Program-made: the position numbers and the translations under genes | Shown here: one piece after another, positions 1-64,000 of the stretch | Numbering within the stretch: position 1 is the first letter of the stretch | How the letters are laid out: each line of letters begins with the position of its first letter | Source of the DNA: Tupaia tana | Lineage: Eukaryota; Chordata; Mammalia; Scandentia; Tupaiidae | DNA length: 64,000 nt | Reading direction: 5' to 3' | Assembly (NCBI GenBank): GCA_026018925.1 | Contig: JAKSZU010000003.1 | Span: forward strand, 6,678,367 to 6,742,366 | Notes under the pieces: generated by a model | The model's database searches: none | What the model saw: only the letters and a program-made list of their open reading frames with translations | What the model was told of the DNA's origin: nothing

Positions 1-30
1 TATATATATATATATATACACATTTTTTTT
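1..30. repeat. (TA)n microsatellite and T run at the window edge
   Basis: The window opens with alternating TA followed by a T run. It is truncated by the window edge. Confidence 0.9.
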
Positions 31-99
31 AACTTTTTGTGTCTTTGAATTTTAAATGTGTCTTACATACAGCATATAGTTGGATCATGTTTGATTTTG

Positions 100-837
100 A
101 TTTTTAATTCATTCTACCAATCTCTGTCTTTTGATTGGCATGTTTAATTCATTTATATTTAGTGCAATTACTGATAAAATAAGAGTTATATCTACCATTT
201 TGCTATTTGTTTCCTATATGTGTTCTGTATATTTTTTTTGTTCCTCTGGTTCTCTATTACTGTCTTTTGTGTTTAATATATTCTGGTATACTATTTTAAT
301 GTCCTTGTAAATTATACTCTATTTTAAATATTATCTTCTTATGTCTTCTTAGTGGTTGTCATGGAGATTACAATTTACATTTTAATTTATTAAATCAAGC
401 TCAAGTTAATTGCAACTTAATTTAAATAGTATGTAAAACGTTGCTCTTACATAGCTGTGTTCTCTCCCCTTCCTTTGTGCTATTATTGTCAGATAAATCA
501 CATTTACAGATTAAGTGTCTATCAATATGAATTTATAATAACCACTTTATACATATTTTAAATCAGATTGGAGAGGGAAATCTACAACCAAGCACTGCAT
601 TTACACTGTCTTTTATATTTATTTATGTAGTTTTTTTGAAAGGTGTTCTTTATTTCTTTATGTGGATATGAGTTATTGCCTAGTGCCTTTTCATTTCAGC
701 CTGAAAGACTTCATTTAGTATTTGCTATAGGATAGGCTTGCAAGCAATGAATCTTTCTGTTTTTGTTTATTTAGAAATGTCTTAATTTCTCCTTCATTTT
801 TGAAGAAAAGTTTTGCCAGATAAAGAATTTGGAGCTG
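100..837 (-). mobile_element. Ancient L1 (L1M-type) fragment, antisense
   Basis: AT-rich text reads like the antisense of old mammalian L1 elements: 'atttagtgcaattactgata' near 160 and 'atttctccttcatttttgaa' near 787. No open frame survives. The assignment rests on recalled similarity, so the exact subfamily is not claimed. Confidence 0.5.
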
Positions 838-899
838 GCCTAGTCACAGTGATACAAGTGGGAGGTCACTCCTGCACAGTGGCTGAGGTCACATGGGAG

Positions 900-1077
900 A
901 AAAAATTAAGTAAAAGTATGCTTAATTGACAAAAATATGAGAAGCTATTTGCTGATAAAGTTATAGAGTAATATCTTTGGCTTGACTGACATGCATAGTA
1001 TTTGTGCTGGAAAAAGAAATATTGTACACTATATAGATGTGATTAAATGTAAATAAATTAATTAACTTGAAAAATTT
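900..1077 (+). mobile_element. L1 3'-end tail (lineage L1)
   Basis: The segment ends in 'gattaaatgtaaataaatta', the same 3' terminus seen for L1 tails near 13.0, 24.7, 25.7 and 54.9 kb. It holds tgactgacatgcat (983-996), which recurs exactly in the tail of the composite retroposon at 47.06 kb. It is a heavily 5'-truncated insertion. Confidence 0.7.
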
Positions 1078-1224
1078 TAAAAAGTGTTCCCACTTTTTCT
1101 GGTAGAAGTTAAGTTTTGGGAAGGCTTTACTCTGTCATTCTGATATGACCTCATGATTATATTGAAGCCTTATAAATAAAATTTTGCTTGCAATGTGAGG
1201 AATAATTAGAAGGAAGGAAGACTT

Positions 1225-1498
1225 GGGACCAGCAGTTGGCGTAATGGCTGTGTCGCTGGACTCCCATGTGGTCAACTGCAGTTCGAGTCCTGGACCTGGT
1301 GGCTTAAACTAACGCTGGGCAAGTGTGTGCATGCCCAAGATCCCTAGAGGAGAATGGAGGAGAAGGGATTATGGCATGGCCATCCTCCCTGCGGTGGGGG
1401 GTGATTTCTCACTTTCTGTCTCTCTGTCTCTGTCTGTCTTTCTGGCAAGCACACACGTCCTATAGCAAGAACCTCTAAAAAAATAAATAAATAAAAAT
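1225..1498 (+). mobile_element. tRNA-derived SINE, family A
   Basis: Full-length copy. The head gggaccagcagttggcgtaa carries the A box, the B box is gttcgagtcc, the body reads gagaatggaggagaagggat, then a CT-rich tract and an A-rich (ataa)n tail. A CpG-poor, moderately diverged copy. Confidence 0.9.
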
Positions 1499-1533
1499 TT
1501 TTTTAAAAATTTTAAAAAGAAGAAGGAAACCTA

Positions 1534-1738
1534 GGGACCAGCAGATGGCATAAAGTTATGTTGTTGGTCTGGCACCACGTAGTTGACAGTGGTTAAAGTC
1601 CCAGACCCCATGGCTTAAACTTACACTGGGCACGACTGCGTGCATGCCCGAGATCCCAAGAGGAGAATAGAGGAGAAGGGATTGTGGTGAGACCATCCAC
1701 CCATGGGGTCATTTCTCACTTTCTGTCTCTCCAGAAAG
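1534..1738 (+). mobile_element. tRNA-derived SINE, family A, diverged
   Basis: Starts gggaccagcagatggcataa and runs through the family A body to tttctgtctctccag. The anticodon-side head is scrambled and the copy stops before the usual ctatagc end. It sits directly after another family A copy. Confidence 0.8.
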
Positions 1739-2426
1739 TGAAGAAGAAGGAAACAAGTGTAAAATAGGTTCAGATCCAAGACCCAGAGGCAACAATCCAG
1801 ATCAGAAATGACAAAAACCATAGCTAACTGGAAAATGAGGGTAAGGAGAGTGGGCGTTTAGAGAGATGTGAAGCCAGTGTAGCCCATAATGTTTTGTTAC
1901 TTGGTGGAGGAAACAGTCAAGGTTCCTTGCTTGGGTAGCTTGCAGGATGATAGCTGTATTTCCCAAGGTGGGGAACCCAGAGAGGAGGGAGAAGGTAGCC
2001 AGTGGAGCCAAGAGTGGGCCCCATGGGAATCTCACTGCCTAGTGGAAGCAGAAAAAGTCAGAGGAAACACCAGTGCTTGACGGATGCCCTAGTACGCAGT
2101 AGACCTGGCAATGCTGACGTGGTGACTGGAAGTGCTGCCAGCTGTCTAGCAGGCAGTACCCAGCCTAAGATCTGGATTAGGAAAACAGATTCCAATCTCA
2201 TGGTACATGCCACTTAATGAGTGACAGGAACGTTCAGGAGCTAATATAATTCTTCCTCTGGGTAACCTCAGAAATATATCACGGGAAAACAGGAACACAC
2301 ACGCTGGGGACCTGAAGTGCTTTAGTAGCCAGTAAGATAAAAGGTAGGAAAACACTCATAATTATTGTTGAAGGGCTTAAGGTTTGAAACTTAAGGTTAC
2401 TGAAAGACTAACTACAAACAAACTTC
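1739..2426. other. No gene or repeat recognised
   Basis: Mixed-composition single-copy sequence. Open frames here are under 80 codons, overlap on both strands and resemble nothing I know. Treated as intergenic. Confidence 0.6.
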
Positions 2427-2714
2427 TTTTTTTTTTCTTTTTTTCTTTTTTTTTTTTTTTTTTTTGAGAGGATTTTGCTATAGGGCACGTGCGCTCACCA
2501 GAAAGACAGAGTGAGACAGAGAGACAGAAAGTGAGAAATCACCCCCCAGGGAGGATGGCCATGCCAATCCCTTCTCCTCCATTCTCCTCTCAGGATAGTG
2601 GCCACGCATGCACACGCGCCCGGCATGAGTTTAAGCCACTGGGTCCGGGACGCAAGCCACAGTCGACTACATGGGAGTTCATCGACATAGCCATTATGAT
2701 AACAGCTGATCCCT
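2427..2714 (-). mobile_element. tRNA-derived SINE, family A
   Basis: Antisense full-length copy. It begins with a T run (the A tail), then ttttgctatagggcacgtgc, and ends with the reversed head cattatgataacagctgatc. CpG sites such as cagtcgac survive in the head. Confidence 0.9.
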
Positions 2715-3430
2715 ACAAATGAACTTCTTGAGGCTCTTTGAGGCATAATGCCCCGGCCCGGGCTTGAACAGTTTTAATCTAGTCTACAATGGCCTTATTA
2801 TCTGTGGGTCAGGAAACAGGCCTACCCCGCCACCACCTGCTAACATATGTGACGACAGCATTAAATGAAAGCAGTAACAGGAAACGTTGGTAGCTGAGAA
2901 TGCATCGTACTGTTCACAGCTCAATTTTACACCAGCTCGTTAAGTACATCCTCTGTCTACTCTAGAAATGCAAGAGTACAGGCCACAGAGGTTTCTCAGA
3001 AATACCAGGTTGCCTTTTTTAGGACAATGGGAGAGGAGGCATGTCAACGCCTTCATCTTGAGGGAGGATGATGGCGGGCAGGAGAGGCCAGATCATCAAG
3101 TCCGTGGTACAAACAAATGGAATGATGGGACAGGAAAGTGAGGCTCTTTATTGAAAAGGTGGATGTTCCATGTAAGGTAGTAGGAGAGGAGGTCATAATC
3201 AAGTGGCCTTGGGATTCTTTGAGAAAAATGCACTGTCTTCCAGGCTCCAGATCAGGCCAACAGCTCAGCCTCGTCTCTTTTAGGAATTTGGCCAAATTTA
3301 GGGAATTGCCTATCTTTTGTACTTAGAAAACTTTTTTGTTATCTTTAAGCTAAATTCACCCCAAAAGCCTGGTCCTTCGGCACATCTTCCTCAGCATAGG
3401 AAGACAGACAGTGAAGTGGAAAGAATTGCA
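2715..3430. other. No gene or repeat recognised
   Basis: Single-copy sequence with only short, unconvincing open frames. The stretch near 2,780-2,840 faintly recalls a MIR 3' part, too weakly to call. Confidence 0.5.
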
Positions 3431-3520
3431 AGTGGCCATCCCCCCAGACGGTGCTTTCTCACTTTCTCTCTCTCTCTCTCTTTACATCTTTCTCTAAGCA
3501 TGCACCTACAGCAATATTTT
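3431..3520 (+). mobile_element. SINE 3' fragment, family A-like
   Basis: Only the 3' half is present: 'ggccatccccccagacggtg', 'tttctcactttctctctctc', then 'gcacctacagcaata', which corresponds to the ctatagc end of family A. The head is missing. Confidence 0.6.
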
Positions 3521-3587
3521 TTCAAGTTACCTCTTCCACTCTCCAGCCTGAGGAGAGCTGCACCATCTGGACATCCTGCAATATGTC

Positions 3588-3812
3588 ACGTGGATCCATT
3601 GCATCAGGGTCTCAGCATCAACACTGCTGACATTTGGGGCCAGGACATTCTTTGCTGCGGGGGCTGCCCTGTACATCGTAGGGTGTTCAGCAGCTTCCCT
3701 GGTACCTACGTACTACTAGGTCAGAAGCACCCACCGCATATTGTGACCACAAAAGCTCTCCAGAAATTTCAGATGTGCCCTGCAGAACATAACCACCCCC
3801 CTCTCGAGAAAT
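3588..3812 (+). mobile_element. MER5A-type hAT-Charlie DNA transposon fossil
   Basis: The run 'acatttggggccaggacatt', 'gtagggtgttcagcagcttc' and the end 'cccccctctcgagaaatagc' follow the MER5A consensus as I remember it. MER5A is a non-autonomous hAT-Charlie element shared across placental mammals. No coding capacity. Confidence 0.85.
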
Positions 3813-4941
3813 AGCACATCACACCAATGCCATCACACTGAAAAGGCAGGAGGAGCAATGGGTGGCCAGCGTGCTAGTGGGCTTGGTAAGACATGTATGT
3901 TTGAGAGAGTGGAAGACCAATTCTAGACTGCCAGCTCAAAAGGGTCCTCAGTGAGGACAGGGCGTCACCATCTGGGATGTGGCAGACATGCTACATCAGT
4001 GACATCAACATGGTGCTGTGTCTCTAGTAAAAATAATAAATGAGTTTGAGAATCAAGAGGTAGAAGAAGCAAGAGAGGCCACACTTACCATCATTCCCCA
4101 TACCCCACTGCAGGACTTTCTTCTTCCTGTTCCTGGGATCTGAAAGTTAGATTTCCCATCTACAGCAAAGGTCCTCTGGCCTATGACCAATGGCTGCCAC
4201 CTGGACATTCTGGGCTCCCTGTGTCCAGAAACCAGCAGCCATGAGGAGTGGTCTCTACTAAATGAGAGAAGGAATGTTGCTAGGCAACATGGCACAGGTA
4301 CCTCCTGCCTGGTGACAACTGTGAATGGGCCACTGCAGCACCTCTAGCCTAGAGTGTGGTTCTAGGGACTCTGTCCAGTCCTTCTGGGATGAGGGCTTAG
4401 GTCACTCCAGATGGTCAGTGCTGAGATAAGTGAAGGTAAAAGCAGAAGGTGAGGAGAATCTTGAATGGACAGTGGAGGAGGAAGACCAGTGGCAATCTGC
4501 GATGGAACGTAGCAACGAAGGCTGTGGTTCACCCCCGGAATCTTCTTCTTCTAGTTCCCTCTCAGGAAGAATGGAACCTGAAGGAATGGATCCCCAGACC
4601 ATATGGAGAAGTGCATGGGACATGCCGGCCAACTGTGGAAGCCATGGAGGTTTGCTCCCCAGGAAGGCTCTCCCTCCCTTCAAGAACAAACTTGCTACTC
4701 AGCACCAGGAAGTGTGGTCCAGAGCAGCCTCCAGACATAACACTTCCAGGACCCACCTCAGCTATGCAGTGCAGTCATTCTCCTCCCAGGCAGTTCCTAG
4801 CCTAAGGCAGGGCACAGCAGAGCTGCTAGAGTCTCCCTAATGCAGGACACGGGGGTTAGTCAGCTGTGGCTACAGAACTCCCTACCCTGAGGCTCTCCTT
4901 GCCCAGCTCAACATCCCCCCTCCCCACTTTTCTTTTACAAG
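3813..4941. other. No gene recognised
   Basis: Single-copy sequence. A 136-codon open frame at 4,430-4,840 competes with open frames of similar size in another frame and on the other strand, and has no recognisable domain, so I do not call it a gene. Confidence 0.6.
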
Positions 4942-4951
4942 TATCAGTTTT

Positions 4952-5207
4952 GTTTTTGTTTGTTTTTGCCATAGGGCATGTGCACTTGCCAGAGACAGAC
5001 AGAGACAGTGAGAGGGAAAGTGAGAAATCATACCCCAGGGAGATGGCCACACCCCAATCACTTCTTCATTCTCCTCCTAGGATTTTGAGCATGCATGCAC
5101 ATGCGTCCTGCGTGATTTTCAAGTTGCCACGTCCAGTACTTGAACCATGGCTGGCCATGTGGGAATCCAACTCCTTAACCACTATGCCACCTGCTGGCCC
5201 CACAGGT
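4952..5207 (-). mobile_element. tRNA-derived SINE, family C
   Basis: Antisense copy from 'ttgccatagggcatgtgcac' to 'gccacctgctggcccc'. It is flanked by target-site duplications tatcagtttt at 4,942-4,951 and 5,208-5,217, which marks it as an L1-mobilised insertion. Confidence 0.88.
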
Positions 5208-5217
5208 TATCAGTTTT

Positions 5218-6216
5218 ACATCACAGTCCCCAAGGCTTTCCCCACCCAGCTGTTCTTCCCTCTTTTGTCTTTCACAGGCATTATCTCCCAGTGAGATTTT
5301 GTATTTCTCCTTCTCAGCATGTGATTCTCAGAGGAAGTGAGCCAGTGGTATGGCCACCCAGCTCAGGAGTGGACCTAAAGGAAAACGGCCATGTATGTTA
5401 GATCGCACCTGTGACAGGATGCCACATTGCTTAGCCTGTGCATCCCCATCAGCTCCCAGTGTGACCTGCCCAGCCATGGGTAGCACGCTTGGATTCATTC
5501 CAGTCTTCAAACAGAAGGGAAAAGTGCAGAACACCTTCCAGACCTTACTCCTCCCATGTTCCTGGTCCTTCTTTTGTCCCTGCTGTAGTGACGTGTCCAG
5601 AGTGGAAGATTTCTGAGCTGACAGAGACCTGCCACCCGCATGGCTGTCACCCAGTCTGAGGATCTCAGGCACCAGATGCAAAAATCTCACCAGAGTCAAG
5701 ATCTCTCAACATCTCAACTGCTTCTTCATACACATGTGCTCGTTCCCCACATCAGAAAAATAGGAATCAGAAGGAGAATAAGAATTCATAATCTAATTCA
5801 CCTTTATTATTTAATTCAACTGACTATATTTACACGCATATTTTCTAGATATTACCATGGCAAGGTATATGTGGAATCCAAAAATATTAATCCACGGTTA
5901 CATAAATGAGTCCATCTTTAATGTAAGCTGATATTGTTGGGGGAGAGGGGAAGCAGATTACAACGAGCCTGTTCTTGAAGCAAGTCTAAGGTGGTAATAT
6001 TGAAAACACCCACCTGGGAGAAGACTCCGTCCTTCCCATCTCACATATCACCTGACTCAGGCAGCTCTCAGGATAATCTGCTCAACCACGGATTGAACAT
6101 TACCCTGTTGGAACCAAGAGGCAAACCTGAGCGTAGAAGCCACATGGCAGTGAAACAGGGACAGACAGAGTGACACTGGGACATTGCTGCCCACTGGCCC
6201 CAGCCTGCTTATTCCT
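5218..6216. other. No gene or repeat recognised
   Basis: Single-copy sequence of mixed composition. The short open frames overlap on both strands and show no recognisable protein. The region 5,760-5,910 is AT-rich. Confidence 0.55.
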
Positions 6217-6605
6217 TGCTATAGTTTAAATGTGTCCCCACAAAATTCAGGAGCTGAAATTTGGTAGCTATTGTAATGTTGTTGAGAGGGTGGAGACTCC
6301 ATCTAATTGGGTGTTGAAAGCTGGGGCCTATGGGAGGAGTTTGGGATGGGATGAGGTCATCAGGGTGGAGCCCCATGATTGGCTTCTGCTAGCTGTGTAG
6401 GAGGAGACACACAGATAGTGATCTCTGTCTGCTCTATATTGCCATGTGATGCCTTGAGTCCCCTTGGTACTCTGCAAAGAGCCCCTACCAAGAAGACCCT
6501 CACCAGATGTGACCTTGGACCCTCCCAACCTTGAGCTAAGTAAACCTCTATTCTTTATAAATTACCCAGTTGTGCTATTAAGTTATCGACAGAAGAAATA
6601 GACAT
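6217..6605 (+). mobile_element. MaLR (MLT1/MST-type) solo LTR
   Basis: Begins tgctatagtttaaatgtgtc, contains gtggagactccatctaattg, and ends with 'taaacctctattctttataa' followed by attacccagt. These are the standard 5' and 3' landmarks of mammalian MaLR LTRs. Solo LTR with no internal region seen. Confidence 0.85.
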
Positions 6606-6898
6606 GAATGCCTCTGAACATCTTACAATAAGCTCCTATGATGTTTTAATCATTATTGTTTGGGTTCTCTGAATTTTAATCTATTTCTAATCCTCAGGGG
6701 TAACAAGAGAGATGAGAGAGAGAGATAAAAGTATCATGAACTTTTCAATAATCATCTTTTGAAGAAATCTATAATTATTCTTAGAATTATAGAACTTTGA
6801 AAGAAAGAATCTCTAGTTTGGGCAATTTTACAATGCTCCCAACTTTTGTTCTAGTCTGTTTCACAGTGATGATTAGCAATAAAATCTTTTGAATCCAA
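6606..6898. other. AT-rich spacer, no feature
   Basis: AT-rich sequence with a short GA tract (gagatgagagagagagat near 6,710). Nothing recognisable. Confidence 0.5.
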
Positions 6899-7165
6899 GG
6901 CCAGCAGGTGGCATGGTAGTTAAGTCACTGGATCCCACATGGTCAGTTCCACAGCTTGAGTCCCAGACCTGGAGGTCTGAAAAACATGCCAAGTGTGTGT
7001 GCCAAAAATTCCAAGAGGAAAAAGGAAAAGAAGGGACTGAGGCATGGTCATCCTCCTGGAGAGTGGCTTCTCATTTTTCTTTCTCTCTCTCTCCTTTCCT
7101 CTCTCTCTCCAGCAAGCACCTATGTGTTCTATGGCAAAAAAAAAAAAAAAAAAAAAACTTAAAAA
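6899..7165 (+). mobile_element. tRNA-derived SINE, family C
   Basis: Head ggccagcaggtggcatggta, then gatcccacatgg, a B-box-like gcttgagtcccag, a CT tract, tatggcaaa and a run of about 21 A. The flanks repeat ttttgaatcc before and tttgaatcct after, a likely target-site duplication. Confidence 0.88.
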
Positions 7166-7839
7166 TGAAAAAATATTTTGAATCCTAAGTACTCATGGGC
7201 AGCCAGTAACGATAGACTATGTCCCACTTTACATCCTGACATGGAATAATGGTAGCACTAGGGAATAGCTACCATGTGAGGAGAGGAGCACGCCGACCCT
7301 GAACCCTGCTCCAAAGGAGACTGGGAAGCTCAGGGAGGTGGTAGACAGCCCTGGGCAGCAGAAGGCCCACTGAGGTCTGCAGCCCCACTTCGCCACACCC
7401 TGGAGTGTGCTGGACACTGACCTGCTCTTACATAACTACTGCCCTCAGCCTTGGTCACAGTGTCCATCCTGACGCCAATGTAACTACAAAGGTGAGGCGA
7501 TTTCTTGGGACTTGGTACTGACCTCTCACATCAGCTTAATAACCAGAAACTTTTTCCAAATATCCCCACTTGTCTCTTCTTTCTCCTTTACAATCCCCCA
7601 CTGCCTGCTCCAACCTGACAATGTACTTACCTACAAATAGCTGAAATAGCACAAAATGGGGGATATTGACTGGTCAAGCCCTCAAAGTCATGGAATCCCC
7701 CAACCTGCAGAGGGCCAATTTGAAAAGACACCAGACATTTACGCTGTCTGCATTAACATACTTTTAAAGGCTTTAGACATTTGGGGGAATTGCACTTCTC
7801 TTGGGCATCTGTAATCAGTTTGCTGACATTCTTCTGTGT
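7166..7839. other. No gene or repeat recognised
   Basis: Single-copy sequence downstream (3') of the GIMAP8 terminal exon. I see no convincing open frame or repeat. Confidence 0.55.
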
Positions 7840-8226
7840 ACAGGAGCCCCCCATGGGAGATGTTCCACAATCCCCAGTGGGTGCCAAGAATTATGGACAG
7901 TCCCAAACCCTAAATGTGCTGGTTTTTTTCCTTCTACGTACATACCTGTGATAGTTTGATTTATAAATTAGACACAAGAAAAGATGAACACTAACTAACA
8001 ATTATGACAATATGTCAATGTCACTGCAGTTGTGCTTTGGGGTCATTAAGTAGACTAAGGGTTGCTTGGACAGTACTGCAACAGCAGATGTGACAGCCAA
8101 GATATCCCAAGTGGCTGACGGCAGGTCACACAGACAGTGTGGATACCCGACAGAGGTGTATCCTGTCCTGGGCTGGACAGAGCAGGGCAGATTCCATCAT
8201 GCTCCTCAGTGTGTTACAAAATTTAG
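7840..8226 (+). mobile_element. Ancient DNA-transposon fossil (Tigger/MER-like)
   Basis: 'ccccagtgggtgccaagaat', 'catacctgtgatagtttgat' and 'ttataaattagacacaagaa' match the pattern of an old mammalian cut-and-paste element whose consensus includes cccagtggatgcctgaaacc. Family name uncertain. It lies just 3' of the GIMAP8 stop codon and may supply part of its 3' UTR. Confidence 0.5.
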
Positions 8227-8236
8227 AACTTAGGGA

Positions 8237-8898
8237 TTATTTTTTATAGAAGTTTTGACTGAATTTCTCTGAGATTGCAGACAGTGAAAACTTCTGATGA
8301 GAAGAGGCTGCTCTGTGGGGATACTCATCCCATCCTCGGCTCTTTCTGAGATCATTGGCTATTCTCAAGAGATCTTTCACCTGGACTTCCTGAGCTTCTC
8401 CAGTTTCTTTGTTATTAAAAGCACACACTCTCTTCTCACACTTTCTAATTATATTTTTAAGGGCTTTGTTTTTTGTGTCCTTGATGTAATCATCAATCCG
8501 CTCTTCCCCTAGGTCTTCCTTCCGGGTAAACAGCACGATCGTGTAGCTCAGGACTTCCTTTCCGAAGATGGCCTCTAGTTCCGCCACCACGGTCTCATCC
8601 TCTTTAGTGAACCGTCCCAGCTGGAACACCAGGACAAAAATCTTGGTCCCTTCACAGCAGGACATACAGCGTTCGACCTCCTTCTCTAACAGGCGGGCAT
8701 CACCGAGCTTCTGGTTGAACGAAGGAGTGTCCACAACCACGACATCCTGCCCTTCCCATGTCTTCCTGCCACTCTGGCAAGTCGTGGTGACTGGCTGGGC
8801 TCGGAGTTGAGAGAGGAAGACAGTCCTCCCCAGGATAGTGTTCCCGGTAGCACTCTTCCCAGTCCCACTCCTCCCCACGAGAATAAGGCTCAGGGTTT
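8237..8898 (-). CDS. GIMAP8: GIMAP8 terminal coding exon, G domain 3
   Basis: The acceptor ttcctttccacag precedes the exon at 8,898. The first two bases complete the Glu codon left open by the exon 3 donor, giving REK-E-TL across the junction as in GIMAP8. The frame is open to TAA at 8,237-8,239. The Walker A motif GRSGTGKS sits near the exon start. G3 is VDTPSFN, then VFQLGRFTKEDE, G4 TRKEDLG and the family motif CAFNNK. The last 25 or so residues after DEYPH do not resemble the human C-terminus I recall, so an old terminal shift is possible. The GTPase core looks intact. Confidence 0.9.
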
Positions 8899-11800
8899 CT
8901 GTGGAAAGGAAAGCAGGAAAGATTTATGACCATGGGCTCATCTGGAATTGGACTTTAGAGTCATGCCATGAAGCAGGGTTACGTCATTAAAGCAGACAGT
9001 CTCAGGCTTCCCTCTCACCTGGTGGCTCAATCCCCCATACGCTGACGGCTTATGCTAGTGCAGTCCACAATGCAGGGCAGGACACAGAGCACAGCCTCCG
9101 ACCAGGGCTCACCTTCCAACATGCCGTTCCTGTCTCTGAATCTGCTCTGCTCCCTTCTGGCACCTTCTTTGACTCTCTGGCACCTGTGAGTGCCACTGGC
9201 CTTCTTACTCTTCACCCCCCTCGGTTGGGTCCTGTCTGCACATCTCATCTCTGTCTTCCCATTCCCAGCCAATGCTAAGTATAGCACAATCCCCTCACAG
9301 TACTTGAAAAATTCAGTCAGTTCCACAGACCTGACTTTACATGAAAAGTAGCTACATATACCATCGATGGACCACCAGTTCCCGCGGTTGGATCATGCTA
9401 AAGATCATTTCTCATTAAAACCACATCGATGGGGCCGGCAGGTGATGTGGTGGTTAGGGGCACTGGACTCCACATGGCTGACCGGCTGATCACTGTTAGA
9501 GTCCTGGACCTGGTGGCCTGCTTTCTTACTTTTCTCTCTCTCTCGCTCTTTCTCGCTCTCTCTCTGGTCAAATTAAATAAATTAAGCTAAATAAAATAAT
9601 TTTAATTTTAAAATAATTTTAAAAGAAACACATCGATGGGGTCAGAGGGTGGTGCAGCAGAGCCCCCTCTGAGGCGCTCACAGGTGGGAAGGTCCCTGGC
9701 TTAGAGACCTCCCCAGTACACCGGGACATGCTTGCCCATGATCCAGACTGGCTAAAGAACAGGGGTAACTGTGGCATCAGGACCCTGTCTGGGCACTCTC
9801 TCTCTGTCTCTCTTATTCATAGAAGAAACAAACACAGTGAACTCATTGGCCTTGGACTGATGAGTCAAAAGGCGCTCTGTGGGTATAATAATGAACCGTC
9901 ACCAACACTCTTGCCTGTGATATCAGTGATGGAGGACAAATTATCCATTAAGTGGAATTTCCAGACACACAGAGATCTCAAACATGCTATCTCTGGGGTT
10001 CTCCTCACACCTTTGCCCTTGCACTGCAGTGGTTGGAGGCTCGCTCAGGTCTTGTCCCAGTTCTCTCCCATTATTACCATGTATCAAGTTACTAATCCCC
10101 CCCACTCAAAAGCTAAGAGGGAGGAAAGCCCATCCAGGGTCTTCCTTTCAGGAAATATTAAATTATATCCTGAACCCACAATCTCATGGTTATACTTACA
10201 GGATAAGAAACAGATCTTTCTAGCACCCTCATACTTGTCACATATTGCAGTCTTGTTTCCATTCCTATGGAGGTCCCGGTTCTGATTACAGAAATCAGCT
10301 CACACCTCCCCATCCCACAGGACCTAGAGCTGTGAACCTCCATCTCTATCAAGACCATTCTCCTTTGTTCCCTTACCAGTAGCATGCTCAGCTAGTCCCA
10401 AGCCTTTGCTTCGAATTGCTAGCGTACTCTCTGGAATGGAATATCTTCCAATTTTGTGTGCAGACATCTAAACCCAAGCCATTCTCCAAAACCTTTCCCA
10501 AATAGGCTTCTCCACACATCCTCTCCTGACCTTCCCACATGTCTGTACATCCCCCCAGTACCATGTGCTCCATGAGGATTGTGAAAGGACTCAATAAACA
10601 GACACACTTCTGTGGATCAGATGGTATTTCTGGATGAGAACATTTGAAGCAAAGAGGATGGGGTGAATAAAAATGGGAAGGATCTCAGCTCAGGCCAAAG
10701 AACGTGGAGCACTGAGTGGACGAGGAATGCATCTGAAGTAGTAGACCAAACAATGCCTGGGCTTCTGAAACCTGTGTTATGCCACATCAGCCCTCACTAT
10801 CATGAGCATTTGGGCTTCCTGTCCTTGTCCAGACCTTGGCTCCTGACTGTCCTAGGATCATAGTATATTAAGAGACACTGCTTCTAAACTTCCCTTAAAA
10901 TGGACTCTCATCTCCAAGAGCAAGAAAAGATCCAAGAAAATTTTGGGGCTTAAGAACAGTGGTCTCTGCGACCAGCAGTTAGCATAATGGCTATGTCACT
11001 GGACTTCCATGTAGCCGACCACGGTTCGAGTCTCGGACCCGCTGGCTTAAACTCAAGCTGGGCACATGTGCATGCATGCCCAAGATCCCGAGAGGAGAAT
11101 GAAGGAGAAGGGATTGTGGTGTGGCCATCCCCACGCATGGGGGGTGATTTCTCGCTTTCTACCTCTCTGTCTCTGTCTTGCTGGCAAGTGCACCTGTCCT
11201 ATAGAAAAAAACTCTAAAAAAAAAAAAAAAAAAAAAACAGTGGTCTCTGGGCCAGCAGGTAATATGGTGGTTAAGGAGGCCTCTTGGAAAAGTCACTACC
11301 TTTGTTAATCTCGTTAAACACTGGTAGAATGGGAAGTATTAAAGAGAATATTAATATAAAGGTTATGAAATCCCACATGGCCGACTGCACAGTTCAAGAC
11401 CTGACCTGGCAGCTTGGCATACCAGGTACATGTGTGTGCATACCCAAATCCTGAGATGGGAATAGAGGAGAAGGGATTGTGGTGTGTGATTTCTCACTTT
11501 CTCCTTCTCTCTTCCTCTCTCTGTTACTCTCCAGTAAGTACATGCACCCTATAGCAAAATTTAAAAAAAAAAAAAAAGACAGAAAGAGAGAGAAACAGGA
11601 ATAAACCGATGAACCAGAACTATCTTATCCTCAGAGCACATTCAAGCCCTGGGATGGTAGGTTGCAGGGAAACAGATGAGAAAGGCCAACACCATCCCTC
11701 CAGAACCTCAGTATCCAGTTGGAAAAAATGGGTTAGGATCATAAAAGAGTTAAAGAGCATCTCGGGATAGTGCACATGGGAAGGTTGGACCTTTAATACA

Positions 11801-14357
11801 CTTTGAGAAAGAAAGGCAATAGAAGAGTTAGTCACTAGAATGGACCTGCCCTTTCAGTCTTCTCTACGCCCTCCCAAACATTTAAAGTTCCAGTGTTTTT
11901 ATCTATTGTTAGACAGTATATGTAGAATGTCTTCTCCCAGCTTTACCTTTCTCTCGGAAGATGCAAGGCTTGTTCCTGTTCTCCTGCACCAGGCTGTGGA
12001 TCTTTTGCAGGAGCTCATTGACCTGGGTTAGCTCCTCCTCGCCTGTTGCCCGGTAGTTAAAGATGGTGTAGCTGTGTTTACATTTCTGGATGAGCTCGTA
12101 GAGATTTTTGTTTCTGCTTAAGAACGAATGTAGATCCTGATTCCCCATATCTTCTATTCTGGTAAGGAGAATGATCATGTATTCAAATACTTTCCTTCCA
12201 AAAGTGTTTTGGATAATGTCTAGCAATGCCTCATCTTCCTTAGAGTAAGACCCCAGCGGTGTCACAAACAAGAAGGCATGGGGGCCTGGAGAGGTGTGTT
12301 TCTTAAGCTCCGCTTCAACACCCTTCAAAGACGGTGGAGTATCAATGATCAAAATCTTCTTCTCTCTCCAGATTGTGCTCCCAGAACTGAAGCTCTGAGT
12401 GACTGCCTGCTCACTGAATCGGGTCTCAAAGGCCCTCTTCCCCAGGATGCTGTTTCCCGCAGCACTTTTTCCCTACACCCCGCTTCCCCACAAGCAGGAC
12501 CTTCAGTTCTGATGTCCCCAGGTTCTTCTCAGCTCCTGTGACCTGCAGCTGCCCCTCCCTTGGGCCTGTGGGACAAAAGAACAGATTCAGAGTCTCTTCC
12601 TGCAGTTAAGTACGGATGTGGACAGGTTTCATTATTTCTTTTCCTTTCAGTGTTTATAGAAAATGGCAACAGCGCTCTGGATCATGAGAAGCCACCCACA
12701 TTCCAGCCTACGAAGGGGCTGAGTGAACTAAGAGAAGGCAAGGAGCTTGCGATTTCCTGTGCACACAAACAGGCTAAATGTCACTTTCATTGCTCTCAGA
12801 CTTCAGGTTCTTGTCATTTTGTTGCCAAAGCTAAGTCCTGGGCACAAGGTCCCTGGGCTAAGGCAGGAGTGCAGAGAATCCAGTTTTAAATACCCCCTAG
12901 TGGTATCTTCATAAAGTACAACACTACTCAGCAATGCTTTATATCTGTAGATGATAACGTATGTGGTAATATCTTTGACTTGATTGATATGCACTGCAGT
13001 CATGCTGAGAAAAACTATATTGTACATTGTAAAGATACACGGTGATTGAATGCAAATTTTTAAAATGTTTTAAAGATACATAATTTAATAAAAAAGAACA
13101 AATATGGATGGATCATGAAAGCATGCTAAGTGAAAGAAGCCTGACCCAAAATGATGTGGCCCACAATTCCACCACATGAGCAGGCAAGTTTCATATACGC
13201 TGATGAGAGTTGGAGTTGGACAGACAGTGGTTCTCTTTGGGGAGGAGCAGGAAATGCTCTGTATTTCCGTCTAGATGGTGGTCCCATGTGTGCAGATATG
13301 GAAAAAGTCATCTAGCTATATACTTAAGAACTGCACATTTTGGGCCAGCAAGTGGTATGGTGCTTAATTCCCACATGGCCGAGTTCAGCTCCTTAAAATT
13401 ACTCTGGGCACGTCTGTGTGCCCAAAATCCCAAGAAGAAAACGGAGAAGGGACTGTGCGGCCATCCCTCCTAGGGGGTAATTTCTCACTTTCTCTCTCTG
13501 TCTCTCCAGCAAGCACACATGCCCTATGGCAAAAACCTTAATTAATTAATTAATCAATTAATTAAAGAATTGTGCATTTTACTCTATGTAAAATAGACTT
13601 CAGTAAATTGCCATAAATACCTACAACCCTGTACTCTTAAGCTATTTCTCCACACATACCCAATCCCACTGGGTTCCTGTGAGCCAAGGTCAACACTAGA
13701 GTTATGTGTGAAGGAAAACGTAGGGTCAGCGACTGCAGGCAGTGTTTGCTGAGTCGGAGTCACCAGCGGCGCTGATGGGCAGGGAGTCACCCGGCATCTA
13801 CACAGCATGGCTGGAAGGTAGAGTGGGCAGCACTTAAAGGCAAACAAAGTAGCTCAAATGCTAGTGGCAGCAGATCTTTGGTATGTCATCTTGGAAAAGT
13901 CACTGCCTTTGCGAATCTCAATTTAGTGCTGGTAGATTGGGAAGTATTAATGAGAATGTTACTCTGAAGGCGGTGGCATCGCCAAGTCCTTATTCTCTTG
14001 AGTGGGCACAAAAGTGTCAACAGATCACTTTGTGGCCATGGAAGAACTTGGATCAGGCCTGGAAGCTTCCCTCTCTCTCTTTCACACTCCCGCTGGCCCT
14101 TCACAAGTTTCCGAACTTTTGTACATTTAGGAGCACTGACCTGCTAGCCTGTCTAATCCTGGTAACTCAGGGTCCTGTGCAAACAGAACCTCTTCGTAAG
14201 AGCTTCCCCTTGTTGTTTCCCCAAAACCACACAAATCAGGTAGCATGTATTCTCCTCATAATGCTAATCAAAATAACGGTTCGCTATTTTTCAAATATTG
14301 GCTCCCTTCATACAGGAGAGACAATACAGGATAGTGGTTAAAAGAAGCTGAAAATGG

Positions 14358-14393
<36 letters not shown>

Positions 14394-17300
14394 TCCCCTG
14401 AGAGCCAGTGCTGGCGTGGCATTGACAGCTGGGATGTGGCCTCCTCCCATTCACCGTCATCAGCATCACGGGACACCAGACACAAGTGAGCACTCTGCAA
14501 CCACGGCCGCTCCACCCTGCAGTCTGCACACAGGCAAAGCTGGAGCACTGCCCGGACATCCTCGAGCCTGGCTGGGAGGGCGACAGCTGCAGCCTCACGC
14601 TGCCCTGCTCACCTCTGAGGTAAGAGCGATCGAACACCCAGCCCTAGAGCTACCTCACTTTTCCAGTGTCCAATCCAAGTGAAGTCCCTCTTCGAACCTT
14701 GCTCAAAAAATCACCTAACACAGGCTGGTAGCCTGCAAAGTCCTCTCCCACACCTTCAGTGTGAGGAACCTTTTCCCATCCTGTGAGAGCTTAGCCCTCA
14801 CTGTCGCAAGTCAGTAAACCCAGGTATGTTCCTGGGGTCTTAGCCAAAGGGCATTGACAGAACATTGAGCCCTCCTGCCAGACTTCGCATACCTTGGCTG
14901 AGTTCACTCATCTGTCAAATAAAGATATTGATATTAAAACAGCTTCTTTGCAGGGTTGTTATGAGGCATAAACTATATATATATATATATGTATATATAA
15001 ATTTAAAGAGAATTTTATATGTTATAAGAATTGAATTATACACACACACACATACATGTATATATAAAATTTCCCAGCACATCATGTCAGCTGGAATTAT
15101 CACCGTTATTATTAAAATTATCATTTTATCTTGGGGGTGTCACAGGGGACCTGTCTGTCTTATTCACTGCAGGACCCGCAGATCTACCTCTTTCAAGTTC
15201 ATGCGTGGACTTGTGCAGCTGTTACTAGTGCCGATCATGACATGGACGCCAAGCTCCACCAGTGAACCCACAAGTTGGTGTTGCCCAAGGAACAATTTCT
15301 GCAAAGCCTGGGCACTGCGGGGCAGGATGAAGAGGCCGAGTCAGGAAAAAAGCCAGAACAGGAGGCGAACTCTGTGACATTTCAGAGAAGCCCAGGGACA
15401 CCTTCATCCTGCACTACTCAGTGTTAGGAGGGCCTAGGGACAGTGTGGGCACAACCTGAGCTAGTCTGCAAGGTGCATTTTACCCTGACTACACTATACC
15501 TTCCCGCTTCACTTTGGCCGCGTAATGCATTCAAAAGAATATAGATAAGAGCTTAAGTTTTCTAAGGATCAACTTACCATGTGGATTATTCCCCTCCTGA
15601 GATGCAGCTTCTCTCACGCAATCCTAGAGAACAGAAGGGGAAAGGAGGGCGCAGATTTATAATCTCATCTTTTGCAAAGTAAAGAGACAGAGGCACAGGC
15701 ACGTAATCCAGATGAGCTGACTGGGATGTGGTCGAATCAAGGCCACCGTCACAGACCTCGTGGCTCTTTGTGGATCTGTCTAGAAGAACAAGTGATCTTT
15801 GGACCCCACTAGTGTTCTGTGACAGGTTCCTAGAGGTCCCCAGACATCTCCGATTCTCCTCCTACCACTGCTTCCCCACATAGACATGGAGCGTCTTCTA
15901 ACATGAGGGCCAAAGCTGAATGCACGCCCGCCACCCTCAGCCTGGCAAATGGAGTCCACAGGGTGGGGAGCCAGCACACAACTGGCATCCCCTTCTCGGG
16001 CCTCACCCCCAACATTTAAATGGTCATGGAATCAAAAAAGGAAGTGAATGAGAGAATAGGCGGAGTCCAGGTTCCTCGATCACACAGACCTGAAGACTAT
16101 GACCACCGGGCATGAGCTAGCGCTGGTCTGAAAGCCGACGCCCGGCTCACGTGCAGAGTGTGGTTCTCACCATGGACTGGGCGGAGAGGACTGGGCCCTT
16201 ACGGATGAGGAGACGGAACTAAACGTGTGGACACGTGAAGTGCGAGACTGAATGAGACTGAATGAGATCAAAGTGGTAACGGAGTAAAGGAGTCAGTGCC
16301 CAGAAAGCAGCGCTGACCTGATGACTACTCAGAAAGCCTAGTAGCAAATGGAGCCCAGAGACATGGAAATGCAGGGTCCTCTGAGGAGAGGGTATGAGGA
16401 ACTGAGGAAGGGACAGACTTGGGACCTGAGGATGCCAACTCAGAGGTTAGAGATTAGAGGAGGGGGTGGGAAAAGAGGGTGGTTTTATTAAAGCCAGGGT
16501 ATGAGAATCTAATGATTCATTTTTATATCCAATACTAAGAAGGCAGCTTAAATGTGTCTATTATCTTGTCTGAAATTCTCAGGCTGACACTTAAAGTAAC
16601 TTAGAGTCTTGTTACTCTGGATTATGTGTGATTATCTCTTAAGCAAAAACCTGTGCTTCATCACACATTTATTTGTGCTCACCTTCATCCCACTACCTTT
16701 AGCGACATGGAGGCTGATATAGACAACAATTCTCACCTGGATCTCGCTGTCCTCGGTTCTGAAGTTCACGCAATAGGGTCCTGGGTGCTTAGCCACCACG
16801 CGTTCCACCTGCTCCAGCAGGTGCGACACCTGCACCTCCCGCTCAGCCTGGCCTGCCTTGTTGTTGAAAGCACAGAAGCGGCCCCCACAGTTTTCAATCA
16901 ATTTCTTTAGAGATTCATGGTTTTCCATGTAATCTTGCAGTGAGTCATCCCCCAGTTCGTCCTTCCGCGTGAACACAACAATGGCGCGGCTCCTGGCTTC
17001 AGCCCCAAACACCTTCCAGATGCCCTCCAGCATGTCCTGGTCCTGCTTTGTGTAGTAGCCAATGGGGAGCACCAGGAGCAGCGCGTGCAGGCCGGGGGCG
17101 CAAAGCTTCAGGCAGCTTTGGAGGTGGCTTTGCTGGTCTTGAGCGCAAGCTACGGGGGAGAAAAGGTCCGGGGTGTCTACCACCTCCACCTCCACCCGTC
17201 CCAGGGCCGCGCTCTCTCTCTGGCACGTTGTAGTCACCATCTTCTCACTGAGCTTGGACTGGAACACTGCTTTGCCCAGAATGGTGTTTCCTGTGGCACT

Positions 17301-17397
17301 TTTTCCTGAGCCGCGTTTCCCCAAGAGGAGGAGGCGCCGACAGGAGGGCTGGCAGCCAGGCTCGGCTGGGCTCTCTGGCCCCAGGCTCCCACCAGTC
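8237..17397 (-). CDS. GIMAP8: GIMAP8, three-domain immune-associated GTPase gene (four coding exons, frameshifted in G domain 2)
   Basis: Gene-level entry. Four exons on the minus strand join in phase: 17,397-16,737 (G domain 1), 15,623-15,578 (46-bp linker), 12,565-11,947 (G domain 2) and 8,898-8,237 (G domain 3). All introns are GT-AG. The order of three AIG1 domains and the linker sequence identify GIMAP8, the only GIMAP with three G domains; other family members have one. GIMAP proteins are lymphocyte GTP-binding proteins of the septin/Toc-related class that act on internal membranes and in T-cell survival. The joined exons would give roughly 660 residues, close to the human protein as I recall it. 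Two oddities: no in-frame ATG lies between the exon 1 acceptor and its P-loop, and a one-base insertion in the domain 2 P-loop leads to a stop at 12,426-12,428. The gene may be inactivated, may make a one-domain protein, or may carry an assembly error. Confidence 0.9.
8899..9430 (-). other. GIMAP8 intron 3, downstream part
   Basis: Intron sequence next to the terminal exon. No repeat recognised between the acceptor and the family B SINE at 9.43 kb. Open frames here are incidental. Confidence 0.7.
9434..9628 (+). mobile_element. tRNA-derived SINE, family B
   Basis: Head ggccggcaggtgatgtggtg, a CT tract and the family B end 'ggtcaaattaaataaatt'. Target-site duplications cacatcgatggg at 9,422-9,433 and 9,629-9,640. 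Inserted in GIMAP8 intron 3. Confidence 0.9.
9641..9832 (+). mobile_element. Unrecognised SINE-like repeat, copy 1
   Basis: Starts 'gtcagagggtggtgcagcag' and ends in a pyrimidine tract followed by ttattcatagaagaaaca. The order of blocks matches 22,440-22,693: gtgggaaggtc, then gacctcc or gatctcc, then catgcttgcccatg or catatgctggccatg, then ggctggcta-like text, a CT tract and ttcata. I know no family with this consensus. Confidence 0.45.
9833..10968 (-). other. GIMAP8 intron 3, no element recognised
   Basis: Single-copy intron sequence. A 185-codon plus-strand open frame runs from 9,728 to 10,285, partly over the SINE-like repeat. It has no recognisable domain and is antisense to an intron, so I treat it as chance. 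Confidence 0.6.
10969..11237 (+). mobile_element. tRNA-derived SINE, family A
   Basis: Full-length, with gttcgagtctcgg as B box, a CT tract, cctatagaaaaaaactct and an A tail. The flanking repeat aacagtggtctctg appears immediately before and after. In GIMAP8 intron 3. Confidence 0.9.
11249..11576 (+). mobile_element. SINE family C interrupted by an 83-bp foreign segment
   Basis: The head gggccagcaggtaatatggt to ggttaagg (11,249-11,275) and the remainder from atcccacatggccgactgca (about 11,370) onward are family C. Between them lies a block at 11,281-11,363 that repeats sequence at 13,888-13,970. The 3' end has a CT tract, ccctatagcaaaat and an A tail. Confidence 0.75.
11281..11363 (+). repeat. 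MIR-like segment duplicated at 13,888-13,970
   Basis: tcttggaaaagtcact is shared exactly with the second site. The alignment continues through (t)ctggtaga(a/t)tgggaagtatta to gagaat(a/g)tta. The pattern resembles the MIR core, but two MIR copies this close to each other would be unusual. The copy here is inside a SINE. Confidence 0.6.
11577..11946 (-). other. GIMAP8 intron 3, donor-proximal part
   Basis: Single-copy intron sequence up to the exon 3 donor (GTAAAG read on the minus strand). No element recognised. Confidence 0.65.
11947..12565 (-). CDS. GIMAP8: GIMAP8 coding exon 3, G domain 2, one-base frameshift
   Basis: The acceptor ttttgtcccacag precedes the exon and the donor GTAAAG follows GAGAAAG at 11,947. 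The upstream part reads PREGQLQVTGAEKNLGTSEL, the GIMAP8 linker, then KVLLVGKRGVGK. The next codon should open the Ser-Ala-Ala-Gly part of the P-loop, but the run at 12,466-12,470 has five T (A on the coding strand) where four keep the frame. The shifted frame stops at 12,426-12,428. Beyond it the family frame is open to the exon end, with IIDTPPSLKG, G4 TRIEDMG, FNYRATGEEE and CIFREK. Apart from this one base the exon reads as a normal G domain. Confidence 0.9.
12566..12939 (-). other. GIMAP8 intron 2, acceptor-proximal part
   Basis: Single-copy intron sequence next to the exon 3 acceptor. A 109-codon plus-strand open frame here is antisense and unrecognisable. Confidence 0.6.
12940..13055 (+). 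mobile_element. L1 3'-end tail
   Basis: 'ttgacttgattgatatgcac' to 'cacggtgattgaatgcaaat', the same L1 3' terminus as at 0.98 kb and 25.7 kb. Short 5'-truncated insertion in GIMAP8 intron 2. Confidence 0.7.
13095..13625 (+). mobile_element. Ancient L1 3' region, split by a SINE
   Basis: 'aagtgaaagaagcctgaccc' near 13,130, 'tggttctctttggggaggag' near 13,230 and 'gcattttactctatgtaaaa' near 13,575 follow the 3' end shared by old L1M elements. A family C SINE at 13,341-13,556 interrupts it. Confidence 0.6.
13341..13556 (+). mobile_element. SINE family C with short head
   Basis: Starts gggccagcaagtggtatggt, but the anticodon region is shortened (gcttaattcccacatggcc). Body cccaaaatcccaagaag, CT tract, ccctatggcaaaaacc and an (ttaa)n tail. 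Flanks aagaactgcacatttt and aagaattgtgcatttt are a slightly diverged target-site duplication. Confidence 0.8.
13888..13970 (+). repeat. MIR-like segment, partner of 11,281-11,363
   Basis: Second copy of the duplicated segment, here in plain intron context: tcttggaaaagtcactgcct to agtattaatgagaatgttac. It may be an old MIR, since the cttgg-aagtcac-ct core order is similar. Confidence 0.55.
13971..14799 (-). other. GIMAP8 intron 2, no gene; orphan A run at 14,359-14,391
   Basis: Single-copy intron sequence. It contains an uninterrupted run of 33 A with no recognisable retroposon body directly upstream. Confidence 0.6.
14800..14980 (+). mobile_element. Possible MIR fragment
   Basis: 'ctcatctgtcaaataaagat' followed by gcagggttgttatgaggcat is the MIR 3' core order (tcatctgtaaaatgg ... 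agggttgttgtgagg). The 5' part is too diverged to bound. Confidence 0.5.
14972..15060. repeat. (AT)n and (CA)n microsatellites
   Basis: tatatatatatatatatgta near 14,974 and cacacacacacatacatg near 15,041. Intronic. Confidence 0.85.
15061..15577 (-). other. GIMAP8 intron 2, exon 2-proximal part
   Basis: Single-copy intron sequence ending at the donor GTAAGTT of the 46-bp exon. Open frames on both strands are incidental. Confidence 0.6.
15578..15623 (-). CDS. GIMAP8: GIMAP8 46-bp linker exon 2
   Basis: Read on the minus strand, the acceptor ttctgttctctag and donor GTAAGTTG bound 46 bases encoding DCVREAASQEGNNPH plus one base. This joins EIQ of exon 1 (phase 0) to the Gly-Pro-Arg-Glu start of exon 3 (phase 1). 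The linker matches the GIMAP8 region between G domains 1 and 2. It is too short to appear as an open frame and was found from the splice phases. Confidence 0.88.
15688..15737 (+). repeat. 50-bp repeat, partner of 17,501-17,550
   Basis: gaggcacaggcacgtaatcc and the following 30 bases recur at 17,501-17,550 with about four mismatches. Here the copy lies 65 bp upstream of the linker-exon acceptor. The surrounding text is faintly MIR-like. Confidence 0.8.
15740..16736 (-). other. GIMAP8 intron 1
   Basis: Single-copy intron sequence ending at the exon 1 donor (GTGAGA, 16,731-16,736). No repeat recognised. It contains an imperfect tandem gagactgaatgagactgaat near 16,243. Confidence 0.65.
16737..17397 (-). 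CDS. GIMAP8: GIMAP8 first recognised coding exon, G domain 1
   Basis: The minus-strand acceptor tttttgtcccagcag and donor GTGAGA bound an exon open throughout. Walker A GKRGSGKS follows CRRLLLL. G3 region is VDTPDLFSPVACAQDQ, then GLHALLLVLPIGYYTKQD, G4 TRKDELG and FCAFNNK, ending EDSEIQ. This is GIMAP8 domain 1. The human protein, as I recall it, starts only about 15 residues before the P-loop. Here no ATG lies in frame between the acceptor and the P-loop. The frame does stay open upstream of the acceptor to ATG codons near 17,474 and at 17,516, so either the exon extends, the start is in another exon, or the start has been lost. Confidence 0.88.
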
Positions 17398-17500
17398 CTG
17401 CTGGGACAAAAAGCAACACGGGAACCGTCAACCCACACACAGAGTAGGTGTGAGGGGTGGGGGGACAGGCTCATTTTCTTGTGGACCGAAATTGTCCACA

Positions 17501-17550
17501 AGAGGCACAGGCACATAATCCAGATGGGCTGACTCGGGTGTGGTCGAATC
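17501..17550 (+). repeat. 50-bp repeat, partner of 15,688-15,737
   Basis: gaggcacaggcacataatcc to tgtggtcgaatca. It lies 104 bp upstream of the exon 1 acceptor, a similar setting to its partner upstream of the linker exon. Confidence 0.8.
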
Positions 17551-17904
17551 AGATTAGATTAGAACAAGAAATCCTGTTTCCTACAAACTTTCTGTGCTCT
17601 GCTCTGAAACAAACTCAGAGTATCCTTTTAGTTCTTTAAATGGTTTTGTTTTGTTTGTTTTTCCCATAAGGAACCATAAGGAGTCAGATAGAATCCATAG
17701 CAAGCAGGAATGCTTCAAAGTTGAAGGAAATCTCATAATTAATAATAATAGTTAGATATTAAAAAAAAGAAAGAAAAAAAAAAAACAGATTCCTGGAACT
17801 CAACTTAGACTTACTGGAGCCGAATCTTGAAGGAAGGAGCCTAACTGTCTGTATTCATCAAATGCCACAGTGTTTCTAACGATTAGCCAAGTTTGGGAAG
17901 CACT
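17551..17904. other. 5' flank of the recognised GIMAP8 exons
   Basis: AT-rich with an (aaag)-like A run near 17,761. I see no clear promoter. The true first exon of GIMAP8 is not identified. Confidence 0.5.
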
Positions 17905-19437
17905 GTCCTATAAAATACAAAAATATACTACAAAGCTGTGGTAATTAAAACAGCTTGGTACTGGCACAGAAACAGACACGTGGACTAATGGAACAGAATA
18001 GAGTCCCCAGAAATAAATTCCCAAACATACAGACAACTGATTTTTGACAAGGGGTATACCAGTCAATCCAGTGGAAAAAGAAAAACCTCTTCAGCAAATG
18101 GTGCTGGAAATACTGGATTTCCACTTGCAGAAAGATGAATCTGAACCCCTACCTCTCACCTCTGCCAAAAATCAAGTCACGGTGGATCGAAGATCTAAAT
18201 CTAAGACCTCAAACTATAAAACTGCTCCTGGAAAACACGGGGGAAACTCTGGGAGACATTGGGGTAGGCAAAGACTTCTTAAATAAGACCCTCAAAGCAC
18301 ATTCAATAATCCCCAAAATAGACAAGTGGGATTACATCAGACTAAGAAGTTTCTGCATGGCAAAAGACATAGTAATTAGTATGAATAGACAACCCTCAGA
18401 ATGGGAAAATATTTTTGTAAACTATAAGTCAGATAAGGGACTGATAACCAGAATTCACAAGGAACTCAAACAGCTGCTCCAAAAAAAGACGATCAATCCT
18501 ATTAAAAAATGCGAGAATGAGTTGAGGAAAAAAAAAAAAAAACCACTCTCTAAAGATGGCATACAAATAGCTAAAAGGCATATGAAAAAAATGCTCAACA
18601 TCCCTCATTGTAAGGGAAATGCAGATCAAAACAACAATGAGCTATCACCTAACCCCAGTCAGAACAACTAAAATTTAAAAAAAAAAAAAAAAAAAGATAA
18701 GTGCTGGCAGGGGTGCGGTGATAGGGGAACTCTCTTCCACTGCTGGTGGGAATGTAAATTGGTCCAGCCACTGGGGAGAACAATTTGGAGATTCCTCAAA
18801 AATCTACAAATAGAACTACCATATGATTCAGAAATCCCACTCCTTGGTATCTACCCAAAGGACAAAAGAATACTTAATCAGAAAAATGCTTGCACATTGA
18901 TGTTTATTGCAGCACTCTTCACAATTGCTAAGTCATGGAAACAACCCAAATGCTCACGAACAGATGAATGGATAGAAAAACTGTGGTACATATACTCTAT
19001 GGAATACTATTCAGCCATAAAAAATAATAAATAAAACCCTGGCTTTTGATAGGAAGCGGATGAATATGGGAGGTTTACTGCTGAGTGAAGCAAGCCAGGC
19101 TATGAGAGGCATTGTATGTCCCCACTTATATATACCAAGTGTCTGCACTCTATGACTGAAATTAATTGACTAAAGGATATAGAAACACAGACTATAGATG
19201 TAAATACCAGATATAGTGTGTGTGAAAGAGGAGGGTCTGAGGAAGGACATTTAGAAGAAAAACAGGGAGGCAAAGCATTAATGGCACAAAGAAATGTGGT
19301 ATTATCTGTTGAGGATATTTTGTAGCTTTATCAACTGTACTAGGGAGAAATGTTCACCTGTTGAAATATCCATTTTGTAAGCCAAATAATAATGTGATTG
19401 AATGTGTAAAAGAAAATTAAATTAAATTAATAATACA
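17905..19437 (+). mobile_element. 5'-truncated L1 (ORF2 C-terminal part and 3' UTR)
   Basis: aaagctgtggtaattaaaac starts the recognisable ORF2 text. Translations such as DKRILNQKNACTLMFIAALF and WYIYSMEYYSAIKN are the conserved C-terminal region of mammalian L1 ORF2 (reverse transcriptase protein). Frames are broken by stops and A-run shifts. The 3' UTR ends near 19,437 with an A-rich tail. Length and decay indicate a dead copy. Confidence 0.92.
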
Positions 19438-19584
19438 AAAAAGTAGAAACAGCTAGAGCATGATAACAAACATATTGTATGGTTTGTACGGTACTCTGAG
19501 AATGCTATCACAAGAGACAGACTAGAAGACTCATGAGCACCAGGTGCCATACTGACTTGACAGAGATGAACCGTGTGGTGAGTC

Positions 19585-19765
19585 TGACCACAGATTCACA
19601 GTCACCCTGCCTCACCTGCTCTGCCACCCACTAGCTGAGACCTGAAGAGGTCACTTAGCCACTCCAAGCTTCAGTGTCCTCAACCATAAGATGGAAGTGA
19701 CATCACTTACCTCAAGGCTTATTTTCACAAGACTTTAATGAGATGATGTATAAGAAAGTGCTATG
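19585..19765 (+). mobile_element. MIR SINE
   Basis: ccactagctgagacctgaag, then gaggtcacttagccactcca, cataagatggaag, tacctcaaggcttatttt and taatgagatgatgtata follow the MIR consensus order well. Confidence 0.85.
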
Positions 19766-20228
19766 TGAGTTTCCTTGTCTTACATCACATAAGGTTGTAG
19801 GATTTCATTATAAAAATAGTGCTGTTTAGATTTTGTTCCTCCTCTCAAAGGCTTCCTGCCAGGCAAGTCCCACCCAAGTCCAGCTAACATGCCAGACTGC
19901 CCGTTCAGCATGCCGTACGCCCAGTCACATGACCTACTCTCCTGCATGTGTTCATTCATGCCCCACCGTACACGCATGTGCTCTCAGCTGATTTGCTGTA
20001 GCTACTCAACCCTCCTCCTTGCACATTTTTCTCTGGATTGCCCATGAATCCCTAGACTCGAAATCAAGAGAGGTGTGGGGGAACTCATGGCAAAGCCAAA
20101 GCTGCGGGGAACTAATTCCCCACTTCTGTGATCAGTTTTTCCCTCAGGACACAGCAGTCATTGGGCTGCTGCTCCCAGCACCATACATACCTCGTATCCT
20201 ATGTCCAGCCCTTTAAAAATTTAGCTTC

Positions 20229-20298
20229 TGCTATGATTTGACATGTCCCCTCCCCATAATTCACATAATTTTAATAACTGTTAAAATTAGGTGAGTCG
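20229..20298 (+). mobile_element. MaLR LTR, 5' part
   Basis: tgctatgatttgacatgtcc is a MaLR LTR start, continuing through cccataattcacataatttt. The LTR is then interrupted by the RPS27A retrocopy and resumes at about 21,756. Confidence 0.65.
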
Positions 20299-20799
20299 CT
20301 TTCCGATCCACCATCTGTGGTGGGACTGCCACCAAGATGCAGATTTTCATAAAAACCCTTACAGGGAAGATTATCACCCTCAAGGTTGAACCATCTGATA
20401 CGATAGAAAATGTAAAAGCCAAAATCCAGGATAGGATAGGGCAGGATGTCCTCCTGACCAGGAAAGACTGCTCTTTGCTGGCAAGCAGTTGGAAGATGGG
20501 AATATTTTGTCTGCTACAACATCCAAAAGGAGTCCACGCTTCACGTCCTGTTGAGACTTCATGGTGGTGCTACGAAAAGAAGTCTTACACAACTCCCAAG
20601 AAGAATAAGCTGGCCGTCCTGAAATACTATAAAGTGGACGTAAATGGCAAAACCAATCACCTTCATCAAGAGTGCCCTTCGGATGAATGTGGTGCTGGAG
20701 TTTTTACAAGCAGCCATTTGACAGACATTATTGTGGTAAATGTTGTCTGACTGACTTCCTCAGCAAACCAGAAGACAAGTCATTGTGTATGGGTTAATA
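20299..20799 (+). pseudogene. RPS27A: RPS27A processed pseudogene (ubiquitin-eS31 fusion)
   Basis: Retrocopy of the mRNA encoding ubiquitin fused to ribosomal protein eS31, which is normally cleaved to free ubiquitin and the 40S protein. The 5' UTR text ctttccgatccaccatctg precedes ATG at 20,337. The frame starts [19 protein letters not shown], recognisable ubiquitin with substitutions. It then loses the ubiquitin frame after about residue 35 and regains ribosomal-protein text ([18 protein letters not shown], with [11 protein letters not shown] from the zinc-ribbon end). The ubiquitin C-terminal Gly-Gly is not readable in frame. No introns; the AATAAA signal lies at 20,796-20,801. The copy is cut by a BTF3 insertion, and its last bases continue after 21,711. 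Confidence 0.92.
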
Positions 20800-20812
20800 A
20801 AAGAAATGAAGT

Positions 20813-21711
20813 GCTCTAGCTGCCATCTTGCATCCCCGCGTGTGTGCGCCTAATCTCAGCTGGTCTGCCTGAGACCTCCTGAGCGCCAACCCTAGTCCCC
20901 CACGCGGCCCCTTTTCCACTCCGACAAGATGAAAGAAACTATCATGAACCAGGAAAAGCTTGCCCAGCTGCAGGCACAAGTGCGCATTGGTGGGAAAGGA
21001 AGCGCTCGCAGAAAGAAGGTGGTTCATAGAACAGCTACAGCAGATGATAAGAAACTTCAGTTCTTCTTAGAGAAGTTAGGGGTAAACTATCTCTCTGGTA
21101 TTGAGGTGAATATGTTTCCAAACCAGGGAACAGCGATCCACTTTAACCACCCTAAAGTTCAGGCATCTCTGGCAGTGAATACTTTCACCATTACAGGCCG
21201 TGCTGAGACAAAGCAGCCGACAGAAATGCTCCCCAGCATCTGAACCCAGCTCGGGGCAGACAGTCTGACTAGTCTAAGGAGACTGGCTGAAGCTGTGCCC
21301 AGGCACTCTGTGGATGGAGAAGCACCACTTGCTACTGTAGAGGATGATGATGATGAAGTCCCAGATCTCGTGGAGAATTTTAATGAGGCTTCCAAGAATG
21401 AAGCAAACCGAATTGAGTCAACTTCTGAAAGGGATAAACTTGACAAAGTTACTGGGGGCTGCTATTTTATATTATGACTGCTTTTTAAAATTCTGTTTTG
21501 TTTATGGACCTGATAAAATCTAGATCTCTAATATTTTTAAGCCTAAGCCCCTTGGGCACTGCAGCTCTTTTCAGTTTTTGCTTATACACAGTTCATTCTT
21601 TGCAGCTAATTAAGCTGAAGAAGCTTGGGAATAAAGTTTGGAACAAAGGTTAATAAAGTTCTTTGCCTAGTAAAAATTAAATAAATAAATAAATAAAAAT
21701 AAAAATAAATG
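20813..21711 (+). pseudogene. BTF3: BTF3 processed pseudogene nested in the RPS27A copy
   Basis: Intronless copy of the BTF3 (NAC beta subunit) mRNA. The nascent polypeptide-associated complex binds emerging chains at the ribosome exit. The 5' UTR starts near 20,813 and ATG is at 20,929 ([20 protein letters not shown]). The NAC-domain text [19 protein letters not shown] is clear. A TGA at 21,241 ends the frame after TEMLPSI. The C-terminal acidic tail [20 protein letters not shown] follows in another frame, and the original stop is lost. The 3' UTR runs to the A-rich tail near 21,670-21,710. A 13-bp duplication aaagaaatgaagt (20,800-20,812 and 21,712-21,724) flanks it, so it landed inside the RPS27A 3' UTR. 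Confidence 0.93.
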
Positions 21712-21755
21712 AAAGAAATGAAGTAATCTTTAAAAGCAACAAAGAAAACTTTGGG

Positions 21756-22062
21756 TCACTGTTAACAGTGTTGAGAAAGTAGAGACTTGACCCAATTGCA
21801 GTGTTGAAAGGGCCTTTGGGACATGGCTCAGCATCAGGGTGAGACCCTCTCTCCCATGACTGAGCTGGTGGTTATCAAGAGAGGGCATGAGAGAGACAGA
21901 GATATGCTCTGCTCTGTGTGTCTCCCTGCTCTTGGCCATGTTGGGGTGCCTTGGGGTGCCTTGGGAAGCTCCACTAGCAAGAAGTTCCCCCCACATGCAG
22001 CCCTTGGACCTCGGACTTCCAAATCATGAGCTGACTATACCTCTATTCTCTTAAGTTCCCAA
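21756..22062 (+). mobile_element. MaLR LTR, 3' part
   Basis: gtgttgagaaagtagagact to gacctcggacttccaaatca and atacctctattctctta is the 3' portion of a MaLR LTR, in the same orientation as the fragment at 20,229. The two are most simply one LTR split by the nested retrocopies. Confidence 0.75.
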
Positions 22063-22066
22063 GCTT

Positions 22067-22335
22067 GGGACCAGCAGATGGCATAATGGCTATGTCACTG
22101 AACTCCTACATGCTGACCGCCGTTCAAGTCCCAGACCTGGTAGCTTGAAACTCACACCAGGCCCACGTACATATGTGCCCAAGATCCCGGGAAGAGAAAG
22201 GAAGAGAAGGGATTGCAGCATGGCCATCCCTCTGGAGGGGTGATTTTTCACTTTCCTTTTTACTGTGTCTGTCTCTTTCTCTCTCTGACAAATGCACTCA
22301 CCCTAAGGCAAAAACTTCTAAAAAACAAAACAAAA
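22067..22335 (+). mobile_element. tRNA-derived SINE, family A
   Basis: Head gggaccagcagatggcataa, diverged B box gttcaagtccc, CT tract, caccctaaggcaaaaacttc and an (aaaac)-rich tail. It sits directly against the MaLR LTR end. Confidence 0.88.
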
Positions 22336-22439
22336 GTTACCCAGACTCAGACTTTTCCCATTATTCGCAACAGAACAGATGACAACTTTTAAGATGCAAA
22401 CCTCACTATGACAATCTCGCAATCTAAACAAGTGAGATC

Positions 22440-22693
22440 CTGCCCCAGCCACAGTGGCAAAGGTAGTAAGGTGGTGTTGGTCAATCCTAGAGCCATGTGG
22501 GAAGGTCTGGGGTATGGATCTCCGGTCAGCCTGCATATGCTGGCCATGCCTGTGGGTGTACCCTTAAACCTGGCTGGCTAGAAGGCTGGGGGTAGAAAAA
22601 GAATGCAATGTGACAAAACCCTGCTGGGGCATATTCTCTGTCCCTCACTTTCCTTCATAAAATAAATAAATACACTTTAAAAAAAAAAAAAAG
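22440..22693 (+). mobile_element. Unrecognised SINE-like repeat, copy 2
   Basis: Partner of 9,641-9,832. It shares blocks gtgggaaggtc, gatctcc, atgctggccatg, ctggctggcta, a pyrimidine-rich 3' part and ttcataaaataaataaa, and here ends in a clear A tail. The tail indicates retroposition. The head is not a good match to the A-D superfamily. Confidence 0.5.
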
Positions 22694-22700
22694 GATGAAA

Positions 22701-22795
22701 TCCGGGATCAGCATTTGGCGTAATGGCTATGTCACTGGACTCCCATGTAGTCAATCGTGATTTGAGCCCCAGACCCAGTGGCTTAAACTGTGATC
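22701..22795 (+). mobile_element. SINE family A head fragment
   Basis: cgggatcagcatttggcgta to cccagtggcttaaact covers only the tRNA-derived head. The body is absent, so the copy is 3'-truncated or broken. Confidence 0.7.
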
Positions 22796-23059
22796 ATGGA
22801 AGTGGAGAGTTAGCTCCTTGCAGCTTTCGCTTTGTCAAGTGTTCCCCAAGACTTACCTGATTTCAAGTCCAGGGAATATTGGGCAATCCAGAAGAAAAAG
22901 TTCAAGGTAGGAGAGTTGAGCTCCTATTGTAAATCAGCTGAGAACGTATGTCACATAATGTGAGGCAGGAATAAATACACACAGAAGAGTAGTTCAGATG
23001 ACTGGGCATTTGGTATGTTAGGAGAGTAGCTGTGAGCAGAGCTGAAAATGCACAGTCTG
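22796..23059. other. No feature recognised
   Basis: Single-copy spacer between the SINE head and L1 fragment. Confidence 0.5.
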
Positions 23060-23105
23060 TTCATTCATATTTTTATTCATTATTTTTAATGGCTAAATAG
23101 TATTC

Positions 23106-23149
<44 letters not shown>

Positions 23150-23590
23150 CACATTTTCTTTATCCATTCATCCATGATGGACACTTAAGTTGATTCCATA
23201 TCTTGGCTACTGTGAATAACGCTGGAGTAAATGTTTTCGTTTTCTGGGACCAACAACTGACGTAATGGCTATGTCGCTGGACTCCCATAGAGTTGACGTG
23301 GTTCGAGTCCTGGACCTGCTGGCTTAAACTCACGCTGGGCGCATGTGCATGCGTGCCCAATATCCCAAGAGGAGAATGGAGGAGAAGGGATTGCAGCATG
23401 GCCATACCCCCGGGGGGTGATTTCTCCCTTTCTGTCTCTGTCTATCTTTCTGTGAGTGCATGCACCCTATAGCAAAAAACCTCTCCAAATAAATAAATAA
23501 ATAAAATGTTTTTGTTTTCTGATTTTTTTCTATTCACACAGATACCTAGAAGTAAAATTGCTGGGTAATAATATGTCCACTTTAAAAATA
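23060..23590 (-). mobile_element. L1 ORF2 fragment, antisense, with (TG)n and a SINE inside
   Basis: ggctaaatagtattcctctg, 'tatccattcatccatgatgg' and 'tggctactgtgaataacgct' are antisense L1 ORF2 C-terminal text; the match resumes at atacctagaagtaaaattgc. A (TG) run of about 20 units occupies 23,108-23,147. Confidence 0.85.
23246..23508 (+). mobile_element. tRNA-derived SINE, family A
   Basis: gggaccaacaactgacgtaa through cacgctgggcgcatgtgcat to accctatagcaaaaaacc with an (aata)n tail. aaatgttttcgttttctg before and aaatgtttttgttttctg after are the target-site duplication inside L1. Confidence 0.92.
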
Positions 23591-23599
23591 CACGGGAAT

Positions 23600-23858
23600 G
23601 GGATTAGCAGATGGTGTAATGGTTACATCACTGGACTATCATGTAATCTACTGTGGCTAGATGCTTATAAGCAGCTTAAAACTCATGCCACGCACATGTG
23701 AGTGCATGCCCAAAATCCCAAGAGGAGAATGGAGGAGAAGGGATTGTGGAGTGGCCATCTCCCCTGGGGGGTGATTCCTCACTTTCTGTCTCTCTGTCTC
23801 TCTCTGTCTCTCCGGCAAGCACATGCACCCTATAGCAAAAATCTGTTAAAAGAAAAAA
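23600..23858 (+). mobile_element. tRNA-derived SINE, family A, diverged head
   Basis: gggattagcagatggtgtaa, body ggagaatggaggagaaggga, CT tract and accctatagcaaaaatctg. Flanks aaaatacacggga and aaaatacatggga form the target-site duplication. Confidence 0.88.
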
Positions 23859-23861
23859 AAA

Positions 23862-24725
23862 TACATGGGAAACACTTGAAGACATAGAAGTAGACAAAAA
23901 TTTCTTAAGTAAGACCCCTAAAGCATAGGTAATAATCCCAAAAATAGGCAAGTGGAATTACATCAAGCTAAAAACTTCTGCACAGCAAAGGAAACAATAA
24001 TTAGAGTGAAAAGAAAATCCTCAAAATGGGAAAAAAATTTTGCACAATATGCTTTCAATAAGGAATTGATATTCAGAATATATAGAGAATTGAAGCAGCT
24101 CACCCACAAAAAAAATAATAATAACAATCCAATTAGAAAATGGGTCAAATGAACTTAGACAGCTTAGACAGTTCTCTAAGGCAGGCATACAAATTTACAA
24201 AATGAATATGAAAAAATGTTCAATATCTCTTTTCATAAGAGAAATGCAAATCAAAACCACAAGGAGGAATCATTTCACCCTAATAAGAATGGCTTTGATC
24301 AAGAAAATAAAGATATATATTCAATGACTGCAGTAGGATATGTAGCCACAGCTAGGTGCTACTTTATAGGATGCGTAAAGTAAGACTTGTGTTCATGGAA
24401 ATGTGGGTATCACCTGTGTTTACTATGAGGGTATTTGGATTGATTAGGGTCTTTGGCGTTACAATAAAATGTGAGGAGAAAACAGTATAGAAAGCAAACA
24501 TAGATACCAGAGACTGTGGGAGGAGAGTGGGAGATGGCAGAGGGTAAGAGATAGAGAATCTAGGATGGGGGGAAAAAAGCAAAACATACAGAAGACAAGA
24601 AATGGAAGATCATTTGCTGACAATAACATGCTTGTTGATGTGCTTGATTGAGACAATATATAGTGTAATTTGGATGGAAAATCTCATTTTGTATGCTGTA
24701 ATGATGTTCAGAGAATGAATGCAAA

Positions 24726-24756
<31 letters not shown>

Positions 24757-24760
24757 ATAG
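23862..24760 (+). mobile_element. L1 ORF2 C-terminal fragment and 3' UTR
   Basis: 'aggcaagtggaattacatca' and MELHQAKNFCTAKETIIRVK are L1 ORF2 text. An internal part of ORF2 is missing: the 3' UTR text begins near 24,320 (agctaggtgctactttatag), ending tgcaaataaa at about 24,730. Broken copy. Confidence 0.85.
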
Positions 24761-24816
24761 GACCACATGTGACCTGAATAAAAACAAAACAAAACAAAAC
24801 AAAACAAAACAAAAAA
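24722..24816. repeat. (AAAT)n and (AAAAC)n simple repeats
   Basis: About nine aaat units at the L1 tail, then about six aaaac units from 24,782. Confidence 0.9.
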
Positions 24817-24829
24817 AAAGAAAGAAAAT

Positions 24830-25780
24830 AAAGAACAAGTGCTGGTTAGGTTGTGGTGAAAAGGGTACCCTCCTATACTGTCGATGAAAATGTTAATTAG
24901 TACAGTCACTGTGGGAAAAGTACAAAAGTTCCTCAAAAACAAACAAATAGAACTACCATATTACCTAGTAATCTCACTCCTTGGTATTTATCCAAAAGTA
25001 GGAAAACATTCATTTGGAAAAGACATTTGCACATCCATGTTTATTACAGCATGATTCACAATTGCTAAGACATAGAATCAACCTAAGTGCACAAGAACTG
25101 ATAACTAAATTGAAAAACTGTGGCACATATACACTTTGGAATACCTCTCAGCCATAAGAAACAGTAAGAACCTGACATTTGATTCAAAGTGGATGAGATG
25201 AGTATAGAAAATTTAATGCTAAGTGAAGTGAGCCAGACTATGAAAGACAAATACTGCATATCCCCACTCAATATATACCAAAGGTCTGCACTCTATGACA
25301 GAAATTGAAAGATCCAAAAATATAATAGTAGGCAGGACAAGTATAGACACCAGAGACTGGATGGGAGAGGGGTGGTTAATAGAGGGGCTCATGGAAGAAA
25401 TACTTAACAAGTACAGGAATGTAAGGTTCTCTATTGAAAATTATGTATATGGGGAACCACCAGTTAGCATAATGGCTATGTTGCTGGACTCCCACGTAGT
25501 CGACCGCGGTTCGCGTCCTGGACCCGGTGGCTTAAAACTCATGCTGGGCGCGTGTGCATGCGCGCCCAAGATCCCGAGAGGAGAATGGAGGAGAAGGGAT
25601 TGCGGCGTGGCCGTACCCCCTGGGGGATGGTTTCTCGCTTTCTGTCTCTCTGTCTCTCTCTGTCTGGCGAGCGCACGCGCCCTATAGCGAAAAGCTCTCC
25701 AAAAAAAATTTAAAAATTATGTATATGGTAGTATCTTTGATTTGATTGTCATGTACTTCATGCATACTTTGAAAACCCAT
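24830..25780 (+). mobile_element. L1 3' portion, split by a SINE
   Basis: caagtgctggttaggttgtg through 'ttggtatttatccaaaagta' and cacatatacactttggaata is L1 ORF2; the 3' UTR continues after the SINE as tagtatctttgatttgattg. No intact frame. Confidence 0.88.
25453..25705 (+). mobile_element. tRNA-derived SINE, family A, young
   Basis: CpG-rich copy: gtcgaccgcggttcgcgtcc, gggcgcgtgtgcatgcgcgc and ctggcgagcgcacgcgccct. Target-site duplication aaaattatgtatatgg on both sides, inside L1. CpG retention indicates recent insertion. Confidence 0.93.
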
Positions 25781-25998
25781 ATTCAGCATCCCCTCGGCAC
25801 TCCTCTTCTATGTATTTATTAAGCCCCTTAAAGACTCTACACATTGCCGACCAAAGGGCATCTGATGCTGAGAAGGTTTATGGGGAATGCAGTCAGGAAG
25901 GTCCCGTCCCCTTTAGCTATTGCCTTCCCACAGAAAGACTGGAACACTGTGAGAAGATTGGGGAAGGGGTGTTTGGTGAAGTCTTTCAAACGATTTCT

Positions 25999-26266
25999 TT
26001 TTTTTTGGAGAGGTTTTTTTTTTCGCTATAGGGCACGTGTGCTTGCCAGACAGACAGAGAGAAAGACATAGAGACAGAAAGCGAGAAATCACCCCCCAGA
26101 GGGGATGGTCATGCCGCAATCCCTTCTCCTCCATTCTCCTCTCGGGATCTTGGGCACGCACGCACACGCGCCCGGCGTGAGTTTTAAGCCACCGGGTCCA
26201 GGACTCGAACCGCAGTCGACTACGTGGGAGTCCAGCAACATAGTCATTACGCTAACTGCTGGTTTC
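25999..26266 (-). mobile_element. tRNA-derived SINE, family A, in the HASPIN copy
   Basis: Antisense full-length copy with many CpGs. Target-site duplication ctttcaaacgatttct at 25,983-25,998 and 26,267-26,282. It interrupts the kinase N-lobe just after the glycine loop. Confidence 0.95.
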
Positions 26267-26319
26267 CTTTCAAACGATTTCTAATCACACATCAGTAGCC
26301 CTAAAGATTATTGCTATTG

Positions 26320-26588
26320 GGACCAGCAGTTAGCGTAATGGCTATGTCGCTGGACTCCCACGTAGTCGACCGCGGTTCGAGTCCCGGACCCGGCGGCTTA
26401 AACTCACGCCGGGCGCGTGTGCGTGTGTGCCCAAGATCCCGAGAGGAGAATGGAGGAGAAGGGATTGCGGCATGGCCATCCCCCCTGGGGGGTGATTTCC
26501 TGCTTTCTATCTCTCTGTCTCTCTCTGTCTGTCTGGCGAGCGCACGCGCCCTATAGCAAAAACCTCTCCAAAAAAAAAAAAAAAAAAA
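26320..26588 (+). mobile_element. tRNA-derived SINE, family A, in the HASPIN copy
   Basis: Sense full-length copy close to the family consensus (gtcgaccgcggttcgagtcc). Target-site duplication aaagattattgctattg at 26,303-26,319 and 26,589-26,605. Only about 40 bp separates it from the preceding SINE unit. Confidence 0.95.
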
Positions 26589-27849
26589 AAAGATTATTGC
26601 TATTGAAGGACGAGATTTAGTTAATGGATCCCATCAGAAAACCTTTGAGGAAATCCTGCCAGAGATCATCATCTCCAAGGAGCTAAGCCTCTTATCTGAT
26701 GAGGTGAGCAACTGCACACAAGGCTTTATTGGGCTGAACTCAGTGCACTGTGTTCAAGGATCTTACCCTCCCTTGTTCCTCAAAGCCTGGGATCACTATA
26801 ACTCAATCAAAGGGTCTGAAAATGACCGTCCTGATTTTTTTAAGGAAGATCAACTCTTCATTGTACTGGAATTTGAGTTTGGAGGAATTGCCTTAGAGCA
26901 GATGAAAACAAAGTTGTCCTCCATGGCTACTGCAAAGAGCACTGTACACCAGATCACGGCATCTCGTGCAGTGGCAGAGGCATCACTACACTTTGAACAC
27001 CGAGACTTACGCTGGGGTAATGTGCTACTAAAAAAAAACAACCTCAGAGAGCTCCAGTACACCCTCACCGGGCAGACCAGCACCATCCCCACCTGTGGGC
27101 TGCAAGTCAGCATCATTGACTACACCCTGTCACGACTGGAGCGAGATGGGATTGTGATTTTTTGTGACATTTCCATGGACGAGGACCTATTTAAAGGTGA
27201 AGGTGACTACCAGTTTGAGATTTATAGGCTGATGAGGAAGGAGAACAACAACTGCTGGGGTGAATATCACCCTTATAATAATGTGCTTTGGTTACATTAC
27301 CTCACTGATAAGATTCTAAAACAAATGGCATTCAAGACTAAATGTAATACCCCTGCCATGAAGCAACTGAAGAAAAAGATCCAGTATTTCTATAGGACGA
27401 TGCTGAATTCCAGCTCTGCCACCGACCTGCTCTGCCGGCATAGTCTATTTAAGTAAGCCAGTTGTGTATTCCAAACTGAGAGGGCAGTGGCTTTGAAGCC
27501 TCTGGTGGTGTTTTCAGTCTCCATCCTCGGAGCAGAGTGGAGTTTCCATTCTTACATGTTTCCAATCAACTTTTCAAACAAGAATTTTCTTTCCAAATGG
27601 AAACTAAAATGTTAATTGAAATGTTTAAACTTGCTGTGAACAAATGTTCTTTAAAAATAAACTACATATAAGAAAAAAAACATTCAGTGATGTACAACAA
27701 TTAAATGTAAACAAGAAGTCATAAAATAGAGAAAGAAAAAACAACATATCCACTTTATTAACAAATGCCAACATTGCTGTCCTCCATAGCTGCACCAATT
27801 TATACATCCACAAATTATATCTAAGAGACCCCTCTTTCCTTTGTTCACT

Positions 27850-28000
27850 CTCAACAAGTATTAATTGAGTTTGTCCTCTCTGCCAGGTGCCACTTTAGGC
27901 AGTAGAACGACAGCAATGAACAGAACAGTCCCACCCTGTGGAGCTGATGCTTGCGAGCAGAGTCTGACGATGAGAAAATTCACAAGTGAGTGCACAGAAT
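27850..28000 (+). mobile_element. L2 3'-end remnant
   Basis: 'caagtattaattgagtttgt', 'tgccaggtgccactttaggc' and 'cagcaatgaacagaacagtc' follow the L2 3' end (gccaggcactgttctaggc ... cagtgaacaaaacag). Confidence 0.7.
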
Positions 28001-28384
28001 AACACGCAAGTGGGAAGAGAGTCTACGAGGCAAAGGAAGCTGGATAGGAAAGGTCAAGTGTGATGGGGTGGGGATGCCTCTGACATGGGTGACCGTTACT
28101 TTTAGTATTGACCTGTCTGTGCCAACGTCCCTAGATATTTGGTCAAACATTATTCAGGGCCCAAGTGTGATACCCAACGGTGCCGCCAAAGGTGAAGTGG
28201 GCATGACTGCCATAAGACACAGTAGAGTCAAGGCAGCAGTCAGACTGGTCTGACTTGCAGAGACCTGTGGCACTGCCTAGTTGATTCTGGTGTTCCCTGA
28301 AGTGAAACAAGTAAGAAGCCTACTAAATTCTAATTCGATCTGGAAAAGCAGGAGAGTTCCAGGGGAGTGAACAATCTGTCAATT
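28001..28384. other. No feature recognised
   Basis: Single-copy spacer between L2 remnants. Confidence 0.5.
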
Positions 28385-28583
28385 GATATTCCTACTTGTT
28401 CTTCGTCACTTAGCCAAAGTGTCACCTCCACATAGAGCTTTTTCTGATTTTTCCAGATTGGTCACATGCTCTGCTCCTCTCTGGACTTCTCCAGCAACAT
28501 TATCACCAGCCCCTTCTTCCGCCCTTCTGCTGTTCAAACTAGAGACAGAGAATGACACTCCGCAATCCCAAATCCCGCACTTG
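28385..28583 (+). mobile_element. L2-like remnant with a segment repeated at 29,669
   Basis: 'ttagccaaagtgtcacctcc' and ttttctgatttttccagatt recall the L2 3' region. The part from 28,505 (ccagccccttcttcc) recurs at about 82% identity by eye at 29,669-29,747. Confidence 0.45.
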
Positions 28584-29555
28584 GTTCCCATATGTGCAGG
28601 TAAAAGATGATGCTTTCACGGTGGCCTTTAAGGCCCTTCCCCCTCTGGGCCTGGCTGCCTCGCCAACCTCGTCGCCCACTCCTCCTCACTTCGCTGCAGA
28701 CACATCAGCCTCTGCTGGTTCCCGATCAGGTGCCCATGGGCTTAGAGCTTGCTGTTGTCTTAGGTGGGACGTCCTGCACCCAGGTGCAGGCAATACATGC
28801 TCTTGTCCACCTTTCTTAGGTCCAGCCACATGGTCCCTTCTCTGCAGAGGCCTTCTCAGCCATCCTGCATTAAGGAACGACCCCTGTGCACCCCTGCACC
28901 CGCACAACCACATCCAGTACACCACCTTTTGCTTATGCATTTACATGCTTACGGCTTCCTCTTATCCCCCCCCCCCCCCCGCCCCAACTGAAGGGCAGTG
29001 CCAAGCCAACGGGGACTTGTTCTGTTCATCACAGTATCTGCAATGTAGAGAAGCCATTCGGTAAGTGCTTGTTTCTGACCCAGTGGACGGTCATTGACTT
29101 GGAGAACAAACAGATGAAGCAGGTAGGTGAAGACCTTTTTCTGTGCAGCTATTTGGCAGTTTGTGCATTTTCAGAAAGTGGCATCAGTGGGCAGCTGAGA
29201 GGAGAAACCACGCTGCATGGCCCCCTCAAAGGACATGGGAGAGGCAGTGGGTGGACCTCTCTGTCAACAAGGAGGGAAACAGGCGTGGCAGGAAACTGGT
29301 GGGAAGAAGCCCCTCGGGGCCTGACAGAGGCCAGGGCTCCTCTCTAGAAGAATCTAGATCTCTGACAACACAAGAGGCAGGGCCCACCCCAGGCAACACA
29401 CACCTCGGGAGTGCTCCACTGAGGGGAAACAGACATCCACGTGGTGAAACCCAATTACCCCAGGACTCTCACAGGAGTGTCTGCTTGCCCTGGTACACCC
29501 TTATCTGGGTAAAAAAAATCTCTCACCGTAACTTCATCTCACTTTCCTTTCTCTA
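28584..29555. other. No gene recognised; C15 run at 28,966-28,980
   Basis: GC-moderate single-copy sequence. Overlapping open frames up to 170 codons on both strands and in several frames have no recognisable domain. A run of 15 C at 28,966-28,980 is G-rich on the minus strand. Confidence 0.55.
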
Positions 29556-29559
29556 TAAC

Positions 29560-29830
29560 TCTGTTTCTATCTGATATTATTTATTGGGTTCAGTTTTTAA
29601 TGTTCTCTCTACTGCCCTTGGTATGAAGCTCCAGGAGAGCAGAGACCACACCTGTCCTGTTCTGTGTCCCCAGCCCCTTCTTCCACCCTTCTCCTGCTCA
29701 AACCAGAGGCAGAGAATGCCGCGCTGCAGTCCCAAATGCCCAGCTAGGAAACGCTGCTCTTGGTGTACAGTGTAGCTCAGTAAAGGGTGCTGACTGGGTG
29801 CTCAATCACAGGAGAGAGGGAAAGAAGGAA
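29560..29830 (+). mobile_element. L2 3'-end remnant
   Basis: 'tatgaagctccaggagagca', 'ctgttctgtgtccccagccc' and 'agctcagtaaagggtgctga' follow the L2 3' end (agctccatgagggcag ... tgtatccccagc ... ctcaataaat). Confidence 0.6.
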
Positions 29831-30699
29831 ACTGGTTTTTAAGGGGAGAGGAAGAGTGGGGTGAGGTTACCCCGAACAGGAAAACAGCAGTGACTCACAA
29901 GGTATCCCAGCCAGAGAAGTGGGATACCACTGCAAATGAGCTTAAGAAAAAAGGCACCAGCAGGTGCAAAACAGGCTGAAGGAAGCAGAGCCCTCCAGGC
30001 CCACAGAAGAGAAACTCATTACTTCCCAATTAAGCAGTGTCACCTTACAGGACTCCGGTCACTCCCCATCACAGCGCCACTAACCCAGTGAGTCTTTGCT
30101 GAGCTCCCTCCTTCTACCAAACTCATTCTCTCTCAGCATCTCTCTGTCTCTCTTTCAATCTCTTCCTCTCTCCCCTTCCCAAACATACAATTGCCCAATC
30201 TGGACTATCCTCTCCCAAGAATCCAGGAAGTACTTATTTAAAAAGCGAAACCCCAACTCAGCCGCCTGCAGCCTCCTTCGCGGGCCTCCTTCCCCCTGCT
30301 AGATTGGTTGATCTCCCAGGCTACTCCGGGGACCCCAGCCCTCAGCCCAGGCACCTACTCTGGGGACCCCTGGACAATAAGAGAGAAGAACAGAAAGCTT
30401 TCTCCCAGAGCCCAGTGAAGACGAGAGGGGGCCTCCAGCACTCGGGAAACAGTCCAGCCCTCGCAAGTTCAGGTTTCCGAGAGAGAAGCCCCGAGTCTAT
30501 AGGGGTTCACCCCACACCTGGGGAAGTCTCCACCACGCATAAGGGTGGTCCAGAAGCTTCCCCAGCCCTACAGGTCATGGACAGGAGGGGCGGGTTGACA
30601 GCGAGGCCAGGCTGCCTCCTGTGGAGATGAAATGGAGAGTCCTGCTGTGGGCACAGAATTGCCCACCTCCAATGCCCATAACGGAATCCTAACTGGGCA
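29831..30699. other. No feature recognised
   Basis: Single-copy sequence leading into the CpG island. A CT-rich patch lies at 30,125-30,180. Confidence 0.5.
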
Positions 30700-31960
30700 T
30701 GGGGTGGAGGGGGTACTAACAGAGTGAAAGACTGTGGGAGCCAGTGCCAAGGCCCCTGTTTGGCGGGTAGCCCCGCTGGCTCCCTCGCGGAGGCTGCTCC
30801 GGGGCTCACACGCGGGCACGTCCTTACAAGCTGCCCTCTCAGTCCCAGGGGTGTCCCTGCGCTGCCCGGCTCCCTGGCTCCCTGCAGCACGGGCCCCACA
30901 GCCCCGAAGGCAGACCCCTGCAGCTTCCTCCCAGGGCTGCCAGGCCGCCTCTGGTCACAGCCCTGCCCACGGTCGCCTACCTCGGTCCTGGCCCCCGGCC
31001 GCCCCCGGCCTCAGGGCCCCCGTGGCCCGCCTGGCTCCGGGGCTCCATGTCTCGATGAAGCGGCCGCCAGCTGCCTTCGGCCGGAGGAAGCGCGTCCCGA
31101 GGAGTGCGGGGAGTGACCGGCTTTCCAGGCGCTTACGAGGAGGAAGAGGTTTCTACGAACAGCTCCCCCACCCCTTGCACAGAGGCAGGGTGGCGCCCAC
31201 AGGAAGTTAAGGCTGGGCCCGCCAGCGGTCGAGAGCCTGGGGCTCAGCGAAGAGCCAGGTCGGAGCCAGGCGCGGGGCCCTGACCCGCTGCAGCCCAGAG
31301 GTGCAGGAGAAAGCGCAGCGCGGGGCGGGAGTCGGCCGGGGCGGGCGGCAGGCGGGGCAGCAGGTGGCCTGTTCCGCCGGTAAGAACGGATCCGAGGCTT
31401 TGCGCTAAGCCAGCTTGGGGACCGCTGGAAGTGGGTATTTGCTCCTCCCAGCTGGCCCCCACCAGCATCTCCCTCGCCCTAGACCTTTCCCAAGATGTAG
31501 GGAAAACTGTGAAGACGCTGTGTGCCCGGGGCGGCCTCTGCGGCCTCCTTCCCCAGCCCGGGCCTCCCCTCCCCGAGAGCTTTCCAAAACCCGCAAGCGA
31601 CGCTGCTTCTCCGGAGAGGGTGCTCTCCCCGCTGGCGAAGGCCTGGAGGACCCTGGTGCGGTCAAGGTGCCCCTAAAACGAAAGCCCTTTTGTGAAAGAC
31701 CATAGGGCCCCATGAGCACCAGTCTGCTCTCGAGGAAGCCCAGCAGCACCGGCTCGGAGCGAGACATAACAGACGGGAGGAGAAAACACGGGCACCGCAC
31801 TGCCGCCCCAGCCGAACAGGTTTCCACCGAACAGCTCCGCAGAGCTCAGCGCCTTTGCTGCCCCTCTAGGCCTCGTGGTGCCCGGTCTCCAGAACGTCCT
31901 CACCCCAGAGCCAAACCCTAGACCCGCTGGGCTCCAGCTGCCCTGCCTCCCCAGCCCCCG
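30700..31960. promoter_or_regulatory. CpG island, candidate TATA-less promoter
   Basis: The densest CpG stretch of the window, in otherwise CpG-poor DNA. GC-box text gcggggcgggagtcggccgg and ggggcgggcggcaggcgggg lies at 31,319-31,358. A donor-like ccgccg/gtaagaac at 31,379/31,380 could end a plus-strand first exon. No TATA box or convincing coding frame; the open frames here overlap on both strands. It could serve an lncRNA, an unlocated first exon of GIMAP8, or a tissue-specific element. Direction cannot be decided from sequence. Confidence 0.65.
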
Positions 31961-32154
31961 GGTGATGCCGGACATTTCCCCGGAGCATCTCTCCCTCCTG
32001 ACTAGCTCCCTTCTCTGCGGAATGTCCTTGAGGTCCCTCCCCGACCTTTCTGAAGGTGGCTCCAGGCAGGATGCAATGTCAGCTACTTGACCAACTAAGC
32101 TCCCATTGGTTTGGGGATGGGTTTTTTTATTTTTTTGTTTTGTATTGTTTTGGT
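31961..32154. other. No feature recognised
   Basis: Single-copy spacer between CpG island and SINE. Confidence 0.5.
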
Positions 32155-32291
32155 TTTTAGAGAGATTTTTGCTACAGGGTGCACGCGCTCACCGAAGAGA
32201 CAGAGAGAGGTAGAGAGACAAAAAGTCATCCCCTCCCTTCCCTGGGGGGAGGGGATGACTTTACTGCAATCCCTTCTCCTCCTGGGATTTT

Positions 32292-32327
<36 letters not shown>

Positions 32328-32427
32328 TCCTGGTGTGAGTCTTAAGTCACTGGGGCTGGGACTTGAACTCCAGTTGACTGCGTGGGAGTGCAGTGACGTA
32401 ACCATTCCTTTATCCGTTGGTCCCTTC
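32155..32427 (-). mobile_element. tRNA-derived SINE, family A, with internal (CA)n expansion
   Basis: Antisense: tttgctacagggtgcacgcg to tttatccgttggtccc. The 'acgcacgcacacgcgc' part of the body has become a run of about 15 CA units at 32,295-32,325. Confidence 0.88.
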
Positions 32428-32869
32428 CCATTGTTTTTTGAAATGCTGAGGGGTGCTGAGCAGGGGCCCCCAAAAAACGAGGAGCAACGAGGGTGCTGCT
32501 AAAGGAGGGGACATTCTTCAGATAGGAAGTTTCTGAAGTAGTCGGGGTCCTAGGCTTTGGGTTCTCCCAGCCTGTCACGTCCTGACGGGTCCACCTGTCC
32601 CTCTGGGCTGGTCCTCTGTCAGCCTCAAGAACTCCTTGACCTTGTCAGGAAGTTGAAGAAAACCCTAGATATGCCGGGATGGGGGGTGGCCAGAAAGGGT
32701 CTGAGGAACATGGGCTACACCCCGGTGGGGGAAACTAACCGCTGTGCCATCCCCCCCCCCACCTCCTTAGGAAAGAAGGACCTCCAGGAAGAATTCCACC
32801 TTCCCATTGAGTGTAATCAGTGCGTATACACCAGCTCATCAAAATGATAGGCAAACAAATAAAACCGGG
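32428..32869. other. No feature recognised
   Basis: Single-copy spacer with a C run near 32,749-32,760. Confidence 0.5.
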
Positions 32870-33125
32870 CATAGCCATGATGCCACATGCTGCTAAGACA
32901 TGAGAGATCCAGGGTCAGTTCCCCACCTGGCCAAGGCCAGGTGTGGCAGCGTGTGGTTGTCGTCCCAGCAACTTGGGAGGCTAAGGCCGGGGGCTTCACA
33001 AGCTTGAAGCTGACCTGGACGAGGGCGTGAGGCCCTGTCTGAAACGTCAGGCACACACCTGTGGGCCCAGGGACTCAGGAGGCTGAGGCAGGAGGATTGT
33101 GGCATAGCAAGACATTGTCTTGGGG
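32870..33125 (+). mobile_element. Dimeric 7SL-derived (Alu-like) SINE with tRNA-like lead-in
   Basis: Unit 1 (about 32,930-33,042): ggccaggtgtggcagcgtgt, gtcccagcaacttgggaggc and gaggccctgtctg match the 7SL/Alu order (ggcgcg... gtcccagctactcgggaggctgagg ... agaccctgtctc). Unit 2 (about 33,047-33,122): aggcacacacctgtgggccc, ggactcaggaggctgaggca, ggaggattg and catagcaagacattgtctt. Upstream, 32,870-32,930 looks tRNA-like with gggtcagttcccc as a possible B box. It is the only 7SL-derived copy seen in the window. Confidence 0.85.
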
Positions 33126-34388
33126 AGGGGAGGAAGAGGCGCCCTAAATGGGTCAGGATAGTTTATCTCAGCTGGGTTACTCCCACAGGCAAAGGCCCAC
33201 CAAGGCATCCTCCCCAAGATAAAAAAGGAAACTGAGTAAAGAAAAAGCTCATTCATTATTGAATGAAATATTAAGCCTTTGAGGAGATTCTGAGTAAAAC
33301 CAAAGCTTCAAATAACTCCTCACTGATTTAGCACGCTGATAATTTGCTGAGGTGACCACTCTGTACATTTATCTTTCAGCAAAATGAGCTCTTGCAGAAT
33401 GAACTTCTGAGTAGGAGGCGGCCTCTGATTCTGAGAAAGGATGGGCATTCCCTGCCCCCTAGTGGCGTTGAGAATAATGACATGCACTGCAAACCGTTTT
33501 CCCTGGGGCCTAAGCCCTTACTCTGCAACCAGCGAAACCCCCCCACCCCTCTTCCCCTGCCAGACTCTCAGAGAGAGGAGAGGGACTGTGGACTTCCAGA
33601 AATCTGGTAAGCCTTGAAGACGCAACTTACGGAAGCAAGGAGTCTACCAGGACCTGATCAGACATAATGGGCCCAGAAATTAGCAAAATAATCCATCCAT
33701 TCCCTGACTTAAGAGTTCCGTCTGAGAAAGGGGAAGGGACTAGAGCTGCAGTGTGAGACTCTGTATCGTGGGCTGTGACAGAGATGCCCCAGGGTGTCGA
33801 GGGAGTACAGAGGAAGTGTTGTAAATCCTACAAGTGGAAATCATCTAAGTGAGGAGAAACTTACAAGCCCATCCGCTGGCCATTGACTGTGGCAGGGGCT
33901 GCGAAGGAGCGGGTGCTAAGGGGAAACGTCTCAGTGTGCCTGTAGGAACTGGCCTGTCAGATAACTGAGAGCAGCTTGGCACTTCGGGAAAAGGCAGGCA
34001 GCCTGGAGGGAGAAGGACCCGTCGGGGCTGCTGCAACAGTCCAAGCTAGAATTGAGGTCGTAAATGAATACAACGACCGTGGAAAGATGCAGAGAAAGGG
34101 AACAGAGTTATGAGAGCTGTAGGAAATAGAAATAATAAAATAATTTTTTAAGGATGAATTCAGGGTTACCGTTAAGTCGGTCCAGCTGCACATCAAAGGG
34201 GTGCTATTCACAGTGTGGATGTTTCTCTTATTTTGAAAAATATTACTCTCTATGCTGATTCATTTCAAAGTTGGAAAATGCATTTTTACTATGGTTTTGG
34301 CAGATGGCAGTAAACTGTAACTAAATTTGTATATTTGGACAATTGTCTGATTTAATTAAGTGTCTTTTTAAGATAGAGGCTATGTTTA
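33126..34388. other. No gene or repeat recognised
   Basis: Single-copy sequence. The text near 33,450-33,480 (ccctgccccctagtggcg) is unremarkable, and the open frames are short. Confidence 0.55.
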
Positions 34389-34597
34389 GGGCAGTCCTGT
34401 AGCACGGTTGTTAAGGGACTTTGATCCCATATGGTCGGCCATGGTTCAAATTCTGGAAAATTCAGCAGCTTGGAAAACATGCTAGGCACGTGTGCATGCA
34501 TGCACTGGAGGAAATGGAGGAAGTGAGGACCGTAGCCTGATCACACTCCATTGAGAGAGGGGTGCTCACTCTCTTTCTCTTTCTCTCTAATGAGTGC
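34389..34597 (+). mobile_element. SINE family C, diverged
   Basis: gggcagtcctgtagcacggt, tttgatcccatatggtcgg, ggttcaaattctgg and a shortened body ending in a CT tract at aatgagtgca. Confidence 0.75.
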
Positions 34598-34599
34598 AG

Positions 34600-34715
34600 A
34601 TATCATGGTGGTTAGGGCACTGGACTCCCACATGTCTAACCACAGTTCAAGTCCCAGACCTAGTGGCTTATTTTCTCACACTCTCTCTCTTGAAAATAAT
34701 AAGTAAAATTGAAGA
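34600..34715 (+). mobile_element. SINE family B
   Basis: gtgcagatatcatggtggtt, cactggactcccacatgtct, gttcaagtcccagac, a CT tract and an A-rich end. Confidence 0.8.
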
Positions 34716-34726
34716 AATAATTCTTT

Positions 34727-34900
34727 TCTTTTCTTTTTACAAGAGATTCTTGCTATAGGATACACGTGCTCGCCAGGGAGACAGAGACAGAAAGTGAGAA
34801 ATCACTCTCCAGAGGGATGGCCACACCACAATCCCTTCTCCTCCATTCTCCCCTTGGGATCTTGGCCATGCATGCACACGAGCCCAGCATGAGTTTCTTT
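34727..34900 (-). mobile_element. SINE family A, head missing
   Basis: Antisense: ttcttgctataggatacacg to catgcatgcacacgagccca gives body and tail. The tRNA head is absent; the sequence passes into a ttct repeat and L1. Confidence 0.85.
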
Positions 34901-34919
34901 CTTTCTTTCGTTCTTTCTT

Positions 34920-36655
34920 TTCTAAATTAACTTAATTTACTTGAACACTACTTTTTATTTTATACATTCAACCACTATACATCACTTAGCTTGTAAAGTG
35001 AATTTATCCAACATGAAATACACTTCAGACCAGTCTAGTTGAGGATACCACACATTATTACCTGTCATCAACAGGTAATAAGCCTTTTCTGCATCCCACA
35101 AGTATCTTGCCTTTCCATTTTTCTCCCTAATTTCCTTCCCTACACTCTTCCCCTCTCCAACCCCCCTTCCACACTGTCTCCAGTGTCCATAACTATTTTC
35201 AATGCTTTTATGTCCTCCAGTCTCTCAGTTTCTACCATAGAGTGTGGACAGTCAGTATATATTAAGTGGAGACATACAATGTCTCTTTCATAGCCTGCTT
35301 GCTTCACTCAGCAGTAAACCTTCCACATTTATCCATTTTCTATCAAATGCCAGGGTCTTGTTTTTTATGGCTGGATAGTATTCCATAGAGTATATACGCC
35401 ACACTTTTTCCATACATTCCTCTGTCCACGGACATTTGAGTTTGTTCCATGTCTTAGCAATTATGAATAATGCCACAATAAACATTGATGTGCAAGTACT
35501 TTTTTTTTTTTTTTTTTTGGAGAGGTTTTTCGCTATAGGGCGCGTGCGCTCGCCAGACAGACAGAGAGAGACATAGAGACAGAAAGCGAGAAATCACCCC
35601 CCAGGGGGGATGGTCACGCCGCAATCCCTTCTCCTCCATTCTCCTCTCAGGATCTTGGGCACGCACGCACATGCGCCCGGCGTGAGTTGTAAGCCACCGG
35701 GTCCGAGACGCGAACCGCGGTCGACTACGTGGGAGTCCAGCGACATAGCCATTACGCTAACTGCTGGTTCCCTGCAAGTACTTTTTTGACTGAGCATTCA
35801 TTCTCCTGTCGTTTGAGTAGATACTCAGGAGAGGAATTGCTGGATCATATGGTAGTTCTATTTGTAGGTCTTTCAGGAACCTCCATATCGTTTCCATAGT
35901 GGCTGGACCAATTTACATTCCCACCAACAGTATAGCAGAGTTCCCCTTTCACCACAGCCCTACTAACACTTATCATTTTTTGTATTTTTAATCTTCGCCA
36001 TTCTAACAGGGGTTAGGTAGTATCTCATTGTGGTTTTAATCTGCAATTCCCTTATGAGGGATGTTGAGCATTTTTTCATATGCTTTTTGGCTGTCCATAT
36101 GGCTTAGAGAGTTTTTTATTCAGCTCGTTTTCCCATCTTTTAATTGGGTTAATCTATTTTTTTTTCAGGTAAGTCACTTAAGTTCCCTATGTATTCTGGT
36201 TATCTGAATACATATGCCTTATCTGAGGCATAGTTTACAAAATATTCTCTCATTCTGAGGGTTGTCAATTCACACTAATGACTGTCTTTTGCTGGGCAGA
36301 AACTTCTTACTCTGATGTAATCCCACTTTTCTATTTTATTTTTAGAATTATTGCCTGTACTTTGGGGGTCTTATTTTAAAAGCCTTTCCCACTCCAATGT
36401 TTCCCAGAGTTTTCCCAGTGTTTTACACCAGTAGTTTTATAGTTTGAGGTCTTAGGTTTAGATCTTTGATCCATTTTGAGTTGATTTTTGTTAATGGTGA
36501 AAGATGGGGGTCCAGTATCATCTTTCTGCAGGTGGATACCCAGTTTTACCAACACCATTTACTAAAGAGATTTTCCTTTTCCCAATGGATTGACTGGTAT
36601 TCTTTGTGAAAAATCAGTTGACTATATGTTTGGGGATTTATTTTGTCGATGGAAA
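34920..36655 (-). mobile_element. L1 (3' UTR and ORF2 C-terminal part), antisense, split by a SINE
   Basis: The 3' end lies at 34,920 (ttatacattcaaccactata). 'gttttttatggctggatagt' and 'agaggaattgctggatcata' are antisense ORF2. Minus-strand WNKLKCPWTEECMEKVWRIY is ORF2 C-terminal text. Extends to about 36,655. No intact frame. Confidence 0.92.
35505..35773 (-). mobile_element. tRNA-derived SINE, family A, young
   Basis: Antisense full-length copy rich in CpG (cgaaccgcggtcgactacgt). Target-site duplication tgcaagtactttttt on both sides, inside L1. Confidence 0.95.
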
Positions 36656-36779
36656 TAACCAGCTCTGTAAAAATAATAATGTGGCTTATTTCTAAGCAGA
36701 ATATGAGTGACCTAGGCCCGGAGAGGAGGCAAATGTGTCTTTCTCAGGGTGATCAGATACAGGGGTTCCTTTTATTTAA

Positions 36780-36990
36780 TTTTTAAAGAATCATTTAACT
36801 TTATTATTTTTTTTATTTTAACTTTATTCATTCATTTATTTATTTATTTTAATTTAGCCAAAGAAGGACAGAGTGACAGAATGAGTGAGAGAGAGAAAGT
36901 GAGAAGGCAAGCTGCCTGATCCGGGACTCGAACCATGGTCACCCATGTGGGAGTCCAGCGCCCTTAACCACAACGCCACCTGCCGGTCCC
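36780..36990 (-). mobile_element. SINE family B, antisense
   Basis: T/A-rich tail, ttagccaaagaaggacagag, tccgggactcgaaccatggt and the reversed head caacgccacctgccggtccc. tccttttattt occurs before this element and after the next one, suggesting nested insertion of the pair. Confidence 0.9.
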
Positions 36991-36991
36991 A

Positions 36992-37022
<31 letters not shown>

Positions 37023-37152
37023 TTCCAATTTGATCAAAGAGACAAAGAGAGAGAGGAAAAGTGAGAAGCAAGCCACCAGGTCCAGGACACAAACCATGGT
37101 CAGCCATGTAGGAGTCCAGCACCCTTAATCACCACACCACCTGCTGACCCCC
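36991..37152 (-). mobile_element. SINE family B, antisense, with (TTA)n tail
   Basis: (tta)n at 36,994-37,022, 'ttgatcaaagagacaaagag', and head ccacaccacctgctgacccc. Confidence 0.88.
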
Positions 37153-37589
37153 TCCTTTTATTTGATTTTAAGAGTGAGAGGCAGGGTTTGGAATTTAGTC
37201 AAGAGTTTTTCCATTGGTCTGGCCCAAAAGGAGGGACAACATGTGGAAGGGGTGGGACTTGTAGGTTTTAAGTGGGTTTACAGGTTTTAGGTTGGTGATT
37301 GGAAAAGAAAGGTTGCTGAGATCAGAAAAGAATGTACTTTAACAGAGATGAGGAGGCTTAATATACATCACGAAGCTACTAGGCCAGGGGCAGGATGTAG
37401 GAAGAATCCTGTTACCAGTGGGTCGAAATGGTCTGTTAACGTTTGTGGGTGTGACTCCCTCCTGGCCCTCTGGAAAGGATTTTGGAAAATAGGAAAAAGC
37501 AGTCATACTTCAGTCCATATTTCTATTGTGACTGTAGTAATATTGCCTGTTTCATTGCGAATTTGATTTATCTGGTTTCTTTCTCTCTT
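37153..37589. other. No feature recognised
   Basis: Single-copy sequence between SINEs. Confidence 0.5.
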
Positions 37590-37722
37590 CTGGTGTGAGT
37601 TTCAAGCCACCAAGTCCAGAATTTGAACTACAGTTGACTACGTGGGAGTCCAGTGCCTTAACCACTACACCACCTGCTGGCCCTCAAATAATTAAAATAA
37701 ATAAATAAATAAATAAATAAAC
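37590..37722 (-). mobile_element. SINE head fragment and (AAAT)n
   Basis: 'ggtgtgagtttcaagccacc' to 'caccacctgctggccc' is the antisense head region only; about six aaat units follow. Confidence 0.75.
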
Positions 37723-38254
37723 CTGAGAAGCAAGTGAGCACTGAGAGTGCCTTTTCGTAGGGCATTTGACCATCTTGGAAGATGAGAAGGTGTGCTTTGT
37801 GACCTCCCTGGGAGAAGAAAGAGAAATCAAAGTCCCAGGGTAAGTGTCAAAACAAAAGCTTCACTCAACAAAGTTACACAGGCAAAGACTTCAGACTTTA
37901 TTTAAGGCTCTTACAGTCTGCTAGAGCAGCCGGAACTCAGTCTGAGCTCAACTCCGCTGAGACAGGGGTGAGAGGGTCTCTAAGGGTCTCTCTGGAGTCA
38001 GCGACCAGAGAGTCCTGACTGATCAGTGGGACATGCAGCACAAGTTACTCAGTCCAGAATTTGGGAATATTTCCCTCTGTGACGAGGCCACCTGTGTTTG
38101 CTAATTGGTGCAATTCGCTGAACCTAAGTACCTACCCCCTTAGAGACTGGAGTGTGGGCACCTTCTCTCTTGATGCTTTTTGCATTTCAAAGAGACAGCT
38201 CCCAGGTTATTCTCTTTCTCTCTCTTTTTCTCTCTCTCTCTCTCTCCTCTCTCC
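37723..38254. other. No feature recognised
   Basis: Single-copy sequence. CT-rich text at 38,208-38,250 belongs to the adjacent SINE tail. Confidence 0.5.
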
Positions 38255-38475
38255 TTTGCTTATTTCCTCTGTGAAAGACACAGAGAGCAGGGGAGAGAGG
38301 AAGAGAAAGACATCCCAACAGGGTTCTCATGTGAAGATCCACTCCCCATCTCAGCAGCCCGGATCCCACGGGCACACTTCAGCTCACTCTGAGTGCAGGG
38401 AGGCCCCCGGGACATGAACTGGACACCTTCCCTTGTAAGTCCACTTGCATGACCACTACACCACTGCCTGGCTTC
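38255..38475 (-). mobile_element. Old SINE of the same tRNA superfamily (type D)
   Basis: Antisense: gaaagacacagagagcaggg, gggacatgaactggacacc in B-box position and head 'ctacaccactgcctggcttc'. Strongly diverged. Confidence 0.6.
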
Positions 38476-38884
38476 TTGAGAAGGACATTCCTGGGTTGTA
38501 AAAGTGGCAAGAGGCTCTTTAAATAATTTACATCTCAAGAGGGTAAAGAAATAATTTACAATAATGAGTTTTCTAAAGAGAGGTAAGGGCCTAGTCCTAT
38601 GGAAGCCTGGGTAAGGCTCCGTCAAACAAATGGGAGTGAAGTGGGAAGGTCAGCGTAGCCAGAGTGGGACAGGAGGCCTCAGAAAACTGAGCCCCTGGAG
38701 CGTTGCCCCCTTTGGCGCCGGAGAACTGAAAGTAGAACTGACACCTGAAACTGAAATGACAACTTTTGGATACCCTGTGTGGTTCGGGGGAACTTCAATT
38801 ATTGAATTAATTTAAGGGAGTTCTGGAAAAATACTGACCATGGAGAGGACCGGTGGTGAATTCAAATTCCAAATTTATGTTAAG
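38476..38884. other. No feature recognised
   Basis: Single-copy spacer. Confidence 0.5.
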
Positions 38885-39046
38885 GGGTCAGCAGACGGTG
38901 TGGTGGTTAAGGGCGTTGGACTCCCACATGGCCAACTACGGTTCAAGTCCTGGACCTGGCGCGACTTACTTTCTCACTTTCTCTCTCTTTCTGTCCCTCT
39001 CTGGTCAAATTTAAATAAGTAAATAAAGTTAAATAAAAGATATTAT
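38885..39046 (+). mobile_element. SINE family B
   Basis: ggggtcagcagacggtgtgg, gttggactcccacatggcc, gttcaagtcctgg, a CT tract, ggtcaaatttaaataagtaa and an A-rich tail. Confidence 0.92.
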
Positions 39047-39684
39047 TTTTTAAAAATCTGTGTTAAATCTTCAATATGTGTCTCAGATTACACATACAAA
39101 TAACTTTCTTTTTGAAAAGCAAATAACTTTTAAATGATTTAAATTGTGGTCAATGCCCAGCTGACAACTGAAGTGAGTCAAGCATGCCTGGCCTAACACA
39201 GCTCTGGTAGACCCAGCTCTCGTCCGCCCCGTGCCCGTGCCTGGGAGTGAGCACACACGCTGGCTGATCCGCCCTTGACCCTGCGTCCTTAGTCGGGCTG
39301 TCAGTGCGGGGCATCCTCACTCCATGGGCCTGGTCATCTGCTCACTCCCACTCCCCAAACAACTATTGCCCACGTGGTCCTGTCTTCTAAAACCTTCGCA
39401 TCCTCCTCCCTCGCCCACTCTCAGTTGGTGGCCTTGCTTCCTCTTCCTCTAAGACGACAGAAACCAGAAACCATCAGAAGTGCCCACCTCGGCGTCGCCC
39501 ACCTGCTCGGGCTGTCCCCGTCACCGTGACTGGGCTGTGCAGACTCCTCCCAAGCCCATTTCCTCCTTCCACACACCAAGGCCTCCTCTCCTCTCCTCTC
39601 ACCGCCTACTAGTCCTTCCCCTCTCTGGACATCAGCTTTCCCATCCCGGGACCACCTGTCTCCCAGCTGGACAGAATGTGCTCT
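39047..39684. other. No gene recognised
   Basis: Single-copy sequence. Roughly equal 107-codon open frames on both strands at 39.4-39.8 kb argue against coding. Confidence 0.55.
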
Positions 39685-39840
39685 GGGCCAGGAGGTGGCA
39701 TGGTGACTGGGACACTGGACTCCCACATAGCCATAGCCAACCATGTTTCAAGTCCTGGACCTGCAGCTTGCTTTCTCACCCCATCTTTCTTATGAGTACA
39801 TGAGCCCCATAATAAATTAAAAATTAATAATAGTAATAAA
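39685..39840 (+). mobile_element. SINE family B, diverged
   Basis: gggccaggaggtggcatggt, cactggactcccacatagcc with a small internal duplication (atagccatagccaacc), and an A-rich tail. Confidence 0.8.
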
Positions 39841-39855
39841 TAAAATTAAATCATT

Positions 39856-40029
39856 CTTTTTTAATCATTTAATTTTATTTATTCATTTATTTTAATTTGA
39901 CCAGAGAGAGAGAGACAGAGAAGGAAAGTGAGAAAGCAAGCCACCAAGTCTGGGACTCAAACGGTGGTTGGACATGTGGGAGTGTCCAGTGCCTTAACCA
40001 CCAGGCCACCTGCTGGCCCAGTAAATAAT

Positions 40030-40062
<33 letters not shown>
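39856..40062 (-). mobile_element. SINE family B, antisense, next to an A28 run
   Basis: 'atttgaccagagagagagag', 'tctgggactcaaacggtggt' and head ccaccaggccacctgctggccc are clear at 39,856-40,021. The following uninterrupted A run (40,034-40,062) is not its tail, since the tail is on the other side. Confidence 0.85.
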
Positions 40063-40446
40063 CATGTCTAACTCTCCCCCAAATAACACCTAATTTCTCT
40101 GCCCTCTTCACTGCAAAAGTGGCTGATGTAGGTCTCCAGACTCAGGGTCTCAGAATTCTCTCCTTCTGTTCTACCCAGAGCCCTTCCCCATGTGCTGTCA
40201 CCCTCTGCGCTCCAGTAAAATGGCTCCAACAATGTCATTTTGCTGCATCTAAATTCATCCAAACTAGCGTTTAATTAGCATTTGTAGCATTTGACCCAGC
40301 TGATCTCTCCGTTCCTGAAGCACACCCTCACCTGGCTTCCCACCCCACGGTACTGGGGCTGCCCCTCCTCTGTCCCTTTTCTTGTTCCTTTCTCCCTCAT
40401 CTAACCTTTAGGTCACTCAGGGCTCAGTCTTAGAACTCCTCACTTT
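40063..40446. other. No feature recognised
   Basis: Single-copy spacer. Confidence 0.5.
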
Positions 40447-40591
40447 TTTTTAAGCTGTATTTGTTTATAAATTTTATCAGAGAGGGAGAGATAAGAGGAG
40501 CGAGAAAGCAAGCCTCCAGGTCCGGGACTCAAACCACAGTCGGCCATGTCGAAGTCCAGTGCCCTTAACCACCACACCACCTGCCGGCCCC
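40447..40591 (-). mobile_element. SINE family B, antisense
   Basis: 'atcagagagggagagataag', 'tccgggactcaaaccacagt' and head ccacaccacctgccggcccc. Target-site duplication gaactcctcactt on both sides. Confidence 0.92.
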
Positions 40592-40734
40592 TGAACTCCT
40601 CACTTCTGTCTCTGTCACTTCCTAGGCGATCTCATTCAGTTTAACAGCCTTAAATAATATCTATAGACATCTATTGGAGTAAAGTAGGGAACCCTCAGTT
40701 AGAGCCTTGCTCTACCTTCTTACGGAGTGAGGTG

Positions 40735-41125
40735 AGAAATAGAAGACTATTCAATAAATCTGGGAGGAAAAAAGTGGTTATCTGTGTAGGGAAAAAATGA
40801 ATTAGAACCCTGCCTCATACCATACCCAGACATAAATGGATGAATCAAGATTATAAATGCCAAAAGCAAAACTTAAAATGTAATACAAGTCTTGGAAAGA
40901 ATACGAGTCAGCAGCATCTCTTACCTGGCATTTGTGGGAGTGGAACTGGTGCCGCCCTTGGCATCACCCCGTGAAGCTGCGCATTGGTGACATGCCACAG
41001 CTCAAGAGGACCGCTCTCCTGGCTATGCAGCGGCATACCCGGCAGGAGGCACAGAGATGTTCACGGCAGCGAAGCCCTGGAGACAGCCCAGATGCCCGTA
41101 ATCAGGAGGGTGTGGAAGTAAATCG
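40735..41125 (+). mobile_element. Old L1 ORF2 fragment
   Basis: 'agacataaatggatgaatca', 'aaaacttaaaatgtaataca' and later 'ggagacagcccagatgcccg' follow old L1 ORF2 text (kinship to 'ggaaacaacccaaatgccc'). GC-enriched by decay; no frame. Confidence 0.55.
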
Positions 41126-41225
41126 TAGGCTAGCCACACATGGGACTACCGCACGGCCCCCTAGTGAGACTGACCCCTGCCACGTGCAGTGACACATGTG
41201 GATCATAGCAATGCAGGAAGTCAAG

Positions 41226-41302
41226 GGGCCGGCAGGTGGCATGGTTGTTAAGGGCACTGGACTCCCACATGGTCTACTGCAGTTCAAGTCTCAGACCTAG
41301 CA

Positions 41303-41354
<52 letters not shown>

Positions 41355-41455
41355 TCCTCTCCTCTCCTCTCCTCTCCCTCCCTCCCTCTCCCTCTCCATC
41401 TCTGGTCGAGTTAAAATAAATGAAGTTAAATAAAATAATTATTTTTAAAAACACA
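41226..41455 (+). mobile_element. SINE family B with expanded (CT)n
   Basis: ggggccggcaggtggcatgg, cactggactcccacatggtc, then about 80 bp of ct/cctct repeats (41,306-41,400), ggtcgagttaaaataaatg and an A-rich tail. Confidence 0.92.
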
Positions 41456-43451
41456 AGAAGTAAAAAAGAAAACAGTCCAAAAATGTAACATGACCCATTG
41501 CATTAGGTGGAAAGCCACCCCAACTCGGCAACCTGTCTGTAGGACGACACAAGGGAAGGCGTGAGCCTCGGAGAACGCAGCCCTGGGCCTCTGGCTGCTG
41601 CCTCTTCTCCAGCCAACTGCCCTCTCCAGGCTTGGTTTGCAACTGTTGGTGAGAAACCACCCTGAGAAGAGGTGGTGTCTCTGGACACCGCTGGGGAGGT
41701 GGGCTGGAGGGAGATGCGGAAGGCACTCGCTCTGTCTCCCTCCCGGCCGGCTGTCTTGCTGGAGCCTCTGGGAACCCTGCACTCAGGCTGCCGCCTTCGA
41801 CCCAACTCCGCACCTACCATGGATTTTCTTTTGCTTTTCTTGTATGTTTTGGGTTGAGAGTGTGGGGTACTGCTGCTGGTGGTGGCTCCCGGAACCCCAT
41901 TTCTCTTCTTCAGAGGTGACAGCAGAGGGAGCCAGCGCCCAGGCTCACTCGGCATGTTTGCAGGACCAGGCAGACCTCGCCGTCTCCTCCGTGTGGAGGA
42001 GGAAGCTCCCCCGTGTGGCCGCCAGGTGCCATGCAGGCAGAGTCTAGGAAGGAGCCCTGGCAGGCCAATGAGAAAGCCTCAGCAGAAACCCAAAGTCTGA
42101 TGACAAAACAATCCAGAGGTAAATGTCTGTTCCCACTTCTCCACTTCCCAAGAGAACACAGTGAAGTAAGAGTTCCCCCTAGTCTCAGCACCTGTGAGAA
42201 CTGCCTTTCCACACCCTCTACAAGACTGTCTGGACAGTCCTTGGTGCACAGCAGGGAGCAGGGGCGGCTCAGGACCCAGTGCGCTGCGGCAGGCGGCGGC
42301 TCGAGGGAGGGTAGAGAGTGCCCGGCAGGGAAGACTGGGAAAAGGCGGGTGCCTGCACAGACCACTCAGGGGTCGACTGATGATGAGCGCCCTGTTTTCA
42401 GTATGGTCCCACAGCAAAGACCAGGGGAAGGACGAGGATAGGTACCCCACAACTGTCAGGAGCATGCAGCCCAACGGAGAGCTCAAATAGGGGGACAGAG
42501 AAGGATGCGCCTAGAGACATGGGCTATGGACCGCCCGCCCGGATGGTGCTCAAGCCGCTGGGACTTGCAGATGCAGTTGCAGTCCCCCACACCTCCCTAG
42601 CTTCTCTGTGTGTGAAAGGACGCCTAACAAGAGCCTTTCTCTGCAAGCCAAGCACCAGGAGGATGGCCCCTGGAGGAGGCTTGGGCCAAAGACAGCTGGG
42701 AAGGTGATGAGTCAACACCCAGCTTTCCTGCTCCTTGGTTAGGATAACTCTTAAGACACGTCTGGGATTAGGCCGGGTTGTCCGGAGTAAAAGCTACCTT
42801 ACAGCCCCCCTCCAGTGGCCTCCTTCTCTCTTCCTGACCTTGCACTCTCGTCGGTGTTTCCAGGGGTCTTCTCCCACCTTCGGGGCAATCCAAACAAGGG
42901 CAAGCAGAGACTAGTATGAACCATACGGGTGCCGATTACTCTGCTGGGACTGGAATCAACTGCAGGAAGGTTTGAACTCTTCTCTAGTCTCCGCTGAGTA
43001 GCTACCCTCCCTGCCTATAGCCTTCCCACCGCCCCAGGGCCTTGCATCCAAACATTAGAATGTGTAAGTTCTCGCTCCGACTCCCCACTCACCAGCGACG
43101 CACTCCTGGGAAGCCCGTTTCACTTCAAGGCTCCGCTTCTTCAACAATGAGCAAGAGAGGCTCGGACAGCTCATGGCAGCCAGCCGCACGCCACCCCGCC
43201 ACCCCATAATTTACTGGGAGGTGTCTCTCCATGAGTTCAAGCTCACAGGTGGGGGATATGGAAACGGGTACCAACACCAAGAAGACGCGCTCTCCTCCTT
43301 CCCGCCTGCCTCGTTCGCCTGCCATCACCATGTCATGTCCTGCAGGCCCTCCAGGCAGTCACCGCTGCAGATCTGAGACCACCGCTGCTGACCAAGACAT
43401 GGCTTCAGGGTCTTAAGTTGCTCTCTGGCAAGAGCTGGGAGAGGGAAAGTG
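41456..43451. other. No gene recognised
   Basis: Single-copy, moderately GC-rich. Open frames of 120-150 codons overlap heavily on both strands, none with a recognisable domain. The text at 43,060-43,160 may be a decayed MIR. Confidence 0.55.
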
Positions 43452-44035
43452 TTTTAGTCCTTTGTCTTGCTAATAACTGAATACCTGAGTCTGGGTAATT
43501 TATGAAAATAAAAGCTGAGGAGCCAGCTGGTGTGTGGTGGTTAGGGCTACTGGATCCCACAGAGCCATCTGCATGGTTTGAGTCCCAGACCTAGTGACTT
43601 GAAAAACACAGTGGAGTGTGTGCATGTGTGCTCAAAACCCCAAGAGGAGAGTGGAAGAGAAGGGATTACAGCATGGTTATTCTCCCTGGGGGGTTCTCTC
43701 TCTCTCTCTCCCTCTCTCTATCTCTGTCTCTGTCTCTGGTGAGCTCATGTGCCCTATAGCATTTTTTATAGAGGTCTATTTAGCTCACGGCTTTAGAGCT
43801 CCAAGGTCAAGGGCCGCATCTGGTGAGGGCCTCCTTGCTGGTGGGGGCTCCAGAAGAATCCCGAGGTGAGAGAGAGACTTGGTACTCTCCTAGTCAGTTC
43901 TGCAGGGTCTGAAGGGCCTCGTGACTGCAATGGTGCATGCTGTGGAGCAGCTGCAGTGCAGGAGCCCCGCTCTGCCCCAGTGAACCCAAGAAAGACCTTG
44001 CTCCCGTCAGCCCGATTCGAACGCCGCTCCTTCCT
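43452..44035 (-). mobile_element. MaLR LTR, antisense, split by a SINE
   Basis: 'ttgctaataactgaatacct' and 'tgagtctgggtaatttatga' are the reversed LTR end. After the SINE come 'ctatttagctcacggcttta' and 'catctggtgagggcctcctt'. The far boundary is approximate. Confidence 0.65.
43518..43775 (+). mobile_element. SINE family C
   Basis: ggagccagctggtgtgtggt, ctggatcccacagagcc, ggtttgagtcccag, a CT tract and tgccctatagcattttttat. Inserted in the MaLR LTR. Confidence 0.88.
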
Positions 44036-45340
44036 CCTTCCCCCTGCCCACCTGTCTTTAGTACATAGAGACTTGAATCAGAGTGTAGGGCTGCCTGAGA
44101 TGGTTGGGGTGACTGAGTCTGTGTGTCCATCTCGCCAATGGGCCCCAAGAGGGATAGTGATGGTCTCTCTGGACTGCTGCCGGCTTGGAATGGAATATTC
44201 AGAGTGGGAATACAAAATTAGCTCCCATTCGAAAGCTAATCACACCTAGGAAAGAAAATCGGCAGCACTCTTCTATATGCAAAATGGTTGCATCATTTTC
44301 TTCTCTTCCCCATATTTCTGTGGACTTGTTTAAAAATGTATGTTATTTAGAAATACTCACAGCTCAAGAAAGTTTAAGGCAGCCCAACCCCCTGAGAAAA
44401 TTGGAATCCCAGGGGCAGTGACACCAGTGTCAGCATCTCTCTGCGGCTCCTCGGCCACTGCCCTTCGTGTCTGCGGACAGCTCGACACCAGCCTGCTGAC
44501 AAGCAGTGCTCAGCCAGAACCCGGACTGTGGGCCCCACAGAGCTGCAGAGAGCTAGCGTCTGCCCCTCCTGTGGAGATGGGTGAGGAGGACAAGGGCTGG
44601 GCTCCTTCTGAATTGCTCAGGAAGGGTCCAGGGATACCCCAGAAGGACAGGAGATGGAGGTGAGGACCCCAGCAGGGACTCCAAAGTCCCACGGCCCTGG
44701 CTCTGAGAGCTTGCCTGCCCACTGGCTTCTGCCTTGCTTTGGAACATACTTGGCAGTTCCCTCTATAGACGCTCCCTTGGCCCAGCAGGGACATCTGGTC
44801 TACTCCACAGCAGGTAGAGGTGAGAAGTGCAGAATAGAGACAGAAAGAAGGTGACTGAGGGGTGCCTGTGTAGACACAAATGGTGTGTACGGGTGGGCAC
44901 TTTGCTCGTGTGTGTGGCTGTGTGTTTGGCCTCTGCAGTGTGTATCTGAAAGTCTCTGTGCACACACTGGAAGGTGTGAGTTTCTGTGTGTGGGGGGAGG
45001 AGTGCATGGCTTGGGGTGCAGGGGGTACCTATGAATCACTTAGAGTCCTGGAGGGGCAGCTCCCTACTGGAACTGCACGTCACGTACGAGGGTTGAAAAT
45101 GTGCACTGGGGTCTGCGGGGAACCTGAGCGACAGCTAAGGGAGGGGCCCAGCACCGAGGGCTGCGTGGGAGCGAGGCCTTCCCTGCACTGGAACAGGAGC
45201 ACTCCTGAATTTATCCACTGGCCTTCCTAGTGAGATTTTGGAAAAGAGGAATCTTACCTTTTCATAAGAAGTAAAATAAAACAAAAATACATTTTAAATA
45301 CTTTGGAAGTCACTAATCCCAGCCAACCTCCCCATTCTTC
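44036..45340. other. No gene recognised
   Basis: Single-copy sequence. A 165-codon minus-strand frame at 44,510-45,007 overlaps plus-strand frames and has no recognisable domain. A tgtgtg-rich patch lies at 44,900-45,000. Confidence 0.55.
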
Positions 45341-45704
45341 TTTTTCTTTTTCTTTTTTGGAGAGATTTCTGCTATAGGGCACGTGCACTCGCCAGACAGA
45401 CAGAGAGAGACATTAGAGACAGAAAGCGAGAAATCACCCCCCGGGGGGATGGTCACGCCACAATCCCTTCTCCTCCATTCTCCTCTCGGGATCTTGGGCA
45501 CGCACGCACACGCGCCCGGCGTGAGTTGTAAGCCACCGGGTCCGAGACGCGAACCGCGGTCGACTACATGGGAGTCCAGCGACATAGCCATTACGCTAAC
45601 TGCTGGTTCCCCCGGCGTGAGTTTTAAGCCACCGGGTCCGGGATGTGAACCGCGGTCGACTACGTGGGAGTCCAGTGACATAGCCATTACGCTAACTGCT
45701 GGTT
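45341..45704 (-). mobile_element. Head-duplicated (dimeric) SINE, family A
   Basis: Antisense. A complete family A copy (45,341 to about 45,605) is followed by a second copy of only the first 90 or so bases, from the head to ccggcg (about 45,609-45,704). In sense order this is head, then full SINE. One 13-bp duplication ctccccattcttc (45,328-45,340 and 45,705-45,717) flanks the whole unit, so it inserted as one RNA. Confidence 0.92.
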
Positions 45705-45717
45705 CTCCCCATTCTTC

Positions 45718-45825
45718 AAAGAAGAACCTGAGGCCCAGAGCGGGGAAGTGACATCCTCCTAGGCAGTGAAGGACCCTGTGGGACAGAATCTCAGGTCTCC
45801 TGACCCCAGAGCGGGTTCCTCACGC
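45718..45825 (-). mobile_element. MIR fragment, antisense
   Basis: gaagaacctgaggcccagag, cggggaagtgacatcctcct and 'tcaggtctcctgaccccaga' follow the reversed MIR order. Confidence 0.7.
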
Positions 45826-46944
45826 CCCTTCTTGCTCCCAGGCCAGCAGGGCCGTGGAAGAGGAGGTGGTGGCAGGTGGGCCTCTGCCCAGCCTCCCTCC
45901 TCTAAGTCACTCTGTCTCGTTTCCTGAGCTGCCAGCCTCCCGGTTAAAGTGTGGGATCCACGTTACTGCAGAGAGGGCGAGTGTCTGCCCATTTGGAACC
46001 CAGTGGAACCCTACTTGGGCTGGATGGGGCTCATCAGCCCTCGTGGGAAACTCAGACAAGGGACAAGGGGAGGTCCGTGAGTGTGGAGGGCACACAGACG
46101 GGGCCTCAGGGCATGCACAGAGACCCAGACTGTGAGCGGAGGGTGAGCTGGGCCAAAGAGAGCCCTCCTGCCTCAAGCACGAACCAAATGAAGGGCAGAG
46201 TGGCTTCAGAACCGGGGAAAATTCTGAAGAGAGAGGCATCGGGGGCAGTGCCGTGGCTGGAAACAAGGGGACTCAGTCCTGGAGAGAGCCGGGACACAGG
46301 TCCAGGTTTGACGCCAGCTCTGCGGATACCAGCCTGGACCTCACTGGGCTCTCTGCCTGTCACGACGGCGGCCGATAAGTCACGCTTCGCTTTTTCACTG
46401 ATGCAAAGCCCAGACGGCCAGGTGAGCAGAGCCCACCAGCCCCATGTGAATCCTGATTCACTACTTCGGAACCACGCAGGTGTGGAGGTGCCAAAGAGCA
46501 CACGAGGTGCTGGGCACATCCGGGCCGGCAAAGCAGAGGCAGAGGTTGTGGGAACAAGGACCCAGGCAGGCGACAGTCACAGTCATGAGAAAGGCCATCT
46601 CCTCTTTGCATCTGTCTCCAGACACACAATCTCATTCATCCCAGCCATCAGCGTGAGGGCTTCTCTGAGACCAGCAGGGGGCAGTCCCAGGGCTCCTTCC
46701 TTTAGTCATGGCCCTGTCACTGCAGATGTCCAGGACAGACTGGGCCACGCGTCGGGAATCTAGAGGGAGATCTCGTATGAGAGAGGGCAGACCTCCAAGG
46801 TCCCTTTCCTCTCGCACCATCTTTCCAATGGCAACGATCCAGCACCTCAAAGCCCAGCCCACAGGAGGCCCTCAGTGAGTGTGGAGGAGCACGACCCTCG
46901 CGTGTGAGCAGGAGGACCACTCCCTTCCCCCAGACTTGCAGGGG
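45826..46944. other. No gene recognised
   Basis: GC-rich single-copy sequence. A 270-codon plus-strand frame at 45,951-46,763 is the longest here, but frames of comparable size lie opposite it and it has no recognisable domain. I judge it a GC-driven chance frame. Confidence 0.5.
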
Positions 46945-47615
46945 CTGGTCGGGAACAATTCTTTTTTTTTTTTTTTTTTTTTATTATCTATTTTTTTATT
47001 ACATTGAATTACATACAACTTTACAGTGTATTACATTGCTTTTTCAAAAGGGAATGCCATGCATGTCAGTCAGTACAGAGACATCAATCTCCCCGCTTCA
47101 ACATTCAATATCTTTCCTATGTTTCCCCCAATCATTATTATTATTATTCTAATTATTTTTTATGATAAACATGATTTTTTTTTCCAATTATCAGATCATA
47201 AAGTTCCCAACAATAGGAAACGTAGACTGCACTCAGGGCTGGACCAAGGGTGGGTCTCGTGCAGCCCCGCAAATGTAGGTGAATCTCCATGGAACACAGT
47301 TTCAGGAACGCGGCTCAGGAAAGCAGAGACGGCCATCAGCGGTTGCGGCACGCGGGGCAGATCCCGGCCACAGCCCGCGGGGGCAGAGCCCCGGCCACGG
47401 CACGCGGGGCAGACCCCAGCCACGGCATGCGGGGCAGAGCCCCGGCCACGGCACGCGGGGACAGAACCCGGCCACGGCACGCGGGGCAGAACCCCGGCCA
47501 CGGCACGCGGGGCAGAACCCCAGCCACGGCACGCGGGGGCAGACCCCGGCCACGGCACGCGGGGCAGAGTCCCGGCCACGGCACGCGGGGCAGAGTCTGG
47601 TCGGGAACAATTCTT
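46945..47615 (-). mobile_element. Composite retroposon: VNTR, unique segment, L1-like tail, poly(A)
   Basis: The 19-bp repeat ctggtcgggaacaattctt at 46,945-46,963 and 47,597-47,615 is a target-site duplication around a 633-bp insertion. A T run at 46,964-46,982 is the poly(A) of a minus-strand element. In sense order: nine 25-26-bp GC-rich units plus a partial tenth (47,596 to 47,347), a unique segment (47,346 to about 47,183), an A run (47,174-47,182 on this strand as T), an AT-rich part, then an L1-like 3' tail (about 47,085 to 46,984). The tail shares tgactgacatgcat with the L1 end at 983-996 and aligns over about 75 bases. No open frame of its own; presumably mobilised by L1. The plan recalls SVA and LAVA, but no part is shared with them that I can see. 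Confidence 0.88.
47347..47596 (-). repeat. 26-bp VNTR within the composite retroposon
   Basis: Nine units of 25-26 bp (plus-strand core ggcacgcggggcagaacccc followed by ggccac) and a tenth cut at 17 bp exactly where the target-site duplication begins. Units differ at a few positions (a/g/t after gggcaga; one 25-mer). Unit length is not a multiple of three, so open frames cycle and are meaningless. Confidence 0.97.
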
Positions 47616-47727
47616 ACAGCTGCACCCGGGGTCTGGAAGGGCCAAATGAGAATACTCGGGGGCCAAAAGCAGTCAAATGAGAAGTCTCACAAAGGCACTG
47701 AGGAATTTTGGCGGATATTCCAAGGTC

Positions 47728-47880
47728 AGTGTGACCTGCACATACACACACACACACACACACACACTCACACACACACATACACACACTCACACACACA
47801 CATACACACACACTCACCCATGCACACATACTCACAAACTCACACACATGCACACACACACGCACGCACACACACAAACG
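47728..47880. repeat. (CA)n microsatellite, interrupted
   Basis: About 150 bp of ca repeats with cact, cata and cacg interruptions, about 110 bp past the composite element. Confidence 0.95.
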
Positions 47881-48007
47881 TCACAAGGGCTTCTCCCCCA
47901 ACCCCCAGAGCATGGCCACATCCTCCTGCTCGTCACAGTGTGAATAAGGCTTCACTTCTCACATTTCCTAGTTTAGCCCTCCTAGTATAATCGCTTCATG
48001 TGTTTTT

Positions 48008-48218
48008 AGTTGCCAGAGGGTGCATACACTCACCACAGAGACAGAGACAGAGAGATGAAAAGGGAGAAAGCACTCCCAATGGGGTGTGGTCATGCTACAA
48101 TCCTCTCTCCATCCCTCCACACTGTCAGGATTCGGGGCATGCTGGCACACCCAGAGCCAGGTCTTTGGCCATGTAGGGCCAGGCTTCCTTTAACCACTGG
48201 GATACAGGCCTCCCCAAT
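48008..48218 (-). mobile_element. Old SINE of the tRNA superfamily (type D)
   Basis: Antisense: ttgccagagggtgcatacac, 'cacagagacagagacagaga' and 'taaccactgggatacaggcc'. Diverged relative of family A and C bodies. Confidence 0.7.
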
Positions 48219-48904
48219 CACTTTATTATTAATCATCTCTGCTGAATTTCAGGTGCTATCAGCAATGCTGACTTCAAAGTTTCTAAGTTGGAATTTACCA
48301 AGCATATCATAATATGCAGAATAACCCCATATCAAAAAGAAATGCAAAACCACTTTACATGTAAGTATTCAATAGTACACAAAACAGCATTTAAGCCTTT
48401 CACGAAATCTGCACTTCCATTGGAATACTGGCAACAACTGTGCTCCTGGCAAGATACTATAAACAATTTTTCTGAATAACATTAAGTAGGCTTATTTTTC
48501 TGAAAAAAAAAAAGATAAAGAAAAAGAAAGGCAAGAAAGGGTTTCCTGCCTCACCATTGGATGGCATGCTCCATAATTTATCATTTAAAATCATATTGAA
48601 AAGACTCTCCCACTCTCCTCATTCTCACATCTACATCCTGGAGGATGAAAAAAATATAACTGGCTCACTGCATTTAAGAGAAACACTGCGTGATGTTCTG
48701 TTTCATCCATTTTTGAATACCTCAAATTTATTTTGATGTGTAACTAACAAATGCTCAATACAAAAAACAAAACTTTTAAAGTGCCTGACTTTGTCAAATT
48801 CAAGGAGGTTGAACCTCTGGTTTCGCCTGCCCATGGCCCTGACCATCTGTTCTCACGGTGGCAGGAAAGAAGTCAAATCAATTGAATCATAAGTGGAAGC
48901 CGAG
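48219..48904. other. AT-rich sequence, no feature recognised
   Basis: No gene. 'tttgaatacctcaaatttat' near 48,713 faintly recalls an L2 end. An A-rich tract lies near 48,503-48,540. Confidence 0.5.
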
Positions 48905-49068
48905 AATAATGATGGGTATATATATCCAAAATAATTTAAAGGAAATTATTGGGTGATATTTGTACACTCATTTTCATACTGACATTATTCAGAATAGCCA
49001 AAAGATCAAAGCAGCCCAGATGTCCGTTGACCAATGAATGAAGAAACAAACTGTGGAATAAGATCCTC
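48905..49068 (+). mobile_element. Old L1 ORF2 fragment
   Basis: 'gggtatatatatccaaaata', 'cagaatagccaaaagatcaa' and 'agcccagatgtccgttgacc' follow the L1 ORF2 order seen in intact L1 copies of this window. Confidence 0.75.
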
Positions 49069-49074
49069 TAGGCC

Positions 49075-49217
49075 ACAGTAACCTGCAATTCCTTCTCCTT
49101 TCTCCTTCGCATTCTGATACACACATACCAGGCATGTTTTTCAAGCTGTCAGGGCCTGGATTCGAACTGCAGTCAGCTACATGAGATCTGGGTCTCTTAA
49201 CCACTACAGACCAACTC
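49075..49217 (-). mobile_element. SINE family C fragment, antisense
   Basis: 'tgcaattccttctcctttct', 'taccaggcatgtttttcaag', 'ctggattcgaactgcagtca' and head 'ttaaccactacagacc'. The tail part is missing. Confidence 0.75.
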
Positions 49218-49679
49218 ACTAATCATGGAAAATTTCTTACACGTGGCCACAGAGAGTAGTTCATGAAGCCCCTTCCAGCTCCCCACACCTTCAAAATTGT
49301 CAGCAGAGTCCATATTCTTTCCTCTGTCCTCACCCTCACCCATATCCCAGATTTCTGTGAAGCAAATCCTAGACAGCAATTCACTGAATACATACATTTC
49401 TGAAAGACAAGGCTTCTTGTACTAACGTTAAATGCACTGTAATTATAACTGAGAAAAATTAATAATTCTGTAGTGTCAAATATCCGACTGGCATTCAAAT
49501 TTCCCTGATAACAATTGCATTTCAAACATTTCCTTACAGGGTGACAGCAGCCCACGGCTGGTCGTGGTTGACTTTTTCCTGCTTTTCTTCCATGTTTCTT
49601 TCTCTCTTTTGTGTTCAGCTAAGACAGCCCGGAGAGTTTGTGTATTGCTCAAATCTACTGTCTTTTAAACTTTGGGGTA

Positions 49680-49681
<2 letters not shown>
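49218..49681. other. No feature recognised
   Basis: Single-copy spacer; open frames are short. Confidence 0.5.
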
Positions 49682-49736
<55 letters not shown>

Positions 49737-49913
49737 AATGTGTGTGTGAGCACGTGAGGATGTGAAGCAGGAGAGGAGCTCCTTCCACAGAGTGTGCTCG
49801 TGCCAAGATGCACCCATGTCAGGCTGACCAGGCCTGGGATTTGAACTGTGGTCCCCATGTGGGATCTGGCTTCTCTTGAGCAGTGCATTACCGCTGAACC
49901 ACGGAGCCAGCCC
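49682..49913 (-). mobile_element. Old SINE (type D) with a long (TC)n
   Basis: A tc run at 49,686-49,732, 'tgggatttgaactgtggtcc' in B-box position and head 'cgctgaaccacggagccagc'. Confidence 0.75.
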
Positions 49914-50440
49914 ACATGTTTCGGGTTTTTATGAGCAAACTTTCATTGTTGGCTTTTTGGCTGGCTAATTCTCTTTGAAAAGTTATTCCGTGTTTCCTTC
50001 TTACTTTCTCTTGACATTAGAAAATAAACAAATTTCTAAAGGTCTTCTAGATTAGCCTTCAATCTTCATTTCCTCTTTAAGGAGACAACTTACTTTCACA
50101 ACTCTGCTTTTCTGATTCCCTTCTTTAAAGCACTCTGACAGTTCATGATGATACACATTAACCCATTCAACAAGTGTTAGCTGAACGCCTTCATGATCCC
50201 TGCCTGGTCTAGTTTACATTTTAACATAAACATGGCCCTTTGGGGCACTAGAGAGCAGTCCTATACCATGTCCATCAATTCCCTCAACATCAGTTCTCCA
50301 AATGTGCACTAGAGGGCGCCACTCTGCTCCTGGCATCTGAGCCGGAGTCAGCTACTGTTCTGCCTGCTCAGGTTCTCTGATGCTAGCCTATCCCTGCCCA
50401 CAAGCAAATGAAGATTTGTCATGCTACTTGCACTTTAAAC
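49914..50440. other. No gene; possible L2 trace near 50,165
   Basis: 'cccattcaacaagtgttagc' near 50,162 and 'gatccctgcctggtctagtt' are weakly L2-like. Otherwise nothing recognised. Confidence 0.45.
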
Positions 50441-50683
50441 ATGGGATGGTGGTTAAGGTGGCTGAAGCCCACATGGCCAAGTCAGCGGTTCGACTCCTGA
50501 ACCTGGTGGGCTTGCTGGCACGTATGCATGCCCAAAATCCTGAAAGGAGGGAGAAATGGAGGAGAAGGGGTTGCAGTGTGACCATGCCCCGTGGGGGTTG
50601 CATTCTTACTTTCTCTCTCTCCTTCTCTGTTTGTCTCTCTCCAGAGAGCACACATGCCCTCTGGAAAAATTTTTAAAAAGGAA
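50441..50683 (+). mobile_element. SINE family C, 5' end diverged
   Basis: gggatggtggttaaggtggc, 'agcccacatggccaagtcag', 'cggttcgactcctgaacctg', a CT tract and 'catgccctctggaaaaat'. Confidence 0.85.
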
Positions 50684-50687
50684 AAAA

Positions 50688-50865
50688 AGGGTCAGCAGGT
50701 GACATGGTGGTGGGGCACTGGACTCCCACATGGCTGACCACAGTTCGAGTCCCAGACCAGGTGCCTTGCTTTCCCACTTTATCTCTCTCCCTCTCTGGTG
50801 AGCACATGTGTCCTCCAGAAAACTTAAAAATAATAATAAATACAATAAAATAAATAATTTCTTAT
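50688..50865 (+). mobile_element. SINE family B
   Basis: agggtcagcaggtgacatgg, 'cactggactcccacatggct', gttcgagtcccag, a CT tract and an (aat)-rich tail. Directly follows the previous SINE. Confidence 0.88.
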
Positions 50866-51111
50866 ATTTTATTTATTGTGTACACTAACAAACAAGGAAA
50901 GATAGAAATGACCAAAAACAGGTCTATATTCCATCAGACAGAGAACACTGGACTTACGAGTTTTATAAAACCATAAAAATGTTGAAAGCTCGTTTCATTT
51001 CAAAAGAAAACAGTGAAATTGAAATAAGTAAATCTTCAATTAAGTATCTACAAATTGCAACCTATCAACTTGCTATGAGAGATAGTCTTAAAATTATCTC
51101 ATCACATTTGA

Positions 51112-51366
51112 AAAAAAAAACATTTTTGAGAGATTTTTGCTAAAGGGTGCATGTGTTCACTGGAGAGACAGAGAGATAGAAAACAAGAAATCATCTCCCC
51201 AGAGGGAATGGCCACGCTGCAATCCCTTCGCCATTCTCCTCTTGAGATTTTGAACACACATGCACATGCGCCTGGCGTGAGTTTTAAGCCACCAGGTCCA
51301 GGACTCGAACAGCAGTCAACTACGTGGGAGTCCACTGAAGTAATTATTACGTCATCTATTGATCCC
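51112..51366 (-). mobile_element. tRNA-derived SINE, family A
   Basis: Antisense: 'gagatttttgctaaagggtg', 'gcctggcgtgagttttaagc', 'caggactcgaacagcagtca' and 'cgtcatctattgatccc'. Confidence 0.9.
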
Positions 51367-51386
51367 ACATTTTAAAAATTAATAGG

Positions 51387-51655
51387 GGGCCAACGCCATA
51401 GCCCAGTAGTTAAGACAGCTGAATCTCACACAATTGATCATGGTTCAAATCCTGGCCACAACCAGCATGTGTATATGAATGCCCCAAATCCCTACAGGAT
51501 GGAAAAATGGGGGGAAAGGGATCGCAGGATGACCACATCCCATTGAAGATTGCTTTCTGCCTCTCTTCTCTCTCTGTCTCTCTGCCTCTTTCCATCTCGT
51601 TCTAGTGAGCTCACATGCTCTCTGGAAATAAAAAAAAAAAAAAAAAAAAGAAAGA
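51387..51655 (+). mobile_element. SINE family C, diverged
   Basis: ggggccaacgccatagccca, 'gctgaatctcacacaattga', 'ggttcaaatcctggcc', body, CT tract, 'cacatgctctctggaaat' and an A tail. Confidence 0.82.
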
Positions 51656-52164
51656 AAAATTAATAGATTTGAGTTTCTCAGGATTCTAGGGAGCTGGAGG
51701 TCTGGGGAAAGGGAAATCATTCATGAGGAGACCGTGCTGAGGATGCTTATTTCCCTCTCTCCTACAGTTTTCTAGAAAATTACCTGTTTCATATAGATGT
51801 AAAATTGTTGTCGTAAACTTTTCACAGCATTATTACAGCTTTTCAAAATTTCTATCATATCTAGGTTTACAATTTCTTTTTTGTTACTAACATTGTTTAT
51901 GTGTGTGCCTTCTCACTCTCTTTTTTTTGTGTATGTGCCAGAGTTTTGTCCATTTCATTTGTTCTTTTTTTAAAAAAAAAAAAGTTCATTTTGTTTTTAT
52001 TGAGTGTCCTTAGCATCATTTTATTTCTATTCTGTTCATTTTTATCTTTATCATTTTCACCTTCCTTGGGCATATCTGTTCGTTTTCTAATCTCTTAACT
52101 TGAACTCTTTACTTTTTGATTTTCAAAATTTATTCTTTTCTAATAAATTCTTTAAATTGTTTTC
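51656..52164. other. T-rich sequence, possible degraded L1
   Basis: Strongly T-rich on the plus strand ('ttcattttgtttttattgag', 'cattttcaccttccttgggc'). It could be a decayed antisense L1, but no landmark is firm. Confidence 0.35.
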
Positions 52165-52402
52165 TCTTTCTTTTTTCTTAATTGCCAGACAGTACACGCA
52201 CTCATCAGAGAGAGAGCAGCACCCCTCGGAGGGGCATGGTTACCCCACAGACGATTTTCCTCCAGTTCTTTGTGCTGTCGGGATTTGGGGCACACACTCA
52301 CATGCACACATGGGTCTTCTAAACCACCAAGGTTGGGTTGGCCATGCGGGATCCGGCTTTCTATGCACAGGGCTTAGCCACTGCACTACAGGGCCAGCAC
52401 TC
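52165..52402 (-). mobile_element. Old SINE (type D)
   Basis: 'taattgccagacagtacacg', 'ctcggaggggcatggttacc' and head 'cactgcactacagggccagc'. Same layout as 48,008-48,218. Confidence 0.72.
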
Positions 52403-52581
52403 TCATGAACACTTATTGTCCTGTAATTACTATTTTGGTTGTATCACACAAGTTTAAAAATGTAGTGTCTTCCGAGTCATTCATTCATAAATATTTTATA
52501 ATTTCCATTACAATCTCTCCTTTGATCTGAATTGTGAAAGAGTGTGCTTTTAAATCTCCGTATGTAGAAAAGCCTTCCTTG

Positions 52582-52854
52582 GGGAACCAGCAGTTAGCGT
52601 AATGGCTATGTCGCTGGACTCCCACGTAGTCAACCGCGGTTCGCGTCCCGGACCTGGTGTCTTAAAACTCACGCAGGGCGCGTGTGCGTGCGTGCCCAAG
52701 ATCCCGAGAGGAGAATGGAGGAGAAGGGATTGTGGCATGACCATCCCCCCGGGGGGTGATTTCTCGCTTTCTGTCTCTATGTCTCTCTCTGTCTGTCTGT
52801 CTGGCGAGCGCACGCGCCCTATAGCGAAAACCTCTCAAAAAAAAAAAAAAAAAG
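52582..52854 (+). mobile_element. tRNA-derived SINE, family A, young
   Basis: gggaaccagcagttagcgta, 'tcaaccgcggttcgcgtccc', 'tggcgagcgcacgcgcccta' and an A18 tail. Target-site duplication agccttccttg on both sides. One of the least diverged copies. Confidence 0.95.
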
Positions 52855-53029
52855 AGCCTTCCTTGATTTTGACCACCAAAGACCCTCTGCCCAGACTTCA
52901 CCCTCCTGCTCCTCAGTCTAGCCAGGAGTCAGGTGTGCAAAGGGAGAAAAATGGTACTGTTTCCAGACTGCAGGTCGCCTACTTCTGCATTCCTCTGATT
53001 GCTCAGATTTAACTCCAAAAAATAAGAAA

Positions 53030-54905
53030 AACTTATAGTCTATCAGATGACCAGAAACCACCGCAGAGGTACAAGAAACATGAGAAACCAAGAAAATATC
53101 TCTCCTCTAATGGAAAAGAATAACTCCTCTTCCTCCACAAAGAATACAAAGGAACTCATGGAAATGTCAGATATAGAATGTTAAATATTCATAGTGACAG
53201 AGCTAACAGAGATGCAAGAGAAGAGAGGCAACAAACTCCAGAAGATAGAGGAGAAAAGAGGCACCGAGTTCCAAGAGGTGAGGAAGTTCTTGCACAATCT
53301 GAAAGAGGAGATACACACCATAAAAAGAATCGAACGAAATTGTTGGAGATGAAGGCTGTAATACAGGAAATAAAACTTCCACTGGAAATATCAAATGCAG
53401 ATTAGATCATGCAGAAGACTGAATCTCAGATGTAGAAAACAGAACCTCTGATCTAGAGAAACTCACCAAAAAGATTAAGGAAATAACTCAAAATAAATAA
53501 ATAAATAAATAAATAAGAATAGCATACAAGTAATACTAGATACCATTAAATGCCCAAACATCCAGATTGTCGGTATTCCAAAATGTGAAAAAACTAATAA
53601 GGGCTTGGATAATATATTCCATGAAATCCTGGAAGAAAACTTTCCAAACCTAGAGAGGCACTTAAATATCTAGAACCAAGAAATACAAAGGACCCCACAT
53701 AGAATCAACCAAAGATCTTCCCCAAGGTACATCATAGTCATATTGACCAAAACCACAGACAGGAAAAAGATACTAAGGTTGGCAAGAGAGAAATGTCAAG
53801 TTACCTACAAAGGATATCCCATCAGGCTAACATCAGACCTCTCATCGGAAACAATGTGAGCAAGGAAAGAACAGGAAAATTCAAAGTGTTAAGTGAAAAA
53901 CAAAAATACTATTCAACCAAGAATACTATCCCTAGCAAGATTATCTTCCATATGGGAAAAAAAGACAAGAACATTCTCAGATAAACAAAACCTGAAAGAA
54001 TATACCAACACCAGACCAGCTCTCCAAGAAGTGCTGAAGGGAGTGCTATGCCAGGAAAACTAAAGTCAGACATACAGAAATAAGAATACAAGAAACAAGC
54101 AAGAGAATGGCCAGCCTAATGGTAAGGACAAGTCCAGAGCTGAATGTTAACTTCCAGAGTTTAAATGGAAAAATCAGACCACAGTAACACTGTAAATTCA
54201 ATAGAAGAGAGATTAATTACATGAGTCAGAACTAGTGAAATAGAATTTTTTTACTTTAAACTAAAACAGTACCGATTTTCTTCAATGCTTTTATTTCCAT
54301 ATTTAAGGATTTTTTCTTCTCTTGACCTGTTGATAGGTTCATCTACCTACTATTTGAACGGAATCCTAACCTTTTACCTGGCTTTAAGTTTAAGCAAATT
54401 TCTCTTAACATTTTTTTATTTTGGTCTATTAAAATTAAAACCTTTTTGAGATTAAAAAATGCATTAAAAACATCTATTAATACCTGTTTAGTGACAGCAG
54501 TAAGCTACATAGCCCCAGCAAGGTGCTACTTTATAGTATGTTCTCTTTACTCACTGAGGTTTACACCTAAGGTCAGACATGCGTTCATAAATATGTATAT
54601 ATCAGCTGTGCTTGCTAGTGAAGGTCTTTAAATTAATTAAGATCTTTAGTGAATCAAAAAAAGGAGGGGGTATGCACATACCAGACAGTGTGGGAAAACG
54701 GCGGGAGTTGGCAGAGGATGAGAGGTAAAGAATCAAGGGGGAAAAAGCAAAATATATAAGAAACAAGAAATAGAAAATTATGTGTTGATGATAACATGTA
54801 TGGTAATATTCTTGACTGAGCCAATATATAATGTTTACTGGATGGAAAAATCTCATTTTGTATACTATATTAATGTACAGTGAATGACTGTAAAGAAATA
54901 AAGAA
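53030..54905 (+). mobile_element. Half-L1 (HAL1-type): ORF1-derived part joined to L1 3' UTR, no ORF2
   Basis: 53,030-54,115 reads as L1 ORF1-type text: 'ctagagaaactcaccaaaaa', 'agaagtgctgaagggagtgc', 'atcggaaacaatgtgagcaa', 'attcaaagtgttaagtgaaa' and 'cctagcaagattatcttcca'. ORF1p is the L1 RNA-binding chaperone. It carries many stops and an (aaat)n at 53,494-53,516. From about 54,490 the text is the lineage L1 3' UTR (agcaaggtgctactttatag, as at 24,345), ending near 54,905. No ORF2 text lies between. A dead copy of the half-L1 type, or an L1 with a large internal deletion. Confidence 0.75.
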
Positions 54906-55207
54906 AGAAAAGGGAAGAAAGAAAGAGAGAAAAAGAAAGAAAGAAAAGAGAGGAGCCTTCCTTTGCTCTCTTTTGGTTAATGAGGTCTGATTTTATTGTG
55001 ACTATCAGAAATCCAGCCTGTGTTGAGAGTTGCCCGATTGCCAACCCCTGTTGGCCTGCCCAGCTCTGCGTCTGTACTTTCTCACGTGGATTATACAACA
55101 TCCTGGATATGCAAACAGTCTCATTTTACGATATTCTCTAGGCATTAAGGAAAGTAAGTGTAAATATATTACCAACCAGGGGGAGCCAGTAAGAAAGAAG
55201 CACCAGA
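54906..55207. other. No gene; A/G-rich start then single-copy spacer
   Basis: An aaag-rich tail at 54,900-54,950, then unrecognised sequence. Confidence 0.5.
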
Positions 55208-55458
55208 GGGACCTGCAGTTAGCATAATGGCTATGTTGCTGGACTCCCATGTAGTCGACTGGGGTTCGAGTCCCAGACCCAGTGGCTTAAACTCACACTG
55301 GGCGCGTGTGAGTGCGTGCCCAAGATCCAGAGAGGAGAATGGAGGAGAAGGGATTGCAGCGTGGCCATCCCCCCTGGAGGGTGATTTCTCACTTTCTATC
55401 TCTTTGTCTCTCTCTTTCTGGTGAGCACACACACCCTATAGCAAAAACCTCTCCAAAA
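55208..55458 (+). mobile_element. tRNA-derived SINE, family A
   Basis: gggacctgcagttagcataa, 'gtcgactggggttcgagtcc', body, 'caccctatagcaaaaacctc' and a short A tail. Target-site duplication aagaagcacca on both sides. Confidence 0.93.
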
Positions 55459-55484
55459 AAGAAGCACCAAAAGTGATTTTAAAA

Positions 55485-55750
55485 AAAAATTTTTTTTGGC
55501 TGTAGTGCACATGCACTAGCCAACTAGCCAGAGAGAGATAGAGAAAGAGAAAGTGAGAAAGCACCCCCAGTGAGGGGCAAGGGGTGGGGTTGACCACTCA
55601 ATCCCTTCTCCTCCATTCTCCTCTTTGGGATTTTGGGCATGCACATATATGCACCCAACATGTTTTTCAAGCCACCAAATCTGGAACTTGAACCATGCTA
55701 TCAGCCATGTGGGATCCAGACGCCTTAGCCACCAGTCATTGGCTGGCCCA
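55485..55750 (-). mobile_element. SINE family C, antisense
   Basis: 'tggctgtagtgcacatgcac', 'caacatgtttttcaagccac', 'ggaacttgaaccatgctatc' and head 'ccaccagtcattggctggcc'. aaaagtga flanks both ends. Confidence 0.85.
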
Positions 55751-56989
55751 AAAGTGAAATTTTTCCTTGTTTTTCCCACATGAGGGAGAGACAGGAAGTC
55801 AGACATCCCCTGTTGCTGAGTCTCCAAGCTGCAATCCACCCGTGACCTCAGTCATATGTCCCGGCCCGCGGGACAGTCAAACAGGTTCCCTGGGGGAGGG
55901 AGTGAGAGATGGGACAAACACACGCACACACACTACGAGATGTTGATCAAGTCGTCTTCTTCCATCTACTTCCTTTACTCAGGAAAAATGGCGAGTTATA
56001 TACAACTGGTGGGCACCAATTGGCTGCCCGAAATGCAAATGAGATAGAACAGCATGAACCAGTCATTGATGTGGGTGGATCTCTCCTGTTGCCTAGAAAC
56101 CCAACCACTTCCGGAGAGAACGGTTGGTCACATGATTTCTGAGAAACGGTTTGCTCAGTGAGGAAGTGAAGCCTAATGGTTTCCAAGATGGTAGATAGCT
56201 CAAGATGGCAGATAGATCAAGATGGCTTCCGTATGCAGTGCTCGCCACAGTCATACAAGATCATGGGCACGCACATGTGCATCCGGCATGCACGCACATG
56301 CCTAGCAGGCACCGAGAGGCCAGGGGCCCTACGCTGTGGCTTCAGCGTCACAGAGTGCCGTGTAACTGCCACAGCCACCAGGACTGGACACAAAGTGGTT
56401 TTCTATTGCTCCAGTCTAGCACTAAGCCCAGAGCATGAGTCCGACATCAAAACCAACATGTGTGCACCGGGATCGCCAGCCTGCTCACTGGGAGCCTCCA
56501 CTGTCAGACTCTGGGCCCTGCCTGGGAGATCACACCCATGCCCTTGAGGGGTTGCAAGGAAGTGAACACAAGAAAGTGGTGAGCAGATGTGACCAACAGA
56601 TTCGAGAGCAAGCCAAAAACCCATGTTAAATTAAACCTTAAGAAATCAGTAAAAGAGAAGGCAATGCATGTGGGGTAACTTACCAAACGAGAGCTTTGCA
56701 CAGTAGGTCAGAGGCTAGAGGCAGGAGAAACCCCACCGCTGTGGCTGGGTGAGCTAGAAAGCCCAGAACTCCCATCAGATGTACCCCTGCGGGACAGAAG
56801 CTCGTGCGGTCCCCCATGAATAAACTCCCGGGATTTATACACCAGACCATCCTGGCCTAGCCCAGGGCACGTGCCAAGCCTAGGGAAGGCACCTCAAGGC
56901 TCAATGACAACACAGGGGTGTGGGGGAAAGGACTTTGCCCAAGAGCTGCCCTAAACAGGACAGCGACCAGCCATCGAAACCTGCCTGGC
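55751..56989. other. No gene recognised
   Basis: Single-copy sequence. A short imperfect repeat (caagatgg spaced by about 15) lies near 56,185-56,227. Open frames up to 123 codons overlap on both strands. Confidence 0.55.
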
Positions 56990-57200
56990 AGGCAGCCAGT
57001 GGCATGCTGGTTACGGCGGCTGGATCCCACGTGGCCCACTGCGCAGTGCGCATACCCCACCCAGCAGCTGGAAAGGCACACTGGGCGAGCGTGTGCGCCC
57101 AAAATCCCAAGAGGAGCACAAAGGAGAAGGGACCGCAGGGCGGCCATCCTCCCAGGGGGTGCTTTCTCTCCACTCTCTCCAGCAAGTGCACACACAATTT
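56990..57200 (+). mobile_element. SINE family C
   Basis: aggcagccagtggcatgctg, 'ggctggatcccacgtggccc', 'gcgcccaaaatcccaagagg' and 'gcaagtgcacacacaatttt'. The B box is degraded. Confidence 0.8.
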
Positions 57201-57219
57201 TTGTTGTTGTACACAGTTT

Positions 57220-57325
57220 TTATTTTGTTTTTAATTAATTAATTTACATTCATTCAATGAGCATTGTCACGGCATACAAAATGTGATTTCCCATCCAGAA
57301 TATACTGCATAGTAGCTTAATAGAA
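57220..57325 (-). mobile_element. L1 3'-end tail, antisense
   Basis: 'tttacattcattcaatgagc' and 'cacggcatacaaaatgtgat' are the reversed L1 terminus (compare cattttgtatgctgtaatga at 24,690). Confidence 0.8.
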
Positions 57326-57344
57326 CAATTTGGATTTTTTTTTC

Positions 57345-57483
57345 TTTCCTTTTCTTTTTTTTTGAGAGAGGATTTTGCTATAGGGGCGCCTGTCATAAGT
57401 TTAAGCCACCGGGTCCGGGACTCAAACCTTGGTGGACTACATGGGAGTCCAGTGACATAGCCATTATGCCAACTGCTGGTCCC
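57345..57483 (-). mobile_element. SINE family A with internal deletion
   Basis: Antisense: 'gattttgctataggggcgcc' passes directly into 'tgtcataagtttaagccacc' and head 'cattatgccaactgctggtc'. The central 110 or so bases between two gcgc-containing sites are missing. Confidence 0.88.
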
Positions 57484-58954
57484 AGAGCAATTTATTTTTA
57501 AACCTGCCTTCAAGAGTCCGTCCACATAGAAGACACGGAGCAGAGGGGAGAGGAGAGCCATCTCACCTCTCGTGGCCGAGGCCCACGGTGACAGGCGGGT
57601 GAACAGAGAGAAGCATACAAAGTTCCTTCACACGCAGCTTGCGAGACCCGGGAGCCTTCGGAGAGCAAGACCTGAAGAGGCGGCAACCACTGCCCCACCG
57701 CCCTGCAGAAGTGGGACTGGAGTGCAAAGTGTCCAAGGCCGTAAACTGGGAGGACCCTTCTTGGGGCCTCTGTGTGACTTCCTTTCCTCTGGGTAAGGAG
57801 AAGAACTGTCGGGCCCTTCCCACCCCCAGACCCTCTGGAATGAGGGTCACCTGACCTATTAAGAGGAAGGCGGGAGAATTCTTTCACAGCTTGCTTCCGG
57901 AGGGCAAGGCAGGGGAGGTGCGGGTGGCTTTCACAAATGTCGAGGGGCCACACTTCCTAAAACCTGCCAGAGCCAAGGGCAGGCCAGAAAGGAGCAGGAC
58001 AGCAGCAGGAGGGACAGACAGCAGGGGAGGTGTGAGATGGGGTGGGAAGAGCTAAGGGCAGCCGCCTGCCCCCCCAAGCCCCCCACCTCAAGTGCACTCC
58101 TCTTTACCATCAGATTCAGCCCCAGCCCCTCCCAAACCTGAGCCCAGATGCCCTCCCGGAACCGGAGAGCTCCGTGTAACGGTCTTCCTCCCGGAGCACC
58201 ACGGCCCTCCACGTGATTTCCAGGAGTGCTCACACACAGCAAAGTCACCTGTCACCTCTGTCCACAGCCAGGCCTCTCCCACCTCACAGGACCCGGGGGA
58301 CCCTGTCACCCACTGACCATGCCAGGAACCTCTCAGGTCCCACACATGAGACATAGAGACACAGGTTCTCTTGAACCCACAGGCTTTGAACCCAGTGTCA
58401 GGGTACGGGGCCTGTCCCCTAGCAGGTTTCCCGGTGCCAGGGCAAGGAGCCGCTCAGCCTCTCACAAGTGCGAGGACTTCAGGTCCTGCCCACCCCCAGA
58501 GGCTTGCTCCACCTTACAGCAGGGATTCCTGTGACAGAGGGGCTCGCTGGCCGAAAGCATCTGCGTGTGAAATGCTTCCCGAGTCCAAGCTACTTTAAGA
58601 AGAGTGGTGGGTATCTGTTTTGCATTGCTTAATCCGAAATCAGTCTGATTCCGGAAACAAAGACCTGCTCCAAGGTGACTTTCCGAGTCTGCTGCTGGAA
58701 ACTGCTAAAACTGCAGTTCTGCTTAAAGAAACGCACCCAGCACCAGCTCACCAAGCAGCTGCTACATTAGAGCTGGGGGCAGCCGTAGGACAGGCAAGGG
58801 GTGGTGAGACCAGAGGAGGAACGGGAATGCCGGCGCAGGGCCTCTGCTGCTGGCCATGAGGCCGAGCCCGCAGCTGACACAGCTCCTTCCCTCCCAGGAG
58901 ACCTTGCTCCACAGCCCGTGGCCGGCCGATCGGTGACTGAGAAAGCTCGGCGGT
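57484..58954. other. GC-rich single-copy sequence, no gene supported
   Basis: Many medium open frames on both strands, as expected at this GC content. No zinc-finger array, GIMAP or other known domain is visible. Confidence 0.55.
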
Positions 58955-59070
58955 CAGCTAGCCCACCCAGTTCACTGCACATGTCAGAGACTGAGGCCCA
59001 AAATGATAGGGACCTTAGCCAAAGCCACATAGTCAGACTAGACCGACCCCAACCTGTGACATGTGGCCTG
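58955..59070 (-). mobile_element. MIR fragment, antisense
   Basis: 'gagactgaggcccaaaatga' and 'gaccttagccaaagccacat' then agtcagac follow the reversed MIR core. Confidence 0.65.
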
Positions 59071-61329
59071 TGACCGCCTGTCTCTTATTTCCAGTTCAGA
59101 GGGGCTTTGGTGCAGCTGGAGAGTGGCTGTCACCCCAGCATGTGTGTCCTCAGCCTGGCCCGTCACAGCAGATGGTCACCTGCCACCCATGGACCCATGG
59201 CAGGACTTCATTGAAGACCCACAGAGACCTGCCAAAGAGAGAGGCTGGCCACCACCAACTCTGGGCCCGAGGCTCTGCGCTTGTCCCCTTCAGAGACATC
59301 GCCTTAGATTGAGGGTCTGAGAAGCAGAGCCTAAGACAGGGATCTTGTTTGGGGGATAAGAATTATTGAGAAAGATCCAGAGACCAGTGCAGGGCAGGGG
59401 AAGAAGCCCGCGACCAGGCTCAGCTGTGGGCCAGCCTCAATCGATCCCAGGGGTGGAGGGCCCCTGAGCACAAGCTACACTTCCAACCTGTGCCCCCGGC
59501 CTGGCAGCACCACTAGCCAGCTGCGAGCGACTACCATGCAGACAGCTGGGAAGGGGCTGCACAGCCATGGAGAGCCGCTCTGGTAAGCCACCCGCCGTCT
59601 GGCCCGGAACTAGGTGGTGTCTTAGCTTTCCCTCCCGCTCTGCGTGCTGCCCTCCAGTAAAGCCCACAGCCGGGCTAGGCAAGCCAGGCCAGGCTCACTA
59701 ACCCGAGCTCCAGTGCCCAGAGTGCACCTGGGCCCCAGTGGAGGCGTCAGCCCCCTTCCCTACACCTCACCAGCTTGCCTAAGAGAAAACCCCGTTCCCT
59801 TCCCCTCACTGCAGGCAGCAGCGCCAGCACCAGCAGGCTGCCTGTCTGATAGCCCTGGTCAGAGGGAGATGGGGCCGTGCCCCTCCAGTCCTGCAGCGCA
59901 CACAGCGGGTCTGCGTCAGATGCAGCTTCCCATCCACGGCCAGGTCGAACATGTGCAATTTTGCATTTGTAACCAGCTCCCAGGTGGTGCCACACTGCAG
60001 GTCCACCTAGCAGGGTGTTGGTCCGTCCATGAGCCCCCCCCCCCCCCACCCTCCTACCCACTCTCAGGCCACCAGTGCCAGGTGGGAGGGACCTTGGGTG
60101 CGGGCCATGCAGACACTCACTCCTTTGGCCACTGGGGCTGGTTCTGATTTAGGCCAGAGGGAGTCAGGCCCACAAGCACGTTGGAACCGTGTGTGCGAGA
60201 AAGGAACCAACTCTGAGCAGGCAGTGGGCAGAGCCACTGTGAGCTTTGTCCCTCCGGCGAACTGAGGAGGCACTGGTTCCTGCTGTCACCATCGAGCCAC
60301 AGCAATTCCAGTTAAACGAGCCCATAATTTCCCTCTCTGGCATTAGTCCATCTGCACTGAGCACAAGAGCCCCACTGACTCCCTCCCCATTATCCACCCG
60401 ACCCAGCCGGGCCACCGTACTGCCTGGGGCTGCCCACCATCAGCCAGGGCCCTCCAGGCCCACACAGGCCCAAGCAGCTGCAGGTCCCAGCTGGACAGCA
60501 AGGTGCAGAGCGGGAGGCCCCTGCCCCATGACAGGAAGGAAATCACTCACCCATGTCGCAGGGCCACCTGGTGGCAGGCCTGGGGTCACATCCCCGCTGC
60601 CCGGCAGGTTCTGCCAGAGAAGATCCAACTGTGAAGGGAGGCAGCGGCTGTCAGGCTCCATCGTCACCAGGACGATGACAAAGGAGATGATGCCTCTGCT
60701 GTGCTCTGTGGGTACCAGGCCCCAGACCTCACCTAAGACCTCTGCTGCAGATGCAGCACCCCCGGGGCCAGATCGGACGCCAGCACTCTGCGGCCCACAT
60801 CTCAGATATGGATGGGAACCACCCGAGACCTGGCCCCACTGGGGCTGAGCAAGCGGCTGGGCTACAATATGACTCGAGGGGACCTACAGAGGGGCCGTTG
60901 TGTCACCCCAACCCAAACAGCAGCCCCATCCAGATGCAGGGAAGCCTGCGCCAGTCCATCACTGTGGCTCTTGTATTTTCTAGTCTTCGGCCACCAGGTT
61001 ACCTTGAACAGAACCCCTTGAGAAGGGGTGAAAGTAGAGGCCACCACCCTGCTCCCAGCTGAGCCCGAATGACCACTCTGCACACCAGCACGTGCTGCGA
61101 GAACGTTTATTCCACTCGGTCAGCTCCCGCAGACGTCAGTGACCTTCAGGAATACCCCACCTGGGCAATCGTCTATGTGCACTCCTGTGTAGCCATGGGG
61201 CATCCCTCCTGCTTCCACTGCCCCCGGAAGCCAGCCCACAGCCCAGTAATCATCCCGCACGCCCCCGCCCCTTGCACACCCCACCCGTCGATCCCGCCGG
61301 GTCTCCAGCGCTTGATTCACAGCCAGTCG
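59071..61329. other. GC-rich single-copy sequence, C14 run at 60,034-60,047
   Basis: No supported gene. Frames of 167 and 200 codons (59,644-60,147; 60,246-60,848) have strong opposite-strand competitors and no recognisable domain. One C run of 14 bases. Confidence 0.5.
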
Positions 61330-61440
61330 ACAAGTGTTTCCTGAGAGATATGAGCCCAGCCCTGTGCGAGGCCCTGTCGGGATTCAGAGAAATGACAGTC
61401 CCTTGCCCTCAGGGAGCTCACAGTCTACTTGGGGATCACA
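61330..61440 (+). mobile_element. L2 3'-end remnant
   Basis: 'tgagcccagccctgtgcgag', 'gccctcagggagctcacagt' and 'ctacttggggatcaca' follow the L2 3' order (gccaggcactgt ... cctcatggagcttacattct). Confidence 0.75.
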
Positions 61441-62844
61441 CACGTGGTGCATGTGCACACACACACACACACACGCAGAAACTGGAGCGTAAGACAGCAC
61501 GTGACACTGAAGGAGAGGTGGCGTGTGGTTGACACAGGTGCCATTTGGAGAAGGGAGAAATGTGAGCCAGGGGTTCCAGACGCTAGGCCCTGGCAAATAC
61601 GGAGGACTTGGCAGGGTGAAGGAGAGGCAGGGGACATTGCAGAGCAACATGGGGAAGGCACAGAGGTAGGACCAGGGACAAGGACAGTGAGCAGCGAAGG
61701 GTGTGCTGTTGAGACTTCCTCTAGGTGGGTCAAGGTCAGGGCCTGAGGGGAAGCTCCTGGGCTGCAGATGGCCTCCTCTTCCTCTGACCTTGCTGAAGCC
61801 TACTGCTCTCCCGGAGAGGCACAGGGCAGGTGGTAAGAGCCTACGAGCCAACTGCTTTAGAGAGCCAGACCCCAGGGCAGGAAGCAAAAGGGCGCTCCAG
61901 GCAAGCCTGCCCCAAACCCTGCCCCAATCAGCCCAGCTCAGCTGGCCCCACTTTTTGGTCATGGTGCTTTGAGTGAGCACTATGGGCTCTAGGCTCACCT
62001 GCTCAGCTGTAAACATGGGAGGAGACTTTGCCTGCCTCTGGCCTGCCATCTGCCCCTCCACTTGGACCGTTGTAGACTCAGGGAACACAGAGCGCTCCCA
62101 CTGACCTCACCCATGCCCGGGGCCACAGGCACCAGGATGGAGGCTCTCATCCTCCTCCTCCTCCCCAGCCAGAGCTGTACGCCCTGCCAGGCAGGCAGCA
62201 TCGCTGTCTGGGTTTGGCTGGGAGAGGAAGATTCCTTCTCCCTGGGACAGCCTCAGCCCAAACTCATGTTTTCCCCAGTACCCACAGCAGTCCAACCCCC
62301 TACCCCCGGACCTCACAGGAAAATCAGAGCCCGGTGGAGCTAAGGGTTGTGAAACCAGCAGCTGGAGAGGAAGAAAAGAAACACAGAACCAGAAGAGCAA
62401 ATCCAGCCCGAGCACCTGCAGCAACGTCTGGGGAAGGGAAGTCTGGTCCCAGAAACCTGCTGGTCGTTGGTTACGTCTGGGAGAGGGACTGGCTGAAAGG
62501 GCCCCCTCCTTGGAATTCTTTATCCCCCAAATGAGGGAAGGAGGCTCAGCCAGGAAAGGGAGAAACACTACGTATACAGTGGCCCCGGCTAGGGACTCCG
62601 TGAGTGGCAAATAAGGAAAGGGCAGCAGGTGAGGCCCCCAGATGAGGCTCTCGGCCTGGAGTCCGGGCATTCCTGGAATCGCTTGGGGTTGTTGAGTCTG
62701 TGGGAATGTGTGTCTTCCAGGGGGAAGGCCACGACCTCAGTCAGATCTGCAAAGAGCCTCCTGATCCCAGCGTGCAGAGAACCACTGCCCAGGAGGAAAA
62801 CGAGGCCCATAGGTACCGCTCACACCTGGGGGAGCATTTTGCAT
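61441..62844. other. GC-rich single-copy sequence, no gene supported
   Basis: A (CA)n at 61,457-61,474. Minus-strand frames of 234 and 187 codons lie here without any recognisable domain or convincing splice pattern. A distal noncoding region is the simplest reading. Confidence 0.5.
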
Positions 62845-62935
62845 CTAGAGCCAGGTCTGTCACCAACTTGCTGGGTTAGCGTAGACCAGTCACTTCCTGT
62901 CTCTGAACTTCAGCCGCGTGGGGGACCAGGCAGAG
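62845..62935 (+). mobile_element. MIR fragment
   Basis: 'gagccaggtctgtcaccaac', 'accagtcacttcctgtctct' and gaacttcag follow the MIR core (gaccttgggcaagtcactt ... tctgagcctcag). Confidence 0.7.
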
Positions 62936-64000
62936 CAAACAGGCCCTCTCTCCACGCAGGTGCCACCCCTGCGGTCTGCAGCTAGCAGCCAGGACGAGGT
63001 GTGCCCTGAACAGGACACCCTCTAGGCCTGGGGAGTTTTTCCACTGGGGCTCAGAATTGGCCTCCAGGTCTGGGCTCTATCCAGTCGCTTCCACAGGTAC
63101 CTCCGAGGTAGGTCTTCTTAGGGGACATGACCCCAGCTTGGGTGCAGTGCCAGTCAGGCCCCCATGGGACCCCGTTCCTAGTCTCTGTGTCCAGATGTGC
63201 CCTGTTCCTTCTGGGTCATGAGGTCCCGCCCACTCCACATCTGTTCTCTGAAACAAAGAGATCAGGGTCAGGTCTGGTGCCATGGCATGGCCCTGCCAGC
63301 CCCTCTCGGGGGCCAGGAGGGAGCAATCGGCTGGCCCACCTGCACCTGTCCAGGGCCCTGAGCGAGTCCTCTCAGCCCCTCCCAAGCACTGCAAGGAGTA
63401 TTGATCCCTTTTACAAAGGGGACACCTTGAGTTCCGGCATTTGGATGACATCCCCAGATGTCCCAGTACTAGTCCACATTGCAACTGCCACCCAGGGGTG
63501 GCAGGCGGAGGCCAACCAGGCACTGAGGAACCAGGCACATGAGAAAGGGCAGAGGGGCAGAGGGGAGGGTCTCCGGCACCTGGCACAGGCCGGACATGAG
63601 CCAGCCTCTGGGAGTGCAGGTCCCCTTGATGCCCCCAGCTTCCTTCCCCAAAACCATCACCAAGGACGCCCCTCAGACTCCAGGCCATCTGGTAATACCC
63701 CTGCCCAGGTTCCTGTCACATGATCTCTGGTCACATTCCAAAATCTTCCCGGCTCTATTTTCCATTTTTCAGCAGCGGAGCGAAGGGGTTTGGGGGCCAA
63801 GGCTTCCACACGTGGGGCCATTAATACTGACTGTGATGGGTGGCAGGCCTCAGCCCCTCACCTACCAGATTGCAGAAGCAGCCCACGAGGTCCTGGGGCA
63901 AGCTAGGCTCCCCCACTTCTCACTGTGGGGCTGGGGGGGGGGGTCAAACCTCTTAGTTGAGGGCTCATTTTCTCTTCCCTGAGTGACCCCTAAGGCCCTT
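62936..64000. other. GC-rich single-copy sequence to the window end
   Basis: Near-coextensive open frames of 203 (minus) and 198 (plus) codons at 63.1-63.7 kb cancel each other as coding evidence. A G run lies near 63,931-63,942. No gene called. Confidence 0.5.

Follow-up and report, generated by a model that had tools for sequence, protein, structure and literature searches.

Results

A VNTR-bearing insertion framed by a target-site duplication

The window, i.e., the whole 64,000-nucleotide stretch of Tupaia tana DNA that we analysed (G000:C531:6678367-6742366), holds on its minus strand a 633-bp insertion framed by an exact 19-bp duplication, CTGGTCGGGAACAATTCTT, at 46945-46963 and 47597-47615. 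These ends are as the preliminary description had given them, and the minus-strand poly(A), unique segment and A-rich run that it had noted are likewise all present in the window sequence. For the GC-rich 26-bp VNTR, Tandem Repeats Finder returned 9.6 units of ~26 bp each at 47346-47594. Several of the features listed below relate to HAL1 (half-L1), an L1 derivative that has ORF1 but lacks ORF2 and was reportedly described by Bao and Jurka in 2010.

46945..46963, minus strand: target-site duplication (TSD), the copy at the 3' end of the element in its sense orientation, identical over 19 bp to 47597-47615
46964-47596, minus strand: window copy of the composite, 633 bp, 5'-truncated
46964..46983, minus strand: poly(A) tail, assigned from the sequence
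46984..47133, minus strand: putative HAL1-type 3' end with AATAAA, assigned by homology to window 840-1070; boundary with the linker approximate
47134..47184, minus strand: A/T-rich linker, assigned from the sequence
47185..47345, minus strand: unique segment U, of which a 36-mer was matched genome-wide
47346..47596, minus strand: 26-bp GC-rich VNTR of 9.6 units, 5'-truncated at the insertion edge (Tandem Repeats Finder; 23 copies compared)
47597..47615, minus strand: TSD, 5' copy in element sense, exact 19-bp match
840..1080, plus strand: 3' end of HAL1 type, matching the composite tail in kind, assigned by alignment and shuffles
24325..24721, plus strand: HAL1 3' end fragment, 68% to the HAL1 3' region 54060-54890
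53020..54890, plus strand: older HAL1 related to the 5' donor of the composite, with a stop-bearing ORF1 region and without ORF2

The window also holds, at 45515-45710, a head-to-tail dimer of a 96-bp tRNA-like SINE head.

The insertion belongs to a large dispersed family

When the 633-bp insert was searched across the 2.95-Gb genome (1198 contigs), as the preliminary description had proposed, 184 matches were found and many near-full-length copies came to light: the best 40 of 2081 candidates, the window copy among them, span almost all of the insert at 97-100% identity. For the post-VNTR part, 19 other places among the best 40 of 1527 candidates are ~1 base in 362 off the window copy, as judged by bit score.

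Whole-genome pattern counts, which allowed up to three mismatches on both strands and for which a reversed-pattern control gave 0 each time, yielded 1575 matches for a 36-mer of U, 8101 for a 38-mer of the tail, 596 for the ORF1-VNTR junction found in longer copies (see below), 2520 for the 5'UTR-ATG boundary and 4064 for an uninterrupted ORF1 across the composite breakpoint. With U matched 1575 times, the one-off L1 transduction of a minisatellite that had been offered as the alternative to a family falls away. Tail matches are ~5 times as frequent as U matches, an excess that may come from the donor family, from a further abundant family with the same 3' end or from very short insertions.

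The first 62.6 Mb of contig C111 hold 22 exact U matches, and for 21 of them an exact tail match follows at a distance of 199-212 bp; therefore, no free-standing source of U is seen in this listed part of the contig. Over the same 62.6 Mb, an exact tail occurs 0.9-2.4 kb downstream of nine of the ten exact ORF1-VNTR junctions. The Tupaia tana genome harbours considerably more than a thousand copies of the family, and many of these are young.

Complete copies extend upstream of the VNTR

We read 23 copies: L009-L028, which are best matches to the window insert and end with the window copy itself (L028), and L029-L031, which were picked by their 5' part. The complete plan consists of 113-bp monomers (3 to 6 per complete copy by anchor count), a 5'UTR, the start of ORF1, the VNTR, U, the linker, the tail and poly(A). 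Six of the 20 copies selected with the insert reach upstream of the VNTR, the other 14 being cut within it, and the preliminary description was blind to the HAL1 5'UTR and ORF1 part because the window copy is truncated. The upstream part is present in nine copies altogether (L009, L014, L018, L020, L021, L024, L029, L030 and L031), which measure 2.6-4.6 kb from the 5' end to the start of the poly(A).

These nine copies keep both VNTR ends, and their arrays span 704-2337 bp between the ORF1 part and U, lengths that are approximate since the ends were placed by a GC threshold. A variable VNTR, TSDs that differ between copies and an internal ORF1-VNTR junction found 596 times bear out the composite family that had been postulated from the window alone. 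VNTR units are mostly 25-27 bp, and the mean GC is 0.82 over the 240 bp before U. At the 5' edge, identity to L029 is 99.5% over 175 bp (8 copies), and in the last two 125-bp blocks before U it is 97.3% and 96.2% (22 and 20 copies), these 3' figures being biased upward because the selection query held the last 251 bp of the VNTR. Blocks ending 250, 500, 1000 and 1500 bp inside show 90.9%, 92.3%, 88.3% and 89.1% identity to L029 (17, 11, 7 and 5 copies, respectively). The ends of the VNTR are better kept than its middle, and conserved arrays at both VNTR ends are reported for SVA and LAVA in an excerpt of PMC4432496.

The ORF1 part corresponds to the first ~0.5 kb of HAL1 ORF1 and has a stop at codon 76 that is shared by all nine copies. 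This stop is a founder mark and leaves the composites non-coding, in keeping with the lack of coding capacity noted earlier. No ORF2 frame was found inside the three elements translated, whose long GC-rich frames are VNTR read-through. In Pfam scans, the first ORF1 piece had no match and the second had 18 matches up to E 1, all under curated cut-offs and many of them coiled-coil, while the sole miRNA match in an Rfam scan was sub-threshold and outside the element.

The 5' half has a HAL1-type parent

Within the older HAL1 of the window, the ORF1 of a young L1 aligns full length to 53047-54060, and no significant ORF2 match was found anywhere in 53020-54890. This element also displays an AAAT expansion, a long 3'UTR and poly(A). 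The ORF1 part of the composite shows 75% DNA identity to the window HAL1 over 453 bp, versus 74% to the young L1 ORF1 over 269 bp only.

The pattern that gave 4064 matches to uninterrupted ORF1 is the continuation past the composite breakpoint, as predicted from the window HAL1, and the matches listed (100 of 4064) are all exact. In L044, the sole donor match read further (from 437 bp downstream), the end of ORF1 is followed by a HAL1 3'UTR, without ORF2; the 4064 donor matches as a whole may comprise L1 as well as HAL1 copies. Co-location was scored over the range common to all three sets of sites, which holds 83 of 100 listed 5'UTR-ATG sites, 98 of 100 junctions and 52 of 100 donor sites. 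Downstream of the 83 exact 5'UTR-ATG sites, there is an exact composite junction in 45 cases (at 494-502 bp in 44 and at 792 bp in one), an exact uninterrupted ORF1 at 495-502 bp in three, and neither of them in exact form in 35. From this co-location and the 4064 uninterrupted matches, it follows that the 5' half of the composite comes from an abundant HAL1-type parent.

The tail resembles HAL1-type 3' ends

The preliminary description had aligned the tail with L1 3' ends elsewhere in the window. The 14 bases shared by 983-996 and 47059-47072 (one of them reverse-complemented) are indeed identical; the assignment to L1 needs amending, since the tail is linked by a chain of alignments to HAL1-type 3' ends rather than to the 3' end of young intact L1. 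Against window 840-1070, the tail scores 89, with a shuffle mean of 29.7 (SD 5.0, z 11.9) and 0 of 500 shuffles as high, and 840-1070 itself matches three HAL1 3' ends (z 7.6, 9.7 and 10.3). Direct comparison of the tail with the same three HAL1 3' ends is not significant (z -0.3, 1.3 and 1.8), its matches to two older L1 3'UTRs are weak (z 3.2 and 4.9), and z is 1.4 for the 3'UTR of young L1 (L040). With the reservation that the link to HAL1 ends passes through the intermediate at 840-1070, these alignments suggest that the tail is of HAL1 type; in view of the weak matches, it may alternatively derive from an old L1. The 3' end of the L044 donor differs from the composite tail, and on the listed part of C111 none of three exact donor sites has an exact tail within 5 kb.

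Young L1 was rejected as the tail donor, its 3'UTR being unlike the tail at three loci; L041 matches the tail query over 36 A-rich bases only. At L042 (400-500), a copy of the tail (91% identity over 93 bases in one alignment, 94% over 83 bp in another) stands directly after the L1 poly(A), outside its 3'UTR, an arrangement that perhaps reflects an L1 insertion into or beside another element with a composite-type tail.

Copies bear the marks of recent L1-driven integration

Of the 23 copies, 19 (all except L012, L013, L014 and L016) have an identifiable TSD of 9-21 bp, no two of them alike, and 17 of these TSDs are at least 12 bp long. The maximum among 506 mismatched 5'/3' pairs used as a control was 11 bp; the TSDs of L011 and L026, which at 9 and 10 bp are the shortest, are within the control range and therefore prove little alone. 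The TSD start is A-rich at most targets, as it is at L1 endonuclease sites. L030 was inserted inside an L1, and the empty site is intact in 7 of 7 paralogous L1s (L033-L039). A 3' transduction, AATAACATATC, is common to L024, L029 and L016. In L027, a second, different 3' transduction, CAAGTGTACCCT, stands after the tail and marks another source copy. This combination of poly(A), TSDs, truncation and transduction is typical of target-primed reverse transcription driven by L1.

Divergence of U plus tail from the consensus is 0.38% on average (range 0 to 1.4%, 23 copies), a value that underestimates the family mean because 20 of 23 copies came from best matches. Divergence being this low, the copies read are recent. 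Similarly, the best 40 of 4283 candidates for the 5' part are 96-100% identical to L024 (L024 itself included). Among the best 126 of 158,161 candidates matching the C-terminus of L1 ORF2, 24 lie in open frames of at least 1290 codons, one of which has a stop inside the match. Several of these open-frame matches score equally to the query, as expected of a very young L1. Since intact L1 ORF2s are present in the genome, mobilisation of the composite by L1 in trans is likely.

Three copies carry a leader of apparent host exons

L024 and L029 start with a CpG-rich leader that lies inside their TSDs. Matches to the L029 leader (345 bp, GC 0.68) occur at 8 places: L029 itself, part of L024 and, with 68-99% identity, six sites on contig C642. 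In L024, the 124 nt that follow the leader correspond to two separate pieces on C642, which keep their order and share a strand at three paralogs:

C642, plus strand throughout, paralog A: matches to exon 1 at 92313528-92313872, exon 2 at 92320072-92320159 and exon 3 at 92325693-92325732
C642, minus strand throughout, paralog B: matches to exon 1 at 90463115-90463459, exon 2 at 90456828-90456915 and exon 3 at 90450181-90450220
C642, plus strand throughout, paralog C: matches with exon starts at 87901988, 87914155 and 87918237, exon 1 at only 75%

L024 has exons 1, 2 and 3 in succession, and L029 has exons 1 and 3, without precisely the 89-nt exon 2. At C275:8826479-8826602, in a copy known by its coordinates only, exons 2 and 3 adjoin the 5' part of the composite. 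Some stretches of exons 2 and 3 have further matches, of 76-95%, at dispersed places. Between 87.9 and 92.3 Mb, C642 seems to hold a cluster of paralogous genes with CpG-rich first exons, and it is apparently exons of these genes that the composite carried off.

Three copies thus apparently carry host-gene exons by spliced 5' capture, where splicing is suggested by exon order, spacing and the exact one-exon difference, and the C642 exons are known from match coordinates. Damert, in 2009, is said to have described 5' transduction for SVA. It is rather unlikely that the leader exons of L024, L029 and the C275 copy stem from separate retrocopy or recombination events instead of splicing. Such events would fit the finding that no source composite lies beside the C642 exons among the best 40 of 4283 or the best 40 of 3078 candidates, but in L024 and L029 leader and composite lie within one TSD-bounded insertion, and the two copies differ by exon 2 precisely. 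Moreover, L024 is the highest-scoring match to the VNTR-to-tail stretch of L029, as one common source predicts. Spliced 5' transduction is reported for MAST2 in human SVA_F1 and for STK40 in chimpanzee in an excerpt of PMC6139936, and, according to an excerpt of PMC5753468, the reference likewise lacks the source copy for human MAST2.

Discussion

Origin and mobilisation of the composite

We consider it very probable that these elements form a non-autonomous, non-coding composite retroposon family whose origin is independent of SVA/LAVA. The founder joined a HAL1-type 5'UTR and ~0.5 kb of ORF1 to the VNTR, U and a 3' end that is apparently also of HAL1 type. In the mechanism we propose, Pol II would transcribe the element from its monomer 5'UTR, and the RNA would end at the AATAAA of the tail and serve as the template from which the ORF2 protein of an intact L1 generates insertions at new sites. 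At least one sublineage would be read from the CpG-rich promoter of a host gene on C642, carrying spliced exons.

A different reading, which we regard as very improbable, is that of a coding L1 or HAL1 subfamily with the VNTR in an untranslated region, the window copy being a truncated piece of it. The HAL1-type 5'UTR and ORF1 part of the composite would suit such a subfamily, but in all nine copies ORF1 is cut by the VNTR and stops at codon 76, and uninterrupted ORF1 belongs to a separate, larger set, i.e., the 4064 matches. In addition, the VNTR is absent from the young L1 3'UTR at three loci (L040, L041 and L042), contrary to the VNTR-bearing L1 3'UTR that the preliminary description had considered.

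Still less probable is a true relative of SVA/LAVA that shares ancestry with the hominoid VNTR composites. The plan is the same, with a 5' module, a VNTR with better-kept ends and a 3' retroelement module, and poly(A), TSD and exon capture occur in both. In this respect the element is SVA/LAVA-like, as first proposed, but the likeness stops at the SVA modules tested, the CCCTCT hexamer array and Alu/7SL, neither of which was found. The nine copies contain single hexamers and no run of two or more, although an array may have been lost from all nine, and L024, L029, L030 and L031 have no 7SL/Alu (SRP) match in Rfam up to E 0.1, a search that a short divergent Alu could escape. The repeat units are of 25-27 bp, not 35-50 bp, and HAL1-type parts are present instead. 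As for a single 3' transduction of a minisatellite that already existed, or a minisatellite spread by segmental duplication, the copy-to-copy variation in VNTR length is minisatellite-like, but hundreds of matches to one internal junction, TSDs that differ in the copies read and, for L030, an empty site in paralogous L1s make it scarcely credible.

Our preferred reading remains an independent, HAL1-built family, and we find it fairly probable that VNTR composites are convergent: one would have arisen here apart from hominoids, been recently mobile and repeated the SVA_F1 step, the VNTR itself being advantageous for an RNA mobilised by L1 in trans. A second independent origin would turn a single historical case into comparable cases. 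Traits shared with SVA/LAVA are a GC-rich VNTR with kept ends, poly(A) and exon capture; Alu and the hexamer are not shared, and comparison of the origins makes the role of the VNTR in trans-mobilisation testable. In this genome, promoters, splice sites and variable GC-rich repeats would have a young source in the composite.

Comparison with known systems

SVA (SINE-R/VNTR/Alu) of great apes and humans and the composite are both non-coding; they have in common a GC-rich VNTR in the centre, variable in length and with better-kept ends, poly(A), L1-type TSDs and transductions, and in one sublineage of each a host first exon has apparently been spliced on (MAST2 in SVA_F1). The likeness to SVA/LAVA is that of a non-coding RNA made of retroelement modules around a GC-rich VNTR and moved by the machinery of another element. 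SVA is set apart by its hexamer, its Alu/7SL part and its unit size: it has the CCCTCT hexamer and an Alu-like region where the composite has a HAL1-type 5'UTR and ORF1 piece, a SINE-R (HERV-K10-derived) 3' part where the composite has a probable HAL1-type 3' end, and VNTR units of 35-50 bp (from an excerpt of PMC5753468) versus 25-27 bp.

LAVA of gibbons is likewise a non-autonomous VNTR composite that includes L1-derived sequence. However, LAVA is L1-Alu-VNTR-Alu, whereas the composite has no Alu/7SL match at four loci, and its L1-derived parts are a HAL1-type 5'UTR and ORF1 upstream of the VNTR and a putative HAL1-type 3' end.

With HAL1, the composite shares the 5'UTR, the start of ORF1 and, by the chain of alignments described above, probably the 3' end. 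Unlike in HAL1, its ORF1 is cut after ~0.5 kb and stopped, and the second half is replaced by the VNTR and U; the composite is not a HAL1 because ORF1 is destroyed.

SVA_F1 (MAST2 exon 1) and pt_SVA_D6 of the chimpanzee (STK40 exon 1) offer the closest parallel to the leaders, a GC-rich host first exon having been joined, most simply by splicing. Here, by comparison, three copies are known, the exons involved (1 and 3, with 2 optional) are those of an apparent gene cluster, and the recipient is a HAL1-VNTR element.

VNTR composites (SVA, LAVA, PVA and FVA) are described as hominoid-specific in an excerpt of PMC4432496, as are SVA and LAVA in an excerpt of PMC7353768. The titles and abstract openings of the open-access papers listed mention no VNTR composite from beyond the hominoids; the composite could exist as a Repbase entry or as an unpublished one. 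A variable central GC-rich VNTR between retroelement modules, the lack of coding capacity, and dispersed copies with poly(A) and TSDs are all found here, and the composite is best filed as an independently evolved variant of the VNTR composite retrotransposons.
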